Positions 1 through 64,000 of a stretch of DNA of 64,000 nucleotides are shown one piece after another. Position 1 is the stretch's first letter. Every line of letters begins with the position of its first letter. The notes below the pieces were generated by a model. The model was given only the letters and a program-made list of their open reading frames with translations. It did not search any database and had not been told where the DNA came from. This stretch comes from Roseicyclus salinarum. Its GTDB lineage: Bacteria; Pseudomonadota; Alphaproteobacteria; Rhodobacterales; Rhodobacteraceae. The translations under genes and the position numbers were made by a program. The stretch lies in assembly GCF_029624655.1 (NCBI RefSeq), contig NZ_JARRSA010000005.1, positions 62,001 to 126,000 of the forward strand, written 5' to 3'.

Positions 1-480
1 CACGCGCCGGCCTTGCCGCGCGAGCGCGACGGCGAGGTTCGAGGCGACGGTGGACTTGCCCACGCCGCCCTTGCCCGAGCCGATGCCGATGATGTGGCGC
101 ACGCCCGAGGGCTTCATCGAGCCCTGCTGCGGCTTCATGTGTCCGCCGATCTGAAGGTTTGGCGGCGCGGCGCCCGCCCCGGAACCTGCCCCGGCCCCGG
201 CCTGCGGCGGCTGCGGCGCGGCCTTCTGCGCGGGGCCATGCGCGGTCAGGGCGACCGTGACCTGCTCGACGCCGGGAAGCTTCCTCACCACCTGCTCGGC
301 GGCGAGGCGCACGGGTTCCATCCGGCGGGCCGCGTCGGGGTTGTCGGCCTCGAGTATGAACGACACCCGCCCGCCCTGGACGGTGAGGGCGCGCACCATG
401 TCGCGGCTCACGACATCGCCACCGTCGGGCAGGCCGAGCGTGGAAAGGGCCTCGAGGATGGTGTCGCGGGTCTGCGTCAT
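1..480 (-). CDS. apbC: Mrp/ApbC family Fe-S cluster carrier ATPase (5' part only)
   Basis: The N-terminal 160 residues of an Mrp/ApbC P-loop ATPase that carries Fe-S clusters to apoproteins in the cytosol; the gene runs off the left edge. Residues 1-80 form a MIP18/DUF59-like domain starting MTQTRDTILEAL. A linker rich in Pro, Ala and Gly follows. Then comes the deviant Walker A GKGGVGKST near residue 140, typical of the Mrp/MinD class. The ATG at 480 fits the family N-terminus. The cluster-binding CxxC lies in the missing part, so carrier function is inferred from the family. Confidence 0.93.
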   Translation of the reverse strand, partial: MTQTRDTILEALSTLGLPDGGDVVSRDMVRALTVQGGRVSFILEADNPDAARRMEPVRLAAEQVVRKLPGVEQVTVALTAHGPAQKAAPQPPQAGAGAGSGAGAAPPNLQIGGHMKPQQGSMKPSGVRHIIGIGSGKGGVGKSTVASNLAVALARQGRRV

Positions 481-536
481 GTGCCGCCCCTCCTGTTTGC
501 GCGCGAAATGATCTTGCCCCGCACATAGGATGTATT

Positions 537-1733
537 TCAGGCGCGTGCACCCCCGACACGCCACGCGCCCGTCACCACGACGCCGAGCGCGCCCGCCACG
601 GCAAGGGCCGGGCCGATCCGCATCACCTCGGCAATCGCCCCGATCAGCGCGGCCCCGATGGCGACCGTGCCGAAGCCCACGACCGTCCACAGGCTCATGA
701 CCCGGCCCCTGTAGGCGTCGGGCAGGTCGGTCTGGATCGCCGCCTGCAGACTGACCCCACACCATGTCGCGCAGAACCCCGCCGCGGACGTCGCGGCCAG
801 CGCCAGCGGCCAGACTGGCGCGAAGCCCATGGCGACGACGGCGAGAAAGCCCGCGAAGGTCGCGACGATGACGGGGCGCGGGATATGCGCGCCGAAGGCC
901 GCGAAGCCGAGGAACTTGACCGACGCGGCCAGAACCGCCCCGCCCCCAGCCGCCGCGGTCAGCATCCCGAGCCCCGCGGCGCCCTGCCCGAAGGCGCCGT
1001 CCGCCAGCACCGGCAGGACCTCGAGCGCGCCGCGCACGATGGTGGCGAAGATCAGCGTCAGCAGAAGCGCCTCGCGGATCAGCGGGTTGTCGCGGGCGAA
1101 GGCCACGCCCTCGCGCAGCTCGGTCAGCATGGGCGCGCGGGGGCGCGGGGGCAGGTCGCGGGGCCTGAGCGAGGGCAGGACCGCGAGCATCGGGACATAG
1201 CAGGCCACAGAAACCCAGAGTGCGACACCCGCGCCGGCGCCCGCGATGATCCATCCGGCGACCACGGGCGCCACCAGGCGGGCGAGGTTGAAGTTGAGCG
1301 CCGTGACCGAGACGACGTGCTGCACCACCTCGCGCGGCACGAGGCGCGGGCCCAGCGACATGCGCACCGGGTGATGCGCCGAGGAGACGACGCCGATGGC
1401 GAAGGCCGCCGCCGCGATCCCCCAGGCCTCGACATAGGGCAGCGACAGCGCGAGGACCGACAGGATCGCAGCCATTGCCCCATTGGTGACGAAGGCCGCG
1501 TTGCGGATGTTCACCCGGTCGGCGATGACGCCGAAGAGCGGACCCGCCACGAGCGTGGGCGAAAGGCTGAGCGCGGCCACGAGACCCACGAACCCCGCCG
1601 AGTTCGTCCGTTCCCACGCCAGCCAGGACAACGTCACGCGCTGCACCCATATCGCCTGAACGGCGAAGAATATGCCGACGAAGAAGCGCAGGAATTGCGC
1701 ATCGCGGAAGGCGCCGCCGGCGATCATTCCCAA
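537..1733 (-). CDS. MFS transporter (MFS_3/EntS-like)
   Basis: A 398-residue inner-membrane protein built almost entirely of hydrophobic helices, consistent with the 12-helix major facilitator fold. A short basic, Arg- and Asp-containing loop follows helices 2-3, as in MFS_3 exporters related to enterobactin exporter EntS. Nothing in the sequence gives the substrate; efflux is a family-level guess. It may start at 1733 or at an in-frame ATG two codons in (1727). It is transcribed away from the DUF1127/RNA locus and ends 56 bp before the Mrp gene, so the two could share a transcript. Confidence 0.85.
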   Translation of the reverse strand: MGMIAGGAFRDAQFLRFFVGIFFAVQAIWVQRVTLSWLAWERTNSAGFVGLVAALSLSPTLVAGPLFGVIADRVNIRNAAFVTNGAMAAILSVLALSLPYVEAWGIAAAAFAIGVVSSAHHPVRMSLGPRLVPREVVQHVVSVTALNFNLARLVAPVVAGWIIAGAGAGVALWVSVACYVPMLAVLPSLRPRDLPPRPRAPMLTELREGVAFARDNPLIREALLLTLIFATIVRGALEVLPVLADGAFGQGAAGLGMLTAAAGGGAVLAASVKFLGFAAFGAHIPRPVIVATFAGFLAVVAMGFAPVWPLALAATSAAGFCATWCGVSLQAAIQTDLPDAYRGRVMSLWTVVGFGTVAIGAALIGAIAEVMRIGPALAVAGALGVVVTGAWRVGGARA

Positions 1734-1808
1734 AGCGCTTTCGGCTCCGCCTCACAAGGGCGTGAACACCTATGCGGTTTCTGCATGGCAGCATTGAAGC
1801 TATCGGTA

Positions 1809-1835
1809 TTGTGCACCTGCAGCAATTCCCTATCT
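1809..1835 (+). promoter_or_regulatory. possible RpoH-type promoter for the DUF1127/hairpin transcript
   Basis: TTGTGC at 1809-1814, a 13-nt spacer, then CCCTATCT at 1828-1835. This resembles the short-spaced heat-shock sigma layout (CTTGAA, about 13 nt, CCCATNT). It sits about 80 bp upstream of the DUF1127 gene. The homologous Rhodobacter locus is known to be RpoHI/RpoHII dependent, which guided the search; the match itself is imperfect. Confidence 0.3.
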
Positions 1836-1913
1836 TCGTATCTCAACGGGGCACACGACACGCTCCAGCGACCGGCCGGCTTCGATGGCCGCGCAAAATT
1901 CTTTGAGGACGAC

Positions 1914-2135
1914 ATGGCTTACGTATCGAGCAACAGGACCACAACCGTTTCCGTCGGCACGCGCTTCGCGGAGATCGGCAAGCAGGCCGCCGAGGCGTTC
2001 ACGGCATGGAAACTCTATCGCCGGACGCTGAACGAGCTGCAAGGGCTCTCGGCGCGCGAACTGGCCGACCTCGGCCTGAACCGTTCCATGCTGCGCCGGG
2101 CGGCGTTCGACGCCGTCTACGGCAAGGCGAACTGA
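1914..2135 (+). CDS. DUF1127 small protein (CcaF1-like)
   Basis: A 73-residue protein. Its C-terminal half (from about residue 33) is a DUF1127 domain with the WKLYRRTLNEL and LSARELADLGL segments and a final basic helix. Small DUF1127 proteins in alphaproteobacteria bind RNA. In Rhodobacter sphaeroides the homologue CcaF1 is cotranscribed with the CcsR RNAs and affects RNA maturation and turnover. Here too the gene is followed at once by RNA hairpins with the CcsR loop motif. The ATG at 1914 has GAGGA upstream and excludes the non-conserved, Arg-rich upstream reading frame. Confidence 0.85.
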   Translation: MAYVSSNRTTTVSVGTRFAEIGKQAAEAFTAWKLYRRTLNELQGLSARELADLGLNRSMLRRAAFDAVYGKAN

Positions 2136-2146
2136 GACAAAGGTTT

Positions 2147-2179
2147 CCCGCGGCCCTCCTCCTCCCTTCGGGCCTCGGG
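2147..2179 (+). ncRNA. CcsR-like hairpin 1
   Basis: Stem CCCG-C-GGCCC (2147-2156) pairs with GGGCC-T-CGGG (2170-2179), nine pairs around one C-T mismatch. The loop at 2157-2169 reads TCCTCCTCCCTTC. Confidence 0.75.
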
Positions 2180-2183
2180 AATT

Positions 2184-2220
2184 GCGGGTGCATCCCCCTC
2201 CTCCCTTGGGGTGCATCCGC
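2184..2220 (+). ncRNA. CcsR-like hairpin 2
   Basis: A 13-pair stem, GCGGGTGCATCCC (2184-2196) with GGGGTGCATCCGC (2208-2220), including two G-T wobbles. The loop at 2197-2207 is CCTCCTCCCTT. Confidence 0.8.
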
Positions 2221-2250
2221 CAGATACCCCGGTTTCGGCCGGGTTCGGTA

Positions 2251-2278
2251 ACGGCCCCTCCTCCTCCCTCGGGGTCGT
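2251..2278 (+). ncRNA. CcsR-like hairpin 3
   Basis: An 8-pair stem, ACGGCCCC (2251-2258) with GGGGTCGT (2271-2278), one G-T wobble. The loop at 2259-2270 is TCCTCCTCCCTC. It follows a 30-nt spacer holding a small hairpin without the loop motif. Confidence 0.75.
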
Positions 2279-2285
2279 GACTGCA

Positions 2286-2321
2286 GGCGGCGGGCCCTCC
2301 TCCTCCCTCGGGTCCGTCGCC
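2286..2321 (+). ncRNA. CcsR-like hairpin 4
   Basis: A 12-pair stem, GGCGGCGGGCCC (2286-2297) with GGGTCCGTCGCC (2310-2321), two G-T wobbles. The loop at 2298-2309 is TCCTCCTCCCTC. Confidence 0.78.
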
Positions 2322-2324
2322 TCC

Positions 2325-2365
2325 CAATTCGGATCGGCGCCTCCTCCTCCCTTGGCGCTGAATTG
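2325..2365 (+). ncRNA. CcsR-like hairpin 5
   Basis: A bipartite stem: GGCGCC pairs with GGCGCT next to the loop and CAATTC with GAATTG at the base, with a 5-nt bulge at 2331-2335. The loop at 2342-2353 is TCCTCCTCCCTT. Confidence 0.72.
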
Positions 2366-2366
2366 T

Positions 2367-2412
2367 GGCGGTGATGCTCTCCTCCTCCCTTGAGCATCAC
2401 CGCCATTTTTTT
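2367..2412 (+). terminator. CcsR-like hairpin 6, also the intrinsic terminator
   Basis: A perfect 13-pair stem, GGCGGTGATGCTC (2367-2379) with GAGCATCACCGCC (2392-2404). The loop at 2380-2391 carries the family motif TCCTCCTCCCTT. Seven T residues follow at 2406-2412. The last family member thus doubles as a Rho-independent terminator for the DUF1127/hairpin transcript. Confidence 0.88.
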
Positions 2413-2479
2413 GGCACGCGCTCCGCCTCTGCGGCAGCCGCAGCGACCCGGCGCGCCGTGCCCCTCGCCTTTCCCCGCC

Positions 2480-2932
2480 TCAGCGCCGCTCGTCCTTCGG
2501 CGAGCCCATCACGACGTAGGTCGTGATCGTCGCGACCTGCGGCAGCGCGCCGAGGATGTCGGTATGGAACCGCTTGTAGGCCCGCAGGTCCGCAGCCTCG
2601 ACGCGCAGGAGGTATTCCACACTCCCTGTCACGTTATGGCATTCGCGCACCTCGGCCGCGGCCTGCATGGCGCGCTCGAAGGCCTGCTGCGCGGACTTCG
2701 TGTGCACCGAAAGGCCGACCGCCATGTAGGCGATGAAACCGGTGCCGAGGCGCTCGGGATCGAGCACCGCACGGTAGCCCGCAATCACCCCCGAGGCCTC
2801 CAGCGCCTGCACGCGCCGCAGCGTCGCCGAGGGGCTGAGCGCCACGCGGTCGGCGAGGTTGAGATTGCTGATCCGGCCATCCTCGGACAGAATGCGCAAT
2901 ATCTGGCGGTCTTTTTCGTCGAACTTCATCAT
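2480..2932 (-). CDS. Lrp/AsnC family transcriptional regulator
   Basis: A 150-residue regulator. The N-terminal winged HTH (about residues 5-60) contains DRQILRILSEDGRISN and LSPSATLRRVQALE. A RAM/AsnC ligand-binding domain follows, with CHNVTGSVEYLLRVE as its effector and dimerisation strand. Such proteins sense amino acids and regulate transport or metabolism. It faces a LysE-type exporter across 73 bp that contain a perfect palindrome, so control of that exporter is likely. MM codons at 2932/2929 leave the exact start open; the in-frame extension to 3202 runs into the divergent gene and was dropped. Confidence 0.88.
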   Translation of the reverse strand: MMKFDEKDRQILRILSEDGRISNLNLADRVALSPSATLRRVQALEASGVIAGYRAVLDPERLGTGFIAYMAVGLSVHTKSAQQAFERAMQAAAEVRECHNVTGSVEYLLRVEAADLRAYKRFHTDILGALPQVATITTYVVMGSPKDERR

Positions 2933-2936
2933 GTGT

Positions 2937-2961
2937 TGCGCAAATTGAGCGAATTTGCGCA
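2937..2961. promoter_or_regulatory. palindromic operator, probably for the Lrp regulator
   Basis: TGCGCAAATT (2937-2946) and AATTTGCGCA (2952-2961) form a perfect 10-bp inverted repeat with a 5-bp centre. It lies next to the Lrp start codon in the divergent promoter region. A related but imperfect palindrome around GCACAATCTGC follows near 2990. Confidence 0.6.
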
Positions 2962-3005
2962 TCTTTGCAATTTCATTTAGCGCAGCTCCGCACAATCTGC
3001 GCCGC

Positions 3006-3614
3006 ATGACACCCGAGATCCTGACCGCCCTCGTCCTGTTCGCCTTCGCCTCGTCGATCACGCCGGGGCCGAACAACATCATGCTGCTGGCCTCAGGCGC
3101 AAATTTCGGCCTGCGCCGGACGGTGCCGCACATGATGGGCATCTCGATGGGCCATGCGCTGATGGTGAGCGTGGTTGGTCTTGGGCTGCTGGGGCTTTTC
3201 ATCGCCCTGCCGTGGCTGCGCTCGGCGCTGATGGCGGGAAGCGCGCTCTATCTTCTGTGGCTGGCGTGGAAGATCGCGACCGCGGCGCCCCCCGACCGGG
3301 CCGAGGCCACGGGACGGCCGCTGACCTTCGTGCAGGCCGCGGCCTTCCAGTGGGTCAACCCCAAGGCCTGGTACATGGCGATCTACGCGCAGACGAATTT
3401 CGGACCGGAGGGAGACAGCCCCTGGCCCGGCGCCATCGCCGTCGCGCTGGTGTTCGCCGCCGTCAACCTTCCATCGGTCACGGCATGGGCGTGGGGCGGC
3501 ACGCAGATCCGCCGGTTCCTCGCCGCGCCGGGACGGCTGCGGGCGTTCAACGTGACCATGGCGCTTCTGCTGGTGGCGTCGCTCTGGCCGATGCTCACGT
3601 CGCTCGGGGGGTGA
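3006..3614 (+). CDS. LysE family amino-acid exporter
   Basis: A 202-residue inner-membrane protein with about six hydrophobic helices. The LysE/RhtB signature TPGPNN is at residues 19-24, and FQWVNPKAWYMA near 115 is typical of the second half. Family members export lysine, threonine, homoserine lactones or related compounds. The Lrp regulator next door suggests induction by a cytoplasmic amino acid. The ATG at 3006 starts directly before the first membrane helix. Its 3' end overlaps the convergent gene by 20 bp. Confidence 0.88.
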   Translation: MTPEILTALVLFAFASSITPGPNNIMLLASGANFGLRRTVPHMMGISMGHALMVSVVGLGLLGLFIALPWLRSALMAGSALYLLWLAWKIATAAPPDRAEATGRPLTFVQAAAFQWVNPKAWYMAIYAQTNFGPEGDSPWPGAIAVALVFAAVNLPSVTAWAWGGTQIRRFLAAPGRLRAFNVTMALLLVASLWPMLTSLGG

Positions 3615-3891
3615 CGGCGGCCTCGGGCATCGGCCCCGAGACCGGGCGCGAGCGCATCGAGCGAAGGTCGAGCATCACGCAATCGGGGTTGGAGGCCCGC
3701 GCCGCGCCCAGAAGCGCGCGCGCAGCCCCGCCCCCGCGCTGCAGCGCAAGGCGGTCATAGCGCCCGTTCAGGAGCATCAGGCGCGCCTGCGCGAGGCTGC
3801 GCGCAACCTCCACGTTGCCGCCGTCGCCCGCCATCAGGACGGCGTGGATGCGCGCCCGCGACGCGTCGGGCTCGTAGATCAGGGTCTTCAT
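3595..3891 (-). CDS. small receiver-like protein of unknown function
   Basis: A 98-residue cytosolic protein with a good ribosome site (GGGAGGAG, 6 nt before the ATG at 3891), so it is probably expressed. The pattern LIYEPDASRARI followed by VMLDLRS recalls strand 1 and the phosphoacceptor strand of a response-regulator receiver. The acidic pair at the end of strand 1 is missing, and the protein stops well before a full receiver (about 120 residues). I do not recognise a family. It follows the helicase gene by 129 bp. Confidence 0.6.
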   Translation of the reverse strand: MKTLIYEPDASRARIHAVLMAGDGGNVEVARSLAQARLMLLNGRYDRLALQRGGGAARALLGAARASNPDCVMLDLRSMRSRPVSGPMPEAAVTPRAT

Positions 3892-4020
3892 CGGCTCCTC
3901 CCTTGGTGGCCGGGCGTTGGCCGCCCTTTTCCCCCAGCTCCGATGACGTGTACCGGACCGGCTTTACCGCCGATCACGCGCAAATTACAGTCTTGAAATA
4001 TCCGAAAAAGTCCCGCGCCT

Positions 4021-6468
4021 TCAGAACGGCACGTCGCCCGCGGCATCGGCCGATACGAGGAAGCGGCCCACGATGTGCTTCTCGCCGGCCTTGTCGAAGG
4101 TGACGCCCAGCTTGTCGCCCTCCACCGAAGTGACCACGCCATAGCCGAATTTCTGGTGGAACACCCGGTCGCCCGTCGCGAATACGCTGACCGCCTCGGC
4201 GTCGATGGTGATCGCGCGCGATTCGGAAGGCTGGCGCAGGCCGTGACGGCCCTGGTTGGCCTGCAGCCGTTTCCAGCCGGGCGAATTGTAGACGTCGGCG
4301 CGCGCCGCCTGATCGTGCAGGTCCGACCCGCGCATCATCTGCGAAACGGGGCTGGCCGAGGCGGCCGTGCCGCCCTGATGGCCATAAAGGCCCGGCGGCG
4401 TCAGCACCTCGACATGGGCCTGTGGCAACTCGTCGATGAAGCGCGAGGGAAGCTGGCTCTGCCATTGACCGTAGACGCGCCGGTTGCCCGCGAAGGAAAC
4501 GGTGCAGACACGCTCGGCCCGCGTGATGCCGACATAGGCGAGGCGACGCTCCTCCTCGAGGCCCTTCATCCCGCTTTCGTCCATCGAGCGCTGCGAGGGA
4601 AACAGCCCGTCCTCCCAGCCAGGCAGGAAGACGGCGGGAAATTCCAGCCCCTTCGCGGCGTGAAGCGTCATCAGCGTGACCTTGGGCTCGGCGTCGTCCT
4701 GTTCGTTGTCCATGATCAGGCTGACATGCTCGAGGAAGCCCTGCAGGTTCTCGAACTGCTCCAGCGCCTTGACGAGCTCCTTGAGGTTCTCCAGCCGTCC
4801 CGGCGCCTCGGGCGTCTTGTCGTTCTGCCACATCGCGGTGTAGCCGCTTTCGTCGAGGATTACCTCGGCCAGCTCGATGTGCGACAGCCGGTCGCCCGCG
4901 CCGAGATCCTCGATCAGATCGTCCGACGCGGCGGCCACGGCGCCAGCCATCATCGACCGCCACCGCGCGAGGCCCTCGATGAACTTGCGGAGCTCCTTGG
5001 CGCCCTTGCCGCCCAGCGCTCCCGTCTCGACCGCGAGCCGCGCACCCTCGACAAGGCTCACGCCGTTCTCGCGCGCCATGCGCTGGATGGTCTGGACCGC
5101 CTTGTCGCCGAGGCCGCGCTTGGGCGTGTTCACGACCCGCTCGAAGGCAAGGTCGTCGTCGGGCGAGACCACGAGCCGGAAGTAGGCCATGGCGTCGCGG
5201 ATCTCCATCCGTTCGTAGAAGCGCGGGCCGCCGATGACGCGATAGGGCATCCCGATCGTCAGGAAACGGTCCTCGAAGGCGCGCATCTGGTGCGAGGCCC
5301 GCACGAGGATGGCGATCTGGTCGGGCTTCACGGGATCCATGCCGCGCGTGCCGTGGCCCATCGCCTCGATCTCCTCGCCGACCCAGCGCGCTTCTTCCTC
5401 GCCGTCCCAATGACCGATCAGACGTAGCTTCTCGCCGTCCTCGCCGTCGGTCCACAGCGTCTTGCCCAGACGGCCCTTGTTGGCCTCGATCACGCCGGAG
5501 GCGGCGGCTAGGATGTGCCCGGTGGAGCGGTAGTTCTGTTCAAGCCGGACGACGTGGGCGCCGGGAAAGTCCTTCTCGAAGCGCAGGATGTTGCCGACCT
5601 CGGCGCCGCGCCAGCCATAGATCGACTGGTCGTCGTCGCCCACGCAGCAGATGTTCATGTGTCCCTGCGCAAGAAGCCTCAGCCAGAGATACTGCGCGAC
5701 GTTGGTGTCCTGGTATTCGTCCACGAGAATGTAGCGGAACCAGCGGCGATACTGCTCCAGAAGGTCGTCATGCTCCTGGAAGATGCGGATGACGTGAAGC
5801 AGCAGGTCGCCGAAATCGACGGCGTTCAGATCGCGCAGGCGCTGCTGGTATTCGGCGTAGAGCGCCGGCCCCTGGTGGTTGAAGGCGCCCGCGTCCGCGG
5901 CCGGCACCTTGTCCGGCGTCAGGGCGCGGTTCTTCCAGCCGTCGATGATGCCTGCGAGCTGCCGGGCCGGCCAGCGCTTCTCGTCGATGCCGGCGGCGGC
6001 GATCAGCTGCTTCATCAGCCGCACCTGGTCGTCGGTATCGAGGATGGTGAAATTCGACTTCAACCCCACGAGTTCGGCGTGCCGCCGCAGAAGCTTGACG
6101 CAGATCGCGTGGAACGTGCCGAGCCACGGCATCCCTTCGGCGGGCTGGCCCAGCAGATGGCCCACCCGCGTCTTCATCTCGCGCGCGGCCTTGTTGGTGA
6201 AGGTCACGGCGAGGATCTCGTTCGGGCGCGCGGTGCCGGTCGCCAGCAGGTGCGCGATGCGCGCGGTCAGCGCGCGCGTCTTGCCCGTGCCCGCGCCCGC
6301 AAGCATCAGGATCGGGCCGTCCAGCCGCTCCACCGCCTCGCGCTGCGCGGGGTTCAGGCCGTCGAGATACGGCATCGGCCGCGCCGCCATGGCGCGCGCG
6401 GACAGCGGAACCTGCGAGGCCGCCTCGAAGGCGCCCGCGTCGTCGAAATCGTCGTCGAACCTGCTCAT
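4021..6468 (-). CDS. uvrD: UvrD/PcrA-type DNA helicase
   Basis: An 815-residue superfamily 1A 3'-5' DNA helicase that removes damaged strands in excision and mismatch repair. An extended, poorly conserved N-terminus leads into the Q motif LNPAQREAV. Walker A AGAGTGKT is near residue 60, motif II DEYQDTN near 250, QNYRST near 310, and the UvrD C-terminal motifs TLHAAKGLEF and ITRAE lie at 625-690. The C-terminal PcrA-type Tudor-like tail (VFHQKFGYGVV) is present. It is full length. The first ATG, 6468, was taken. Confidence 0.95.
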   Translation of the reverse strand: MSRFDDDFDDAGAFEAASQVPLSARAMAARPMPYLDGLNPAQREAVERLDGPILMLAGAGTGKTRALTARIAHLLATGTARPNEILAVTFTNKAAREMKTRVGHLLGQPAEGMPWLGTFHAICVKLLRRHAELVGLKSNFTILDTDDQVRLMKQLIAAAGIDEKRWPARQLAGIIDGWKNRALTPDKVPAADAGAFNHQGPALYAEYQQRLRDLNAVDFGDLLLHVIRIFQEHDDLLEQYRRWFRYILVDEYQDTNVAQYLWLRLLAQGHMNICCVGDDDQSIYGWRGAEVGNILRFEKDFPGAHVVRLEQNYRSTGHILAAASGVIEANKGRLGKTLWTDGEDGEKLRLIGHWDGEEEARWVGEEIEAMGHGTRGMDPVKPDQIAILVRASHQMRAFEDRFLTIGMPYRVIGGPRFYERMEIRDAMAYFRLVVSPDDDLAFERVVNTPKRGLGDKAVQTIQRMARENGVSLVEGARLAVETGALGGKGAKELRKFIEGLARWRSMMAGAVAAASDDLIEDLGAGDRLSHIELAEVILDESGYTAMWQNDKTPEAPGRLENLKELVKALEQFENLQGFLEHVSLIMDNEQDDAEPKVTLMTLHAAKGLEFPAVFLPGWEDGLFPSQRSMDESGMKGLEEERRLAYVGITRAERVCTVSFAGNRRVYGQWQSQLPSRFIDELPQAHVEVLTPPGLYGHQGGTAASASPVSQMMRGSDLHDQAARADVYNSPGWKRLQANQGRHGLRQPSESRAITIDAEAVSVFATGDRVFHQKFGYGVVTSVEGDKLGVTFDKAGEKHIVGRFLVSADAAGDVPF

Positions 6469-6609
6469 GACCCGAGCATAGGGCGGAACGTCGCCCGATT
6501 AAAGGTTTGTTCGCCCATTGTTCCCCGTTTGCGTGCAAATTTCCTGCCCCGGGGACATGTGTTTCATGCCCTCTGGACAGCGGCGGCGCGCTGGGATGTT
6601 CTGCCGCGC

Positions 6610-7752
6610 ATGACACTCGACGCACGCTTCCCCGGAATATCCGACCTCAAGGCCCGCGCCCGCAGGCGCATCCCGCATTTCGTCTGGGAATACCTCGACA
6701 GCGCGACCGGCACCGAAAGCGTGCATCGCCGCAACCGCGAGGCCTTCGACCGCATCCTGTTCCGCCCCGCCGCCCTGCGCGGCGAGATCAAGCCGGACCT
6801 TTCGACGACCTTCCTCGGCCGCGACTACCCGCTGCCCGTCGGCATCTCGCCCCTTGGCATGTCGGGCCTCGTCTGGCCCGAGGCCGAGCTTCTGCTGGCC
6901 CGCCACGCGGCGCGCGCGGGCATCCCCTACTGCCTGTCGACGGTCGCCACGCGAACGCCCGAGGACCTGAAGGGGGCGCAGGGCGACCAGGGCTGGTTCC
7001 AGATGTATCCGCCGCGCGATCCCGGCATCCGGGACGACATGCTGGCCCGCGCGCGCGGTGCGGGCTTTCACACGCTGATCCTGACGGTCGACGTGCCGGC
7101 CGCCTCGCGCCGCGAGCGGCAGACGCGCGGCGGCCTCGTGCAGCCGCCCCGCCTGACGCCGCGGCTTGCCCTGCAGGTGGCGCGCTGCCCGCAATGGGCG
7201 CTCGGCATCCAGGCGAGCGGGATGCCCCGGATGCGGCTGATGGACAGCTACGCCGACCAGGAGAAGCTGGGCCGCCTGCCCTCCACGGCGCATATCGGCT
7301 ACCTTTTGCGCGCGGCGCCGGACTGGGACTACGTCAAGGTCCTGCGCAAGGCGTGGGACGGCCCCTTCATCGTGAAGGGCGTGCTGGAGGCTGACGTCGC
7401 CGCGCGGGCCGAGGCCGAGGGCGTGGACGCCGTATGGGTCTCGAACCACGCGGGCCGCCAGTTCGACGGCGCGCCCGCGGCCATCGACATCCTCCCCGAG
7501 ATCCGCGAGGCGACAGGGCTGCCGCTGATCCTCGACAGCGGGATCGAGGGGGGGCTCGACATCCTGCGGGCGCTGGCGCTGGGGGCGGATTTCGTGATGC
7601 TCGGCCGCGCATGGCACTACGCGCTCGGGGCGCTGGGGCGCGAGGGGCCGCCGCACCTGCAGGACATGCTCGCCAGGGACATGGTATCGAACATGGCCCA
7701 GATCGGGGCCACGACGGTCGCGGACCTGCCGGACCGCCTAATTCGTGGCTGA
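6610..7752 (+). CDS. lldD: FMN-dependent alpha-hydroxy acid dehydrogenase (L-lactate dehydrogenase)
   Basis: A 380-residue TIM-barrel flavoprotein that oxidises L-lactate or a related 2-hydroxy acid and passes electrons to the respiratory chain. Seen are the N-terminal lid helix with PHFVWEYLDSATG, the FMN-binding PVGISPLGMSGLVWPEAE, QMYPPRD, LTVDVP, FIVKG, and the catalytic histidine in SNHAGRQFDG. The usual Gly after that His is Ala. DSGIEGG and GRAWHYALG bind FMN phosphate. The ATG at 6610 matches the family start. It overlaps the convergent gene by 15 bp. Confidence 0.9.
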   Translation: MTLDARFPGISDLKARARRRIPHFVWEYLDSATGTESVHRRNREAFDRILFRPAALRGEIKPDLSTTFLGRDYPLPVGISPLGMSGLVWPEAELLLARHAARAGIPYCLSTVATRTPEDLKGAQGDQGWFQMYPPRDPGIRDDMLARARGAGFHTLILTVDVPAASRRERQTRGGLVQPPRLTPRLALQVARCPQWALGIQASGMPRMRLMDSYADQEKLGRLPSTAHIGYLLRAAPDWDYVKVLRKAWDGPFIVKGVLEADVAARAEAEGVDAVWVSNHAGRQFDGAPAAIDILPEIREATGLPLILDSGIEGGLDILRALALGADFVMLGRAWHYALGALGREGPPHLQDMLARDMVSNMAQIGATTVADLPDRLIRG

Positions 7753-8217
7753 GGAAGTCCCCGCCTCGCCCGCCACCCGGCCAAGGGGACAGCGCCCGGC
7801 CACCGTGGGGTCGGCGGGAAGGTCGCTTTCGCCGAAGGTCCGGGGGCCGCGGAACGCGGCGGTGGCGGCCCAGCGTTCCAGAAAGGCTAAGGAGCACGAC
7901 GTGTAGGCGACGTCGAGCAGCCGCGTCACATGGCGCATTTCCAGTTCGTAGCGCCCCTCGGCTCCGTCGGTGTCTATCAGGATCACCCAGGGCGTCTTGC
8001 CTGTGAAGGACGCCGCCAGCGCCGCCTGGTGGACGCTGTCGCGCGCCGACACGGTCTCGTCCATGCCGATCTCGATGACATGGCTCGGCGTCTCGCAATC
8101 GACGCTGATGTAGCGCGGCCGCGCATAGCCGTAGACGTCGAAGAACTGCCGCGATTCAGGCTCGGCCCCGCCGATCATGGCGCACAGCATCGCGATGTAG
8201 GTGGACTCCAGCGGCAT
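7738..8217 (-). CDS. hypothetical protein behind a CtrA box
   Basis: A 159-residue protein without membrane segments or signal peptide; I recognise no family. The N-terminal 120 residues look folded (ESTYIAMLCAMIGGAEPESRQFFDVYGYARPRYISVDCETP). The last 35 residues are Gly/Pro/Ala-rich and probably disordered. A perfect TTAA-N7-TTAA CtrA site lies 10 bp upstream of the ATG, suggesting control by the CtrA regulon of cell cycle and motility. Its 3' end overlaps lldD, consistent with a compact native gene. Confidence 0.65.
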   Translation of the reverse strand: MPLESTYIAMLCAMIGGAEPESRQFFDVYGYARPRYISVDCETPSHVIEIGMDETVSARDSVHQAALAASFTGKTPWVILIDTDGAEGRYELEMRHVTRLLDVAYTSCSLAFLERWAATAAFRGPRTFGESDLPADPTVAGRCPLGRVAGEAGTSSATN

Positions 8218-8226
8218 GCCGATACG

Positions 8227-8242
8227 TTAACGAACCGTTAAC
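8227..8242. promoter_or_regulatory. CtrA-binding site
   Basis: TTAA (8227-8230), seven bases, then TTAAC (8238-8242) match the full CtrA consensus TTAA-N7-TTAAC exactly. A third TTAAC half site is at 8258-8262. The pair sits 10 bp from the start of the unknown minus-strand gene and 114 bp from pyc. Confidence 0.65.
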
Positions 8243-8355
8243 GCCGCCGCCACCGCGTTAACGCCTCGGCCGGGCATTGCGTCACAGCATCGGGTTGCCC
8301 AGCCACGGCGCGCGCCCTACAGATTCTGCATCCGCGAAAAGGAGCGCCCTCCCCG

Positions 8356-11300
8356 ATGCCCGAATTCAAGAAGATCCTCGTCGCGAACCGCGGCGAAATC
8401 GCGATCCGCGTGATGCGCGCGGCCAACGAACTCGGCAAGCGGACGGTGGCGGTCTACGCCGAGGAGGACAAGCTGTCCCTCCACCGCTTCAAGGCGGACG
8501 AGGCCTACAAGATCGGCGAGGGGCTGGGCCCGGTCGCGGCCTATCTCTCGATCCCCGAGATCATCCGCGTGGCGAAGATGTGCGGCGCCGACGCGATCCA
8601 TCCGGGCTACGGACTTCTGTCCGAGAACCCCGAATTCGTCGATGCCTGCGCGGCGGCCGGCATCGCCTTCATCGGCCCGAGGGCCGAGACGATGCGCGCG
8701 CTGGGCGACAAGGCCAGCGCACGGCGCGTCGCGATCGAGGCGGGCGTCCCGGTGATCCCGGCGACGGAGGTGCTTGGCGACGACATGAAGGCCATCGCGA
8801 AGGAGGCCGAGGAGGTCGGCTATCCCCTCATGCTCAAGGCGTCGTGGGGCGGCGGCGGGCGCGGGATGCGCCCGATCATGAACGCGAAGGAGCTGGAGGA
8901 GAAGGTCCGCGAGGGCCGGCGCGAGGCCGAGGCCGCGTTCGGCAACGGCGAGGGCTATCTCGAGAAGATGATCCTGCGCGCCCGGCACGTCGAGGTGCAG
9001 ATCCTCGGCGACAGCCACGGCAACATCTACCACCTCTACGAGCGCGACTGCTCGGTGCAGCGGCGCAACCAGAAGGTCGTGGAGCGCGCGCCCGCCCCCT
9101 ACCTCTCGGAGGCCCAGCGCGAGGAGCTGTGCCTTCTTGGCAAGAAGATCTGCGAGCATGTGAACTACCAGTGCGCGGGCACCGTCGAGTTCCTGATGGA
9201 TATGGACACCGGCGCCTTCTACTTCATCGAGGTGAACCCCCGCGTGCAGGTCGAGCACACTGTGACGGAGGAAGTCACCGGCATCGACATCGTGCGCGCG
9301 CAGATCCTGATCACCGAGGGCAAGTCGCTGGTGGAGGCCACGGGCGTCGCCTCGCAATACGACATCAAGCTCGACGGCCACGCGATCCAGTGCCGCATCA
9401 CGACCGAGGACCCGACCAACAACTTCATTCCCGACTACGGGCGGATCACGGCCTACCGGGGCGCGACGGGCATGGGCATCCGCCTCGACGGGGGCACGGC
9501 CTATTCGGGCGCGGTCATCACGCGCTATTACGACTCGCTTCTGGAGAAGGTCACGGCCTGGGCGCCGACGCCCGAGGCCGCCATCGCGCGGATGGACCGC
9601 GCGCTGCGCGAGTTCCGCATCCGCGGCGTGTCCACCAATATCGCCTTCGTCGAGAACCTTCTGAAGCACCCGACGTTCCTGAACTACCAGTACACCACCA
9701 AGTTCATCGACGAGACGCCCGAGCTTTTCGATTTCAAGCCGCGCCGCGACCGCGCGACGCGCATCCTGACCTACATCGCCGACATCACCGTGAACGGGCA
9801 CCCCGAGACCGAGGGCCGGCCCCGTCCGCGGGCCGAGATCAAGGATCCCAAACCCCCCGGCCTGCGGGTCGAAACGCCCGCGATGGGCACGCGCCAGCTT
9901 CTGGAGGAGAACGGCCCCGAGGCGGTCGCAACGTGGATGAAGGAGCAAAAGCGCCTTCTGATCACCGACACGACGATGCGCGACGGCCACCAGTCGCTTC
10001 TCGCGACGCGGATGCGGTCGATCGACATGATCAAGGCCGCGCCGGCCTACGCGGCGAACCTGCCCGGCCTGTTCTCGGTGGAATGCTGGGGCGGCGCCAC
10101 CTTCGACGTGGCTTACCGCTTCCTGCAGGAATGCCCCTGGCAGCGCCTGCGCGACATTCGCGCGGCGATGCCCAACATCATGACGCAGATGCTTCTGCGG
10201 GGCGCCAACGGGGTGGGCTATACGAACTATCCCGACAACGTCGTGCAGGCCTTCGTCAAGCAGGCAGCCGAGAGCGGGGTGGACGTCTTCCGCGTCTTCG
10301 ACAGCCTCAACTGGGTCGAGAACATGCGCGTCTCGATGGACGCGGTGCTGGAGACGGGCAAGATCTGCGAGGGCACGATCTGCTACACCGGCAACATCCT
10401 CGATCCCGACCGGGCGAAATACGACCTGAAATACTACGTCAGGATGGCCAGGGACCTCGAGGCGGCGGGCGCGCATGTGCTGGGCCTGAAGGACATGGCG
10501 GGCCTTCTGAAGCCCGCGGCGGCCGCCGTCCTGATCCCCGCCCTCAAGGATGCCGTGGACCTGCCGATCCACTTCCATACCCACGACACCGCCGGCATCG
10601 CCTGCGGCACGATCCTCGAGGCCTCGGCCGCGGGCGTCGACGCGGTCGACTGCGCGATGGACGCGCTTTCGGGCAACACGAGCCAGGCGACGCTCGGCAC
10701 GATCGTGGAGGCGCTGTCCTTCACCGAGCGCGACACCGGCCTCGACATCGGCGCGATCCGCGAGATTTCGGATTACTGGGAGGCGGTGCGCGCCCATTAC
10801 GCCGCCTTCGAAAGCGGGATGCAGGCGCCGGCCTCGGAGGTCTACCTGCACGAGATGCCAGGGGGGCAGTTCACCAACCTCAAGGCGCAGGCGCGTTCGA
10901 TGGGGCTGGAGGATCGCTGGCACGAGGTCGCGCACATGTATGCCGACGTGAACCGCATGTTCGGCGACATCGTGAAGGTCACGCCCTCCTCGAAGGTCGT
11001 GGGCGACATGGCGCTGATGATGGTCTCGCAGGGCCTGACGCGCGAGGACGTGGAAAACCCGGCAAAGGACGTCTCCTTCCCGGACAGCGTCATCGACATG
11101 ATGCGCGGAAACCTCGGCCAGCCCCCCGGAGGCTTCCCGCCCGGCATCCTCAAGAAGGTGCTGAAGGACGAGCAGCCGATCCTCGAGCGGCCCGGCAAGC
11201 ATGTGCCGCCCGTCGACCTCGAGAAGACGCGCGCGGAGGTGGCGAAAACCCTCGACACCGAAATCGATGACGAGGACCTGATGGGCTACATGATGTATCC

Positions 11301-11799
11301 CAAGGTCTTCAGCGACTACGCGACGCGCCACAAGGACTACGGTCCGGTGCGAGCCCTGCCGACCCGGACCTTCTTCTACGGCATGGAACCCGGCGAGGAG
11401 ATCGAGGCCGAGATCGACCCCGGCGTGCGCCTCGTCGTGCAGCTTCAGGCCATCGGCGACACCAACGAGGAAGGCGAGGCCAAGGTCTTCTTCGAGCTGA
11501 ACGGCCAGCCGCGCACGATCCGCGTCCCGAACCGCCGGGTCGCCGCCACCCACGCCAAGCGTGCCAAGGCCGAGACGGGCAACCCCGCCCATGTCGGGGC
11601 GCCGATGCCGGGCGTGGTGGCGACCGTGTCGGTCTCGGCCGGGCAGAAGGTGAAGGAGGGCGACCTGTTGCTGACCATCGAGGCGATGAAGATGGAAACG
11701 GGCCTGCACGCCGAGCGCGACGCGACCGTGAAGGTCGTTCACGTCGCCGCCGGCGGCCAGATCGACGCGAAGGACCTTCTCGTCGAACTGGAGCCTTAA
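8356..11799 (+). CDS. pyc: pyruvate carboxylase
   Basis: A 1147-residue biotin enzyme that makes oxaloacetate from pyruvate, bicarbonate and ATP (anaplerosis, gluconeogenesis). Domains in order: biotin carboxylase (1-450) with the ATP-grasp loop KASWGGGGRGM and FIEVNPRVQVEH; carboxyltransferase (about 535-810) with DTTMRDGHQSLLATR and the metal ligands in HFHTHDTAG; the allosteric/PYC linker; and a C-terminal biotinyl domain with the biotinylated lysine in EAMKMET (about Lys1112). Length equals the usual single-chain type. AAAAGGAGC lies upstream of the ATG. Confidence 0.98.
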   Translation: MPEFKKILVANRGEIAIRVMRAANELGKRTVAVYAEEDKLSLHRFKADEAYKIGEGLGPVAAYLSIPEIIRVAKMCGADAIHPGYGLLSENPEFVDACAAAGIAFIGPRAETMRALGDKASARRVAIEAGVPVIPATEVLGDDMKAIAKEAEEVGYPLMLKASWGGGGRGMRPIMNAKELEEKVREGRREAEAAFGNGEGYLEKMILRARHVEVQILGDSHGNIYHLYERDCSVQRRNQKVVERAPAPYLSEAQREELCLLGKKICEHVNYQCAGTVEFLMDMDTGAFYFIEVNPRVQVEHTVTEEVTGIDIVRAQILITEGKSLVEATGVASQYDIKLDGHAIQCRITTEDPTNNFIPDYGRITAYRGATGMGIRLDGGTAYSGAVITRYYDSLLEKVTAWAPTPEAAIARMDRALREFRIRGVSTNIAFVENLLKHPTFLNYQYTTKFIDETPELFDFKPRRDRATRILTYIADITVNGHPETEGRPRPRAEIKDPKPPGLRVETPAMGTRQLLEENGPEAVATWMKEQKRLLITDTTMRDGHQSLLATRMRSIDMIKAAPAYAANLPGLFSVECWGGATFDVAYRFLQECPWQRLRDIRAAMPNIMTQMLLRGANGVGYTNYPDNVVQAFVKQAAESGVDVFRVFDSLNWVENMRVSMDAVLETGKICEGTICYTGNILDPDRAKYDLKYYVRMARDLEAAGAHVLGLKDMAGLLKPAAAAVLIPALKDAVDLPIHFHTHDTAGIACGTILEASAAGVDAVDCAMDALSGNTSQATLGTIVEALSFTERDTGLDIGAIREISDYWEAVRAHYAAFESGMQAPASEVYLHEMPGGQFTNLKAQARSMGLEDRWHEVAHMYADVNRMFGDIVKVTPSSKVVGDMALMMVSQGLTREDVENPAKDVSFPDSVIDMMRGNLGQPPGGFPPGILKKVLKDEQPILERPGKHVPPVDLEKTRAEVAKTLDTEIDDEDLMGYMMYPKVFSDYATRHKDYGPVRALPTRTFFYGMEPGEEIEAEIDPGVRLVVQLQAIGDTNEEGEAKVFFELNGQPRTIRVPNRRVAATHAKRAKAETGNPAHVGAPMPGVVATVSVSAGQKVKEGDLLLTIEAMKMETGLHAERDATVKVVHVAAGGQIDAKDLLVELEP

Positions 11800-11801
11800 G
11801 C

Positions 11802-11832
11802 GCGCGGCGGATTTCCGCGCACTGCCCTTTTT
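11802..11832 (+). terminator. weak terminator after pyc
   Basis: GCGCGG (11802-11807) pairs with CCGCGC (11815-11820). Five T residues follow at 11828-11832, seven bases from the stem, so efficiency is uncertain. Confidence 0.4.
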
Positions 11833-11892
11833 GCGCCCGATTGCACCGTTAACCATGATCTTTGCCGATCATCTGACAGGGAAACCGGTGCC

Positions 11893-12588
11893 ATGGGCGC
11901 AGCTTCGTTCATCCGCTCCGAAACGGGCGCCGTCACCGTCGACTGGGTCGTGCTGGCGGCCGGCATCGCCGGGCTTGGGCTGGCGACGATGGCGCTGGTG
12001 TCGAGCGGGATCGAAACGCTCTCGGGCGAGACGAACTCGGCGCTGACGGGCATCAGCATCTCCGCAGCCTTTCCCGCCGCCTTCGAAGCGGTGCAGCTTG
12101 CGGCCTCGGATTTCACGGCGGGTTTGCGCGGGGCATGGACGGGCGGCACCGTGGCCGACGCGGGCGGCGCGATCGGCGAGGTCCTCAAGGTGGGCCGGGG
12201 CGACACGGCCGAACTGACGCTCACGGTCCCGCCGGGCGCGTCCCAGGCGGTCTTCACCTTCGACCTGATCGGCGGAGACAGCCTCGACAACGAGAGCGCC
12301 ACGATCATGATAAACGGAACGCCCGTCAGCGTCGCGACGGGCAACTTCGGATCGATCGCGTGGAACAACGTCGACGTGCCCGGCGTCACTGTCGAGACGC
12401 AGGTGCGAAGCCAGGGCACCCAGCTTGGCGGGTCCTACGAAGACGGCTGGAACGATTCGGTCACGACGGTCAGCATCGTCGTGGACAATGCCGGCGGGGA
12501 CGTCACGCTCGGCGTGCTGTCCGACACCAACCAGGCGCTGGACGACGAGTTTTTCGGCATCGACAACGTGACGGCCGAAGCGCGCTGA
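11893..12588 (+). CDS. Flp-prepilin-like protein with beta-rich C-terminal domain (copy 1)
   Basis: 231 residues. A short N-terminus is followed by TGAVTVDW and a single hydrophobic helix (about 17-40). G, four residues, then D-W parallels the class IVb prepilin site (G, four residues, E-Y/F). The remaining 185 residues alternate as in a beta-sandwich, with GGDSLDNESATIMING in the middle and a FGIDNVTAEAR end. The same architecture recurs in the next two genes. I infer a secreted, membrane-anchored or pilus-associated surface protein; no function is proven. A TTAACC half CtrA site is at 11849. Confidence 0.75.
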   Translation: MGAASFIRSETGAVTVDWVVLAAGIAGLGLATMALVSSGIETLSGETNSALTGISISAAFPAAFEAVQLAASDFTAGLRGAWTGGTVADAGGAIGEVLKVGRGDTAELTLTVPPGASQAVFTFDLIGGDSLDNESATIMINGTPVSVATGNFGSIAWNNVDVPGVTVETQVRSQGTQLGGSYEDGWNDSVTTVSIVVDNAGGDVTLGVLSDTNQALDDEFFGIDNVTAEAR

Positions 12589-12739
12589 GCGCCGCCTGAC
12601 GCCTCCGCGCCCCGCCCCGGTCGCAATCCCCACACCTCCGTGGCGCAGGAAGGGCGTGGGAAGGTACGAATCGAACCGAAATTTGGACACCTTGAAATCG
12701 GATGAAGCGTGCCGGGGGGCATGACGAAGGAACGAGTCG

Positions 12740-13495
12740 ATGAGAGGCATTTGTGTGCGCCGCATCCTGAACGAAGTGCCCGGCTACCTCCGCAGCGAAA
12801 GCGGGGCGGCGACGTCCGACTGGGTCGTGATGTCCAGCGCCACCGTCGGGATCGGCCTTGCCGTGATGTTCGTCATGACGCCGGGCGTCGAGCGGGCGTC
12901 GGGCGAGATCGCCGAAACCGTCGGCGCGATCATGACGGCGGCCGACGCGGTGCTGGCACGACACGGGTTCGACGATGGCATGGGGCCTTGGTCGGGCGGC
13001 GAGATAATGGACGTGCCAGGCTTCGGCAACATGCTGGTGCTCGACCGCAACGACAACCGCGGCGCGATCGGCGCGTCGGCGAGGCTCAGCATCGACCCCG
13101 ACGCGCCCTATGCCGTCGTCGAGTTCGACATGGCCTTCATCGACAGCTGGGACAACGAGACGGCGCAGGTCTACCTGAACGGCGAGGCAGTGGCGGTCGG
13201 CACCTTCACCCACCTCGATCATCCGCGCTTCGATACCGGCAACCTTCCGCCGCAGATGCGCGACCTCGGCGTCGTCGCCATCGACTTCGGCGAGCCCTCC
13301 ACGGTCGAGGGCGGCTATTTCAGGCCCGGCCAGGGAAGCCGGTTCGTCGATCACGTCCAGCCGGTCCGCATCGTCGTGGAGACCAACGGCGCAAGTGAGC
13401 TGGATCTCGGTTTCGGGACCAACCTCAACTCGGGCTACCGCGACGAATCGCTCGGCATCGATAATATCGTGGTGTCCTCGGCGCAGTCACGGTAG
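12740..13495 (+). CDS. Flp-prepilin-like protein with beta-rich C-terminal domain (copy 2)
   Basis: 251 residues, a diverged paralogue of the flanking two genes. It has the SGAATSDW prepilin-like site, one hydrophobic helix (about 30-50), then a beta-rich domain with FIDSWDNETAQVYLNG and the terminal LGIDNIVV. DSWDNE-type strands are common in bacterial extracellular jelly-roll modules. It carries an extra segment (about residues 170-215) around FGEPSTVEGGYFRPGQG that the other copies lack. AAGGAA precedes the ATG at 12740. It is 151 bp from copy 1, so separate transcription is possible. Confidence 0.72.
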   Translation: MRGICVRRILNEVPGYLRSESGAATSDWVVMSSATVGIGLAVMFVMTPGVERASGEIAETVGAIMTAADAVLARHGFDDGMGPWSGGEIMDVPGFGNMLVLDRNDNRGAIGASARLSIDPDAPYAVVEFDMAFIDSWDNETAQVYLNGEAVAVGTFTHLDHPRFDTGNLPPQMRDLGVVAIDFGEPSTVEGGYFRPGQGSRFVDHVQPVRIVVETNGASELDLGFGTNLNSGYRDESLGIDNIVVSSAQSR

Positions 13496-13599
13496 CGCGC
13501 GCCGCACCGTTTCCCGCCGTCTTCGGCAAGGTCCTGCCATCTCTGCGCCATTATGTGCTGAAACACGTGTGTCCCGTGATGATTGGAAGGAGTGACGCC

Positions 13600-14271
13600 G
13601 TGTTCCGGCAATTTCTTCAGGACGACAGCGGGGCAGTGACGGTCGACTGGGTCATCCTGACAGCCGCCGTCACGGGCCTGGCCATCGCGGTGGCCGTCGT
13701 CGTGTCGGGCGGCGTCGAGGCGCTGTCGACCGAGACGGGCGACGCATTGTCCGGCATGTCCATCCAGACCGCCTTCGCGCAGGCCGCTGACCGGCTGTCG
13801 ACCGACTTCTCCGACGGCCTCGGCGGCTTCGTCGGGGGTACCGTGGCAAGCATCATCGGCTTCGGCGAAGTGCTGCAACTGGGACCACTGGAATCGACGC
13901 AGACAGCCTTCGCGGTTCCCGAAGGCGCGACCACGGCGACCATCACCTTCGACATGCTCGGCGTCGACGACCTGTCGGGCGAAGCCGCCTCGATCATGAT
14001 CAACGGACAGGTCGTGGCGGTCTATGCCGACAACCACGGCACGATCACCACCACGGACGGCGGCGTCTCCGGTGTGAGCGTGTCCGTCAGCCAGCTCTAC
14101 AGCAACGACGCGGTGGGGGGCGGCAGCCACGGCAACGACAGCCGCGCGACCTACACGATCACCGTTTCCGACCCCGGCGAGACGGTGACCTTCGGCGTCA
14201 CCTCGGGCACCGCTCAGCCGATTTCGGAGGAATTCTTCGCGATCGACGACGTGAATTTCGAGGCGCGCTGA
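13600..14271 (+). CDS. Flp-prepilin-like protein with beta-rich C-terminal domain (copy 3)
   Basis: 223 residues, closest to copy 1. The N-terminus MFRQFLQDDSGAVTVDW is followed by one hydrophobic helix. The beta-rich domain contains FDMLGVDDLSGEAASIMING and ends FFAIDDVNFEAR. I chose the GTG at 13600 because GGAAGGAG lies 7 bases upstream; upstream ATG codons (13555, 13579) would add residues absent from copy 1. The short basic N-terminus before the G-x4-D-W site then matches Flp prepilin leaders in length. Confidence 0.72.
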   Translation: MFRQFLQDDSGAVTVDWVILTAAVTGLAIAVAVVVSGGVEALSTETGDALSGMSIQTAFAQAADRLSTDFSDGLGGFVGGTVASIIGFGEVLQLGPLESTQTAFAVPEGATTATITFDMLGVDDLSGEAASIMINGQVVAVYADNHGTITTTDGGVSGVSVSVSQLYSNDAVGGGSHGNDSRATYTITVSDPGETVTFGVTSGTAQPISEEFFAIDDVNFEAR

Positions 14272-14353
14272 CCGGGTGCATCCAGTCCTGCCGCGCGTGC
14301 ATTTTCCGCTTGCAGAGGCGGACGGCTCGCCCTAAACACCGGCTCCACAGCGA

Positions 14354-14428
14354 GCGGGTGTAGCTCAGGGGTAGAGCATTACCTTGCCAAGGTAAGGGTC
14401 GTGAGTTCGAATCTCATCACCCGCTCCA
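14354..14428 (+). tRNA. tRNA-Gly (GCC)
   Basis: A 75-nt cloverleaf with encoded CCA. The acceptor GCGGGTG pairs with CACCCGC. The anticodon stem-loop ACCTTGCCAAGGT carries GCC. The T arm is GTGAG-TTCGAATC-TCAT. A GCCGC/GCGGC hairpin follows near 14468. Confidence 0.97.
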
Positions 14429-14710
14429 GATACAACGGCCGGACATGACGGCCATGTGGGACGGACCCGCCGCAAGATGCGGCAATCCTCCGCAAAAATC
14501 CGAAAGACATCGTTGACAGATCGCGGTGCGCGGCCCTTCCGGCCGGCACCGTCGGCAGTCCGCGGCGGCCCCAGCCTGCCCCCATCGCCTCGGGCGACCC
14601 TGCGCGCTGGCGACACGCCCCCGGAACGTCCGCCGCTCCGTTCCCGCGATCCGGCTTTCCAAGCGGGAACGCCGGCACTATAAGCGGCGCGCCGTAGCCG
14701 GAGAAAACCC
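14429..14710. other. intergenic region between tRNA-Gly and hisB
   Basis: 282 bp. Apart from the hairpin just after the tRNA near 14468 and the hisB ribosome site (GGAGAAAA), I see no gene or repeat. Short reading frames here lack ribosome sites. Confidence 0.5.
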
Positions 14711-15298
14711 ATGCGAAGCGCGACCATAGCCCGCACCACAGCGGAAACCGGGATCTCCGTCGAGATAGACCTCGACGGGTCGGGCACCTACGACAACGCC
14801 ACGGGGGTCGGCTTCTTCGACCACATGCTCGACCAGCTCGCCCGCCACGCCCTGATCGACATGAAGGTGCGCTGCGAGGGCGACCTGCACATCGACGATC
14901 ACCACACGGTCGAGGATGTCGGCATCGCGCTCGGGCAGGCGCTGAGCCGCGCGCTCGGCGACAAGCGCGGCATCCGGCGCTACGGAAGCTTCCACCTCGC
15001 GATGGACGACGCGCTGGTGCGCGCGGCCCTGGACCTGTCGGGCCGCCCCTACCTCGTGTGGGACCTCGAATTCCCCACCGCGAAGATCGGCACCTTCGAC
15101 ACCGAGCTGGTGCGCGAATTCTTCCAGGCGTTCTCCACGCATGGGGGCATCACGCTTCATGTCACGCGGCTTGCCGGCATCAACAGCCACCACATCGCCG
15201 AGGCCGCCTTCAAGGCGGTTGCGCGGGCGCTGCGCGACGCCGTGGAGGCCGATCCGCGCAAGTCCGACGCGATCCCCTCGACCAAGGGCACGCTCTGA
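14711..15298 (+). CDS. hisB: imidazoleglycerol-phosphate dehydratase
   Basis: A 195-residue monofunctional HisB that dehydrates imidazole glycerol phosphate to imidazole acetol phosphate in histidine synthesis. The Mn-binding motifs are visible: [31 protein letters not shown] near residue 65, and the second-half repeat [13 protein letters not shown] near 155. It lacks the phosphatase half found in enterobacteria. GGAG lies upstream of the ATG. It begins the histidine gene run and is 34 bp from hisH. Confidence 0.97.
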
Positions 15299-15332
15299 GC
15301 GCGGGCGCGCGGGGCGAGCACGGGAAGACAGA

Positions 15333-15971
15333 ATGACGACGGTCCTGATCGACTACGACTCGGGCAACCTGCACTCCGCTGAAAAGGCGTTTCAGCGCAT
15401 GGCGGCCGAAACCGGCGCGGGGCCCGTCCTCGTCACCTCCGACCCCGATGCCGTGGCGCGGGCCGATCGCGTGGTCCTGCCCGGCGACGGGGCGTTCCCT
15501 GCCTGCCGCCGGGGGCTGCGGTCCTTCGACGGTCTCGAGGACGCGCTGCGCGACGCCGTCGAGACACGCGGCGTGCCGTTCCTCGGGATCTGCGTGGGGA
15601 TGCAGATGCTGGCAAGCTGGGGCCGCGAATACGAGGACGTGGCAGGCTTCGGCTGGGTTCCCGGCGAGGTCACGCGCATCGTGCCCGCCGACCCGGCGCT
15701 GAAGGTGCCGCACATGGGGTGGAACGACCTCGTGATCGACCGCCCGCACCCGGTGCTCGAGGGGATCAAGACCGGCGACCACGCCTATTTCGTGCATTCC
15801 TACGCGATGCGGGTCGACGCGCAGAAGGACCTTCTCGCGCATGTCGACTACGGCGGCCCCGTCACCGCGATCGTCGCGCGCGGCAATGTCGTGGGAACGC
15901 AGTTCCACCCCGAGAAGAGCCAGAAGGCGGGACTTCGCCTGATCGCGAATTTCCTCGGCTGGCGGCCCTGA
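15333..15971 (+). CDS. hisH: imidazole glycerol phosphate synthase, glutaminase subunit
   Basis: A 212-residue class I glutamine amidotransferase that supplies ammonia to HisF. The catalytic triad is visible: the nucleophile Cys87 in GICVGMQ, and His192/Glu194 in TQFHPEKS. The N-terminus VLIDYDSGNLHSAEKAF is characteristic. Its partner hisF lies about 1.4 kb downstream, separated by a minus-strand gene and hisA, a common order in Rhodobacteraceae. Confidence 0.97.
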   Translation: MTTVLIDYDSGNLHSAEKAFQRMAAETGAGPVLVTSDPDAVARADRVVLPGDGAFPACRRGLRSFDGLEDALRDAVETRGVPFLGICVGMQMLASWGREYEDVAGFGWVPGEVTRIVPADPALKVPHMGWNDLVIDRPHPVLEGIKTGDHAYFVHSYAMRVDAQKDLLAHVDYGGPVTAIVARGNVVGTQFHPEKSQKAGLRLIANFLGWRP

Positions 15972-15990
15972 TTGTCCTCGGACGCGGAGT

Positions 15991-16015
15991 TATTGTTTCC
16001 AATTTCCGAACAATA
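15991..16015. terminator. A+T-rich hairpin between convergent genes
   Basis: TATTGTT (15991-15997) and AACAATA (16009-16015) form a perfect 7-bp stem in an unusually A+T-rich stretch between the ends of hisH and the convergent DUF2147 gene. It may act as a bidirectional terminator; no T-run follows. Confidence 0.4.
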
Positions 16016-16033
16016 GCGCAGCAGCCGGCGGCG

Positions 16034-16429
16034 CTAAGGCACGCGGACCCAGTTCTGCGACGCGCAGATCAGGCCGCCCGCCACGCAGCCCCGCAGACGC
16101 ATCCGGTCGCCCTCGACCTCCATCCGCCCGACATAGATCCGGTCGTTGGAGGGCCGCCAGACCCGCCCCTCGTAACGGCCGCCACCCTGCGGGACCATGT
16201 CGATGACGATCTGCCGTCCGATCGTCTCGGCCTCGAAGGGCGTCCCGCCGTCGCGGTAGGTGCGCGTGATGGTGCCGCAGACCGCCTCGGGACTGGCGCA
16301 GGGCCCGAGGGTGACATGCGCGAACGAGCCGTCGTCAGGCTCCGTCTGCCAGACGCCGTGGGCGGGATCGGCCGAGGCCGCGCCCGCAAGCGCCATCGCG
16401 AGAACGAGGCCGGAAATCCCGAATTTCAT
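16034..16429 (-). CDS. DUF2147 family exported protein
   Basis: 131 residues with a clear Sec signal peptide (KFGISGLVLAMALAGAASA, cleavage around residue 20). The DUF2147 domain follows, with HGVWQTEPDDG at the start and ending in CASQNWVRVP. The family is periplasmic and of unknown role. The ATG at 16429 is favoured because GGAGGAG lies 8 bases upstream; an ATG two codons earlier (16435) is too close to it. It is inserted, in reverse, between hisH and hisA. Confidence 0.82.
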   Translation of the reverse strand: MKFGISGLVLAMALAGAASADPAHGVWQTEPDDGSFAHVTLGPCASPEAVCGTITRTYRDGGTPFEAETIGRQIVIDMVPQGGGRYEGRVWRPSNDRIYVGRMEVEGDRMRLRGCVAGGLICASQNWVRVP

Positions 16430-16576
16430 CTGCATGTCTCCTCCCTGACAGGCTCGTCGCAAGATGGTGCGTCCCAGCCCCGCGCCTGTAAAGCCTGACG
16501 TTAGGACAGCCCTCCGTCTTGCCCCTGCCCGTCCCATGCGGCATGAGCGGCGCGACCACTGCAAGGAGCGCGCGCG

Positions 16577-17293
16577 ATGATCCTCTACCCCGCCATCGAC
16601 CTCAAGGACGGCCAGGCCGTGCGCCTCGTGCGTGGCGAGATGGACCAGGCCACGGTCTTCAACGACGACCCCGCCGCCCAGGCTCGCGCCTTTCAGGACG
16701 CCGGCTGCGAATGGCTCCACCTCGTCGACCTCAACGGCGCCTTCGCGGGCGCGCCCGTGAACGCCGCGGCGGTCGAGGCGATCCTCGCCGCGACGCAGGT
16801 GCCAGCGCAGCTCGGCGGCGGCATCCGCAGCATGGAGACGATCGAGACGTGGCTCGACAACGGGATCGCGCGCGTGATCCTCGGCACCGTCGCGGTGGAG
16901 AACCCCGCACTGGTGCGCGAGGCGGCGGCGGCCTTTCCCGGCCAGGTCGCGGTCGGTCTCGACGCGCGCAACGGACGCGTCGCCACGAAGGGCTGGGCCG
17001 AACAGACGGACATGACGGCGACCGACCTCGCGCGCTCGTTCGAGGATGCGGGCGTCGCCGCAATCGTCTACACCGACATCGACCGGGACGGCGCGATGGG
17101 CGGCCCCAACGTCGCGGCGACCGCAGCGCTCGGGCGCGCGACCGCCATCCCCGTGATCGCAAGCGGTGGCGTTTCCTCGCTGGAGGATCTCGTGGCGCTG
17201 CGCGACACCGGCGTGGTGGCGGGCGCCATCTCGGGCCGCGCCCTCTACGACGGGGCGCTCGATCTGAAGACGGCGCTGAAAGCCCTTCGATGA
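16577..17293 (+). CDS. hisA: HisA, ProFAR isomerase
   Basis: A 238-residue beta-alpha barrel that isomerises ProFAR to PRFAR. Catalytic Asp8 sits in [11 protein letters not shown]. The phosphate-binding loops GGGIRS (first half) and ASGGVSS (second half) show the two-fold barrel repeat, and [10 protein letters not shown] holds the second catalytic Asp. AAGGAGCG lies upstream of the ATG. It is followed by hisF after 74 bp containing a fragment of a Rhodobacter-type intergenic repeat. Confidence 0.97.
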
Positions 17294-17367
17294 GCCTTCA
17301 TCTTTCTCCAAATACGCCTTCGAACGCCCGGCTTCCCCAACCGCCCGCAATCGTCTAGTCACGCCCC

Positions 17368-18129
17368 ATGCTGAAGACCCGCATCATCCCCTGCCTCGAC
17401 GTGGCCGACGGCCGCGTGGTGAAGGGCGTGAACTTCCTGGACCTGCGCGACGCGGGCGACCCGGTGGAGCAGGCGCAGGCCTACGACGCGGCCGGCGCGG
17501 ACGAGCTGTGCTTCCTCGACATCCACGCCACGCACGAGAACCGGGGCACGATGTACGACCTCGCCACGCGCACCGCCGAGCACTGCTTCATGCCGCTGAC
17601 CATCGGCGGCGGCGTCAGGACCGTGGAGGACGTGCGCAACCTGCTGCTGGCGGGCGCCGACAAGGTCAGCTTCAACTCCGCGGCCGTGGCCGACCCTGAC
17701 GTCGTGGCCCGCGCCGCCGACCGTTTCGGCAGCCAGTGCATCGTCTGCGCCATCGACGCAAAGACCGTCGCACCGGGCCGCTGGGAGATCTTCACCCATG
17801 GCGGCCGCAGGCCCACCGGCATCGACGCGGTCGAATTCGCGCGAACGGTGACTGCGAAGGGCGCGGGCGAGATCCTCCTGACTTCCATGGACCGCGACGG
17901 CACGAAGCAGGGCTTCAACATCCCTCTGACGCGGGCCATCGTCGACGCCGTGTCCGTTCCCGTCATCGCGAGCGGCGGCGTGGGCACGCTCGACCACCTC
18001 GTCGAGGGCGTGACCGAGGGCGGCGCCAGCGCGGTCCTCGCCGCCTCGATCTTTCATTTCGGCGAATACACCATCGCCGAGGCCAAGGCCCACATGGCGG
18101 CAGCCGGCATCCCCGTGAGGCTTGAATGA
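17368..18129 (+). CDS. hisF: imidazole glycerol phosphate synthase, cyclase subunit
   Basis: A 253-residue barrel that converts PRFAR plus HisH-derived ammonia to IGP and AICAR. Catalytic residues lie in [11 protein letters not shown] (Asp11) and [14 protein letters not shown] (second Asp). IGGGVRT and ASGGVGT bind the phosphates. Length is standard. Its stop overlaps the hisE start by 4 bp (ATGA), implying translational coupling. Confidence 0.98.
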
Positions 18130-18446
18130 ACGCGCTCGACCGACTCGCCGCGACGATCCTGACCCGCCGCGGGGCCGACCCCGGCACGTCGTGGACCGCG
18201 AAGCTGCTGGCGAAGGGCCCCGAGAAATGCGCCGAGAAGTTCGGCGAGGAGGCGATCGAGGCCATCGTCGAGGCCGTGAAGGGCGACCGTGAAAAGCTGA
18301 CCGCAGAGGCCGCGGATGTGCTCTACCACTTCCTCGTCATGCTCGCCGCGCGCGATCTTTCTCTTGCCGATGTGCTGGGCGAACTTGAACGCCGCGAAGG
18401 CGTTTCGGGCCTCGACGAGAAGGCCGCGCGCAAGACCGGCGGTTGA
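18126..18446 (+). CDS. hisE: phosphoribosyl-ATP pyrophosphatase
   Basis: A 106-residue all-alpha MazG-like enzyme that hydrolyses PR-ATP to PR-AMP in the second step of histidine synthesis. The metal-binding helix [18 protein letters not shown] and [13 protein letters not shown] are diagnostic. It is separate from hisI, as usual in alphaproteobacteria. It ends the his run. Confidence 0.96.
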
Positions 18447-18495
18447 GCCCGGAAGCGCCGTCTCGGAGCCCGCCGGGCCCCTCCCCGGCGCTGAT

Positions 18496-18528
18496 GCCTC
18501 CGGCGGGAGTTTTCCTGCAAGGATGAAG
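18496..18528. repeat. Rhodobacter-type intergenic repeat, copy 1
   Basis: GCCTCCGGCGGGAGTTTTCC continues to GCAAGGATGAAG at 18528, between the convergent hisE and CoA-binding genes. The reverse complement of its second half recurs at 50004-50030, and a related CTTCATCTTTCTCC fragment lies near 17297. Confidence 0.6.
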
Positions 18529-18551
18529 CCGGGCCGCCGCGCGACGGATGC

Positions 18552-19025
18552 TCAGAGCTTCGAGGAGATGACGCCGGTGGCGAAGCCGCCCATGCGCAGC
18601 TCGCCGAAGAGGCGCTGATATTCGATCTTGGGACAGCGGTTCTGGATTACCGTCAGGCCCTCCGCCTCGGCCCGCGCGGCGGCCTCTGGATGGGTCACGC
18701 CGATCTGCATCCAGATCACCTTCGGGCGCGGTTCCATCGCGAGCGCCGCCTCGACGATCGCGGGGACGGCCTCGGGGCGGCGGAAGATGTCGATGACGTC
18801 CACGCCGCCCTCGATCTCGGAAAGATCGCCCAGCACCCTCTCGCCAAAGAGCTCGCTTCCCGCGTGAACCGGGTTCACCGGGACCACGCGGTAGCCCTTC
18901 AGCTTGAGGTATCGCGCGACGTAATGCGAGGGGCGTACCGGGTTCGGACTGACGCCGATGCAGGCGAAGCTTTTCGCGTCCCGCAGGATGCGGCGCAGCA
19001 GGGTGTCGGAGGGTGTCTCGGTCAT
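18552..19025 (-). CDS. CoA-binding domain protein (YccU-like)
   Basis: 157 residues forming a single Rossmann-type CoA_binding domain: FACIGVSPNPVRPSHYVARYL (nucleotide loop), YRVVPVNPV, DVIDIFRRPEAVP, KVIWMQIGV and a C-terminal Cys in QNRCPKIEY. The family is cytosolic and of unsettled role. The ATG at 19025 starts MTETPSDTLL; an in-frame ATG seven codons upstream (19046) is less conserved in character. It is convergent with hisE. Confidence 0.88.
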   Translation of the reverse strand: MTETPSDTLLRRILRDAKSFACIGVSPNPVRPSHYVARYLKLKGYRVVPVNPVHAGSELFGERVLGDLSEIEGGVDVIDIFRRPEAVPAIVEAALAMEPRPKVIWMQIGVTHPEAAARAEAEGLTVIQNRCPKIEYQRLFGELRMGGFATGVISSKL

Positions 19026-19191
19026 GGTGCCTGCATAGCACGACAAAAAAGCGCCCGCAGCGGATTTTGCGGCGGGCGCGAGTTACGGAACGAGGGACAG
19101 TGATGGGCGCGCGGTGTTCCGAACCGCGGCGCCTGTGCATTAAGGTGGGACGCGGGCCGCCGTTTTGAAGGGGCCGCAAGAAATCGTGAAC

Positions 19192-19641
19192 TCAGCCCAG
19201 GATCGCGGGCCAGTTCGCCTCGCCCGCCGCGATCACGCCCGGCAGTTCCGCCAGCCACAGCTCGCGCGCGCGCAGGCTCGCGTTGAGGTAGAGGCGCCCC
19301 TCATGGATCGCCCAGGCCTCGGGTATCGTCGGCGCGAGATAGCCGCGCGACGCGGCGAAGGCGCAGTATCCGCCGAAGGCCGGCGCGAAGGCTTCGGGCC
19401 CGGCGGCGAAGGCATCGCGGTTGGCGGTGCTGGCGAAGGTCCAGCGCGCGCCCATCCAGTCGAAGTCGACCGTCGGCAGCCCCTGCGCCGGGGCCCCGGC
19501 CTCGAAATAGGCGACGGGATCGCTGCCGCCGAGCGCAAGGCCGCCACGCTGAAAGATGCGCGGCTCGGCCGCGTGGAGGGCGGCGGGACAGAGGACGGGA
19601 AGAAGCGCGGCAAGTCCGATCAGCGCGCGGCGCGTGGTCAT
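19192..19641 (-). CDS. YHS domain exported protein
   Basis: 149 residues. TTRRALIGLAALLPVL is a signal peptide with a twin-Arg start (R3-R4), so Sec or Tat export is possible. The YHS-like region is GSDPVAYFEAG...FDWMGARWTFASTANRDAFAAGPE, followed by APAFGGYCAFAASRGYLAPTIPEAW. YHS domains are linked to metal or haem handling; the Cys in GGYC is a candidate ligand. It stands alone between minus-strand neighbours. Confidence 0.8.
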   Translation of the reverse strand: MTTRRALIGLAALLPVLCPAALHAAEPRIFQRGGLALGGSDPVAYFEAGAPAQGLPTVDFDWMGARWTFASTANRDAFAAGPEAFAPAFGGYCAFAASRGYLAPTIPEAWAIHEGRLYLNASLRARELWLAELPGVIAAGEANWPAILG

Positions 19642-19748
19642 GGGCAGGATCTCCGGCGGAACGACGTGCGGGCGACAGTGCCAGCATCCGCGCGCGCCGG
19701 CATCCCCTCCTCGCCATGTCGTGACGAAAGGCGATGGTTCGTGATCGC

Positions 19749-20090
19749 TCAGTCGAAGATGTCCTCGAGGATGTCGAAGGCCTCTTCGAACACCTCCCGC
19801 AGGAGACCCTTGCGCTTGTTGCGGCGCTTCGTCTTGCGCGGATCGTGCCGCGCGTCGTCGCGCTGGCGGCCGCCCGGGCCCGTCGGCGGAAGCGGCCCGC
19901 CATGCGGGGCGGGCCTGCGTGGACTGCGCTTCACGGTCTCGTCGTCGCGTCCCGCCTTCAGCCATTTCATTTCGTGCAACGGCGCCCCGCACGAGCCGCA
20001 GGCAAGTTCGTGCCCCTGGCGCGCGGTCAGTTGCAGCGTCTGCCGCCGTCCGCAATAGGAACAGGTCGCGATCTTGGTCTGGCTGGCCAT
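19749..20090 (-). CDS. zinc-ribbon protein with basic linker
   Basis: 113 residues. The N-terminal zinc ribbon has CSYC and CGSC (about residues 10-34). A Pro/Arg-rich, highly basic low-complexity middle (55-95) follows, then an acidic C-terminal helix EVFEEAFDILEDIFD. The architecture recalls small nucleic-acid-associated zinc proteins of Rhodobacteraceae, but the role is unknown. The ATG at 20090 was chosen over 20147 because the zinc ribbon starts at once. It is 16 bp downstream of rlmB, so probably cotranscribed. Confidence 0.78.
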   Translation of the reverse strand: MASQTKIATCSYCGRRQTLQLTARQGHELACGSCGAPLHEMKWLKAGRDDETVKRSPRRPAPHGGPLPPTGPGGRQRDDARHDPRKTKRRNKRKGLLREVFEEAFDILEDIFD

Positions 20091-20106
20091 CGGCTGGGGT
20101 CCCTCG

Positions 20107-20883
20107 TCATCCGTTTGCAAGGGCATATAGGGAGACGGCGGCCGCATTGGAGACGTTGAGCGATCCGAAACCGCCTGCCGAGGGGATGCGGGCGAGGATG
20201 TCGCACAGCTCGCGCGTCCGGTCCCGCAGCCCCGGCCCCTCCGCGCCCAGCACGAGCGCCGCCGGACGGCCCGCCGCCTGCCGCGCCGCCTCGGCGATCT
20301 CGACCGGGCCCTCCCCGTCGAGGCCGATCACGACATAGCCCATGTCCTTCAGCGTCTCGATCGCGTTGCCGAGGTTGCCCACGCGCAGGTAGGGCTGGCG
20401 TTCCAACGCGCCGCTCGCGGTCTTGGCCAGCGCGCCGGTCTCGGGCGCGGAATGGCGGGCGGGCGCGATGACCGCGCGCGCGCCGAAGACCTCGGCCGAG
20501 CGCAGGATCGCGCCGACGTTGTGGGGGTCGGACACCCGGTCGAGAAGCACGAGGCGCGGCGCGCCCTCGGCCAGCGCCACGTCCTCGAGCCGCCCCCAGT
20601 CGAGCGCGCGCACCTCGAGCGCCGCCCCCTGGTGGACCGAGCCCGGATCGAGCGGCGCGGGAAACTTGCGCGGGTCCGCGATCTCGGGTTCGAGCCCGCC
20701 CTCGGGGATCACGTCGGCAAGCTTGTCGGCCGCGTTGCGCGTCACGACGAGGCGAACCTTCTCGCGCGCCGGGTTCATCAGCGCGTCACGGACCGCATGA
20801 AGCCCGAAAAGCCACACCGTCTCGGACGCAGCGGCACGGCGCTGACGCTCCTTCTCGACCACCCAGGCGGGTTTCTTCGTCAC
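20107..20883 (-). CDS. rlmB: 23S rRNA 2'-O-methyltransferase RlmB (TrmH family)
   Basis: 258 residues. The N-terminal substrate-binding domain (about 20-95, FGLHAVRDALMNP) leads to the SPOUT methyltransferase domain. Its motifs are LLDRVSDPHNVGAILRSAEVFGA, LVLGAEGPGLR and IPSAGGFGSLNVSNAAAVSLY, which form the knotted SAM site. RlmB methylates G2251 of 23S rRNA; a tRNA or other rRNA target cannot be excluded. The GTG at 20883 is supported by GGAGGG seven bases upstream. Confidence 0.9.
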   Translation of the reverse strand: MTKKPAWVVEKERQRRAAASETVWLFGLHAVRDALMNPAREKVRLVVTRNAADKLADVIPEGGLEPEIADPRKFPAPLDPGSVHQGAALEVRALDWGRLEDVALAEGAPRLVLLDRVSDPHNVGAILRSAEVFGARAVIAPARHSAPETGALAKTASGALERQPYLRVGNLGNAIETLKDMGYVVIGLDGEGPVEIAEAARQAAGRPAALVLGAEGPGLRDRTRELCDILARIPSAGGFGSLNVSNAAAVSLYALANG

Positions 20884-20973
20884 GTTGCGCCCTCCATCAG
20901 CCGCCCCACCGGTTACGCGCGGGCGGCCCGAAAGGAAAGCCCGGCCGACACCGGGCACGCCCGGCATTTGAGG

Positions 20974-21002
20974 TTGACGCCCTTATGGCACGCCGCTATC
21001 CA
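20974..21002 (+). promoter_or_regulatory. housekeeping-sigma promoter of tRNA-Tyr
   Basis: TTGACG at 20974-20979, a 17-nt spacer, then TATCCA at 20997-21002. The predicted transcript starts a few bases before the tRNA at 21015. Confidence 0.65.
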
Positions 21003-21014
21003 CCGCTTCGCGTC

Positions 21015-21098
21015 GGGCGACGTGCTGCAAGGTGCGGCAGCGGACTGTAACTCCGCCGGGGAGACCCATGCCTGGTTCGATTCCAGGGTCGCCCACCA
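21015..21098 (+). tRNA. tRNA-Tyr (GTA)
   Basis: An 84-nt class II tRNA with encoded CCA. The acceptor GGGCGAC pairs with GTCGCCC, and the anticodon stem GCGGA/TCCGC encloses CTGTAAC (anticodon GTA). The long variable arm CGGGGAGACCCATG and T arm CCTGG/CCAGG fit bacterial tRNA-Tyr. Confidence 0.94.
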
Positions 21099-21157
21099 CT
21101 TCTCCCAGGCCACTTGGTTGCACGAGGCCGCACACCGCGCGGCGGGGGGAGAAGGTG

Positions 21158-22696
21158 ATGGCCAATCCGCTTTACGACAGGCTCTTCAAGGCCCACGAGG
21201 GGCGCGACGATCCGTTCCTGCTGACGCCGGGCGGTCCCGCGATCAGCTATGCGGCCTTCCTTGCGATGGCGGCGCGGATCACCCATGCGCTGACGGAGGC
21301 CGGGCTGCGGCCGGGCGACAGGCTTGCCGCGCAGGTCGAGAAGTCTCCGCAGGCGCTTGCCCTCGTCGCCGCCTGTGCGCAGGCCGGCGTGATCTTCCTG
21401 CCGCTCAACACCGCCTATACCGCCGAAGAGCTCGCCTACTTCGTCGAGAACAGCGGCGCGGCGATGGTCGTCTGCGACGACGGCAAGCGGGCTCGCGTCG
21501 CGCCGATCGCGCAGCGCTGCGGCGCGCGCCTCGAGACGTTGAGCGGCGACGGCACCGGCTCGCTCGCCGACAGGGCGGCGGACATGCCCGCCACCTTCGA
21601 CACGGTTGCGCGCAGCGGCGACGACCTTGCCGCGTTCCTCTACACCTCGGGCACAACGGGTCGGTCGAAGGGCGCGATGCTGACGCAGGACAACCTTCTG
21701 TCGAATGCCGAGACGCTGGCCGATTACTGGCGCTTCACGCGCGAGGACGTGCTTCTGCACGCGCTGCCGATCTTCCACACCCACGGCCTTTTCGTCGCGA
21801 CGAACGTGATGGCGCTGGTCGGCGGGGCGATGATCTTCCTGCCGAAGTTCGACCTCGACGCGGTGATCGCGGCAATGCCCGAGGCCACCGCGATGATGGG
21901 GGTACCCACGTTCTACACGCGGCTTCTGGACGATCCGCGCTTCACGCGGGAACTTGCGGCGCACATGCGCCTGTTCGTCTCGGGGTCCGCGCCGCTTCTG
22001 GCCGAAACGCATGTCCGCTTCGAGGCGCGCACCGGCCACCGCATCCTCGAGCGCTACGGCATGACCGAGACCAACATGAACACCTCCAACCCCTACGAGG
22101 GCGAACGGCGCGCGGGCACGGTGGGCTTCCCGCTTCCCGGCGTGGAGTTGAAGATCACCGATCCCGGCACCGGCGCCGAGCTGCCGCAGGGCGAGACCGG
22201 CGTGATCGAGGTGCGCGGACCGAACGTGTTCAAGGGTTACTGGCAGATGCCAGAAAAGACGGCCGCCGAACTGCGCGAGGACGGGTTCTTCATCACCGGC
22301 GATCTCGGGCGGATCGACGCGGACGGCTATGTCCAGATCGTGGGCCGGCAGAAGGACCTGATCATCTCGGGCGGTTACAACATCTACCCAAAGGAGGTCG
22401 AGATGGTGCTGGACGACCAGCCCGGCGTCCTTGAAAGCGCCGTGGTCGGCGTGCCGCATCCCGATTTCGGCGAGACCGTGCTGGCGCTGGTCGTGCCGGA
22501 ACCCGGCGCGTCGCCCGATGCCGACGCGATCGCCGAGGCCATCGGCCGGTCCCTCGCGCGGTTCAAGCATCCCCGGAAGATCCTGGTGATCGATGCCCTG
22601 CCGCGCAACACGATGGGCAAGGTTCAGAAGAACGTCCTGCGCGAGACTTATGGCGGCCTCTTCACGTCGCAGGACGATGGGGGCGAGCCCGCCTGA
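21158..22696 (+). CDS. matB: malonyl-CoA synthetase (MatB-like acyl-CoA ligase)
   Basis: A 512-residue ANL-superfamily adenylate-forming enzyme. The P-loop YTSGTTGRSKGAM, the A5 motif RYGMTETNMNTSNPYEGERRAGTVGFPLPGVE, and GDLGRIDADGYVQIVGRQKDLIISGGYNIYPKEVE are all present. The C-terminal catalytic lysine is in MGKVQKN. The NMNTSNPYEGERR stretch is the one MatB enzymes use for malonate, so malonyl-CoA formation is likely; other short dicarboxylates are possible. GGAGAAGG lies before the ATG. It starts 59 bp after tRNA-Tyr. Confidence 0.88.
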   Translation: MANPLYDRLFKAHEGRDDPFLLTPGGPAISYAAFLAMAARITHALTEAGLRPGDRLAAQVEKSPQALALVAACAQAGVIFLPLNTAYTAEELAYFVENSGAAMVVCDDGKRARVAPIAQRCGARLETLSGDGTGSLADRAADMPATFDTVARSGDDLAAFLYTSGTTGRSKGAMLTQDNLLSNAETLADYWRFTREDVLLHALPIFHTHGLFVATNVMALVGGAMIFLPKFDLDAVIAAMPEATAMMGVPTFYTRLLDDPRFTRELAAHMRLFVSGSAPLLAETHVRFEARTGHRILERYGMTETNMNTSNPYEGERRAGTVGFPLPGVELKITDPGTGAELPQGETGVIEVRGPNVFKGYWQMPEKTAAELREDGFFITGDLGRIDADGYVQIVGRQKDLIISGGYNIYPKEVEMVLDDQPGVLESAVVGVPHPDFGETVLALVVPEPGASPDADAIAEAIGRSLARFKHPRKILVIDALPRNTMGKVQKNVLRETYGGLFTSQDDGGEPA

Positions 22697-22798
22697 CGGC
22701 ACGGGCCTGCCCCCTGGCGCCGCGATGATGGCCCGCGCCGCTCGCAGGCGCTATAGATTGCGCGACGCGATCCATCCGCAGGCGAAACCGGGCCAACC

Positions 22799-23815
22799 AT
22801 GGACACGACCGATCCCGGCCTCGGGCCGCCCCTCACGCCGTTCAACGTGGTCGTCGTGGCGCAGGCCGGGCGGCTGCAATACGAGGCGGCCCTGTTCTGC
22901 GCGTCGTTCCGCGCCGCCATGCCGGACTTTCCCGGACGGCTTTTCGCGGCCGAACCACAGCCGGGCCCACGCTGGCGCCGCGATCCGCGCATTTCGGACC
23001 CGGCCGTGCGCGCGCTTCTGGACGATCTGGGGGCGGAGATCCTGCCCTTCGAGACGCCGTGTTTCGGCGAGGACTATCCCCATGGCAACAAGATCGAGCT
23101 TCTTGCGGCCCTGCCCCCGGACGCGCCCTTCGTCTTCTTCGACAGCGACACGCTGATCCTCGGCGATCTGACCGAGGTACCCTTCGACTTCGACCGCCCT
23201 TCCGCCAGCCTGCGGGTCGAGGCGACATGGCCCCGGATCGAACTTTACGGCCCCGGATACGCAGAAATCTGGAAGGCGCTCTATGACCGCTTCGGCCTCG
23301 ACTTCGACAGCTCGCTCGACCTCACGCAGCCCGAGGAATACTGGCGGCGCCATCTCTATTTCAACGCGGGGTTCTTCTATCATCGTTCCCCAAGGACATT
23401 CGGCGCGCGCTATCTCGAATACGCGCGCACGATCCGGGACGACCCGCCCGCCGAACTGGTGTGCCAGTCCCTGGATCCCTGGCTGGACCAGGTGGCGCTG
23501 CCCCTCGTGATCCACGGCCTCGGCGGCGGGCGAGACGCGCTGCCCCAGGGCTTTCTCGACGGAAGCCACAGCTGCCACTACCGGCATCTGCCGTTGCTCT
23601 ATGCGCGCGAGGAGGATCGCGTCGTCGAGGCGCTCGAGGCCGTCGCCATGCAGAACCGGATCAAGAAGGTCCTCAAGACGCACGAGCCGATGCGTCGCAT
23701 GATCTACCAGGGAAAGGGCGAGCAGGCGCGCGCGCTATTCGACCGTGCGGCCCTGCCCCGGCGGGAGCAGGCGATCCGCAGCACGCTGAAGCGCGAGAAG
23801 CTCTGGCTGCGCTAG
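22799..23815 (+). CDS. GT-A-like glycosyltransferase of unknown specificity
   Basis: A 338-residue soluble protein. The N-terminal strand FNVVVVAQAGRLQYEAALFCASFR and the FVFFDSDTLIL motif (Asp115-Ser-Asp117) resemble the nucleotide-sugar and metal site of GT-A enzymes such as GT8. FNAGFFYHR near 210 also fits that fold. A C-terminal basic helical region (about 285-338) is extra. I do not recognise the donor or acceptor. It stands alone after matB and converges on clpX. Confidence 0.7.
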   Translation: MDTTDPGLGPPLTPFNVVVVAQAGRLQYEAALFCASFRAAMPDFPGRLFAAEPQPGPRWRRDPRISDPAVRALLDDLGAEILPFETPCFGEDYPHGNKIELLAALPPDAPFVFFDSDTLILGDLTEVPFDFDRPSASLRVEATWPRIELYGPGYAEIWKALYDRFGLDFDSSLDLTQPEEYWRRHLYFNAGFFYHRSPRTFGARYLEYARTIRDDPPAELVCQSLDPWLDQVALPLVIHGLGGGRDALPQGFLDGSHSCHYRHLPLLYAREEDRVVEALEAVAMQNRIKKVLKTHEPMRRMIYQGKGEQARALFDRAALPRREQAIRSTLKREKLWLR

Positions 23816-23822
23816 GAGGACC

Positions 23823-23846
23823 GGCGCGCGCTGCCACGCGCGCGCC
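23823..23846. terminator. G+C hairpin between convergent genes
   Basis: GGCGCGCG (23823-23830) pairs perfectly with CGCGCGCC (23839-23846). It lies in the 49-bp gap between the convergent glycosyltransferase gene and clpX and may stop transcription from both sides. Confidence 0.45.
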
Positions 23847-23864
23847 CCCCGGACCCGCCGGCAT

Positions 23865-25130
<1,266 letters not shown>

Positions 25131-25253
25131 GTCGTCTCCCTTGCGGGTCCCCTAGCGGGTTCTTGCCGGGGCTGATACCCCGCACTTCGTCTTCGCCAGT
25201 CGCGTTCCCGTCAGCCTAATTCAGCCCCGGCGCCACCACAATCGTCAATTTCC

Positions 25254-25279
25254 CGGGCCGCCCGGCCCCGGGCGGCCCG
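25254..25279. terminator. strong hairpin in the clpP-clpX gap
   Basis: An 11-bp perfect G+C stem (25254-25264 with 25269-25279) and a 4-nt loop lie just after the clpP stop on the minus strand. There is no T-run, so partial termination, processing or mRNA protection are all possible. Confidence 0.5.
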
Positions 25280-25286
25280 CCGGGCC

Positions 25287-25919
25287 TCAGGATTTGGCGC
25301 CCTCGACCGCACCACGGTCCGTGACGATCTCGTCGATCAGGCCCCACTCCTTCGCCTGTTCGGGATCCATGAAGTTGTCGCGCTCCAGCGCTTCCTCCAC
25401 GGCCCCGATGTCCTGACCCGTGTGCTTGACATAGATCTGGTTAAGGCGGTCCTTCAGTTTCTGCGTCTCGCGCGCATGTATCATGATGTCCGTCGCCTGG
25501 CCCTGGTATCCGCCGGAGGGCTGGTGGACCATGATGCGGCTGTTGGGCAGCGAGAAGCGCATTCCCTTTTCGCCGGCCGTCAGCAGAAGCGACCCCATCG
25601 AGGCCGCCTGCCCCACCACCAGCGTCGAGACCTTGGGCCGGATGTACTGCATCGTGTCGTAGATGGAGAGGCCGCTCGTCACCACGCCGCCGGGCGAGTT
25701 GATGTACATCGAGATTTCCTTGGAGGGGTTGTCCGCCTCCAGGTGCAGGAGCTGGGCCACGATCAGGCTCGACATGCCGTCATGGACGGGGCCGGAGACG
25801 AAGATGATGCGCTCCTTCAGCAGCCGCGAGAAGATGTCGTAGGCGCGCTCGCCGCGGCTCGTCTGTTCGACGACCATCGGGACGAGCGTGTTCATGTAGT
25901 GATCGATAGGGTCGTTCAT
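25287..25919 (-). CDS. clpP: ATP-dependent Clp protease proteolytic subunit ClpP
   Basis: A 210-residue serine peptidase that forms the tetradecameric ClpP chamber. The catalytic triad is visible: Ser107 in GQAASMGS, His132 in MVHQPSGG and Asp181 in ERDNFMDP. The start at 25919 (MNDPIDHYM) gives the usual short propeptide; an ATG five codons upstream is also possible. It is paired with clpX downstream. ClpXP in alphaproteobacteria degrades cell-cycle regulators such as CtrA, a site for which occurs in this window. Confidence 0.98.
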
Positions 25920-26004
25920 CGGGGCCTGCCTCAAAATCCAACGCGGTCTGACAGAGTCTTAGTGGTGGCACAGGGGGCCTGCAAGGGCAGCCCGGCGCGA
26001 GCGT

Positions 26005-26220
26005 TTACGGACCGTCCGCACCGCTGGTCCGGCGGAAAGGCGGCCGGGCCGCTTTACCCTGCTTCTTGCCCTGCTTCTTGCCCTGCTTCGGACGCGCGCG
26101 CGGCGGCCCCGCACCGCATCCCGCGGCCGTGCTTCGATGCCCCCCAGTTCGGCCCATCACCGGCGCCGGCATGACGGGTCTGGGGATGAGCCGGAACGCA
26201 GCGCGAATGTCGCGAAACAT
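26005..26220 (-). CDS. possible small basic protein with KQGK repeats
   Basis: A 71-residue frame starting MFRDIRAAFRLIPRPVMPAPVMGR. It is Arg/Lys/Pro-rich and carries a KQGKKQGKKQGK tract from a 12-bp DNA repeat. No ribosome site is evident and I know no family, so it may not be real. It lies 90 bp downstream of the creatininase-family gene on the same strand. Confidence 0.35.
   Translation of the reverse strand: MFRDIRAAFRLIPRPVMPAPVMGRTGGHRSTAAGCGAGPPRARPKQGKKQGKKQGKAARPPFRRTSGADGP
26057..26089. repeat. 12-bp tandem repeat, 2.75 copies
   Basis: CCCTGCTTCTTG occurs at 26057-26068 and 26069-26080, followed by nine more bases of a third unit. It encodes the KQGK tract if the small minus-strand frame is translated. 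Confidence 0.8.
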
Positions 26221-26310
26221 GCGAATAGATGGGGATATATGCGGCTGAACCGTCAGGAAAAGCTGGAAAGTTCCAAGCCGGAACGGCTCCTTTCCATGCA
26301 CAGCGCGGGT

Positions 26311-27108
26311 TCAGACCGGCTCTGGCGGAACGACGCGCATCATGTCCTGCATCAGGGCCACGAAGCCCTCCACCTGCGACGCGATGTCCGCAGCGCCGAG
26401 CGCGGCCGTGGCGGAGGACGCGTCGCCGACGGTGCCTTTCGGGTTGAGGTCCTGCGAGAGCCAGCCGAGGTTGGCGTCGGCCATGTGGAACCCCAGCTTG
26501 GCAGAGCCCTGCCGGAGCGCGGTCTGGGCGCTGGCGAAGTCCTCGGCCAGTTCGGTGCGGACAAGCTCGGGATGGAGCGCGAGCATCATCGACGTCTCCG
26601 ACAGCCCGCCGTGGATGTCCACCATGGGACCTTCCGGATACGTGTAGGCGCGCGCCGACGCGAGGCGCGTCCACGCCGTGGTGGCCACTGCCATGGCGTG
26701 CGTCTGCCGCAACTCGCGCGCGACGATTTCCATCGGCGCCACGTTGCCGCCGTGGCTGGTGACGATCACCAGCTTGCGAAGCCCGGCGCGGGCCACGCCG
26801 TGTCCGATGGAAAGCCACGAGCGGATCGCCGTATCCCAGTCGAGCGTGAGCGTTCCGGGAAAGGCCACGTGCTCGTTGGACTTGCAGACCTGCTGAACCG
26901 GCAGGAACGTGACCGGCGCCTCGGGGGGAAGCGCCTCGGCGCAGCGCGCCACCATGGCCTCCGCGATCAGGGCGTCGACCCCCACGGGCAGGTGCGGTCC
27001 GTGCTGTTCGATTGCCGCGATCGGCAGGACCGCGATCCAGTCGCCGGTCTCCCCGGTCGAAAAGTCGCGCGTCGTCATCTCGCGCCAGTGCCGCCTCGGT
27101 CCCGTCAT
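26311..27108 (-). CDS. creatininase-family amidohydrolase
   Basis: 265 residues. The metal-site motifs of the family are visible: PIAAIEQHGPHLPVGVDALI (Glu, His and Asp ligands), VTSHGGN near 125, and YTYPEGPMVDIHGGLSETSMML near 170 with a further His-Glu pair. Members hydrolyse cyclic amides such as creatinine or formamidopyrimidines; the substrate here is not evident. The ATG at 27108 follows GGAAGGG by six bases; an earlier in-frame ATG at 27153 is less likely. Confidence 0.87.
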   Translation of the reverse strand: MTGPRRHWREMTTRDFSTGETGDWIAVLPIAAIEQHGPHLPVGVDALIAEAMVARCAEALPPEAPVTFLPVQQVCKSNEHVAFPGTLTLDWDTAIRSWLSIGHGVARAGLRKLVIVTSHGGNVAPMEIVARELRQTHAMAVATTAWTRLASARAYTYPEGPMVDIHGGLSETSMMLALHPELVRTELAEDFASAQTALRQGSAKLGFHMADANLGWLSQDLNPKGTVGDASSATAALGAADIASQVEGFVALMQDMMRVVPPEPV

Positions 27109-27190
27109 GAATTGCCCTTCCGCGCGTTCGTGTGCGGCGCAAGCAAACGTCATCGCGGCGCCGGCATCAAGCGCGACGGGCGCGGGCGCC

Positions 27191-27610
27191 TCAGGTTTTC
27201 GCGTCCGCGGCGCGATAGCGGAACACGCCGGTCGCGGTGGCCACACGATGCCCGGTCTCGTCCGACAGCGTGGCCGACGCGAAGAAGGTCGAGCGGCCGC
27301 CGCCCATCCGTGTCGCATCGGCAATAAGCCGCATCCCCCTGACCTGGCTTATGTAGTTCACCGTCAAGGACAGGGTCAGGGCCGTCACGCGCCGCGAGGG
27401 GTCGCCCGTGAAACAGCCCGAGAACCCCATCGCGGTGTCAAGCAGCGTGGCGTGGACGCCGCCGTGGACCAGCCCCTGCCGATTGGAAAGACCGGGGCGG
27501 ACGGGAAGCTCGACCCGGGCCCGCCCCTCGCCCCACCCCGTCAGCTCGAAGCCGAGCAGCGTCTGGAGGGCATAGGCCTCTTCCCGGAGTGCTGGATCAA
27601 GAGCCTCCAT
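27191..27610 (-). CDS. PaaI-type hotdog thioesterase
   Basis: 139 residues of a single hotdog fold. QGLVHGGVHATLLDTAMG is the PaaI signature with the catalytic Asp, and VTALTLSLTVNYISQVRG is the second central strand. It would hydrolyse acyl-CoA, probably as a release valve for the acyl-CoA catabolism encoded next to it. The ATG at 27610 overlaps the upstream phosphotransferase gene by 14 bp, indicating an operon. Confidence 0.88.
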   Translation of the reverse strand: MEALDPALREEAYALQTLLGFELTGWGEGRARVELPVRPGLSNRQGLVHGGVHATLLDTAMGFSGCFTGDPSRRVTALTLSLTVNYISQVRGMRLIADATRMGGGRSTFFASATLSDETGHRVATATGVFRYRAADAKT

Positions 27611-28616
27611 CGAGCGCCTCCAAGCCAGCCTCGGCATAGAGCGGCACGAGCGCGCCGAGTTGCAGACCCCGTGCGGGGTCGGACGCGTTGCCGTCCAGCG
27701 CGCGTTTCTTCACGCCCTGCAGGATCGCGGCCATCCGGAAGAAGCAGAAGGCGACGCAGACCTCGAAATCCGGTATTCCCGTCAAACCCATGTGTTCGCA
27801 ATAGAGCGCCACGAACGCCTCGTCGGCGATCAGTCCCTCGGCCTCGCGGTCGACACCCCTCAGGCCCCGGCCCTGCGCGCCCGGCGGCATCCGCCACTGC
27901 ATGACGACCGACGCAAGGTCAGCGAAGGGGTGGCCAAGGGTGGACAATTCCCAGTCGAGGACGGCGGCGATGCGCGGCGCCTCCGGCGCGAAAAGCAGGT
28001 TGTCGATGCGATAATCGCCGTGGACGAGCGTCACGCGGCCGTCATCGTGCGGACAGGCCGCGTCGAGCGCGGCCACCAGGCGGTCCATCGCCGCCACGCG
28101 CTCCGTCTCGGTCGCGCGGTACTGGCCCGACCACCTGTCGATCTGGCGCCGGAAGTAGCCCCCGCGCGGACCGAAGTCGCCAAGGCCCACTTCCACCGGA
28201 TCGACCGAATGGATCGCCGCAAGAACGCGCCCCATCTCCTTGATGTACAAATGCCTTTCCGGGACGGGGATCGACGGCAGTCGCGGATCGTCAAACGAGC
28301 GACCCGCGACGCGCTCCATGACGTAGAACTCCGACCCGATGACGGCTGCATCGTCGCAATAGGCGATCATGCGCGCGACGGGCACACTCGTGCCGGCGAG
28401 CGCGGCCTGCACACGGTATTCCCGATCGACCGCATGCGCCGACTTCAAAAGCGTCCCCGAGGGCTTCCGGCGCAGGACGAGCGGCGCGCCCTCCGTCTCC
28501 AGGAGGTAGGTCGGGTTGGACTGCCCGCCCGGATACTTGGTCGCGCGAACAACGGTTTGCGCCCCGCCGTTGCAAGCGCGCAGCCAGTCCGAGACCGCGT
28601 CGAGGTCCAGGCTCAT
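27597..28616 (-). CDS. APH-family phosphotransferase (ACAD10/11-kinase-like)
   Basis: 339 residues of an aminoglycoside-phosphotransferase/choline-kinase fold. LVLRRKPSG holds the ATP lysine, VHGDYRIDNLLF the catalytic loop, and AVLDWELSTLGHPFADLA the metal-binding DxD region. Proteins of this type are coupled to acyl-CoA dehydrogenases (fused in ACAD10/11), where the kinase phosphorylates 4-hydroxy acyl-CoAs. The 4-bp overlap (ATGA) with the upstream dehydrogenase supports that pairing. The substrate is inferred. Confidence 0.87.
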   Translation of the reverse strand: MSLDLDAVSDWLRACNGGAQTVVRATKYPGGQSNPTYLLETEGAPLVLRRKPSGTLLKSAHAVDREYRVQAALAGTSVPVARMIAYCDDAAVIGSEFYVMERVAGRSFDDPRLPSIPVPERHLYIKEMGRVLAAIHSVDPVEVGLGDFGPRGGYFRRQIDRWSGQYRATETERVAAMDRLVAALDAACPHDDGRVTLVHGDYRIDNLLFAPEAPRIAAVLDWELSTLGHPFADLASVVMQWRMPPGAQGRGLRGVDREAEGLIADEAFVALYCEHMGLTGIPDFEVCVAFCFFRMAAILQGVKKRALDGNASDPARGLQLGALVPLYAEAGLEALDGGS

Positions 28617-29848
28617 GGTGCTGTGTTGGTGTATTTGCGCAGTTCCGCGCGCGCCACCTGCCGACGATGCACGGCGTCCGGGCCGTCTGCGAACCGCAGC
28701 GTGCGCAGGTCGGCCCAGATCGCCGCGAGGGGCGTGTCCTGGCTGATCCCGGTGGCGCCGTGCATCTGCATGGCCTCGTCCACGACCCTCAACGCCATGA
28801 GCGGCGCCTGCACCTTGATCTTGGAAATCCAGGGCTGGGCGGCGCGGACGCCGGCGGTGTCCATCATCCACGCCGCCTTCAGGCACAGAAGCCGGGTCAT
28901 CTCGATGTCGATGCGCGCGTTCGCGACGATGTCGTGGTTCGCGCCCAGCTCGGCCAGCGGCCGGCCGAAGGCGCTGCGGGACAGGGCCCTGCGGCACATC
29001 AGTTCCAACGCGAATTCGGCACGACCGATGGCGCGCATGCAGTGGTGGATACGCCCGGGCCCGAGCCTGCCCTGCGCCACCTCGAAGCCACGCCCCTCGC
29101 CGAGGACGACCGCCTCGGCCGGCACGCGCACGTCGCGGAAACGGATGTGCATGTGGCCATGCGGCGCATCGTCGTGGCCGAAGACCTGCATGGGGCGTAG
29201 TACCTCGATCCCGTCGCTGTCGGCGGGCACGAGGAGCATCGTGTGGCGCGCGTGCCGCGCCGCCTCGGGGTCGGTGCAAGCCATCACGATGTAGAGACCG
29301 CAGCGCGGGTCGCCCGCCCCCGTCGCCCAGTATTTCTCGCCGTTCAGGACGTAGGCGTCGCCCTTCCGCCGGCACTCCAGCGCGATCTGCGTGGCGTCGG
29401 ACGAGGCCACGCCGGGCTCGGTCATGAGGTAGGCCGAGCGCGTCTCGCCGTCCATCAGCCCGGGAAGCCAACGTTCCTTCTGGACCTTCGTGCCGTAGCG
29501 CTCGAGCACTTCCATGTTGCCGGTGTCGGGGGCGTTGCAGTTGAAGGCCTCGGGCGCGATCGAGACCGCCCCCATCTCCTCGGCAAGGTAGGCGTATTCG
29601 ACGGTGCTGAGGCCGAAGCCGTTCGCGCTGTCGGTCAGCCAGAAATTCCACAGGCCGCGCGCCTTCGCCGTCGACTTTAGGTCCCGAAGGATCTGGATTT
29701 GCCGCTCGGTCATGGCGAACCGGTCGCCCGACGGGTGACGCCCGACCTCGCGGTGGTATTCGGCGTCGAGCGGCGCGATCTCGTCGCGGACCATCTGCCG
29801 CACCGCCTCGACCAGCGGTCGCACCCGCTCCGTCATTCCTAGATCCAT
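28613..29848 (-). CDS. acyl-CoA dehydrogenase (ACAD10/11-like)
   Basis: A 411-residue FAD enzyme that oxidises acyl-CoA to 2-enoyl-CoA. Present are the N-terminal helical domain, YLMTEPGVASSDATQ and GEKYWATGAGDPRC (FAD and substrate strands), the 4-helix C-terminal domain with RIHHCMRAIGRAEFALELMCRRAL, and QMHGATGISQDTPLA. Being paired by ATGA overlap with an APH-type kinase and followed by a thioesterase, it probably belongs to a 4-hydroxy-acid or branched acyl-CoA pathway. Confidence 0.9.
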   Translation of the reverse strand: MDLGMTERVRPLVEAVRQMVRDEIAPLDAEYHREVGRHPSGDRFAMTERQIQILRDLKSTAKARGLWNFWLTDSANGFGLSTVEYAYLAEEMGAVSIAPEAFNCNAPDTGNMEVLERYGTKVQKERWLPGLMDGETRSAYLMTEPGVASSDATQIALECRRKGDAYVLNGEKYWATGAGDPRCGLYIVMACTDPEAARHARHTMLLVPADSDGIEVLRPMQVFGHDDAPHGHMHIRFRDVRVPAEAVVLGEGRGFEVAQGRLGPGRIHHCMRAIGRAEFALELMCRRALSRSAFGRPLAELGANHDIVANARIDIEMTRLLCLKAAWMMDTAGVRAAQPWISKIKVQAPLMALRVVDEAMQMHGATGISQDTPLAAIWADLRTLRFADGPDAVHRRQVARAELRKYTNTAP

Positions 29849-29972
29849 TGAAAACCTCCCCTGCGGCCGGGATGGACGCTAGACGGCGCTCGGCGGCCCT
29901 GCAAGCGCCCCCTCTGTTGAAGCCGTCGCGCAGCTGCTATGTCTGGGGAGAAGTTGGAAGGGAGTTCCCGAC

Positions 29973-31187
29973 ATGCCTGACGGTCAGAGCCGCACCACCG
30001 GACCCTCGCTTGCCCCGTTCGATTGGGCAGATCCGTTTCACCTCGACCACCAGCTGGACGAGGACGAGCGCATGATCGCCCAAAGCGCGCGAAGCTTCGC
30101 CGAAGCCGAGCTCGCGCCGCGGGTGAAGGACGCCTATCTCGACGAGAAGGTCGAACCCGAAGTCTTTGGCCTGATGGGCGAAATGGGACTTCTGGGCGTG
30201 ACGATCCCTGAGGAGTACGGCGGGCTCGGTGCGGGCTATGTCACCTACGGCCTTGTCGCGCGCGAGATCGAGCGCGTCGACTCGGGCTACCGCTCGATGA
30301 TGAGCGTGCAGTCCTCTCTCGTGATGTATCCCATCAATGCCTACGGCTCGGAAGCGCAGCGGGAGAAGTACCTGCCGGGCCTCGCGAAGGGCGCGCTGAT
30401 CGGCTGCTTCGGGCTGACCGAGCCCGATGCCGGCAGCGACCCGGCCGGCATGAAGACGGTCGCGCGGAAGGTGGAGGGCGGCTACGTCCTGAACGGCTCG
30501 AAGATGTGGATCTCGAACGCGCCCATCGCCGATGTCTTCGTGGTCTGGGCCAAGTCCGAGGCGCATGGCGGAAAGATCCGGGGCTTCATCCTCGAGAAGG
30601 GGATGAAGGGGCTTTCGGCGCCGAAGATCGGCGGCAAGCTCAGCCTGCGGGCCTCGGTCACGGGCGAGATCGTCATGGACGGCGTCGAGGTCGGCGAAGA
30701 CGCGCTTCTGCCCAACGTCGAGGGGCTGAAAGGGCCCTTCGGCTGCCTCAACCGTGCGCGCTACGGGATCAGCTGGGGCGTCATGGGCGCCGCCGAGGAT
30801 TGCTGGCACCGGGCCCGGCAATACGGGCTCGACCGGGTGCAGTTCAACCGCCCGCTGGCCCAGACACAGCTGTTCCAGAAGAAGCTGGCCGACATGCAGA
30901 CGGAGATCGCGCTGGGGCTGCAAGGGGCGCTCCGCGCGGGGCGGATGCTTGACGAGGGCACCTGCGCGCCAGAGGTCATCTCGTTGATGAAACGGAACAA
31001 TTGCGGCAAGGCTTTGGACATCGCGCGGGCCGCGCGCGACATGCACGGCGGCAACGGCATCATGGCCGAGTACCACGTCATGCGTCACGCGCAGAACCTC
31101 GAGACGGTGAACACCTACGAGGGCACGCACGATGTCCACGCGCTGATCCTCGGCCGCGCGCAGACAGGGCTTCAGGCGTTCTTCTGA
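29973..31187 (+). CDS. gcdH: glutaryl-CoA dehydrogenase
   Basis: A 404-residue acyl-CoA dehydrogenase that oxidatively decarboxylates glutaryl-CoA to crotonyl-CoA (lysine and tryptophan breakdown). [17 protein letters not shown] and [21 protein letters not shown] match glutaryl-CoA dehydrogenases. The catalytic base is in NTYEGTHD (about Glu383), placed as in the human enzyme. AGGGAG lies ahead of the ATG. It is divergent from the ACAD operon and followed after 43 bp by two more acyl-CoA dehydrogenases. Confidence 0.93.
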
Positions 31188-31230
31188 GCGCCGCCGCGGC
31201 CGCGACGTCCCCAAGGCGGAGGGATACGAC

Positions 31231-32418
31231 ATGGACCTGACCTATTCGCCCAGGGAACGCGCCTTTCAGGAGGAGGTGCGGCGTTTCCTAGACGAGAACC
31301 TGCCCACCGACCTCTCCGAAAAGGTGCAGGCCCGCAAGGACCTCTCCAAGGCGGACATGGAGCGCTGGCACGCGATCCTGAACCGACGCGGCTGGCTCGC
31401 CGGGGCGTGGCCCGAGGAATTCGGCGGACAGGGCTGGGGCCCGGTGGAACGCCACATCTTCGAGGAGGAATGTTGCCGCGCCGGGGCGCCACGCATCGTT
31501 CCTTTCGGGGTCAGCATGTTGGGGCCCGTTCTCGTCGCCTTCGGCACGGCGGCGCAACAGTCGGAATTCCTGCCCCGCATCCTCGACGGCCGCGACTGGT
31601 GGTGCCAGGGCTATTCCGAGCCGGGCGCGGGCTCGGACCTTGCCAGCCTGAAGACGCGGGCCCTGCGTGACGGCGCGCATTACGTCGTGAACGGCCAGAA
31701 GACATGGACGACGCTTGGCCAGCACGCCAACCGCATCTTCTGCCTCGTGCGGACAGCATCCGAGGGCAAGCCGCAGGAGGGGATCTCGTTCCTCCTGGTC
31801 GACCTCGACACGCCCGGCATCGAGATGCGGCCGATCCGCCTGATCGAGGGTGGCTACGAGGTGAACGAGGTCTTCTTCACAGACGTCAGGGTGCCTGTGG
31901 AAAACCTCGTCGGCAAGGAGAACGAGGGCTGGACCATCGCGAAGTTCCTGCTCGGCCACGAGCGGACGAACATCGCTGGCGTCGGCTTCTCGATCCACGC
32001 ACTGGAGCAGGTGAAGGACCTGGCGCGCAAGGTCATGCGAGGCGGCAAGCCGCTTATCCAGAACACGCTTTTCGCCGCGCGGCTGGCCGAGGTCGAAGCC
32101 GAGCTGGAGGCGATGAAGATCACCAACCTGCGGATGCTCGCGCGCGCGGCGCAAGGTGGACGGCTTTCGAGCGAGCCGTCGATGGTGAAGATCAAGGGCA
32201 CGGTGATCCGGCAGGCGATCAACGACCTTGCGCGCCGCGCGCTGGGACCCGCGGCGGCGCCGTTCCCGTCCGAGGAGCTTGAAGGCAACCTTGCGATCGC
32301 GCCCGAAGGCCATGCGCGCAACGCCGCGAGCTACTTCAACAACCGCAAGATCTCGATCTATGGCGGATCGAACGAGATCCAGCGCAACATCCTTGCCAAG
32401 GGATTGATGTCGCGATGA
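31231..32418 (+). CDS. acyl-CoA dehydrogenase, pimeloyl-CoA dehydrogenase large-subunit type
   Basis: 395 residues with complete FAD-binding features: [39 protein letters not shown], and a C-terminal [17 protein letters not shown]. Together with the next gene (ATGA overlap) it forms the two-subunit arrangement of pimeloyl-CoA dehydrogenase PimC/PimD and steroid-type heteromeric ACADs. Long-chain or dicarboxylic acyl-CoA is a likely substrate, not provable here. GGAGGG precedes the ATG at 31231. Confidence 0.88.
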
Positions 32419-33485
32419 ATTTCGAGATGACGGATGACCGGCGGATGCTGGCCGAGACGCTTCGGCGGTATCTGGCCGACAGCTACGGTTTCGCGCATCG
32501 CACGAAGGTCGCCTACGAAGCGCCGTTCCACGATCCCGCGGCATGGACCGGCCTTGCGGAGTTGGGCGTCCTTTACGCCTTTGTCGCGGAGGACGCGGGC
32601 GGAATGGGCGGTGGCGGCTTCGACGTCGCGGTCGTGTTCGAGGAACTGGGCCGTGCGCTCTGCCCCGAGCCGGTGCTTCCGGCGCTCATGGCCCTGAGGC
32701 TTCTGACGCTGGCGGGCGTGGCTGTCGACGGCGTCCTTTTGGGCGGCGTGCGGTATGCGGTCGCCATCGGCGAGACGGACGCGCCCTACGACCTCGACGA
32801 AATCGCCTCGGAGGCGGTCGAGGAGGACGGGCTGTGGACAGTTTCGGGCCGAAAGACGGTTGTCTACGGCGCGGGCGCGGCCGACCGGATTCTGGTGGCC
32901 GCAAGGGCCCGCGACGGGCTTGCCGTCTTCGATGTCGAGGCCGCGGCGGCCGAGATCACGGCCTACGGCATGATCGACGGCGGCCCGGCAGGCGAGGTGA
33001 TGCTGGACGCGGCGCCGGCACTGCGACTGCCACTGGACGCAGGCGCCGTTGCAGAGGCGCTCGACCTGGCCGCGCTCGCGCTTTCGGCCGAGGCGCTCGG
33101 GGCGATGGAGGCCGCGTTCGCGATGCTGGTGGAGTATCTTGGCACCCGCAGGCAGTTCGGCCAGCCGATCGGCGCGTTCCAGGCGCTTCAGCACCGCACG
33201 GTGGACCTGCAGATCGAGATCGAACAGGCGCGCTCGGCCGTCATTTCCGCCGCAGCCGCAGCGGACGGGCCCGAGCGATCGCACCGAGCGAGCCAGGCCA
33301 AGCACCTTGTGGGGCGCATCGCCCGACAAGTGGCCGAGGAGGCGATCCAGATGCATGGCGGCATCGCGATGACATGGGACTACCCGGTCAGCCACTACGC
33401 CAAGCGGCTGGTCATGATCGACCACCAGTTCGGCGACAGCGACCATCACCTCGAGCGGCTGATCGCGCGTCTTCAGGAGGGCTGA
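32415..33485 (+). CDS. acyl-CoA dehydrogenase, pimeloyl-CoA dehydrogenase small-subunit type
   Basis: 356 residues, a shortened ACAD paralogue. The N-terminal helical domain ([19 protein letters not shown]), a degenerate middle strand domain, and the C-terminal helices TRRQFGQPIGAFQALQHRTVDL and EAIQMHGGIAMTWDYPVSHYAKR are visible. The small subunits of such heteromers often lack part of the FAD or catalytic site. Its start overlaps the large subunit's stop by 4 bp. It converges on choV with no gap. Confidence 0.87.
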   Translation: MNFEMTDDRRMLAETLRRYLADSYGFAHRTKVAYEAPFHDPAAWTGLAELGVLYAFVAEDAGGMGGGGFDVAVVFEELGRALCPEPVLPALMALRLLTLAGVAVDGVLLGGVRYAVAIGETDAPYDLDEIASEAVEEDGLWTVSGRKTVVYGAGAADRILVAARARDGLAVFDVEAAAAEITAYGMIDGGPAGEVMLDAAPALRLPLDAGAVAEALDLAALALSAEALGAMEAAFAMLVEYLGTRRQFGQPIGAFQALQHRTVDLQIEIEQARSAVISAAAAADGPERSHRASQAKHLVGRIARQVAEEAIQMHGGIAMTWDYPVSHYAKRLVMIDHQFGDSDHHLERLIARLQEG

Positions 33486-34586
33486 TCAGCCGCCCCTGAC
33501 GAGCCCGTCGAAGAACCCCGACCCGTCGTCGCCGCCGTCCCCGTCATCGCCGTGCTCTGCGTTTCCGGCGCACAGGCGGGCCACGATGCTTTCCGTCGTC
33601 ACCACGCCGATCACCGCGCCGTCCCTCTGCACGACGACGCGGGGCGCGCCGGCGGCGAGGATCTCCATCAGTTCGCGCACCGGCGCCTCGGTGTCGCAGC
33701 GCGGGCCCAGCGTGCCGGGCTTGCCCGCCCCGGCCAGCATCACGTCCTGCGCGGTCAGCACGCCGAGGGGGTTCATGTTGGCGACGAACTCCGCGACGTA
33801 ATCGCTTGCGGGATCCGAGAATATGTCACGCGGCGTGCCGAGCTGGACGATGCGCCCGCCCTCCATGATCGCGATGCGGTTGCCGATCTTGAACGCCTCG
33901 TCAAGGTCGTGACTGACGAAGATGATCGTGCGTTTGAGGTCGCGCTGAAGGTCCAGAAGCTCGTCCTGCAGCTTGGTGCGGATCAGGGGGTCGAGCGCCG
34001 AGAAGGGCTCGTCCATCAACAGGATCGGCGCGTCGGTGGCGAAGGCGCGTGCAAGGCCGACGCGCTGCTGCATCCCCCCCGACAGCTCGCCCACGCGGCG
34101 GTCGGCCCAATCCGACAGGCCCACGAGGTCCAGCTGTTGCACGACGCGCGCGTTCCGCTCGGCCGCCGATGCCCCCGAAAGCTCGAGGCCGAACCCCACG
34201 TTCTCGCGCACCGTCCGCCAGGGCAGCAGGCCGAATTGCTGGAAGACCATGGCCACGCGCGTCTGCCGGATGTGCCGCAGGACCCGCTGCGGGGCGTGCG
34301 TGACGTCGATCATCCGGTCGCCGACCGAGACCTCGACCGACCCGCGCGCCACGGGGTTGAGGCCGTTGACCGCACGCAGGAGGGTCGACTTGCCCGATCC
34401 CGACAGACCCATGAGCACGAGGATCTCGCCCTCCTCGACCTCGAGCGAGCAGTCGTGGACCCCCAGCACATTGGTGGTCGCGGCCTGGATTTCGGCGCGC
34501 GTGGCGCCCTCGTCGGCCATGGAAAGCGCCTGCGCGGGCTGCGGGCCGAACGTGATGCAGACCTCGTTGAATCGCACCGCGGTCAT
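33486..34586 (-). CDS. choV: choline ABC transporter, ATP-binding subunit
   Basis: 366 residues of a ProV/OpuAA-class ATPase. Walker A GLSGSGKST near residue 60, VFQQFGLLPWRTVRENV, signature LSGGMQQR, Walker B ILLMDEPFSALDP, and a His switch in VSHDLDEA are present. A C-terminal CBS-type region (about 285-345) and an acidic Gly/Asp tail (GDDGDGGDDGSG) follow; CBS modules in OpuA sense ionic strength. It overlaps choW by 4 bp and is the last gene of choX-choW-choV. Confidence 0.93.
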   Translation of the reverse strand: MTAVRFNEVCITFGPQPAQALSMADEGATRAEIQAATTNVLGVHDCSLEVEEGEILVLMGLSGSGKSTLLRAVNGLNPVARGSVEVSVGDRMIDVTHAPQRVLRHIRQTRVAMVFQQFGLLPWRTVRENVGFGLELSGASAAERNARVVQQLDLVGLSDWADRRVGELSGGMQQRVGLARAFATDAPILLMDEPFSALDPLIRTKLQDELLDLQRDLKRTIIFVSHDLDEAFKIGNRIAIMEGGRIVQLGTPRDIFSDPASDYVAEFVANMNPLGVLTAQDVMLAGAGKPGTLGPRCDTEAPVRELMEILAAGAPRVVVQRDGAVIGVVTTESIVARLCAGNAEHGDDGDGGDDGSGFFDGLVRGG

Positions 34587-35536
34587 TTCGACGGCACCCT
34601 CAGAAGACGGTCGAGCAAGATGGCGACGACCACGATGATCAGCCCGGCCTCGAAGCCGAGGCCCGTGTTCACCTGGTTGAGCGCGCGCACCACCGGGACG
34701 CCGAGGCCCGAGGCGCCGACCAGCGCCGCGATCACCACCATCGACAGCGACAGCATGATCGTCTGGTTGAGGCCCGCCATGATCTGAGGCAGCGCCGAGG
34801 GGAATTCCACCTTCCAGAGCTTCTGGCGCGGCGTCGCGCCGAAGGCGTCCGCCGCCTCCATCAGCGCCCGCGGCGTGGAGGATATGCCAAGGTGCGTCAG
34901 CCGGATCGGCGCGGGCAGGACGAAGATCACCGTCGCGATCAGGCCAGGGACCATGCCGATGCCGAAAAAGACGATCGCGGGGATGAGATAGACGAAGGTC
35001 GGCAGCGTCTGCATCAGGTCGAGGACGGGCCGCATCCAAGCATAGAGGCGCGGCCGGTGCGCGGCGGCGATCCCCACCGGAACGCCGATCCCCATGCACA
35101 CCACGCAGGCCGCGAGCACCAGCGTGAGGCTTTCGGTCGTCTCGTCCCAGTAATCCTGGTTGATGATGAACAGGAGGCCCACGGCGATCAGGGCCGGCAT
35201 CCGCCAGTTGCGGTGCAGCCACCATGCCAGAAGCGCGAAAAGCGCCGTGATCAGGATCGGGTGCCACGCCTCGGGATAGAGATAGGTGATCTCGGACCGC
35301 CGCAGGTCCTGGAACCATCCTGTGTTGGGCGGGCTCTGCAACACGGCGAGGATCGCCTCGATCAGCACCTCGAGCGCGGCGGACATTGCGTCGAAGACAC
35401 CGGACAGGTTGTCCTGAAGCCAGTCGAAGCCCGCCTCGGCCGCGTCGCCCACGCGCAGCTTGCACTCCGACAGGACAGCGAGCGGCCCGCCCTCGTCCGG
35501 CAGGCCCTCGTCACACTCCGTCAGCCAGTTCAGCAT
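34583..35536 (-). CDS. choW: choline ABC transporter, permease
   Basis: 317 residues of a ProW/OpuAB-class inner-membrane permease with about seven hydrophobic helices. The N-terminal 90 residues are a soluble amphipathic extension. The EAA loop EAADAFGATPRQKLWKVEFPSALPQI sits near residue 225 and docks on ChoV. It lies between the binding protein and the ATPase genes, 74 bp downstream of choX across a hairpin. Confidence 0.93.
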   Translation of the reverse strand: MLNWLTECDEGLPDEGGPLAVLSECKLRVGDAAEAGFDWLQDNLSGVFDAMSAALEVLIEAILAVLQSPPNTGWFQDLRRSEITYLYPEAWHPILITALFALLAWWLHRNWRMPALIAVGLLFIINQDYWDETTESLTLVLAACVVCMGIGVPVGIAAAHRPRLYAWMRPVLDLMQTLPTFVYLIPAIVFFGIGMVPGLIATVIFVLPAPIRLTHLGISSTPRALMEAADAFGATPRQKLWKVEFPSALPQIMAGLNQTIMLSLSMVVIAALVGASGLGVPVVRALNQVNTGLGFEAGLIIVVVAILLDRLLRVPSK

Positions 35537-35556
35537 CGCTCAGGTCCCCACGTGAA

Positions 35557-35588
35557 GACGGGCGGCGCGTGGTACGTCACCGCCCGTC
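35557..35588. terminator. hairpin between choX and choW
   Basis: A perfect 9-bp stem, GACGGGCGG with CCGCCCGTC (35557-35565 with 35580-35588), lies directly downstream of choX on the minus strand. Such intercistronic stems usually let the binding protein be made in excess over the permease. Confidence 0.55.
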
Positions 35589-35610
35589 TCCCCCTTGGCT
35601 CGGTCGCCGC

Positions 35611-36540
35611 TCAGAGGCCGAGCGCTTCGGACACGGCCGCGCGGGCATCGCCGCCGTCGACCGTCGTCACGCCCTCGAGCCACCCCATAACCACTTCGGG
35701 GTTCTGCGCCATCCACGCCGTCGCGGCATCGCGGGGATCCTCGCCGTCGTTCAGGATCGCGCCCATGATCTCGTTCTCCATCGCGAGGCTGAATTCGAGA
35801 TTCTCGAGGAAGGCGCCGAGGTTCGGGCATTCCTCGACGAAGCCCGCGCGGGTGTTCGTGTAGACGGTGGCCCCGCCGAGGTCCGGCCCGAACCAGTCGT
35901 CGCCGCCCGTAAGGTAGGTCAGCTCGAAGTTGGCGTTCATCGGGTGCGGCTCCCAGCCGAGGAAGACCACCGGCTCGCCGCGGTCGCTCGCGCGCTCGAC
36001 CTGCGCCAGCATCCCCTGCTCCGAGCTTTCGACCACCTCGAACTCCGCGTCGCCGAGCGCGAAGGCGTTCTGGTCGATCATGTCCATGATCAGGCGGTTG
36101 CCGTCGTTGCCCGGCTCGATGCCGTAGATCTCGCGCTCCAGCGCGCCGGCGTTCGCGGCGATGTCGGAGAAGTCCGTGATGCCGAGCGCGGCGCCCGCGG
36201 CGTTGGTGGCGAGGGTGTATTTCGCGCCCTCGAGGTTGGCGCGGACCGTGTCCACGGTTCCCGCATCGCGATAGGGGGCGATGTCGGCCTCCATCGTCGG
36301 CATCCAGTTGCCGAGGAACACGTCCACGTCGCCCTCGGCCAGCGAGGTGTAGGTCACGGGCACCGACAGGACCAGCGTCTCGGTCTCGTAGCCGAGCGCG
36401 TCGAGCACGACGGTCGTGGCTGCGGTCGTCGCGGTGATGTCGGTCCAGCCGACGTCGGAAAAGGTCACGGATTCGCACTGCGCAAAGGCCGAACCCGCGC
36501 CCAGTGCCGTGAGAGCCGTCGCTGTCAGCAGGCGTTTCAT
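35611..36540 (-). CDS. choX: choline-binding periplasmic protein
   Basis: 309 residues. The signal peptide KRLLTATALTALGAGSAFA (cleavage about residue 20) leads to an OpuAC-type ligand-binding domain with FSDVGWTDITATTA, FLGNWMPTM and FLGWEPHPMN. The Trp and Tyr residues there are of the kind that form the aromatic cage for quaternary amines in ChoX. The ATG at 36540 follows GGGAGA. It is the first gene of the uptake operon, divergent from betI. Confidence 0.93.
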   Translation of the reverse strand: MKRLLTATALTALGAGSAFAQCESVTFSDVGWTDITATTAATTVVLDALGYETETLVLSVPVTYTSLAEGDVDVFLGNWMPTMEADIAPYRDAGTVDTVRANLEGAKYTLATNAAGAALGITDFSDIAANAGALEREIYGIEPGNDGNRLIMDMIDQNAFALGDAEFEVVESSEQGMLAQVERASDRGEPVVFLGWEPHPMNANFELTYLTGGDDWFGPDLGGATVYTNTRAGFVEECPNLGAFLENLEFSLAMENEIMGAILNDGEDPRDAATAWMAQNPEVVMGWLEGVTTVDGGDARAAVSEALGL

Positions 36541-36626
36541 GAGTGTCTCCCTTCGGATTTTTTCGGTTCGTTGGTCTGCGCATAGTTTCAACACCCCTCC
36601 GCCGCGGTGGCAAGCGCTCATCCCTG

Positions 36627-36646
36627 TTGATTGACGGATCAATCAA
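36627..36646. promoter_or_regulatory. probable BetI operator
   Basis: TTGATTGA (36627-36634), CGGA, TCAATCAA (36639-36646): a perfect 8-bp inverted repeat with a 4-bp centre, midway between divergent choX and betI. TetR-type dimers bind such sites. The ATTGA/TCAAT core resembles known BetI targets. Confidence 0.65.
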
Positions 36647-36679
36647 GTTATGAGAGCCATGCGTGACGGAGGACCTGGC

Positions 36680-37261
36680 ATGTCGGAACGCAGAACGGAA
36701 AGCCTGAGGCGCGAGGAACTGGTCGAGGCGGCGATCCTGGAGATCGGCGCGACCGGAAGCCTCGACGTCACCGTGGGGCAGATCGCACGGCGCGCGGGCG
36801 TGTCGCCGGCGCTGGCGTTCCACTACTTCGGCGGCAAGGACAGGCTGTTTCTTGCCGCGATGCGCGCGATCCTGTCGCTTTACGGCGCGGAGGTGCGCGG
36901 CGCGCTGATGACGGCGACGGGGCCGAAGGAACGGCTCGCCGCCCTCGTCCGCGCCAGTTTCGGCCCCTCGAACTTCCGGCGCGAGGTCGTAGCTGCATGG
37001 CTGAACTTCTACGTCCTCGCCGCCACGGACCCTGCCGCGCGCCGTCTTCTGACGGTCTACCAGCGCCGGCTGCGCTCGAACCTCGTGCACGAACTGCGCC
37101 CCCTCGCGGACGCGCGCGCGCCCGGCATCGCCGAGCGCGTCGCGGGACTGATCGACGGGCTTTACCTGCGCGCCGCGCTCGACCCTGACGCAATGACCGC
37201 GGGGACCGCGACGGCCCACGTTCTCGCCGCCCTCGACCACGAGACTGGAGCGCGGGCATGA
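36680..37261 (+). CDS. betI: TetR-type choline-responsive repressor BetI
   Basis: 193 residues. The N-terminal HTH (about 10-55) contains LVEAAILEIGATGSLDVTVGQIARRAGVSPALAFHYFGGKDRLF, here read in pieces. The C-terminal ligand domain carries the BetI-type VVAAWLNFYVLAATDP and LIDGLYLRAALDP. BetI represses the bet genes until choline binds. The ATG at 36680 has GGAGGA seven bases upstream. Its stop overlaps the betC start by 4 bp. Confidence 0.93.
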   Translation: MSERRTESLRREELVEAAILEIGATGSLDVTVGQIARRAGVSPALAFHYFGGKDRLFLAAMRAILSLYGAEVRGALMTATGPKERLAALVRASFGPSNFRREVVAAWLNFYVLAATDPAARRLLTVYQRRLRSNLVHELRPLADARAPGIAERVAGLIDGLYLRAALDPDAMTAGTATAHVLAALDHETGARA

Positions 37262-38766
37262 CGCGTCCCAACATCCTGATCTTGATGGTGGATCAGCTGA
37301 ACGGGACGCTGTTCCCCGACGGCCCGGCGGACTGGCTGCACACCCCCGCGCTGAAGGCGCTGGCCGAACGCTCGACCCGTTTCGCGAACGCCTACACCGC
37401 CTCGCCGCTCTGCGCGCCGGCGCGGGCGAGCTTCATGTCGGGGCGCCTGCCCTCGCGGACGCAGGTCTACGACAACGCGGCCGAGTTCGCCTCGGACATC
37501 CCCACCTTCGCCCATCACCTGCGGCGCGCGGGCTACCAGACCTGCCTTTCGGGCAAGATGCATTTCGTGGGCCCCGACCAGCTTCACGGGTTCGAACAGC
37601 GCCTGACGACCGACATCTACCCCGCCGATTTCGGCTGGACGCCCGATTACCGCAGACCCGGCGAGCGGATCGACTGGTGGTATCACAACATGGGCAGCGT
37701 GACCGGCGCGGGCGTGGCCGAGATCACCAACCAGATGGAATACGACGACGAGGTCGCCTTCAACGCCGAGCAGAAGCTCTATGACCTCGCGCGCGGCCGG
37801 GACGAACGCCCCTGGTGCCTGACGGTCAGCTTCACCCATCCCCACGATCCCTATGTGGCGCGCCGAAAATTCTGGGACCTGTATCGCGATTGCAAGCACT
37901 TGCATCCTGATGTTGATGCTTTGGACGAGGACCGCCACGATCCGCATTCGCAGCGCATCTTCGACGCGAACGACTGGCGCAGCTACGACATCACCCCGGA
38001 CCACGTCGCCAGCGCCCGCCGTGCCTATTTCGCCAACATCTCCTATATCGACCAGAAGATCGCGAGCCTTCTCGACGTGATGGAGCGCACCGGGCAGGAG
38101 GCCATCGTCGTCTTCGTCTCCGACCACGGGGACATGCTGGGCGAGCGCGGCCTGTGGTTCAAGATGAGCTTCTACGAAGGCGCCGCGCGGGTGCCGCTGA
38201 TGATCTCGGCGCCGGGGATGGCCCCTGGACGGATCGAGGCCCCGGTCTCGACACTGGACCTCTGCCCGACGCTCTGCGATCTGGCCGGTGTCTCGATGGA
38301 CGAGGTGATGCCGTGGACCGATGGCGAAACCCTCGTGCCGCTCGCAGGGGGCAGGCGCCGCGAAAGCCCCGTCGCGATGGAATACGCCGCCGAGGCCAGC
38401 ATCTCGCCGATGATCGCGCTGCGGGCCGGTCGCTGGAAATACACCAACTGCGCGCTCGACCCCGAACAACTTTTCGACCTGGAGGCCGATCCGCACGAGA
38501 TGCACGACCTCGCAGGCGAGCCCGGCCACGTCGCGACACTGGAGCGTTTCCGCGTCATGGCCGCCGCCCGCTGGGACCTCGAGGCCTTCGACGCCGAGGT
38601 GCGGGACAGCCAGGCGCGGCGCCTGACCGTCTACGAGGCGCTGCGCAACGGAGCCTATTTCCCTTGGGATTTCCAGCCGTTGCGAGACGCCTCGGACCGC
38701 TACATGCGCAATCACATGGACCTGAACGTGCTGGAAGACAGCCAGCGCTTCCCAAGGGGAGAATGA
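37258..38766 (+). CDS. betC: choline-sulfatase
   Basis: A 502-residue type I sulfatase that releases choline and sulfate from choline-O-sulfate. The formylglycine cysteine is Cys52 in CAPAR (CxPxR). Metal ligands are Asp12 in LMVDQLNG and Asp-His in [17 protein letters not shown]. The C-terminal choline-sulfatase tail (YFPWDFQP, ending [12 protein letters not shown]) is diagnostic. ATGA overlaps link it to betI upstream and betB downstream. A small A/T-richer patch lies near 37885-37925. Confidence 0.95.
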
Positions 38767-40220
38767 CGATGAACCTGCAGCCGAAAGCCAGCCATTTCGT
38801 GAACGGCGAGGCGCACGAGGATGCCGGCGGCGCCGTCATTCCGCTGATCTGTCCCGCCACCGGCGCGCGGCTGGGACAGGTCCATGGCGCGACGCCCGGG
38901 GTGATCGAGGCCGCGCTCGCCTCCGCCGAAGCGGCGCAGCGCGACTGGGCCTCGCGGACGGGAACGGAGCGCGGGCGCGTCCTGACGCGCGCGGCGCAGA
39001 TCATCCGCGCGCGCAACCGTGAGCTCTCGGAGATCGAGACGATGGACACCGGCAAGCCGATGTCCGAGACGCTGGTGGCCGACGCGGCGAGCGGGGCCGA
39101 CTGCCTCGAGTATTTCGGCGGCATGGCCGGCACGCTAACAGGCGAGGCGGTCGAGCTGGGCGGCGACTTCGCCTACACGATCCGCGAGCCGCTGGGCGTG
39201 TGCGTGGGCATCGGGGCGTGGAACTACCCGATCCAGATCGCCTGCTGGAAGGCCGCGCCGGCGCTTGCCTGCGGCAACGCGATGGTGTTCAAACCATCAG
39301 AGGAAACGCCGCTAAGCGCCCTGAAACTCGCGGAAATCCTGATCGAGGCCGGCGCGCCTCCGGGCCTTTTCAACGTGATCCAGGGCGGTGGCGAGGTCGG
39401 CGCGGCGCTGGTGGCGGACGACCGCGTCTCCAAGGTCTCGCTCACGGGGTCCGTGCCCACGGGCCGCAAGGTCTACGAAGCCGCGGCCGCGGGGCTGAAG
39501 CACGTCACGATGGAGCTTGGCGGCAAGTCGCCCCTGATCGTCTTTGACGACGCCGACGTGGAAGACGCGGTGAGCGCCGCGATCAACGCCAATTTCTACT
39601 CCACAGGGCAGATCTGCTCGAACGGCACGCGGGTCTTCGTGCAGGACGGCGTCCGTGACGCCTTTCTGTCGCGCCTCGCCGAGCGGACGGCCGGGGCCGT
39701 GATCGGCGACCCGATGGACGAGGCCACGCATATCGGCCCCATGGTGTCGGAAGGACAGCGCGCCATCGTCCTGAATTACATCGAGAAAGGCCTGTCCGAA
39801 GGCGCGCGGCTGGTCGCCGGCGGCGGCGTGCCGCCAGGACCCGGATGGTTCATAGAGCCCACGGTCTTCGCGGAGGTCACCGACACGATGACGATCGCGC
39901 GCGAGGAAATCTTCGGTCCCGTGATGTCGGTCCTTGGCTTCGCGGACGAGGCCGAGGTCGTGGAGCGCGCGAACGCGACCGAGTTCGGTCTTTCCGCCGG
40001 CGTCTTCACACGCGACATCGCCCGCGCACACCGCGTGGTGCGCGCGCTCCGTGCGGGCACCTGCTGGATCAACCAGTACAACCTGACGCCCATCGAGATG
40101 CCCTTCGGCGGGGTGAAGGCCAGCGGCATCGGGCGCGAGAACGCGCGCGCCGCGATCGAGGCCTACAGCCAGCCGAAATCCGTCTATGTCGGGCTTGGCC
40201 GCGTGGAGGCGCCCTTTTGA
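38763..40220 (+). CDS. betB: betaine aldehyde dehydrogenase
   Basis: A 485-residue NAD(P)-dependent aldehyde dehydrogenase making glycine betaine. The oxyanion Asn is in GAWNYP, the NAD site in FKPSEETPL and [12 protein letters not shown], general base Glu251 in MELGGKSP, and nucleophile Cys285 in [13 protein letters not shown]. The ending [14 protein letters not shown] is typical of BetB. The start is either ATG 38763 (overlapping betC) or 38769, which is better spaced from AAGGGG. Confidence 0.95.
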
Positions 40221-40324
40221 TGAGCGATAGAGTTATCCACATGTGGACAAGGCGAATAAGCCCTTCGCCCGAATGGCTTGCGGCCAAGTGCTGCGGATGC
40301 CTTCCCGTTCGGAGGGTATGCTGA
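40220..40324 (+). CDS. possible 34-residue coupling ORF between betB and betA
   Basis: A 34-codon frame ([20 protein letters not shown]...) whose ATG overlaps the betB stop by one base (TGATG) and whose stop overlaps the betA ATG the same way. Such perfect junctions at both ends suggest it may couple translation of betA to betB across a 103-bp gap. It ends with three Cys residues and has no known relatives that I recognise. The overlap could be chance. Confidence 0.3.
40233..40250. promoter_or_regulatory. two back-to-back DnaA boxes
   Basis: TTATCCACA (40233-40241) equals the strongest DnaA-box consensus. Immediately after, TGTGGACAA is the reverse complement of TTGTCCACA, one mismatch from it. 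Together they form an 18-bp near-palindrome in the betB-betA gap. Confidence 0.5.
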
Positions 40325-41997
40325 TGGAGGCCGATCACGTCATCCTCGGCGCGGGTTCCGCAGGCTGCGCAATGGCCTTCCGGCTGGCCGAGGCGGGCAG
40401 GTCCGTCATCGTGATCGAGCATGGAGGGACCGACGCGGGCCCCTTCATCAAGATGCCCGGCGCGTTGTCCTACCCGATGAACATGAAACGGTACGACTGG
40501 GGCTACACGACCGAACCCGAGCCCCACATGGGCGGCCGGCGGATGGCCTGCCCGCGCGGCAAGGTGATCGGCGGATCGTCCTCGATCAACGGCATGATCT
40601 ATGTCCGGGGCCACGCCCGCGACTTCGACACCTGGGCGGAAATGGGGGCCGACGGCTGGGCCCACGCCGACGTCCTGCCCTACTTCCGGCGCATGGAGCA
40701 CTGGCACGGCGAGACCGGCGACCCGGACTGGCGCGGTGACGGCGGCCCGCTCCATGTCACGCGCGGCGAGCGGAAGAACCCGCTCTTCAAGGCCTTCGTC
40801 GAGGCCGGCGCCGCCGCGGGCTACGGCGCCACGGAGGACTACAACGGCGAGCGTCAGGAAGGCTTCGGCGCCTTCGAGCGCACGATCTGGCAGGGCCGCA
40901 GATGGTCCGCCGCCGACGCCTATCTCAAGCCCGCCATCGCGACGGGCCGGGTGCGCGTGGTGCGCGGCCTCGCCGATCGCGTCGAGATCTCGGACGGCCG
41001 CGCGACGGGCATTCGCCTCACGAATGGGCGGGTCGTTCGCGCGCGCGGCGACGTGATCCTGGCCGCCGGTGCGATCAATTCTCCGAAAATTCTAATGCTC
41101 AGTGGAATAGGCCCTGCCAGGCACCTGGTGGAAAAGGGAATTCCCGTGGTGGCCGACCGGCCCGGCGTGGGGCGCAACCTTCAGGATCACCTCGAGATCT
41201 ACGTCCAGTACGCCTCGAAGGAACCCGTCAGCCTGAACCCCTACTGGAGCATCTGGGGCAAGGCCTGGGTGGGCGCGCAATGGATGCTGTCGCGGCGTGG
41301 CCTCGGCGCGTCGAACCAGTTCGAGGCGTGCGGGTTCATCCGCTCGCGCGCGGGCATCGAATGGCCCGACATCCAGTTCCACTTCCTGCCCATCGCCGTG
41401 CGCTACGACGGCGCGGCGGCGGCGGCGGCGCATGGCTTTCAGGCGCATGTCGGGCCGATGCGCTCGAAAAGCCGGGGGCGCGTGGAGCTGACCGGCCCCG
41501 ATCCGGCCGCGCCGCCCTCGATCCTGTTCAACTACATGAGCCACGAGGAGGACTGGATGGAGTTCCGCCGCGCCATCCGCCTCACGCGCGAGATCTTCCG
41601 GCAGGAGCCGATGCAGCGCTTCGCCGGCGTCGAACTTCTGCCCGGGGACGCCGCCCGGGACGACGACGCCATCGACGCCGCGATCCGCGAACATGCCGAA
41701 AGCGCCTATCACCCCTGCGGCACCTGCCGCATGGGCCGACGCGACGACCCGATGGCCGTCGTCGATGCACAGGCGCGCGTGATCGGGGTCGAGGGGCTTC
41801 GGCTGGCCGACGCCTCGATCTTTCCGCAGATCACCAACGGAAACACCAACGCCCCGTCGATCATGGTGGGCGAGAAGGCGGCCGACCACATCCTCGGCCG
41901 CGATCCCCTGCCCCGCGACAACCGCCAGGCTTGGATCGCGCCCGACTGGGAAAGCGCCCAGCGCGAAGGCGCGGCGCGCGCGGGCGAGAGCGTCTGA
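40324..41997 (+). CDS. betA: choline dehydrogenase
   Basis: A 557-residue GMC flavoprotein that oxidises choline to betaine aldehyde at the membrane. The FAD loop GAGSAG is at residues 9-14. GMC signature 1 is [13 protein letters not shown] and signature 2 [16 protein letters not shown], which is encoded by unusually A+T-rich codons. The catalytic His is in [10 protein letters not shown]. The ATG at 40324 is seven bases from GGAGGG; 40318 is too close. Last gene of the bet operon. Confidence 0.95.
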
Positions 41998-42000
41998 GCC

Positions 42001-43278
42001 TCAGGCCTCGCCGATCCTGAGGAGGCGTCCGAAGGGCGGCTCGTCCAGCGGATGACGGCCCGGAACGGCCCAGAGGACAGGGCATGCCGGGGCAGGTCCG
42101 AAGGGCGCGTCTAGATCCGTCAGGACGACGGCGATGGACGGCGACAGGCGCGCGGCCTGGGCGAGGACCGGCGCGAAATCGGTGCCGCCCCCGGTGCGCA
42201 GCACCATGTCCCGCAGGCCGTTCCACGCCGCGGCCTCGAGACGGCGCGCCTCGTGCACCTCGGCGTCGAAGGCCAGAAGATGCGCCTCGGCGCCGGTGCG
42301 CCGGACGATCCCCCCGGTCTCGGCAAGGAACATCTCGAGGGTCAGCGGGTCGATGGAACTCGACGTGTCGAGGCAGATCGCGATGCGCGGGCGCTCCGAC
42401 TGGCGGGCCTGCCCCGGCTGGAACGCGGGCTCGGGGCCGCCGCGCGCCTGCGCGTGCGACAGCATCGCGGCCCAGCGCGCCGATGGCCTGCGATGCGAGG
42501 GCCGGGGACGGTCCGTCAGCGCGCGGGCAAGGAGCCCGCGAAGCACCACCTCCCACGCCGTCGCGGTCGGCGCCATGTCGGCCAGGATCGCGCCGAGCCG
42601 GCCGATCCCCGCGCCGGCCTTCCGCCCCGCCTCGAGCGCGCGGAGCATCTGGTTGCGCCAATCCGCCGTCTTCTGGCGCTCGCCCGCCTCGTCCGGCTCT
42701 CCAAGGCTCAGATCCTGCGCGTAACCGCGCGTGGCGCCCCACTCGCGCGCCTTTTCCGCGATCCGCGGGTCGGAATGCAGCAGCATCGCCAGCCGGTCGG
42801 CGTCCCAGTCGGCCAAGGCGGCGACGGGCGACTTCGCAGGGCGGCCGATCTCCTGCAACAGATCGCTCAGCGTCACGGCCGGGCGCAGCAGGGCATGGCC
42901 GGCCAACAGGAGCGTGTCGTTGATGATGCCGTCCGCGGCTAGCCCGTAGAGCGAGGCGTCGAAACGCGCGCCGATGCGCTCCGCGATGGCGGCCTGCCGG
43001 TCGGCATGGCGCAGGGCGACATGCAGGACGTGATGCGCGGCAAGTCCGACCTGCTCGGGCAGGCCGAGCGTCGCGAAGCCCGGACCATACACCACCGTAT
43101 TGCCTTGCGTGCGCGTCGCGCCGTCGCCGTCGCGGTGTCCGCACCAAAGCGCGAGAATGGCGAGCGCCGGGTCGGCCTCGCCCAGATGCGCGAGGGCGCG
43201 CGCGGCGCGGGTCGCATGGCGGCTCAAGGCGCCGGCCTCACAGGCCCGCGGCCTCCCGCTCGCGGGCATATTCGGCAT
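42001..43278 (-). CDS. DUF2201/VWA-domain protein (MoxR partner)
   Basis: 425 residues. The N-terminal DUF2201 metallopeptidase-like region (about 20-285) contains LAAHHVLHVALRHADRQ with a zincin-like His pattern. A C-terminal von Willebrand A domain (from about 300) has the MIDAS motif DTSSS in IAICLDTSSSIDP and TGGGTDFAP. MoxR-VWA pairs act as chaperone systems that mature protein complexes or metal centres. The ATG at 43278 overlaps the MoxR gene by 41 bp; a TTG at 43227 with GAGG upstream is a rival start. Confidence 0.82.
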   Translation of the reverse strand: MPNMPASGRPRACEAGALSRHATRAARALAHLGEADPALAILALWCGHRDGDGATRTQGNTVVYGPGFATLGLPEQVGLAAHHVLHVALRHADRQAAIAERIGARFDASLYGLAADGIINDTLLLAGHALLRPAVTLSDLLQEIGRPAKSPVAALADWDADRLAMLLHSDPRIAEKAREWGATRGYAQDLSLGEPDEAGERQKTADWRNQMLRALEAGRKAGAGIGRLGAILADMAPTATAWEVVLRGLLARALTDRPRPSHRRPSARWAAMLSHAQARGGPEPAFQPGQARQSERPRIAICLDTSSSIDPLTLEMFLAETGGIVRRTGAEAHLLAFDAEVHEARRLEAAAWNGLRDMVLRTGGGTDFAPVLAQAARLSPSIAVVLTDLDAPFGPAPACPVLWAVPGRHPLDEPPFGRLLRIGEA

Positions 43279-44341
43279 AGGCGTCGGACCGGGCGAACGC
43301 CTCCTGCCATCCCTTCTCGAGCGCGCGGCCTATCAGGAGCTCGAAACCGAAGCTCGCCAGCTCCGAAAGCGGCAGGGCGCGGTGCGCGGGCCCCTCGAGG
43401 CGGCGCATGTCGGCAAGGATCTCGATCCCCGCAGGCAGCGTCACCGCATCGACCGCGCCGGTCAGCCCGTAGACCAGCGCGGTCAGGCCGTGGAGCGTGG
43501 CGGGATACATGGCTGTCCGGTCGCCGCGCGGGGCGTGGAGCATCTCGGCCACCCGCACCGAGGCCTCGATCTCGTCGGCGATCAGCGCGAACTCGGCGGC
43601 GGCCGCCTCGCCCACAGTGCCCGCGATCATGACCTGACGCGCGGCGCGGTCCGGCACGGAGCGCATGATGGCGCTGACGCGGGTCCAGCTGCGCGGCGTG
43701 CAGGCGATGGCATGGCCGCGGCGCAACGCCTCCTCCGTCGTTTCGAGGAGGTCGGGACGCGCGCGCAGGAACGCGGCGACGGCGGGATGGATGCCCGCGC
43801 CCGGCGCATAGGACCTGAGCCAGTCCGCGGCGTCGGCCTGAACGATGACGTGCACAAGCCGGTCGGACAGGGCGGTGCCCATCTCGTAGGCGATGGCGCC
43901 ATCTTCCACGGTATTGCCGGCCGCCACGATGAAGACGCTCTCGGGCAGCCGGTGGCGGCCGACGCGGCGCTCCTGCAGAAGACCATACACCGTAGGCTGG
44001 AGCGTCGGCGCGGCGGCGGTCAGCTCGTCGAGGAACAGGATCGCGGGCCGCGCAGGGTCGTCCGGCAGATCCTCGGGCCGGTACCAGACGGTGCGGCCCG
44101 TGGCATGGTCGTAGAACGGGAGGCCGCGCAGGTCCTGCGGCTCGATCGTGGTCAGGCGCAGGTCGAACAGCTCGGCCCCCTTGCGCGCTGCCAGCGTCTG
44201 CACCAGTTCCGTCTTGCCGACGCCGGGCCGGCCGTGAAGCATCCAGCTCGTCGTCAGGCCGCCCGCCTGCTGCGCCGCCCAGCCGTGCTCGAGCACACGC
44301 AGCGCCTCGCCGGCGGAGATCGCGCTTGCATTGACTGCCAT
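43238..44341 (-). CDS. MoxR-type AAA+ ATPase
   Basis: A 367-residue cytosolic ATPase. Walker A is HGRPGVGKTELV near residue 40, Walker B AILFLDELTAAAPTLQPTVYGLLQERR, and sensor 1 VFIVAAGNTVEDGA. The C-terminal lid helices follow. Together with the downstream DUF2201/VWA gene it forms a classic MoxR-VWA unit. The start at 44341 is preceded by GAGGGG and lies 4 bp after the stop of the membrane-protein gene, indicating one transcript. Confidence 0.88.
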   Translation of the reverse strand: MAVNASAISAGEALRVLEHGWAAQQAGGLTTSWMLHGRPGVGKTELVQTLAARKGAELFDLRLTTIEPQDLRGLPFYDHATGRTVWYRPEDLPDDPARPAILFLDELTAAAPTLQPTVYGLLQERRVGRHRLPESVFIVAAGNTVEDGAIAYEMGTALSDRLVHVIVQADAADWLRSYAPGAGIHPAVAAFLRARPDLLETTEEALRRGHAIACTPRSWTRVSAIMRSVPDRAARQVMIAGTVGEAAAAEFALIADEIEASVRVAEMLHAPRGDRTAMYPATLHGLTALVYGLTGAVDAVTLPAGIEILADMRRLEGPAHRALPLSELASFGFELLIGRALEKGWQEAFARSDAYAEYAREREAAGL

Positions 44342-44345
44342 CCCC

Positions 44346-45059
44346 TCAGGCCCCCGCCGCTTCCGCGTCCGCCTGACGCTCGTCTTGACGTTCGAGCCAT
44401 GCGGCAAGGCGGGAATGGGCCGAGACGCTCCGGCTTTCGATGCGCACCTCGCGGATCGCCGTGTCGTCGCGAAGGTTCGCGGCGTGCAGCATCCGTTCGG
44501 TCAGCTCGTCGTCGAACAGCGTCTCGTGCAGGATCGCCCGCTCCGCCGCGTCGAGGTCGAGGACATGCGGCTCGGGCGTCGCGCTCTGAACGGAGACCAG
44601 CGTCAGGGGCGCCACGCGGGCCAGTTCGGACTGCTCCAGCACCAGCGTGATCTCGCCCTCCGACATCTCGCGGCGCGCCGCGATCCGGCGCAGGGCCCCG
44701 CGGGCCCGGAAGGCGAAGGCGTCCACGCGCCGCGCGGCCTCGTCCTCCGAGACCAGCCGCTCCCGGCCCGCCTTCGACAGCCGCAGCACCTTCAGCTCGA
44801 TCACCGCGATGACGACCAGCATCGCAAGCGGCGCCTGCGTCACCGGAAGCGCGAGGTCATAGGACATGAAGGGAATGATCATGAACGGGATCAGAGCCGC
44901 CATGTATCGCACGAACTGCATCTCCACGACGAAGCGCGCCCAAAGGCCGATCCCGGCCCCGCGGGGCACCAGTTGGACGCGGCCGAGAAACTTCTTCGGA
45001 AGGGACCGTGTCTCGAGGACACCGGCATTGGCGATCGTATCGGGCGCGACGACCAGCAT
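44346..45059 (-). CDS. membrane protein in the MoxR-VWA operon
   Basis: 237 residues. Two hydrophobic helices around 45-95 (FVRYMAALIPFMIIPFMSYDLAL and PLAMLVVIAVIELKVL, read in part) are followed by a 140-residue cytosolic, charged, probably helical tail. No family is recognised. As first gene of the operon it may be the membrane anchor or client of the MoxR-VWA pair. The ATG at 45059 follows GGAG by five bases; the longer frame to 45116 lacks a ribosome site. Confidence 0.72.
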   Translation of the reverse strand: MLVVAPDTIANAGVLETRSLPKKFLGRVQLVPRGAGIGLWARFVVEMQFVRYMAALIPFMIIPFMSYDLALPVTQAPLAMLVVIAVIELKVLRLSKAGRERLVSEDEAARRVDAFAFRARGALRRIAARREMSEGEITLVLEQSELARVAPLTLVSVQSATPEPHVLDLDAAERAILHETLFDDELTERMLHAANLRDDTAIREVRIESRSVSAHSRLAAWLERQDERQADAEAAGA

Positions 45060-45185
45060 GGCCTCTCCGGAAATTGAGCGTGGCGCACAGCCTAGCGCAA
45101 AGCGCGGCGAGGCCAAGCGCCCCGGGTGGAACGGCCGCGGCGGATCGGGTAGACATCAAACGACCGAACAAAGCCCGGAGATCCC

Positions 45186-46565
45186 ATGGACGCCCTCGCC
45201 CACCCCCTGACCTGCTTCAAGGCCTACGACATCCGCGGGCGTCTCGGCGACGAGTTGAACGCCGACATCGCCTACCGCGTCGGCCGCGCCTTCGCCGAGG
45301 TGATGAAGGCCCGCCGCGTCGTCATCGGCCGCGACGTGCGGCCCTCCTCCGAGGACCTGGCCGGCGCCGTCGCGCGGGGGCTGATGGATGCGGGGGCCGA
45401 GGTTCTGGACCTCGGGCTATCGGGCACCGAGGAGACCTACTTCGCCGTGACGCATCTGGGTGCGGACGGCGGCATCTGCGTGACCGCCTCGCACAACCCG
45501 ATGGACTACAACGGCATGAAGATGGTCCAGGCGGGCTCGGCCCCCATCGGCAACGAAAGCGGCATGGCCGCGATCAAGGCGCTGGCCGAAAGCGGCGCCT
45601 TCGCCGCGGACGCCCCCGGCGGCAAGCTGACCGACGCCTCGGGGACGCGGCCCGCCTATGTCGCCAAGCTGATGGACTTCGTCGACGTCTCGGCGCTGAA
45701 GCCCATGACGGTGCTGGTGAACGCGGGCAACGGGGCGGCCGGCCCGACCTTCGACGCCATCGCCGAGGCGCTGGAGAAGGCCGGAGCCCCGCTGACCTTC
45801 ATCCGCGTCGATCACGAGCCCGACGGCAGCTTCCCCAACGGCATCCCGAACCCGCTTCTCGACGAGAACCAGCCCAAGACCGCCGGCCCCGTGGTCGAGC
45901 ATGGCGCCGATGTCGGCGTCGCATGGGACGGCGATTTCGACCGCTGCTTCTTCTTCGACCACGAGGGCGGCTTCGTGCCCGGAGAATATGTCGTGGGCCT
46001 TCTGGCCGAAGCCTTCCTCGCCAAGGAACCGGGCGAGAAGATCGTGCACGACCCCCGCATCATCTGGTCGACCCGCGAGGTCGTGGCCGCGATGGGCGGC
46101 GAGGCGATCCAGTCGAAATGCGGCCACAGCCACATCAAGCAGGTCATGCGCGACACCGGCGCCGTCTATGGCGGCGAGATGTCGGCGCATCACTATTTCC
46201 GGGACTTCATGGCCTGCGATTCGGGCATGATCCCGTGGCTGCTCATGGTCGAGCTGATCTGCCGCCGCGGCGAGAGCCTCAAGGACATCCTCGCCGAGCG
46301 GCGCGCGAACTACCCCTCCTCGGGCGAAGTGAATTTCCGCGTCGGCGACCAGAAGGCCGTGATCGACCGGATCGAGGCGGAATACGCCCCCAGGGCGCAA
46401 GGCCGCGACGAGACCGACGGGCTGTCCCTCGACTTCGGGGACTGGCGCTTCAACCTGCGCGCCTCCAACACCGAGCCGCTGCTGCGCCTGAACATCGAGG
46501 CGCGCGGCAAGCCCGACCTTGTGCGCGAGAAACTCGCCGAGATGCGGGCCCTGATCGAGGCCTGA
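45186..46565 (+). CDS. manB: phosphomannomutase/phosphoglucomutase
   Basis: A 459-residue alpha-D-phosphohexomutase that interconverts mannose-6-P/mannose-1-P or glucose-6-P/glucose-1-P for polysaccharide precursors. Phosphoserine 102 lies in CVTASHNPMDYNGMKM, the Mg site in DGDFDRCFFFD, the sugar-specificity loop in GGEMSAHHYFRDFM, and the phosphate-binding domain 4 in LRASNTEPLLRLNIEA. The sequence type is closest to ManB/AlgC; which sugar it prefers cannot be told. It stands alone after a 120-bp promoter region. Confidence 0.93.
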   Translation: MDALAHPLTCFKAYDIRGRLGDELNADIAYRVGRAFAEVMKARRVVIGRDVRPSSEDLAGAVARGLMDAGAEVLDLGLSGTEETYFAVTHLGADGGICVTASHNPMDYNGMKMVQAGSAPIGNESGMAAIKALAESGAFAADAPGGKLTDASGTRPAYVAKLMDFVDVSALKPMTVLVNAGNGAAGPTFDAIAEALEKAGAPLTFIRVDHEPDGSFPNGIPNPLLDENQPKTAGPVVEHGADVGVAWDGDFDRCFFFDHEGGFVPGEYVVGLLAEAFLAKEPGEKIVHDPRIIWSTREVVAAMGGEAIQSKCGHSHIKQVMRDTGAVYGGEMSAHHYFRDFMACDSGMIPWLLMVELICRRGESLKDILAERRANYPSSGEVNFRVGDQKAVIDRIEAEYAPRAQGRDETDGLSLDFGDWRFNLRASNTEPLLRLNIEARGKPDLVREKLAEMRALIEA

Positions 46566-46613
46566 GGCAGGCCACTGGACACCGCCACGGGGCTGGCCCA
46601 TGGTCGGCCCCGC

Positions 46614-48029
46614 ATGGTCTGGGATCTTGTCATAAGGGGCGGCCGCGTCGTCACGCCGGACACGGTGACGACGACCGACATCGCCGTGTCCGAAGGCCGG
46701 ATCGCGGCGGTCGGGCGGGGCCTCGAGGCTGCAAGGACGATCGACGCGGACGGCCTGATCGTCACGCCCGGCGGCGTCGATCCGCACTGCCACATCGAAC
46801 AGATGTCGGGCATGGGCCTGATGAACGCCGACACCTTCGAGACGGCGACGCGATCGGCCGCGATGGGCGGCACCACCAGCCTGATCTCCTTCGCCGCGCA
46901 ATCCAAGGGCCAGCGTCTGTCGGAGGCCGCGGCCGACTATGCCGCGCGGGCCGCGCGCGGCGCGGCGGTCGATCACGCCTTCCACCTGATCCTCGCCGAC
47001 CCCGGTGCGCCGGACTTCGAGGCGGATCTCGAAACGCTGATCGCGGCGGGCCACCGCTCGCTCAAGGTCTTCACGACCTACAACATCGGCCTCGACGACG
47101 CGGGGATCCTCCGCGCTCTCAAGATCGCCGGGCGCGCCGGCGCGCTCACCTGCATCCACGCCGAGAACGACGCGATCATCGCCGAGGCCCGCGCGCGCCT
47201 GCTGGCGGAGGGCCGCACCCGCCCCCTCGACCACGCGGCCTCGCGCCCGCGCGCCGCCGAGATCGAGGCCGTCGCCCGCATGTGCAGGCTCGCCGAAGCA
47301 GTCCGCGCGCCCGTGATGATCTTCCACGTCTCGACCGCCGAGGCCGCCGCCGAGATCCGCGCCGCCCGCGCCCGCGGCGCGCCGGTCTGGGCCGAGACCT
47401 GCCCCCATTACCTGTTCCAGACCGAGGAGGTCCTCGACCGTCCCGGCCTCGAGGGCGCCAAGTGGATGTGTTCGCCGCCGCAGCGCCTGGTGGCCGACCA
47501 GGAGGCCCTGTGGCAGGCTCTCGCGCTCGGCGATCTGCAGGTTGTGTCCTCCGATCACGCGCCCTACCGCCATGACGGGACGGGCAAGCTGTCGGCCGGA
47601 CCCGACGCCGCCTTTCCCGCCATCGCCAACGGAATGCCTGGCCTCGAGGTCCGCCTTCCGCTGATGTTCGACGCCATGGTCAGCCGGGGCCGCCTCGGCC
47701 TCTCGCGCTTCGCGGAACTCACCTCTGCCGCGCCCGCCCGCCTCTACGGCCTCGCCACGAAGGGGCGCATCGCGCCGGGAATGGACGCCGACCTCGTCCT
47801 GTGGGACCCCGCGCGCGAGCACACCTACGGCGAGGACGACCTGCACGACAACGTGGGCTACAACCCCTGGGCCGGAACCACGGTCCGCGGCTGGCCGCAG
47901 CGGGTGATCCTGCGCGGTGAAACCGTCGTCGAGGAAGGATCCTACCTCGGCACGCCCGGAACCGGCCGCTGGCTTCCCCGCGCCAGCGTCGGCACCATCC
48001 CCGCAGACCTCACCGGGAGACCCCAATGA
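46614..48029 (+). CDS. hydantoinase/dihydropyrimidinase-like amidohydrolase
   Basis: 471 residues of a binuclear amidohydrolase. Metal ligands: His58 and His60 in DPHCHIE, carboxylated Lys151 in SLKVFTTYNIG, His in CIHAEND, His in IFHVSTAEA, and Asp in SSDHAPYRHDG. That set fits cyclic-amidases (hydantoinase, dihydropyrimidinase, allantoinase). The hydantoin-racemase-like gene downstream favours a hydantoin or similar ring. Its stop overlaps the next gene by 4 bp; four genes form an apparent operon. Confidence 0.87.
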   Translation: MVWDLVIRGGRVVTPDTVTTTDIAVSEGRIAAVGRGLEAARTIDADGLIVTPGGVDPHCHIEQMSGMGLMNADTFETATRSAAMGGTTSLISFAAQSKGQRLSEAAADYAARAARGAAVDHAFHLILADPGAPDFEADLETLIAAGHRSLKVFTTYNIGLDDAGILRALKIAGRAGALTCIHAENDAIIAEARARLLAEGRTRPLDHAASRPRAAEIEAVARMCRLAEAVRAPVMIFHVSTAEAAAEIRAARARGAPVWAETCPHYLFQTEEVLDRPGLEGAKWMCSPPQRLVADQEALWQALALGDLQVVSSDHAPYRHDGTGKLSAGPDAAFPAIANGMPGLEVRLPLMFDAMVSRGRLGLSRFAELTSAAPARLYGLATKGRIAPGMDADLVLWDPAREHTYGEDDLHDNVGYNPWAGTTVRGWPQRVILRGETVVEEGSYLGTPGTGRWLPRASVGTIPADLTGRPQ

Positions 48030-48409
48030 CCCGTCCGGACGGCCCCAACGAGCTTGCCATCACCTTTCTCTACTACCGCGACCTGCCCGCCGCCGAGGCC
48101 TTCTACCGCGACGTCATGGGCTTCCCCCTCGCCATCGACCAGGGCGGCCTCGCCAAGATCATGAAGATCCGCGAAGGCGCTTACGTGGGTCTCGTGGACG
48201 AGGCGCATGGAATGCACAAATGGGCCGAGACGCGGCCCGTACAGCTCTGCATCCGCGTTCCGGACGTCGATGCATGGTATGCCTACGCGAGGGAACAGGG
48301 CCTCGCGAACCTCTCGCGGCTCTTCGTCAACGACACGATCGGCATCCGCGCCTTCGTCTTCGAGGACCCCGAGGGCTACCAGCTCGAGATCCAGCAGGCG
48401 ACGCGCTGA
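48026..48409 (+). CDS. VOC (glyoxalase/bleomycin-resistance) family protein
   Basis: 127 residues with the two babab halves of a vicinal oxygen chelate fold: ITFLYYRDLPAAEAFYRDVMGFPLAIDQGG, then VQLCIRVPDVDAWYAYAREQG and AFVFEDPEGYQLEIQQ with the metal-binding Glu. The family includes lyases, isomerases and dioxygenases, so the reaction is open. An ATGA overlap with the amidohydrolase and position before the racemase suggest a step in the same pathway, perhaps an epimerase or lactamase. Confidence 0.85.
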   Translation: MTRPDGPNELAITFLYYRDLPAAEAFYRDVMGFPLAIDQGGLAKIMKIREGAYVGLVDEAHGMHKWAETRPVQLCIRVPDVDAWYAYAREQGLANLSRLFVNDTIGIRAFVFEDPEGYQLEIQQATR

Positions 48410-48412
48410 TCC

Positions 48413-49096
48413 ATGGGCACCCTCTACGTCATCAATCCCAATTCGTCGCGGACGGTCACCGAGGGGATCGATGCGGCCATCGCCCCGCTGCGCGCACTCG
48501 GCACCGAAATCGAGTGCCTGACGCTCGCCGAAGGCCCGCCCGGCATCGAAAGCCAGGCCCAGGCCGACGCGGTGGTGCCGCCCCTCCTCGCGCTGGCCGA
48601 ACGGCTCGAGCCCGCGGCGGCGGGCTTCGTCATCGCGTGTTTCGGCGATCCCGGCCTTCATGCCCTGCGCGACCGCACGGCGAAGCCCACGCTCGGCATA
48701 CAGGAGTGTTCCGTCGTGACCGCCCTGACCCTCGGCCAGCGCTTCGGCGTCATCTCCATCCTGTCGGCCTCGATCCCGCGCCACATGCGCGCCTTCGGCG
48801 CGATGGGCGTGATGGACAGGCTCGCGGGTGACCGCGCCCTCGGCCTCGGCGTGGCCGAACTGGCCGACGCCACAACCACACGGTCGCGCATGGAAGCGGT
48901 CGGCGCGGATCTTCGCGACCGCGACGGCGCCGACGTGCTCGTGATGGGCTGCGCCGGGATGGCGCGCTATCGCGATCCGCTCGAGGCCGCCCTCGGCATT
49001 CCCGTGGTCGAACCCTGCCAGGCCGCCGTCGCCATGGCGCTCGGCCGCATCCCCCTCGGCCAGACCCACAGACCCGGAGACAGACATGCTCGATGA
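48413..49096 (+). CDS. Asp/Glu/hydantoin racemase family protein
   Basis: 227 residues. The two catalytic cysteines of cofactor-independent racemases are present: Cys76 in VIACFGDPGLHAL and Cys180 in LVMGCAGMA. The N-terminus LYVINPNSSRTVT is typical of hydantoin racemases. It likely racemises the 5-substituted hydantoin (or related acid) cleaved by the amidohydrolase two genes upstream. It starts 4 bp after the VOC gene and overlaps the next gene by 11 bp. Confidence 0.88.
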   Translation: MGTLYVINPNSSRTVTEGIDAAIAPLRALGTEIECLTLAEGPPGIESQAQADAVVPPLLALAERLEPAAAGFVIACFGDPGLHALRDRTAKPTLGIQECSVVTALTLGQRFGVISILSASIPRHMRAFGAMGVMDRLAGDRALGLGVAELADATTTRSRMEAVGADLRDRDGADVLVMGCAGMARYRDPLEAALGIPVVEPCQAAVAMALGRIPLGQTHRPGDRHAR

Positions 49097-50000
49097 AACC
49101 GCCAGCGGCGTCTTCACCATCGCCGTGACCCCCTTCCTGCCCGACGGCGCGCTCGACGTCGAAAGCATCGACACCATGGTCGACTTCTACGAGGCGAAAG
49201 GGGCGACGGGCCTTACCATCCTCGGCATGATGGGCGAGGCAGGCAAGCTGTCGGCGGAGGAGTCCGTGACCGTGGTCGAACGGGTGATCGCGCGCGCCTC
49301 GGTGCCGGTGATCGTCGGCGTCTCCGCCCCCGGCCTCGCCGCTATCCGGGCGCTTGCTTTCACGGCGATGGACAACGGCGCGGCTGGCGTCATGGTCGCG
49401 CCGCCCGGAAGCCTGCGCACCGACGACCAGATCACCGGCTATTTCGCGAACGTGGCCGAGACCCTCGGCCAGATCCCCTGGGTGCTGCAGGACTTTCCCC
49501 TCGTCACCGGCGTTCAGATGTCGCCCGGCGTCTGCCTCAGGATCTTCAAGGACCACGACACCTGCGTGATGCTCAAGCACGAGGACTGGCCGGGCCTCGA
49601 GAAGATCTCGGCCCTGCGCCGCGCCGAACGATCCGGCGCGCGGCGCGTCTCGATCCTGTGCGGCAACGGCGGCCAGTTCCTGCTCGAGGAGATGAAGCGC
49701 GGCGCCGACGGCGCGATGACGGGTTTCGCCTTCCCCGAGATGATGGCGGACGTCGTCCGCCTCATGAACGCTGGCGACGAGACGCGCGCCCGCGATCTCT
49801 TCGACGCCTACCTGCCGCTCGTGCGCTACGAGGCGCAGCCGGGCCTCGGCCTCGCCATCCGCAAGCACACCCTCGCGAAGCGCGGCGCCATCGCCCACCC
49901 CACGGTGCGCAAGCCCGGCCCCTCCCTCGGCGCCGAGACGATCGCCGAGGTCGAAACCCTGGTTGCACGCCAGGAGGCGAAGCTGGCCGCGCTCGCCTGA
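49086..50000 (+). CDS. DapA-family (dihydrodipicolinate synthase-like) aldolase
   Basis: A 304-residue class I aldolase of the NAL/DapA family. Schiff-base Lys164 lies in CVMLKHEDWPG, and GMMGEAGKLSAEE replaces the usual GTTGE substrate loop. The catalytic Tyr region reads LQDFP rather than Y-N-x-P, which argues against true DapA and for a different 2-oxo acid substrate or hydrolase/dehydratase activity. It is last in the amidohydrolase-VOC-racemase-aldolase operon, with an 11-bp overlap. Confidence 0.87.
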   Translation: MLDETASGVFTIAVTPFLPDGALDVESIDTMVDFYEAKGATGLTILGMMGEAGKLSAEESVTVVERVIARASVPVIVGVSAPGLAAIRALAFTAMDNGAAGVMVAPPGSLRTDDQITGYFANVAETLGQIPWVLQDFPLVTGVQMSPGVCLRIFKDHDTCVMLKHEDWPGLEKISALRRAERSGARRVSILCGNGGQFLLEEMKRGADGAMTGFAFPEMMADVVRLMNAGDETRARDLFDAYLPLVRYEAQPGLGLAIRKHTLAKRGAIAHPTVRKPGPSLGAETIAEVETLVARQEAKLAALA

Positions 50001-50003
50001 GGG

Positions 50004-50053
50004 CCTCCTTCATCCTTGCGGAAAACTCCGGGGGTCGAGGGGGCAGAGCCCCC
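50004..50053. repeat. Rhodobacter-type intergenic repeat, copy 2, with G+C hairpin
   Basis: CCTCCTTCATCCTTGCGG continues to AAAACTCCGG. It is, on the opposite strand, nearly the same as the second half of the element at 18496-18528. GGGGGC-AGA-GCCCCC follows at 50038-50053 and may terminate both convergent units. Confidence 0.6.
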
Positions 50054-50110
50054 CGAGGCGCGGCCGAGCGGGTCCCGGCGCAGCCGGGGGCCCGAGGCCG
50101 CGCCTGCCCC

Positions 50111-51349
50111 TCACGACGCCATGCGCCGCTCGGGCGGCATGGCCCGGCGCACGATGCCGGCGTCGAACAGCGATGCGATCTCGCCGTCGGTAAGCCGCGC
50201 CACGTCCCCGAGGATCGCCTCGGTATGCTCCCCCAGAAGCGGCGCGCGCACGGCCGCCTCGCGCGGGTCGCCCGAAAAGACCATCGGAGCGCCGGGCACC
50301 CGGTAGGTCCCGATCCCCGGCTGCTCCACGCGCGAGAACATCGGGTTGGCCGGCGACAGGTCCGGGTCCTCGGCGACGGCGCGTCCGAAATCGCGGAACA
50401 TCGACCACGTGACGCCCGCCGCGTCGAGCGCGCGCCCGAAGGCGTTCACCCGGCGCGCCGCGAACCAGGGCCGCAGCACCTCGGTGATCGCCGCGCGGTG
50501 GCGCCAGCGCGCGCCCTCGTCCGACAGGCTTTCGCCCACCCGCCCCTCCAGCGCGGCCATGGCCTCGCTCGTGCCGGTGACCTCGACCAGGCCGCGCCAC
50601 TGCCGGTCCGTCAGCCCGATCACCATCACCCGCTCGCCGTCAGCGCAGACGAAGTCCTGCCCGTAGGCGCCATAAAGCGCGTTTCCCGACTTCTCGCGGA
50701 CCGTCCCGTTCACCTCGACCTCGCCGATGATGCCGAGGTGCCCAAGCATCGCCGCCGCCACGTCCTTCAGGGCGATCTCCACGGCCGAGCCCCGCCCGTG
50801 GCGCAGGCGCTTGCGTTCGGCCGCCAGCAGCGCCGTGACCACGAGGTTTCCCGCGATGCAGTCCCACGCGGGCAGAACATGGGCGACCGGATCCGCCGAG
50901 CCCGCGGGCCCCGTCGCGTCCGGAAAACCCAGCGCGGGGTTCACGGTGTAGTCCACCGCCGGCCGGCCATGCCGGTCGCCCGACAGGGTGACCGTGCACA
51001 GGTCCGGGCGGCGGGCGGAAAGCGTCTCGTGATCCATCCATCCGCGCACGCGCAGGTTGGTGATGAACAGCCCCGCATCCTCGCCCGGCGCGGTGATGAT
51101 CTCCGAAATGATCTCGCGGCCGCGCGGATGTCTCATGTCGATGGCGATCGACCGCTTGCCCTTGTTCAGGCCCGCCCAGAAAAGGCTCCGACCGTCCTTC
51201 GTGACCGGCCAGCGCCCGGCGTCGAGACCGCCCTCGAGCCGGTCGAAGCGGATCACGTCGGCCCCCATCTGCGCCAGCGTCATGCCCGCCAGCGGGACCG
51301 CCACGAAGGCCGAACCCTCCACGACCCTCATGCCCGAGAGAATGCCCAT
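50111..51349 (-). CDS. CaiB/BaiF family III CoA-transferase
   Basis: 412 residues with the interlocked family III fold: N-terminal RVVEGSAFVAVPLAGMTLAQMGADVIRFD, NKGKRSIAIDMRHPRG, and a central AWDCIAGN segment near residue 175, where the catalytic Asp sits. Last gene of the sgaA operon, joined to the MaoC gene by a one-base TGATG overlap. Family III enzymes include mesaconyl-CoA C1-C4 transferase and itaconate/mesaconate CoA-transferases, which fits the hydratase next door. The substrate is inferred from context. Confidence 0.87.
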   Translation of the reverse strand: MGILSGMRVVEGSAFVAVPLAGMTLAQMGADVIRFDRLEGGLDAGRWPVTKDGRSLFWAGLNKGKRSIAIDMRHPRGREIISEIITAPGEDAGLFITNLRVRGWMDHETLSARRPDLCTVTLSGDRHGRPAVDYTVNPALGFPDATGPAGSADPVAHVLPAWDCIAGNLVVTALLAAERKRLRHGRGSAVEIALKDVAAAMLGHLGIIGEVEVNGTVREKSGNALYGAYGQDFVCADGERVMVIGLTDRQWRGLVEVTGTSEAMAALEGRVGESLSDEGARWRHRAAITEVLRPWFAARRVNAFGRALDAAGVTWSMFRDFGRAVAEDPDLSPANPMFSRVEQPGIGTYRVPGAPMVFSGDPREAAVRAPLLGEHTEAILGDVARLTDGEIASLFDAGIVRRAMPPERRMAS

Positions 51350-52227
51350 CAGGCCCACTCCGCCGTTGCCGTCATCCCCAGGTAGCCCTCCGGCGCGGCG
51401 GTGCCGAGGTCCATCGAAAGCCCGTCCGCCGCGCGGCGTCCCTGCAGGCGCAGGCCATGGTCGTGGAACATCGGATGCACGCCGCGGAAGCGGAAGCGCC
51501 GGGGCGGCGCGCCCGCGTGGCGCGTCGCGGCCTCCATCAGCATGATCGCCTGCATCGGCCCGTGCGTGACGAGGGCGGGGTATTTCTCGACACCCTGCGT
51601 GTAGGGCAGGTCGTAGTGGATGCGGTGCGCGTTGTAGGTCGCGGCCGAGAACCGGAAAAGCCGCGCCTCGTTGATCGCAACCGCCTCTTCGAAATCGGGT
51701 GCTGGCAGGTCGGGCATGCGTGCGGGGGCCGTGTAGCGGTCGGGGATGTGCAGGTAGACGATGTCCTGTTCCTCCTCGACGAAGGCGCCGGTCTCGCCCT
51801 CGATCCGATGCGCGACGGTCACGAAGACCATCTCGCCCGCGCCCCCAGTCTTCGGCGTCACCGCCCGGATCTCGGAGGTCCGCCGCAAGCCCTCGCCGAT
51901 GCGCAGCCGGCCCTCGAACGACACCCGGCCCGCCGCCCACATCCGCCGCCCGAACCCGAGCGGCGGCAGGAAGCGGCCAAGCCTCGGGTGCCCGTCCTCG
52001 CCAAGCTCCGACAGGGGCACGAATTCGGGGAACGCGGCCCAGTGCCAGAGCTGCGGAAGACACGCGCCCGCGCCCGTATCGCGCTCGGCCGCGAGAGGGT
52101 GCGAGACGGCGGCGCCCAGCATTCCCGCAAGCTGCGGGGTCAGGCAGCCCGTGGCCACCTCGGTGCGGCCGATCCAGTCGGCGGCACGCGTCGTGTCGAT
52201 CATTCTGAAATGCTCCGCCCGGCTCAT
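51349..52227 (-). CDS. MaoC/HTD2-type hydratase (mesaconyl-C4-CoA hydratase-like)
   Basis: 292 residues with two hotdog units: an N-terminal FAS1-like dehydratase half (15-150) and a C-terminal half with the hydratase motif FSAATYNAHRIHYDLPYTQ near residue 200 and YPALVTHGPMQAIMLME. This form is shared by mitochondrial HTD2 and by mesaconyl-C4-CoA hydratase of the 3-hydroxypropionate bicycle. Between malate-CoA ligase and a CaiB transferase, hydration of mesaconyl-C4-CoA to citramalyl-CoA is a fair guess. Its ATG overlaps mtkB by 4 bp. Confidence 0.85.
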   Translation of the reverse strand: MSRAEHFRMIDTTRAADWIGRTEVATGCLTPQLAGMLGAAVSHPLAAERDTGAGACLPQLWHWAAFPEFVPLSELGEDGHPRLGRFLPPLGFGRRMWAAGRVSFEGRLRIGEGLRRTSEIRAVTPKTGGAGEMVFVTVAHRIEGETGAFVEEEQDIVYLHIPDRYTAPARMPDLPAPDFEEAVAINEARLFRFSAATYNAHRIHYDLPYTQGVEKYPALVTHGPMQAIMLMEAATRHAGAPPRRFRFRGVHPMFHDHGLRLQGRRAADGLSMDLGTAAPEGYLGMTATAEWA

Positions 52228-53120
52228 GCCGCTTGCCTCGTGGCGAGGATCCGCGCCACCGTATCGCCCATCGATGACGGGTTCGGCGTAACCGCGATTC
52301 CCGCCTCCTGCAGGATCGCGACCTTTTCCTGCGCGCTTTCTCCGAAGGCCGAGATGATGGCCCCCGCGTGCCCCATCCTGCGCCCCTTCGGTGCGGACAG
52401 GCCGGCGACGTAGGCGGCCACGGGCTTGGTCATGCGGTCGCGCACATGGGCCGCGGCCTCGGCCTCCTGCGGGCCGCCGATCTCGCCGATCATGATGACG
52501 GCGTCGGTGTCGGGGTCGTTTTCGAACAGCTCGAGGATGTCGCGGAAGGACGAGCCGTTGATCGGGTCGCCGCCGATGCCCACCGACGAGGAAACGCCGA
52601 TCCCCAGCGCCTGCATCTGCGACGCCGCCTCGTAGCCCAGCGTGCCCGAACGGCTTACGATTCCGACGCGGCCCGGCGTGTAGATGTGCGGCGGCATGAT
52701 CCCCATGAAACCCCTTCCGGGGCTGATGATGCCCGCGCAGTTCGGTCCGATCAGGCGCATCTTCCGTTGTTTCGGGTAGCGGCGCAGGAAGCGTTTGACC
52801 TTCATCATGTCCTGCGCGGGCAGGCCGTCGGTCACGCACACGGCCAGCCTGATGCCCGCCTCGGCGGCTTCCATCATCGCGTCGGCGGCCATCGGCGGCG
52901 GCACGAACAGAAGCGAGGCGTCCGCGCCCGTGGCCTCCACCGCTTCGCGCACCGTGTCGAAGACCGGGCGCCCAAGGACGAAGCTTCCGCCGCGCCCCGG
53001 CGTGACGCCGCCCACGACGCGGGTGCCCGCCTCGATCATCTCCTGCGCGTGGAAGCGTCCGATGCGGCCGGTCATGCCCTGGACGATGACGCGGGTCTCT
53101 TCGGTGATCAGGATGGCCAT
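52224..53120 (-). CDS. mtkB: malate-CoA ligase, alpha subunit
   Basis: 298 residues of a succinyl-CoA synthetase-type alpha subunit. The CoA-binding Rossmann start is VIVQGMTGRIGRFHAQEM, and phosphohistidine 251 lies in GHAGAII. CAGIISPGRGFMGIMP matches serine-cycle malate thiokinase more than SucD. With MtkA it makes malyl-CoA from malate and ATP. Placement between mtkA and mcl-type genes supports malate, though succinate activity is possible. It starts 12 bp after mtkA. Confidence 0.9.
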   Translation of the reverse strand: MAILITEETRVIVQGMTGRIGRFHAQEMIEAGTRVVGGVTPGRGGSFVLGRPVFDTVREAVEATGADASLLFVPPPMAADAMMEAAEAGIRLAVCVTDGLPAQDMMKVKRFLRRYPKQRKMRLIGPNCAGIISPGRGFMGIMPPHIYTPGRVGIVSRSGTLGYEAASQMQALGIGVSSSVGIGGDPINGSSFRDILELFENDPDTDAVIMIGEIGGPQEAEAAAHVRDRMTKPVAAYVAGLSAPKGRRMGHAGAIISAFGESAQEKVAILQEAGIAVTPNPSSMGDTVARILATRQAA

Positions 53121-53132
53121 GGAACGGGCTCC

Positions 53133-54308
53133 TTATTCGGCGGCGACGGGCCGCGAACGGGCGCGCACGGCGGCCTCCGCGGCTTCGGCAAGCGTGTCGG
53201 CGGAGATGAGCGGGAGGCCCGAGGCGCGGATGATCTCGCGACCCTCCTCCACGTTGGTGCCCGACAGGCGGACGACAACGGGCACGCCGGGGCCGACCTC
53301 GCGGAAGGCCTGCACGACGCCCCTCGCGATCCAGTCGCACCTGTTGATGCCCGCGAAGATGTTCACGAGGATCACTGACACCTCGGGGTCGCCAAGCACG
53401 GTGCGGAAGGCGGTCACCACGCGCTCGGGGCTTGCACCGCCGCCGATGTCGAGGAAGTTTGCGGGCTCTCCGCCGGCAAGGTGGATCATGTCCATCGTCG
53501 CCATGGCGAGGCCCGCGCCGTTGATGATGCAGCCGATGTCGCCGTCGAGGCCGACATAGGCGAGGCCGTTGTCGGCGGCCATCGCCTCGCGCGGGTCCTC
53601 CTGCCCGGGGTCGCGGCAGGCCGCGACCTGCGGGCGGCGGAACAGTGCGTTGGTGTCGAAGGACATCTTCGCGTCGAGCGCGACGAGGTCGCCCGCCCCC
53701 GTCACGGCGAGCGGGTTGATTTCCACCATCATCGCGTCGAGGTCGCGATAGGCGCGGTAGCAGGCCCTGAGCGTCGTCGTCATCCGGCCGATCTGTGCGC
53801 CCGTCAGCCCGAGCCGCAAGGCAAGGTCGCGCACCTCGAAGTCCAGGAGGCCCGCGGCAGGGTCAATCACCATGCGCAGCAGGCTGTCGGGATCCTCGCG
53901 TGCGAGATCCTCGATCTCCATGCCGCCTCTGGGCGAGGCCACGATCATGATGCGCTCGGATTTCCGGTCGAGGACGAAGCCGAGGTAAGTCTCCCGCGCG
54001 ATGTCCGTGGCCTCCTCGACCCAGAGGCGCTCGACGAGCTTGCCCGCGGCCCCGGTCTGCCCGGTGACGAGGGTCCGGCCAAGAAGCCGCGCCGCGGTCT
54101 CGCGGACCTCGGCTTCGGTGCGGCAGAGCTTCACGCCGCCCGCCTCGCCGCGGCCGCCGGAATGGATCTGCGCCTTGACCACGCAGGGCAGGCCCAGCTC
54201 GCGCGCGCGGCTGGCCGCCTGTTCGGGCGAGAAGGCCAGGCCGCCCTTCGGAACCGGCACGCCGAAGCCCGCGAGGATTTCCTTGGCCTGATGTTCGTGG
54301 ATGTCCAT
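53133..54308 (-). CDS. mtkA: malate-CoA ligase, beta subunit
   Basis: 391 residues. An ATP-grasp domain (1-235: [45 protein letters not shown]) and a flavodoxin-like C-terminus with [31 protein letters not shown] and [16 protein letters not shown] are present. RCDWIARG and [13 protein letters not shown] are close to Methylobacterium MtkA. It feeds malyl-CoA lyase, encoded 82 bp upstream in the operon. Confidence 0.92.
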
Positions 54309-54390
54309 GTCGGGCTCCTCCTTCCCGGTGGCCGGCGTCGCGCCGGTCGCAGTCTTCGCCCGGGCCCTCCCCGGCCGGGACGCCGGTGCT

Positions 54391-55332
54391 TCAGGCCCGC
54401 GCCGCTATGGCGCCGGCCATGTCGATCACGTTGCGCGCCATCTTCTCCGAGGCCGCGTCGATCATCCTGCCGTCGAGACTGGCCGCGCCCCGTCCGTCGG
54501 CCTCGGCCTTCCTCAACTCCTCGATGATGCGCTCGGCGCGCGACACCTCGGCCTCGGGAGGGCTGAACACCGCGTTGGCCAGCGCGATCTGGCTGGGATG
54601 GATCGCCCATTTGCCCTCGCATCCGAGGGCGGCGGCGCGGCGCGCGGCGGCCTTGTAGCCTTCGGGGTCCGAAAAGTCGCCGAAGGGCCCGTCCACGGCG
54701 CGCAGGCCGTAGGCGCGGCAGGCGATGACCAAGCGCGTGATCGCGGCGTGCCACTGATCGCCCGGATAGTCCGGGTTGAGGCCGCCGATGTTGACCGTGC
54801 GCGCCCGCATCGAGGCCGCGTAGTCCGCCACGCCGAAATGCAGGCACTCCAGCCTGCCGCCGAACCGCGCGATCGCCTCGACGTTGGCCATGCCCAGCGC
54901 CGTCTCGATCAGCGCCTCGATGCCCACGCGGGTCCGCACGCCGGTGCCGTGTTCGATCTGGTTGACGAGGGCCTCGACCATGTAGAGATCTGCGGGCACG
55001 CCGACCTTCGGCACGAGCAGCGTATGCACCCGGTCGCCCGCCTGCTCCATGATGTCGACCACGTCGCGGTACATGTAATGCGTGTCGAGCCCGTTGATCC
55101 GGACGGACACGGTCTTGCCCTTCGCGGCCCAGTCGATGTCGTTCAAGGCCTGCACCGCGTTCCTGCGGGCCTGCTCCTTCTCGGGCGGGGCGACGGCGTC
55201 CTCGAGGTCGAGGAACACGACGTCTGCGGCGCTGTCGGCGGCCTTGTCGATCATGGCGGGGTTCAAGGCGGGAACGGCCAGTTCGGAACGATGGAGCCGC
55301 TGCCGCCGAAGCGGGTGAAGCGTGTGGGACAT
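54391..55332 (-). CDS. mcl: malyl-CoA lyase (CitE family)
   Basis: A 313-residue TIM barrel that splits malyl-CoA into acetyl-CoA and glyoxylate. [25 protein letters not shown] (Mg Glu/Asp), [49 protein letters not shown] and [11 protein letters not shown] align in order with the serine-cycle enzyme of Methylobacterium. Methylmalyl- or citramalyl-CoA may also be used. It starts 31 bp after sgaA. Confidence 0.93.
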
Positions 55333-55363
55333 TGCGCGGGATCTCCTCGTGATGTGCGGGAGG

Positions 55364-56566
55364 TTATTCGGCGGCGACCCGCAGCGCGGGGTTCGCCACG
55401 GCGGAGCCGGTGAAATGCCGTTGGGCGGCCGCGACGCCCGCGCCGAACTGGATCCGGGCGCCCGCCCGCACCAGAGCCATCTCGGCGACGGAGAGCGCGG
55501 TCAGCGCCATCCCCTCGTTGAAGTCGCCGATGTGCCCGATGCGGAACACGCGGCCCTGAAGCCGCGCCAGCCCCGAACCGAAGCTCGTGTTCATCTCCTC
55601 GTAGGCGATGCGCAGGACGTCGCGGGCATCGACCTGCGCCGGCGTGCGGATCGCCGACACGGTGTCGGACCAGAGCGAGGGATGCTCGGCCACAAGGTCC
55701 AGCCCCCAGGCATGGACGCCGCGGCGGATGCCTTCGGCCAGCCGCGCGTGACGGGCCACGACCTCGTCCAGCCCCTCGCGGAAGATCCTGTCGAGCGCGG
55801 CCCGCAGTCCGCGCAGAAGCGGCGTGGGCGGCGTGTAGGGGAAGTAGCCGTCGGCGTTCATCTTCGCCATGTCCGCGAACTCGAAATAGGCGCGGCGCAT
55901 GGTCGAGGCCTTCGCGGCCTCCAGCGCCTTCGGGCTTACGCCGAGAATGCCAAGGCCCGCGGGGCACATCAGGCCCTTCTGGCTGCCGGTGACCGCCAGA
56001 TCGACGCCCCACTCGTCCATGCGGAAGTCGATCGAGGCGATGGAACTGACGCCGTCCACGAACAGGAGCGCGTCGTGGAAACATGCGTCGAGCGCGCGGC
56101 GCACGGCGGCGATGTCCGAGGTCACGCCGGTCGCGGTCTCGTTGTGGGTGACGAAGACGGCCTTGATCTCGTCGGCCTTGTCCGCGCCGAGGCGACGCTC
56201 GAACTCGGCCACGGGCACGCCCGCGCCCCAGGCCACGTCGATCACCTCGACGTCGAGGCCGAGACGCTCGGCCATCTCGACCCAGAGCGTCGAGAACTGG
56301 CCGAAACGGGCCATCAGGACCTTGTCGCCGGGGTTGAGCGTGTTGGTGATCGCGGCCTCCCACGCGGCGGTGCCCGAGCCGGGAAAGATGAAGACCTCGC
56401 CCGCGCGGGTGCGCATCACGCGCTTGAGGTCAGCAAAGAGGCCCAGCGCCAGCTCGCCGAAATCGGGCGCGCGCATATCCTCCAGGGGCACGTTCATGGC
56501 GCGCCGCACTTCGTCGGGGACGTTCGTCGGGCCTGGAATGAACAGGTGCGTATGGCCGGTCTTCAT
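55364..56566 (-). CDS. sgaA: serine-glyoxylate aminotransferase
   Basis: A 400-residue class V PLP aminotransferase that turns glyoxylate plus serine into glycine and hydroxypyruvate. PLP-Lys197 is in VTGSQKGLMCP. HLFIPGPTNVPDEVRRAMNVPLEDMRAPDFGEL and the glyoxylate-site EEMNTSFGSGL are typical of SgaA. The BHA-cycle aspartate-glyoxylate aminotransferase is a close relative and a possible alternative, but no bhcBCD genes are near. First gene of the operon, divergent from the regulator. Confidence 0.9.
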   Translation of the reverse strand: MKTGHTHLFIPGPTNVPDEVRRAMNVPLEDMRAPDFGELALGLFADLKRVMRTRAGEVFIFPGSGTAAWEAAITNTLNPGDKVLMARFGQFSTLWVEMAERLGLDVEVIDVAWGAGVPVAEFERRLGADKADEIKAVFVTHNETATGVTSDIAAVRRALDACFHDALLFVDGVSSIASIDFRMDEWGVDLAVTGSQKGLMCPAGLGILGVSPKALEAAKASTMRRAYFEFADMAKMNADGYFPYTPPTPLLRGLRAALDRIFREGLDEVVARHARLAEGIRRGVHAWGLDLVAEHPSLWSDTVSAIRTPAQVDARDVLRIAYEEMNTSFGSGLARLQGRVFRIGHIGDFNEGMALTALSVAEMALVRAGARIQFGAGVAAAQRHFTGSAVANPALRVAAE

Positions 56567-56660
56567 GGTCGCGTCTCCCTTCCTCGTCTCGGGGTCGCCC
56601 CAACCATGCGCAGGCGCGCCGGATTCGAGAAACGCTTCCGGGTCCTGCTGTGAATGCGAG

Positions 56661-56696
56661 AATTTACATGCTATAGAATCCGTGAATTTGTAAATT
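56661..56696. promoter_or_regulatory. probable ScfR/RamB-type operator
   Basis: AATTTACA (56661-56668) and TGTAAATT (56689-56696) form a perfect 8-bp inverted repeat, centres about 28 bp apart. The second half extends to AATTTGTAAATT, itself almost palindromic. The A+T-rich patch lies between sgaA and the divergent regulator. Related regulators bind TTTGCAAA-like sites. Confidence 0.55.
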
Positions 56697-56713
56697 TTTC
56701 TGGATACAACCGT

Positions 56714-58120
56714 ATGCTGAAAACGTTCATCGGACCCCGGCTGCGCCGCCTCAGGCTGGAACAGGGACAGACGCAGGCGCAGATGGGTCGCGCGCTCGGC
56801 ATCTCCACCTCCTACGTCAACCTGCTCGAGAAGAACGAGCGCAGCGTCTCGGTGCCGGTGCTCCTGAAGCTGTTCGAGGTCTACGGCGTCGACTGGCGCG
56901 ACATCGCCGAGGACGACGACACCGCGGTGCTCGCCGACCTGCGCGCGGCGCTTCAGGACGACCTTTTCGACGGCCATCGCCCCGACCTGCCACAGCTCCG
57001 CGCGGCCCAGATCCACAGCCCCGACCTCGTGGCCGCTTTCCTCAAGCTGCAGCGGGCGTGGCTGGCGGCGACGGACCAGCTGATGACGCTGGCTTCCAGC
57101 GGCGAGGGCGACGGCACCTTCCTGACCACCTCGCCCGAGGCGGCGGTGCACAACTTCTTCCGCCGCCACCACAACCATTTCGACGTGCTGGAGGCGGCGG
57201 CCGAGGCCTTCTGGGAGGGCCGCAGCGTCGCCCCCGACGACGTCTACGCCGAGGCCAAGGGGGTGCTTCGCGACCGGCTCGGCCTGCGCGTCAGGCTGGC
57301 TCAGGTGGACGAGATGGCCGGCACGCTGCGCGAGTACGACGAAGCGCGGCGCGAAGTGCTGCTTTCAGAGGCGCTCGATCATCCCAACCGCGTGTTCCAG
57401 CTGGTCCACGTCGCGGGCCTCGTGGAGCTGAGCGGCCTTCTCGACGAGCTTCTGGCGCAGTCGGGGATCACCGACGCACACGGCCTCGCCCGCTGCCGGG
57501 TGGAGCTTGCCAACTACTTCGCGGCTGCCGTGCTGATGCCCTACGGCCCCTACCTCGCCGAGGCGCTGGCCTCGAGATACGATTTCGACCACCTCGCCAC
57601 CCGCTTCGGGGTCAGCTTCGAACAGGCCTGCCACCGCGCGACGACGCTGCAGCGCTCGGGCGCGCAGGGGGTGCCGTTCTTCTTCCTGCGCATCGACAAG
57701 GCCGGAAACGTCACCAAGCGTTTCAATGCGACCGACTTCCACCTCGCCGAATATGGCGGCGCCTGCCCGCGGCTGGACGTGCACACCTCGTTCCGGATGC
57801 CGGGGCGCATCGTGCCGCAATTCGTGGAAATGCCCGATGCCAGCCAGTTCTTCGTCTTTGCGCGCACGGTGGACCGCCCCAGCGTCACGCGCCACGCGCA
57901 GGACGTGCGGCTGGCGGTCGCCATGGGCTGTTCGGTCGAGCAGATCGGCCGCATCGCCTACGCGGGCGATCTCGGCGCGAGCCCCGCCCACCCCACGCCC
58001 ATCGGCATCAACTGCCGCATCTGCCCGCGCGCCAACTGCGAGCAGCGCGCGCACAACGCGCTGGTGCTGTCGGAACCTCTGGACGAACGCCGCAGGGGCG
58101 CAACACGCTACGCGAGTTGA
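56714..58120 (+). CDS. XRE-family short-chain fatty-acid-type regulator (ScfR/RamB-like)
   Basis: 468 residues. An N-terminal HTH_3 (8-62) contains GRALGISTSYVNLLEKNERSV. A central IrrE/ImmA-like region (about 190-330) lacks a clear HExxH, and a C-terminal DUF2083 domain has a Cys cluster, INCRICPRANCEQRA (about 435-450). Same architecture as RamB, PccR and MccR, which control acetyl-, propionyl- or methylcitrate metabolism in response to acyl-CoA intermediates. Being divergent from sgaA with a shared palindrome, it most likely controls that operon. Confidence 0.88.
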   Translation: MLKTFIGPRLRRLRLEQGQTQAQMGRALGISTSYVNLLEKNERSVSVPVLLKLFEVYGVDWRDIAEDDDTAVLADLRAALQDDLFDGHRPDLPQLRAAQIHSPDLVAAFLKLQRAWLAATDQLMTLASSGEGDGTFLTTSPEAAVHNFFRRHHNHFDVLEAAAEAFWEGRSVAPDDVYAEAKGVLRDRLGLRVRLAQVDEMAGTLREYDEARREVLLSEALDHPNRVFQLVHVAGLVELSGLLDELLAQSGITDAHGLARCRVELANYFAAAVLMPYGPYLAEALASRYDFDHLATRFGVSFEQACHRATTLQRSGAQGVPFFFLRIDKAGNVTKRFNATDFHLAEYGGACPRLDVHTSFRMPGRIVPQFVEMPDASQFFVFARTVDRPSVTRHAQDVRLAVAMGCSVEQIGRIAYAGDLGASPAHPTPIGINCRICPRANCEQRAHNALVLSEPLDERRRGATRYAS

Positions 58121-58237
58121 CGCCCGCGGACGTCACGTCGCGGGGAAACGGCTTTTCTCGCCGGTCCTTTCGGCATACACCCCCGCCAAACCGAGACACC
58201 AGGGCCGGCGACGCCGGCCGTGCAGGCGATGGCGGCG

Positions 58238-59053
58238 ATGACCAGCGGACAGACCGAACAGCGAGATGACGCGGCCCCGTCCGAGGCCGCCCCGCGTTTC
58301 GCGATCGTGATCCCCATGCTGAACGAGGGCGAGACGGCCGCCGAGCTTCTCGAGGCCTGCCGCAGCGCCGCCGCGCCGCTGGGGCCGTTCGAGATCTGCG
58401 TGACCGACGACGGTTCGACCGACAACACCGCCGCGGCGTTGCGCGGCTTCGCGGCCGCCCACCCCGACCTGCCGATGACGATCGTCACCCATGCCCGCCC
58501 CGCGGGACAGTCCGCCGCGGTTCACGACGCCGTCCGCGCGGCGCGCGCGCCGCTCGTCTGCACGCTGGACGGCGACGGCCAGAACCCTCCCGAGGACGTG
58601 CCGAACGTGCTTGCGCCGCTTCTGGCGCCCGGCAGCTCGGGGCGGCTGGGCCTCGTGGCGGGCCAGCGCAAGCGGCGCAACGACCCCGCCGCCAAGCGCA
58701 TCGCCTCGCGCGCGGCCAACAAGCTTCGCGGCTGGATGCTGAACGACGGCACCCGCGACACCGGATGCGGGCTCAAGGCGTTCCGGCGCGACGCCTATCT
58801 CGCGCTTCCCTACTTCAACCACATGCACCGGTTCCTGCCCGCGCTGTTCCAGCGCGACGGCTGGGAGGTGGCCCATGTGGACGTCTCGCACCGCCCGCGC
58901 ACGGCGGGCCAATCGAAATACACCAATCTCGGCCGGGCCATCGTGGGCTTCAGCGACCTTCTGGGGGTCGCCTGGCTGATCCGCCGGCGGCGCGCGCTCG
59001 GCCCCGGCGACATCACGATCGACGCCAGCGGCGGCGCGGAAAGGCAGCCATGA
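58238..59053 (+). CDS. DPM-like polyprenyl-phosphate glycosyltransferase
   Basis: 271 residues of a GT2 GT-A enzyme: FAIVIPMLNEGETAAELLEAC, VTDDGSTDNTAA, and the DxD-type LDGDGQNPPEDV. CGLKAFRRDAYLALPYF and HRPRTAGQSKYTN match dolichyl-phosphate mannosyltransferase/ArnC-type enzymes. No C-terminal membrane helices are present. It likely charges undecaprenyl phosphate with a sugar for the ArnT-like gene two positions on. The start (GTG 58220, ATG 58229 or 58238) is uncertain. It ends in an ATGA overlap. Confidence 0.87.
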   Translation: MTSGQTEQRDDAAPSEAAPRFAIVIPMLNEGETAAELLEACRSAAAPLGPFEICVTDDGSTDNTAAALRGFAAAHPDLPMTIVTHARPAGQSAAVHDAVRAARAPLVCTLDGDGQNPPEDVPNVLAPLLAPGSSGRLGLVAGQRKRRNDPAAKRIASRAANKLRGWMLNDGTRDTGCGLKAFRRDAYLALPYFNHMHRFLPALFQRDGWEVAHVDVSHRPRTAGQSKYTNLGRAIVGFSDLLGVAWLIRRRRALGPGDITIDASGGAERQP

Positions 59054-59421
59054 CCGAAGCAATCTTCGCCTTCCTCCGGATCGAGAGCTGGGTCGAGTTC
59101 TGGTGGGTCGTCCTCGGGCTGACCGCGCAAGTGGCCTTCTCGATGCGCTTCATCATCCAGTGGATCGCCTCGGAACGCGCGGGCCGCTCCTATGTGCCGG
59201 TGGCGTTCTGGTATCTCTCCATCCTGGGCGGCGGAATGCTTCTGTCCTATGCGATCTACCGCGAGGACGTGGTCTTCATCCTCGGACAGTCGATGGGCCT
59301 GATCGTCTACACGCGCAATCTCGTGCTGATCCGCAAGTCCAGACATGCCGACCGCCTCGCCGCCGAGGCGGAGGCCGCGGAAGCCGACGCCGTGCACCGT
59401 CCGGGCCCCGCCGCGGAATAG
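59050..59421 (+). CDS. LAB_N (lipid-A-disaccharide-synthase N-terminal) membrane protein
   Basis: 123 residues with three hydrophobic helices: WWVVLGLTAQVAFSMRFIIQW, VAFWYLSILGGGMLLSYAIY and VVFILGQSMGLIVYTRN. A charged, Ala/Glu-rich cytosolic tail follows. This is the free-standing LAB_N family, related to EamA-like small transporters. Sandwiched between a DPM-like and an ArnT-like transferase, it may flip or hold the polyprenyl-phosphate sugar. It overlaps the previous gene by 4 bp. Confidence 0.85.
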   Translation: MTEAIFAFLRIESWVEFWWVVLGLTAQVAFSMRFIIQWIASERAGRSYVPVAFWYLSILGGGMLLSYAIYREDVVFILGQSMGLIVYTRNLVLIRKSRHADRLAAEAEAAEADAVHRPGPAAE

Positions 59422-59428
59422 CCGCCCC

Positions 59429-61105
59429 ATGACCGAGGCCCCCTCCGCGTCCGGCCCCAAGCGGCGGAGCCTGGCCTCGCGCCTCGCGCCGCTCTGGGTC
59501 CTCGTGCTGGCGCTGGTCAGCTTCTCCGTCGGCCTGTCCGAGCTTCCTGTGCAGGACCGCGACGAGGCGCGTTACGCGCAGGCAAGCCGCCAGATGGCCG
59601 AGACGGGCGACTGGGTCGACATCCGCTTTCAGGATGCCGCCCGCCATGTGAAGCCAGTGGGCGTCTACTGGATGCAGGCGGCGGTGCTGGAGCTGACCGG
59701 CACGACGGGCACCGACCGGATCTGGGTGCACCGCCTGCCCTCCTACCTCATGGGCGCGCTGACAGCGCTTGCCCTGGTCTGGGCCGGAACGCCGCTCGTG
59801 GGGCGGCGCGCGGCCGTTCTGGCGGGCGTGATGCTGGCCACGGTCTACATGCTGTCGGCCGAGGCGCGCACGGCCAAGACGGACGCGACCCTGCTGCTGG
59901 CGATCGTGCTGGCGATGGGCGTGATGGCGCGCGCGTGGCTCGGACAGGTGAAGGGGCCGGGCGTTCCGGCGATCTTCTGGTCCGCACTCGCCGCGGGGCT
60001 TCTGGTGAAGGGGCCGGTCATCCTGCTGCCCGTCCTCACCGCCGCGGCGTGGGTTTCGATCAAGGCGCGGGGCGTGGGCTGGGCGGCGCGTCTGCGGCCC
60101 CTGCCCGGCCTCGCGTGGATGCTCTTGCTGACGCTGCCTTGGTTCGTTGCCATCATGCTGCGAACGGACGGCGCGTTCCTTACCGCCTCGATCGGCGGCG
60201 ACATGGCCGAGAAGCTCGCCGCCACGGGCGAGCACAGCGGGATGCCCCCCGGCCTCTACCTCGCCTTCGTCTGGGTGACGTTCTGGCCCTGGACGCTCCT
60301 GCTTCCGCTTGCCGTCGTGACGGGCTGGCGCCTGCGCCGCAGCGACGAGGGGGCGTTCCTTCTGGGCTGGATCGTGCCCACGTGGATCGTGTTCGAGGCG
60401 GTGTGGACCAAGCTCATCCACTACACCCTTCCGGTCTATCCCGCGCTTCTGCTGCTGGCCGCCATCCCGCTGGCCGCGATGCTCGACGGAACGGCGCGGT
60501 TCCGCGGCTGGGCGGCGCATGTCGGCGCGGCGGGCTTCGCGCTGGGGACGGTCGCCTTCGCCGTCGTCGCCATCGGCGCGCCGATCGCCTTCGGCGACGG
60601 CCTTGCCGTCTGGCCGACGCTCGGCGGCGTCGCGCTGGCGGCGCTGGCGCTATACGGAACGGTGGCCTTCTACCGCGACGAGGCAGCGCGCGGCACTGCG
60701 GCGCTGGCCCTGGCGGGGATCGTCATGGCGTGGACCCTGACCGCCGCGAGCCTTCCCGCCGCGCGGGAATTCTGGGTGACGCCGCGCCTCGCGCAGGCGA
60801 TGGAGCGGCTCTCGTGCCTGAGCCCGCCGCCCGCCATCGCAGGGTTCAGCGAACCGAGCCTCGTGTTCCGCTTCGGCACCGACACCCTGCTCACGACCGG
60901 CGCGGGCGCGCTGGCTTGGCTTGCCGAAGCGCCCGGCCGCGCGGCCTGGATCGCGCCCGGCGAGCTGCCCGAGGGCATGAGCGCGCCGGAGGGCGTGCCG
61001 GACCTGACCGAGATCAGCGGCACCAACTACACCAATGGCCGGTCCCTGACCCTGCGCCTTTTCGTGTCGCCGGGCGTCCCGGCCGCGGACACGCCCTGCG
61101 GCTGA
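59429..61105 (+). CDS. ArnT-like GT-C glycosyltransferase
   Basis: A 558-residue inner-membrane GT-C enzyme with about eleven to thirteen helices. The ArnT/PMT-type catalytic periplasmic loop reads LPVQDRDEARYAQASRQM (Asp-Glu near residues 45-46), followed by AARHVKPVGVYWMQ. A periplasmic C-terminal domain (about 440-558) closes it. It should move a sugar from polyprenyl phosphate onto lipid A or another envelope acceptor. Third gene of the operon, 7 bp after LAB_N, and ended by a terminator. Confidence 0.88.
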   Translation: MTEAPSASGPKRRSLASRLAPLWVLVLALVSFSVGLSELPVQDRDEARYAQASRQMAETGDWVDIRFQDAARHVKPVGVYWMQAAVLELTGTTGTDRIWVHRLPSYLMGALTALALVWAGTPLVGRRAAVLAGVMLATVYMLSAEARTAKTDATLLLAIVLAMGVMARAWLGQVKGPGVPAIFWSALAAGLLVKGPVILLPVLTAAAWVSIKARGVGWAARLRPLPGLAWMLLLTLPWFVAIMLRTDGAFLTASIGGDMAEKLAATGEHSGMPPGLYLAFVWVTFWPWTLLLPLAVVTGWRLRRSDEGAFLLGWIVPTWIVFEAVWTKLIHYTLPVYPALLLLAAIPLAAMLDGTARFRGWAAHVGAAGFALGTVAFAVVAIGAPIAFGDGLAVWPTLGGVALAALALYGTVAFYRDEAARGTAALALAGIVMAWTLTAASLPAAREFWVTPRLAQAMERLSCLSPPPAIAGFSEPSLVFRFGTDTLLTTGAGALAWLAEAPGRAAWIAPGELPEGMSAPEGVPDLTEISGTNYTNGRSLTLRLFVSPGVPAADTPCG

Positions 61106-61160
61106 CGCCTCCCCCAATGAGGAACGGCCCGAGGTCACCCCCGCGCCGTCCGTCTTGCGG

Positions 61161-61201
61161 GTCCGGCCACCGCCGTGGAGCGGTCGGCCGGACGTCGTTT
61201 T
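61161..61201 (+). terminator. terminator of the glycosyltransferase operon
   Basis: GTCCGGCC (61161-61168) pairs with GGCCGGAC (61186-61193). An inner CCGC/GCGG stem extends it, and TTTT follows at 61198-61201. It lies between the convergent ArnT-like gene and katG. Confidence 0.6.
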
Positions 61202-61210
61202 GCATGACGC

Positions 61211-63481
<2,271 letters not shown>

Positions 63482-63513
63482 TTACCATTCCCAACCAATC
63501 AGTAAAAGTTGAT

Positions 63514-63533
63514 TTATCTAATTGTCATGATAA
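63514..63533. promoter_or_regulatory. candidate OxyR site between katG and oxyR
   Basis: TTATC (63514-63518) and GATAA (63529-63533) form an inverted repeat spaced 10 bp apart in an A+T-rich stretch next to the regulator start. LysR-type tetramers bind such dyads; the fit to a formal OxyR consensus is loose. Confidence 0.4.
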
Positions 63534-63542
63534 GTATTCCTT

Positions 63543-64000
63543 ATGCTGAACGTCACCCTCAAACAGATGCGCTATTTCGATGCGCTCGCCCGCCAGGGGC
63601 ACTTCGGGCGCGCGGCGGATGCCTGCGCCATAACGCAGCCCGCGCTGTCCATGCAGATCCGCGACATGGAACGCGAGCTGGGAACGCCCCTGTTCGAGCG
63701 CGGCTCGCGCACCGTGACGCTGACGGGTTTCGGCGAGGAGGTTCTTCACCGCGTGCGCGACGTGCTGCGGACGGTGAACGAGGTCGAGGACATGGCGCGG
63801 GCCGCCCGCGACAGGCTTGCCGGGCGCATCCGCATCGGCGTGATCCCGACCGTCGCCCCCTACCTGCTGCCGCGCATCGTGGGTGAGCTGACCGCGCGGC
63901 ATCCCGGCCTCGACCTGCAGCTGCGCGAGACGGTGACGCCGCGCCTTCTGTCCGAACTGGCCGACGGCAACCTCGACACCGCGATCGTCGCCCTGCCTGT
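63543..64000 (+). CDS. oxyR: LysR-family hydrogen-peroxide regulator OxyR (5' part)
   Basis: The first 152 residues of a LysR regulator, running off the right edge. An N-terminal winged HTH (LKQMRYFDALARQGHFGRAADACAITQPALSMQIRDMERELGTPLFER, in pieces) is followed by the linker helix and the start of the effector domain with IRIGVIPTVAPYLLPRIV. The peroxide-sensing cysteines would lie beyond the window. Divergence from katG is the classical oxyR arrangement and the basis of the name. Confidence 0.85.
   Translation, partial: MLNVTLKQMRYFDALARQGHFGRAADACAITQPALSMQIRDMERELGTPLFERGSRTVTLTGFGEEVLHRVRDVLRTVNEVEDMARAARDRLAGRIRIGVIPTVAPYLLPRIVGELTARHPGLDLQLRETVTPRLLSELADGNLDTAIVALP

Follow-up and report, generated by a model that had tools for sequence, protein, structure and literature searches.

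In Roseicyclus salinarum, three consecutive plus-strand open reading frames (ORFs) lie between pyc and tRNA-Gly/hisB (ORF and gene calls) within a 64-kb stretch of DNA that was analyzed as a whole and is called the window here. Each joins a prepilin-like N terminus to a larger C-terminal domain. In the usual description, Flp pilins are very small, wholly helical subunits, and the variety of Tad pili is ascribed to TadE/F/G-type tips; whether an Flp pilin can carry a binding domain of its own is the question that the locus raises. We consider it probable that the three genes encode modular Flp pilins through which a Tad pilus displays a head that binds glycans or surfaces. Positions are given in Table 1. 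For copy 3, GTG 13600 is a more probable start than GTG 13555, because AAGGAG lies seven bases before the former codon and the resulting leader, MFRQFLQDDSG, is as in the orthologues.

Table 1. Tandem pilin genes and related features (window coordinates unless a locus or contig is named; slash, predicted cut)
Feature	Position	Strand	Description
Modular DW pilin 1	11893..12588	+	231 aa; leader MGAASFIRSETG; predicted cut after G12; Flp-like helix; jelly-roll head (predicted) beginning near residue 66
Modular DW pilin 2	12740..13495	+	251 aa (or 246 aa from 12755); leader end SESG; site G/AATSDW; longer head
Modular DW pilin 3 ORF	13555..14271	+	238 aa from GTG 13555; probable start GTG 13600 = 223 aa; site G/AVTVDW; head
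Flp-like pilin module, copy 1	11893..12090	+	matches residues 7-63 of 66-aa tad pilin, 56%, 5.9e-16
MAM/CBM-like jelly-roll head, copy 1	12091..12585	+	predicted model, fold searches
Head, copy 2	12950..13492	+	predicted model
Head, copy 3	13795..14268	+	by alignment; whole protein 46% identical to copy 1
Pyruvate carboxylase (pyc)	8356..11799	+	left edge of conserved pyc-hisB insertion site
tRNA-Gly (gcc)	14354..14428	+	right edge here; then hisB 14711-15298
Complete tad operon, four tandem DW Flp pilins	L017, G000:C68:67000-86900
aroC-adjacent anchored paralogues	L059 7629-8231; L054 8674-9282; L056 9616-10227; L060; L061; L102 6721-7434; L104 6371-7099

The sequence-only reading had described three tandem prepilin-like genes with a shared leader, a G-x4-D-W site, and a helix, and all of these are in place. 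Each copy has a short basic leader, Gly at -1, and then an uninterrupted hydrophobic helix, as in class III leaders; the leader ends are SETG/AVTVDW, SESG/AATSDW, and DSG/AVTVDW in copies 1, 2, and 3, respectively. Asp occupies +5 in all three copies, and +6 is Trp, not Tyr. Prepilins accept Asp at +5 besides Glu, and Tyr at +6 is a hallmark of Flp pilins, with "Flp-like" pilins that do not have it also described (PMC3244431). The Trp form (VTVDW) appeared in no pilus paper found in our literature search. Two other gene calls in the window have an N-terminal G-x4-[DE]-[WYF], both without a hydrophobic helix after it; copy 3 was itself called in truncated form, owing to the start that the gene caller chose. 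When the three proteins were aligned, copies 2 and 3 were 38% and 46% identical to copy 1, and 44 columns were invariant, among them G12, D17, W18, an N-G pair, and the final I-D; the head motifs quoted in the sequence-only reading were present and aligned across the copies.

Over 60 residues, copy 3 matched a tad-locus pilin of 66 aa from this genome (BLAST, 4e-17), and copy 2 matched another such pilin (5e-16), with alignments spanning 60 to 70 residues; these values exclude chance. Because the matches run over nearly the full tad-locus pilin, a whole Flp-like pilin, and not a leader alone, precedes the head. Over 45 aligned positions, the window N-modules were 38 to 67% identical to the DW pilins of the tad operon, compared with 13 to 20% for canonical Flp and 9 to 16% for TadE/TadF proteins. 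The earlier term "pseudopilins" was imprecise, since the modules are Flp-like and unlike TadE/TadF. Searches of the three proteins against Pfam and NCBIfam gave nothing above cutoff (best, DUF4244 at 0.0012 in copy 3); a Toxin_10 match at 0.035 was set aside as chance. Neither Flp_Fap nor TadE (PF07811) of Pfam matched the window proteins, and Flp_Fap likewise missed the DW pilins of the tad locus that were tested. The window proteins resemble Flp/Tad (type IVb/IVc) pilins in their basic leader, Gly at -1, acidic +5, aromatic +6, single hydrophobic helix, and full-length similarity to tad-operon DW pilins, but they differ in the Trp at +6, the lack of an Flp_Fap match, the C-terminal domain, a size of 223 to 251 aa versus 50 to 80, and gene positions outside a tad locus. 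We file them neither as canonical Flp pilins nor as TadE-type minor pilins.

A search of the same genome with copy 1 returned, besides the three window genes, four small contig 68 ORFs and additional matches on contigs 18, 44, and 66. The contig 68 ORFs (63 to 79 aa, SGAVTVDWVVLTAAIVGLGLAV..., site GA(V/I)TVDW) stand at the head of a tad operon that also encodes CpaB/RcpC, a secretin, an OmpA-like protein, TadZ, TadA, TadB, TadC, two TadD-like proteins, and an A24 prepilin peptidase; the peptidase was identified by Pfam, and the other names come from reading of the translations. No tadE, tadF, or tadG was seen in the stretch of this operon that was read. A second tad locus, on contig 33, carries canonical Flp (VEY/VEYG), and two orphan tadE/F/G-like triplets (L105 5032-7191 and L106 6004-8639; contigs 66 and 33) occur at other genomic sites, and the stretches read there showed no further recognizable tad gene. 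The earlier remark that there are no tad genes nearby held for the window, where none was recognized among the gene calls, but the genome has both these loci and the orphan triplets. The triplets may be exchangeable Tad tips. Between rpsF/rplI and fabD there are another two orphan DW pilins (L019 6173-6957; 71 and 125 aa), the second with a G/N/D-rich tail.

The family was surveyed in 149 genera, with DW pilins scored at an E value of ≤1e-5 and contig 68-type TadZ at ≤1e-40. Each was present in 123 of the 149 genera; 120 had both, 3 had the pilin only, 3 had TadZ only, and 23 had neither (Fisher p 1e-20, kinship ignored). DW pilins tracked contig 68-type TadZ, and the best DW pilin match and TadZ were ≤10 kb apart in 62 of 71 genomes compared. 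Because the pilins of the tad operon share the site and DW pilins co-occur with the TadZ of that operon, D-W is, as judged from these sequences, the usual site in a Tad type that is widespread among Rhodobacterales and no oddity of the window genes. The suggestion that D-W could be a variant cleavage site was right in that the window genes have a class III site with D-W at +5/+6, but this site is not private to them, being ordinary in a tad operon of the same genome and in most genera surveyed.

We modeled copies 1 and 2 with AlphaFold2 from ten-sequence alignments. The heads were mostly confident (most blocks at a pLDDT of 84 to 95), and the helix part was of low confidence. The best Foldseek match was a porphyran-binding carbohydrate-binding module (CBM) for copy 1 (5.9e-4) and CBM22 for copy 2 (2.1e-4), both modest values. 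With VIA-align, copy 1 aligned at Z scores of 12.7 to 10 and an rmsd of 2.5 to 3.8 over 112 to 139 residues with MAM domains of astacin/meprin proteases, with CBM61, CBM22, and CBM16, with sialidase-linked modules, and with gingipain adhesin domains. The heads of copies 1 and 2 are accordingly predicted to be jelly rolls closest to MAM domains and CBMs, and the beta-rich, adhesin-like head of one fold proposed earlier is borne out in the models of these two copies. The N-terminal DF-x-x-G-x-GW and C-terminal (G/A)I-D-(N/D) of the head resemble motifs of MAM domains. The predicted beta sandwich is shared with MAM domains and with CBM6/16/22/35/61, but the identity to these is 8 to 17% and no Pfam MAM or CBM family matched above cutoff; single members gave subthreshold values for CBM_6 (0.018), InhA-like_MAM (0.025), and CBM27 (0.078). 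No Pfam family covers the head, and a search of PDB sequences with the head profile gave an antibody as its sole match (E value of 0.9). Since the jelly roll is a common fold, the ligand and function of the head do not follow from the fold match. The profile also matched within proteins with open frames of 1106 to 2148 codons in four other genera, of which the one scanned is an RTX-repeat/Hint protein.

Head-bearing pilins occurred in 4 of the 149 genera sampled. In searches that included a contig scan with a five-head alignment, they were found at the pyc-hisB site in Roseibacterium sp. SDUM158016 (2 copies, of types 1 and 3), HLUCCO18/G003 (1), HKCCE4037 (1), an uncultured Roseicyclus (1), and the genomes coded G015 (4), G104 (1), and G164 (2); they lie near hisB in G001 and adjoin clpX and parE in two Jannaschia genomes. 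Copy number at the pyc-hisB site thus varies among relatives. In a tree of 32 heads, the window copies fell into three separate clades shared with other genera: copy 1 grouped with copies of G002 and G015 (95/86), copy 2 with G001 and Jannaschia faecimaris (97/92), and copy 3, in a wider clade, with G003, G002, L074, L075, and others (98/98). Because these well-supported clades span genera, the tandem is old and has been trimmed or extended by lineage, and the proposal that it was amplified in place is not supported. On the tree, the copies are paralogues of ancient origin, and other lineages have lost copies or duplicated them separately. A tblastn search of plasmids with copy 3 gave no match. 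In G164 (L103 9-6402), the head-bearing pair beside pyc is followed by contractile-tail-like genes (of phage or extracellular injection type, as read from translations), which suggests that cargo accumulates at the pyc-hisB site.

Orthologues were 47 to 72% identical in the N-module versus 67 to 86% in the head, the module evolving faster, and dN/dS between orthologues was about 0.12 to 0.31 for the head versus about 0.2 to 0.6 for the module (NG86, few pairs). By these ratios, the heads are under purifying selection.

The same head also occurs behind a plain N-terminal transmembrane segment, in aroC-adjacent paralogues from seven genomes, this one included (G002, G003, and G104 are among them). 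These paralogues retain S/T/K-x-D-W/R but have N, R, or T at -1, and the cleavage Gly is present in none of the seven. Head-bearing DW pilins have Gly at -1 in 22 of 22 cases and, in nearly all, D at +5 and W at +6 (one has N-W and one D-F). Because the Gly is conserved throughout one group and absent from the other, the simplest reading of the alignments is that the pilin group has been selected for cleavage and the aroC group has not. The aroC proteins look like plain single-pass anchors, which lends some weight to an explanation in which the window proteins, too, are membrane-anchored periplasmic domain proteins; the DW segment, cut or not, would serve mainly as a transmembrane anchor, and the head would do its work at the inner membrane or within the periplasm, with no pilus involved. 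Stronger conservation of the head than of the anchor fits this, and the window genes are not linked to tad genes, a point that also counts against the pilus reading. An anchor of this kind is nevertheless unlikely, given the Gly and near-invariant D-W of the 22 pilins and a similarity over the full Flp length that would be superfluous for an anchor. For the modular-pilin reading, the same head in cuttable pilins and in anchored proteins that apparently cannot be cut offers a natural contrast for what pilus display adds.

If the window proteins are modular pilins, the A24 prepilin peptidase of the DW-type tad operon would cut after the conserved Gly, the helix would insert into the DW-type Tad pilus as a minor subunit, at the tip or in the shaft, and the head would be displayed outside, where it could bind a glycan or other surface ligand. 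With several such genes scattered over the chromosome, one pilus might bear different binding surfaces. Homology, domain order, co-occurrence, and predicted fold class are the data here, from which we infer cutting, assembly, filament position, and ligand. The rarity of head-bearing forms among the genera means that the pilus does not need heads; this counts against the reading, as do the faster evolution of the N-module, the low-confidence helix in the models, and a fold match that is too common to point to a ligand.

The window proteins could also be alternative tip minor pilins that replace TadE/TadF/TadG of the DW-type Tad pilus and prime its assembly. Large heads are known on the pilins TadG and CpaL; Tad tip minor pilins (TadG/CpaL and KilL/M/N) have exchangeable large or variable domains, and Myxococcus encodes paralogous Tad tip sets outside the main locus (PMC12607857, PMC12075869). 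The window proteins would resemble these tips in putting large exchangeable domains on a Tad pilus, and the operon stretch read lacks tadE/F/G. The known tips, however, belong to the TadE/F/G lineage, from which the window modules stand apart at the low TadE/TadF identities given above, and most genera with the operon lack heads. The idea is further weakened because the genome has the two orphan tadEFG-like triplets, which could already supply the tip and in that respect count against the pilus reading as well; we regard it as quite improbable. That the genes are decaying, functionless pilin-gene duplicates in which a domain was picked up fortuitously would suit the variable copy number at pyc-hisB but is already disfavored and scarcely credible, with three intact frames, orthologues kept across genera, and the low head dN/dS.

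Modular pilins are known from the type IV system of S. sanguinis, in which PilB has a vWA domain and PilC a concanavalin A-like (lectin-like jelly-roll) domain; that survey covered pilins with an IPR012902 N terminus (PMC8179133). Copies 1 and 2 (in the predicted models) and copy 3 (by alignment) likewise consist of a pilin module with a distinct folded domain behind it. PilB and PilC share with them the grafting of a binding-type domain onto a pilin module, and PilC also the lectin-like jelly roll, but here an Flp-like Tad module is the carrier, and Pfam has no model for the head family. The principle is therefore known; no paper on head-bearing Flp pilins, and no Flp carrier with a dispersed head set across a large marine lineage, was found in the literature searched. 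If Flp modules do carry binding heads, they would be a further, hidden route to new Tad pilus specificities in a major marine lineage. Such pilins escape profile searches, as Pfam lacks a family for the DW module and for the head alike.

The DW module carries other tails as well. Forms of 142 to 171 aa lie in trmL, primase, and cytochrome-oxidase neighborhoods, the trmL-site tail being helical-looking. Beside parE the tail is helical-looking too and kept in the genus; L058 bears, in tandem, a head that contains cysteine, and L120 ends in a beta-rich-looking tail of another kind. Upstream of parE, this genus has a DW/DY pilin with the helical-looking tail, whereas J. faecimaris has the MAM/CBM-like head (L020 6193-6684, L078 6806-7489); head replacement at one site and two insertions are both possible. 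We tentatively raise a broader idea, which we hold with less confidence than the modular-pilin reading of the window genes: in Rhodobacterales, the short DW Flp module may be a universal plug onto which unrelated C-terminal domains are grafted at dispersed housekeeping loci; a single unlinked Tad machine would then bear an exchangeable, genome-wide set of heads along the pilus or at its tip.

A promoter scan of the intergenic gaps found no promoter. Upstream of copy 1, at window positions 11849-11856, lies a CtrA-like half site, TTAACCAT (TTAACC). Similar half sites precede genes of two relatives and are absent before copies 2 and 3; TTAACC/GGTTAA occurs just four times in the 64-kb window.
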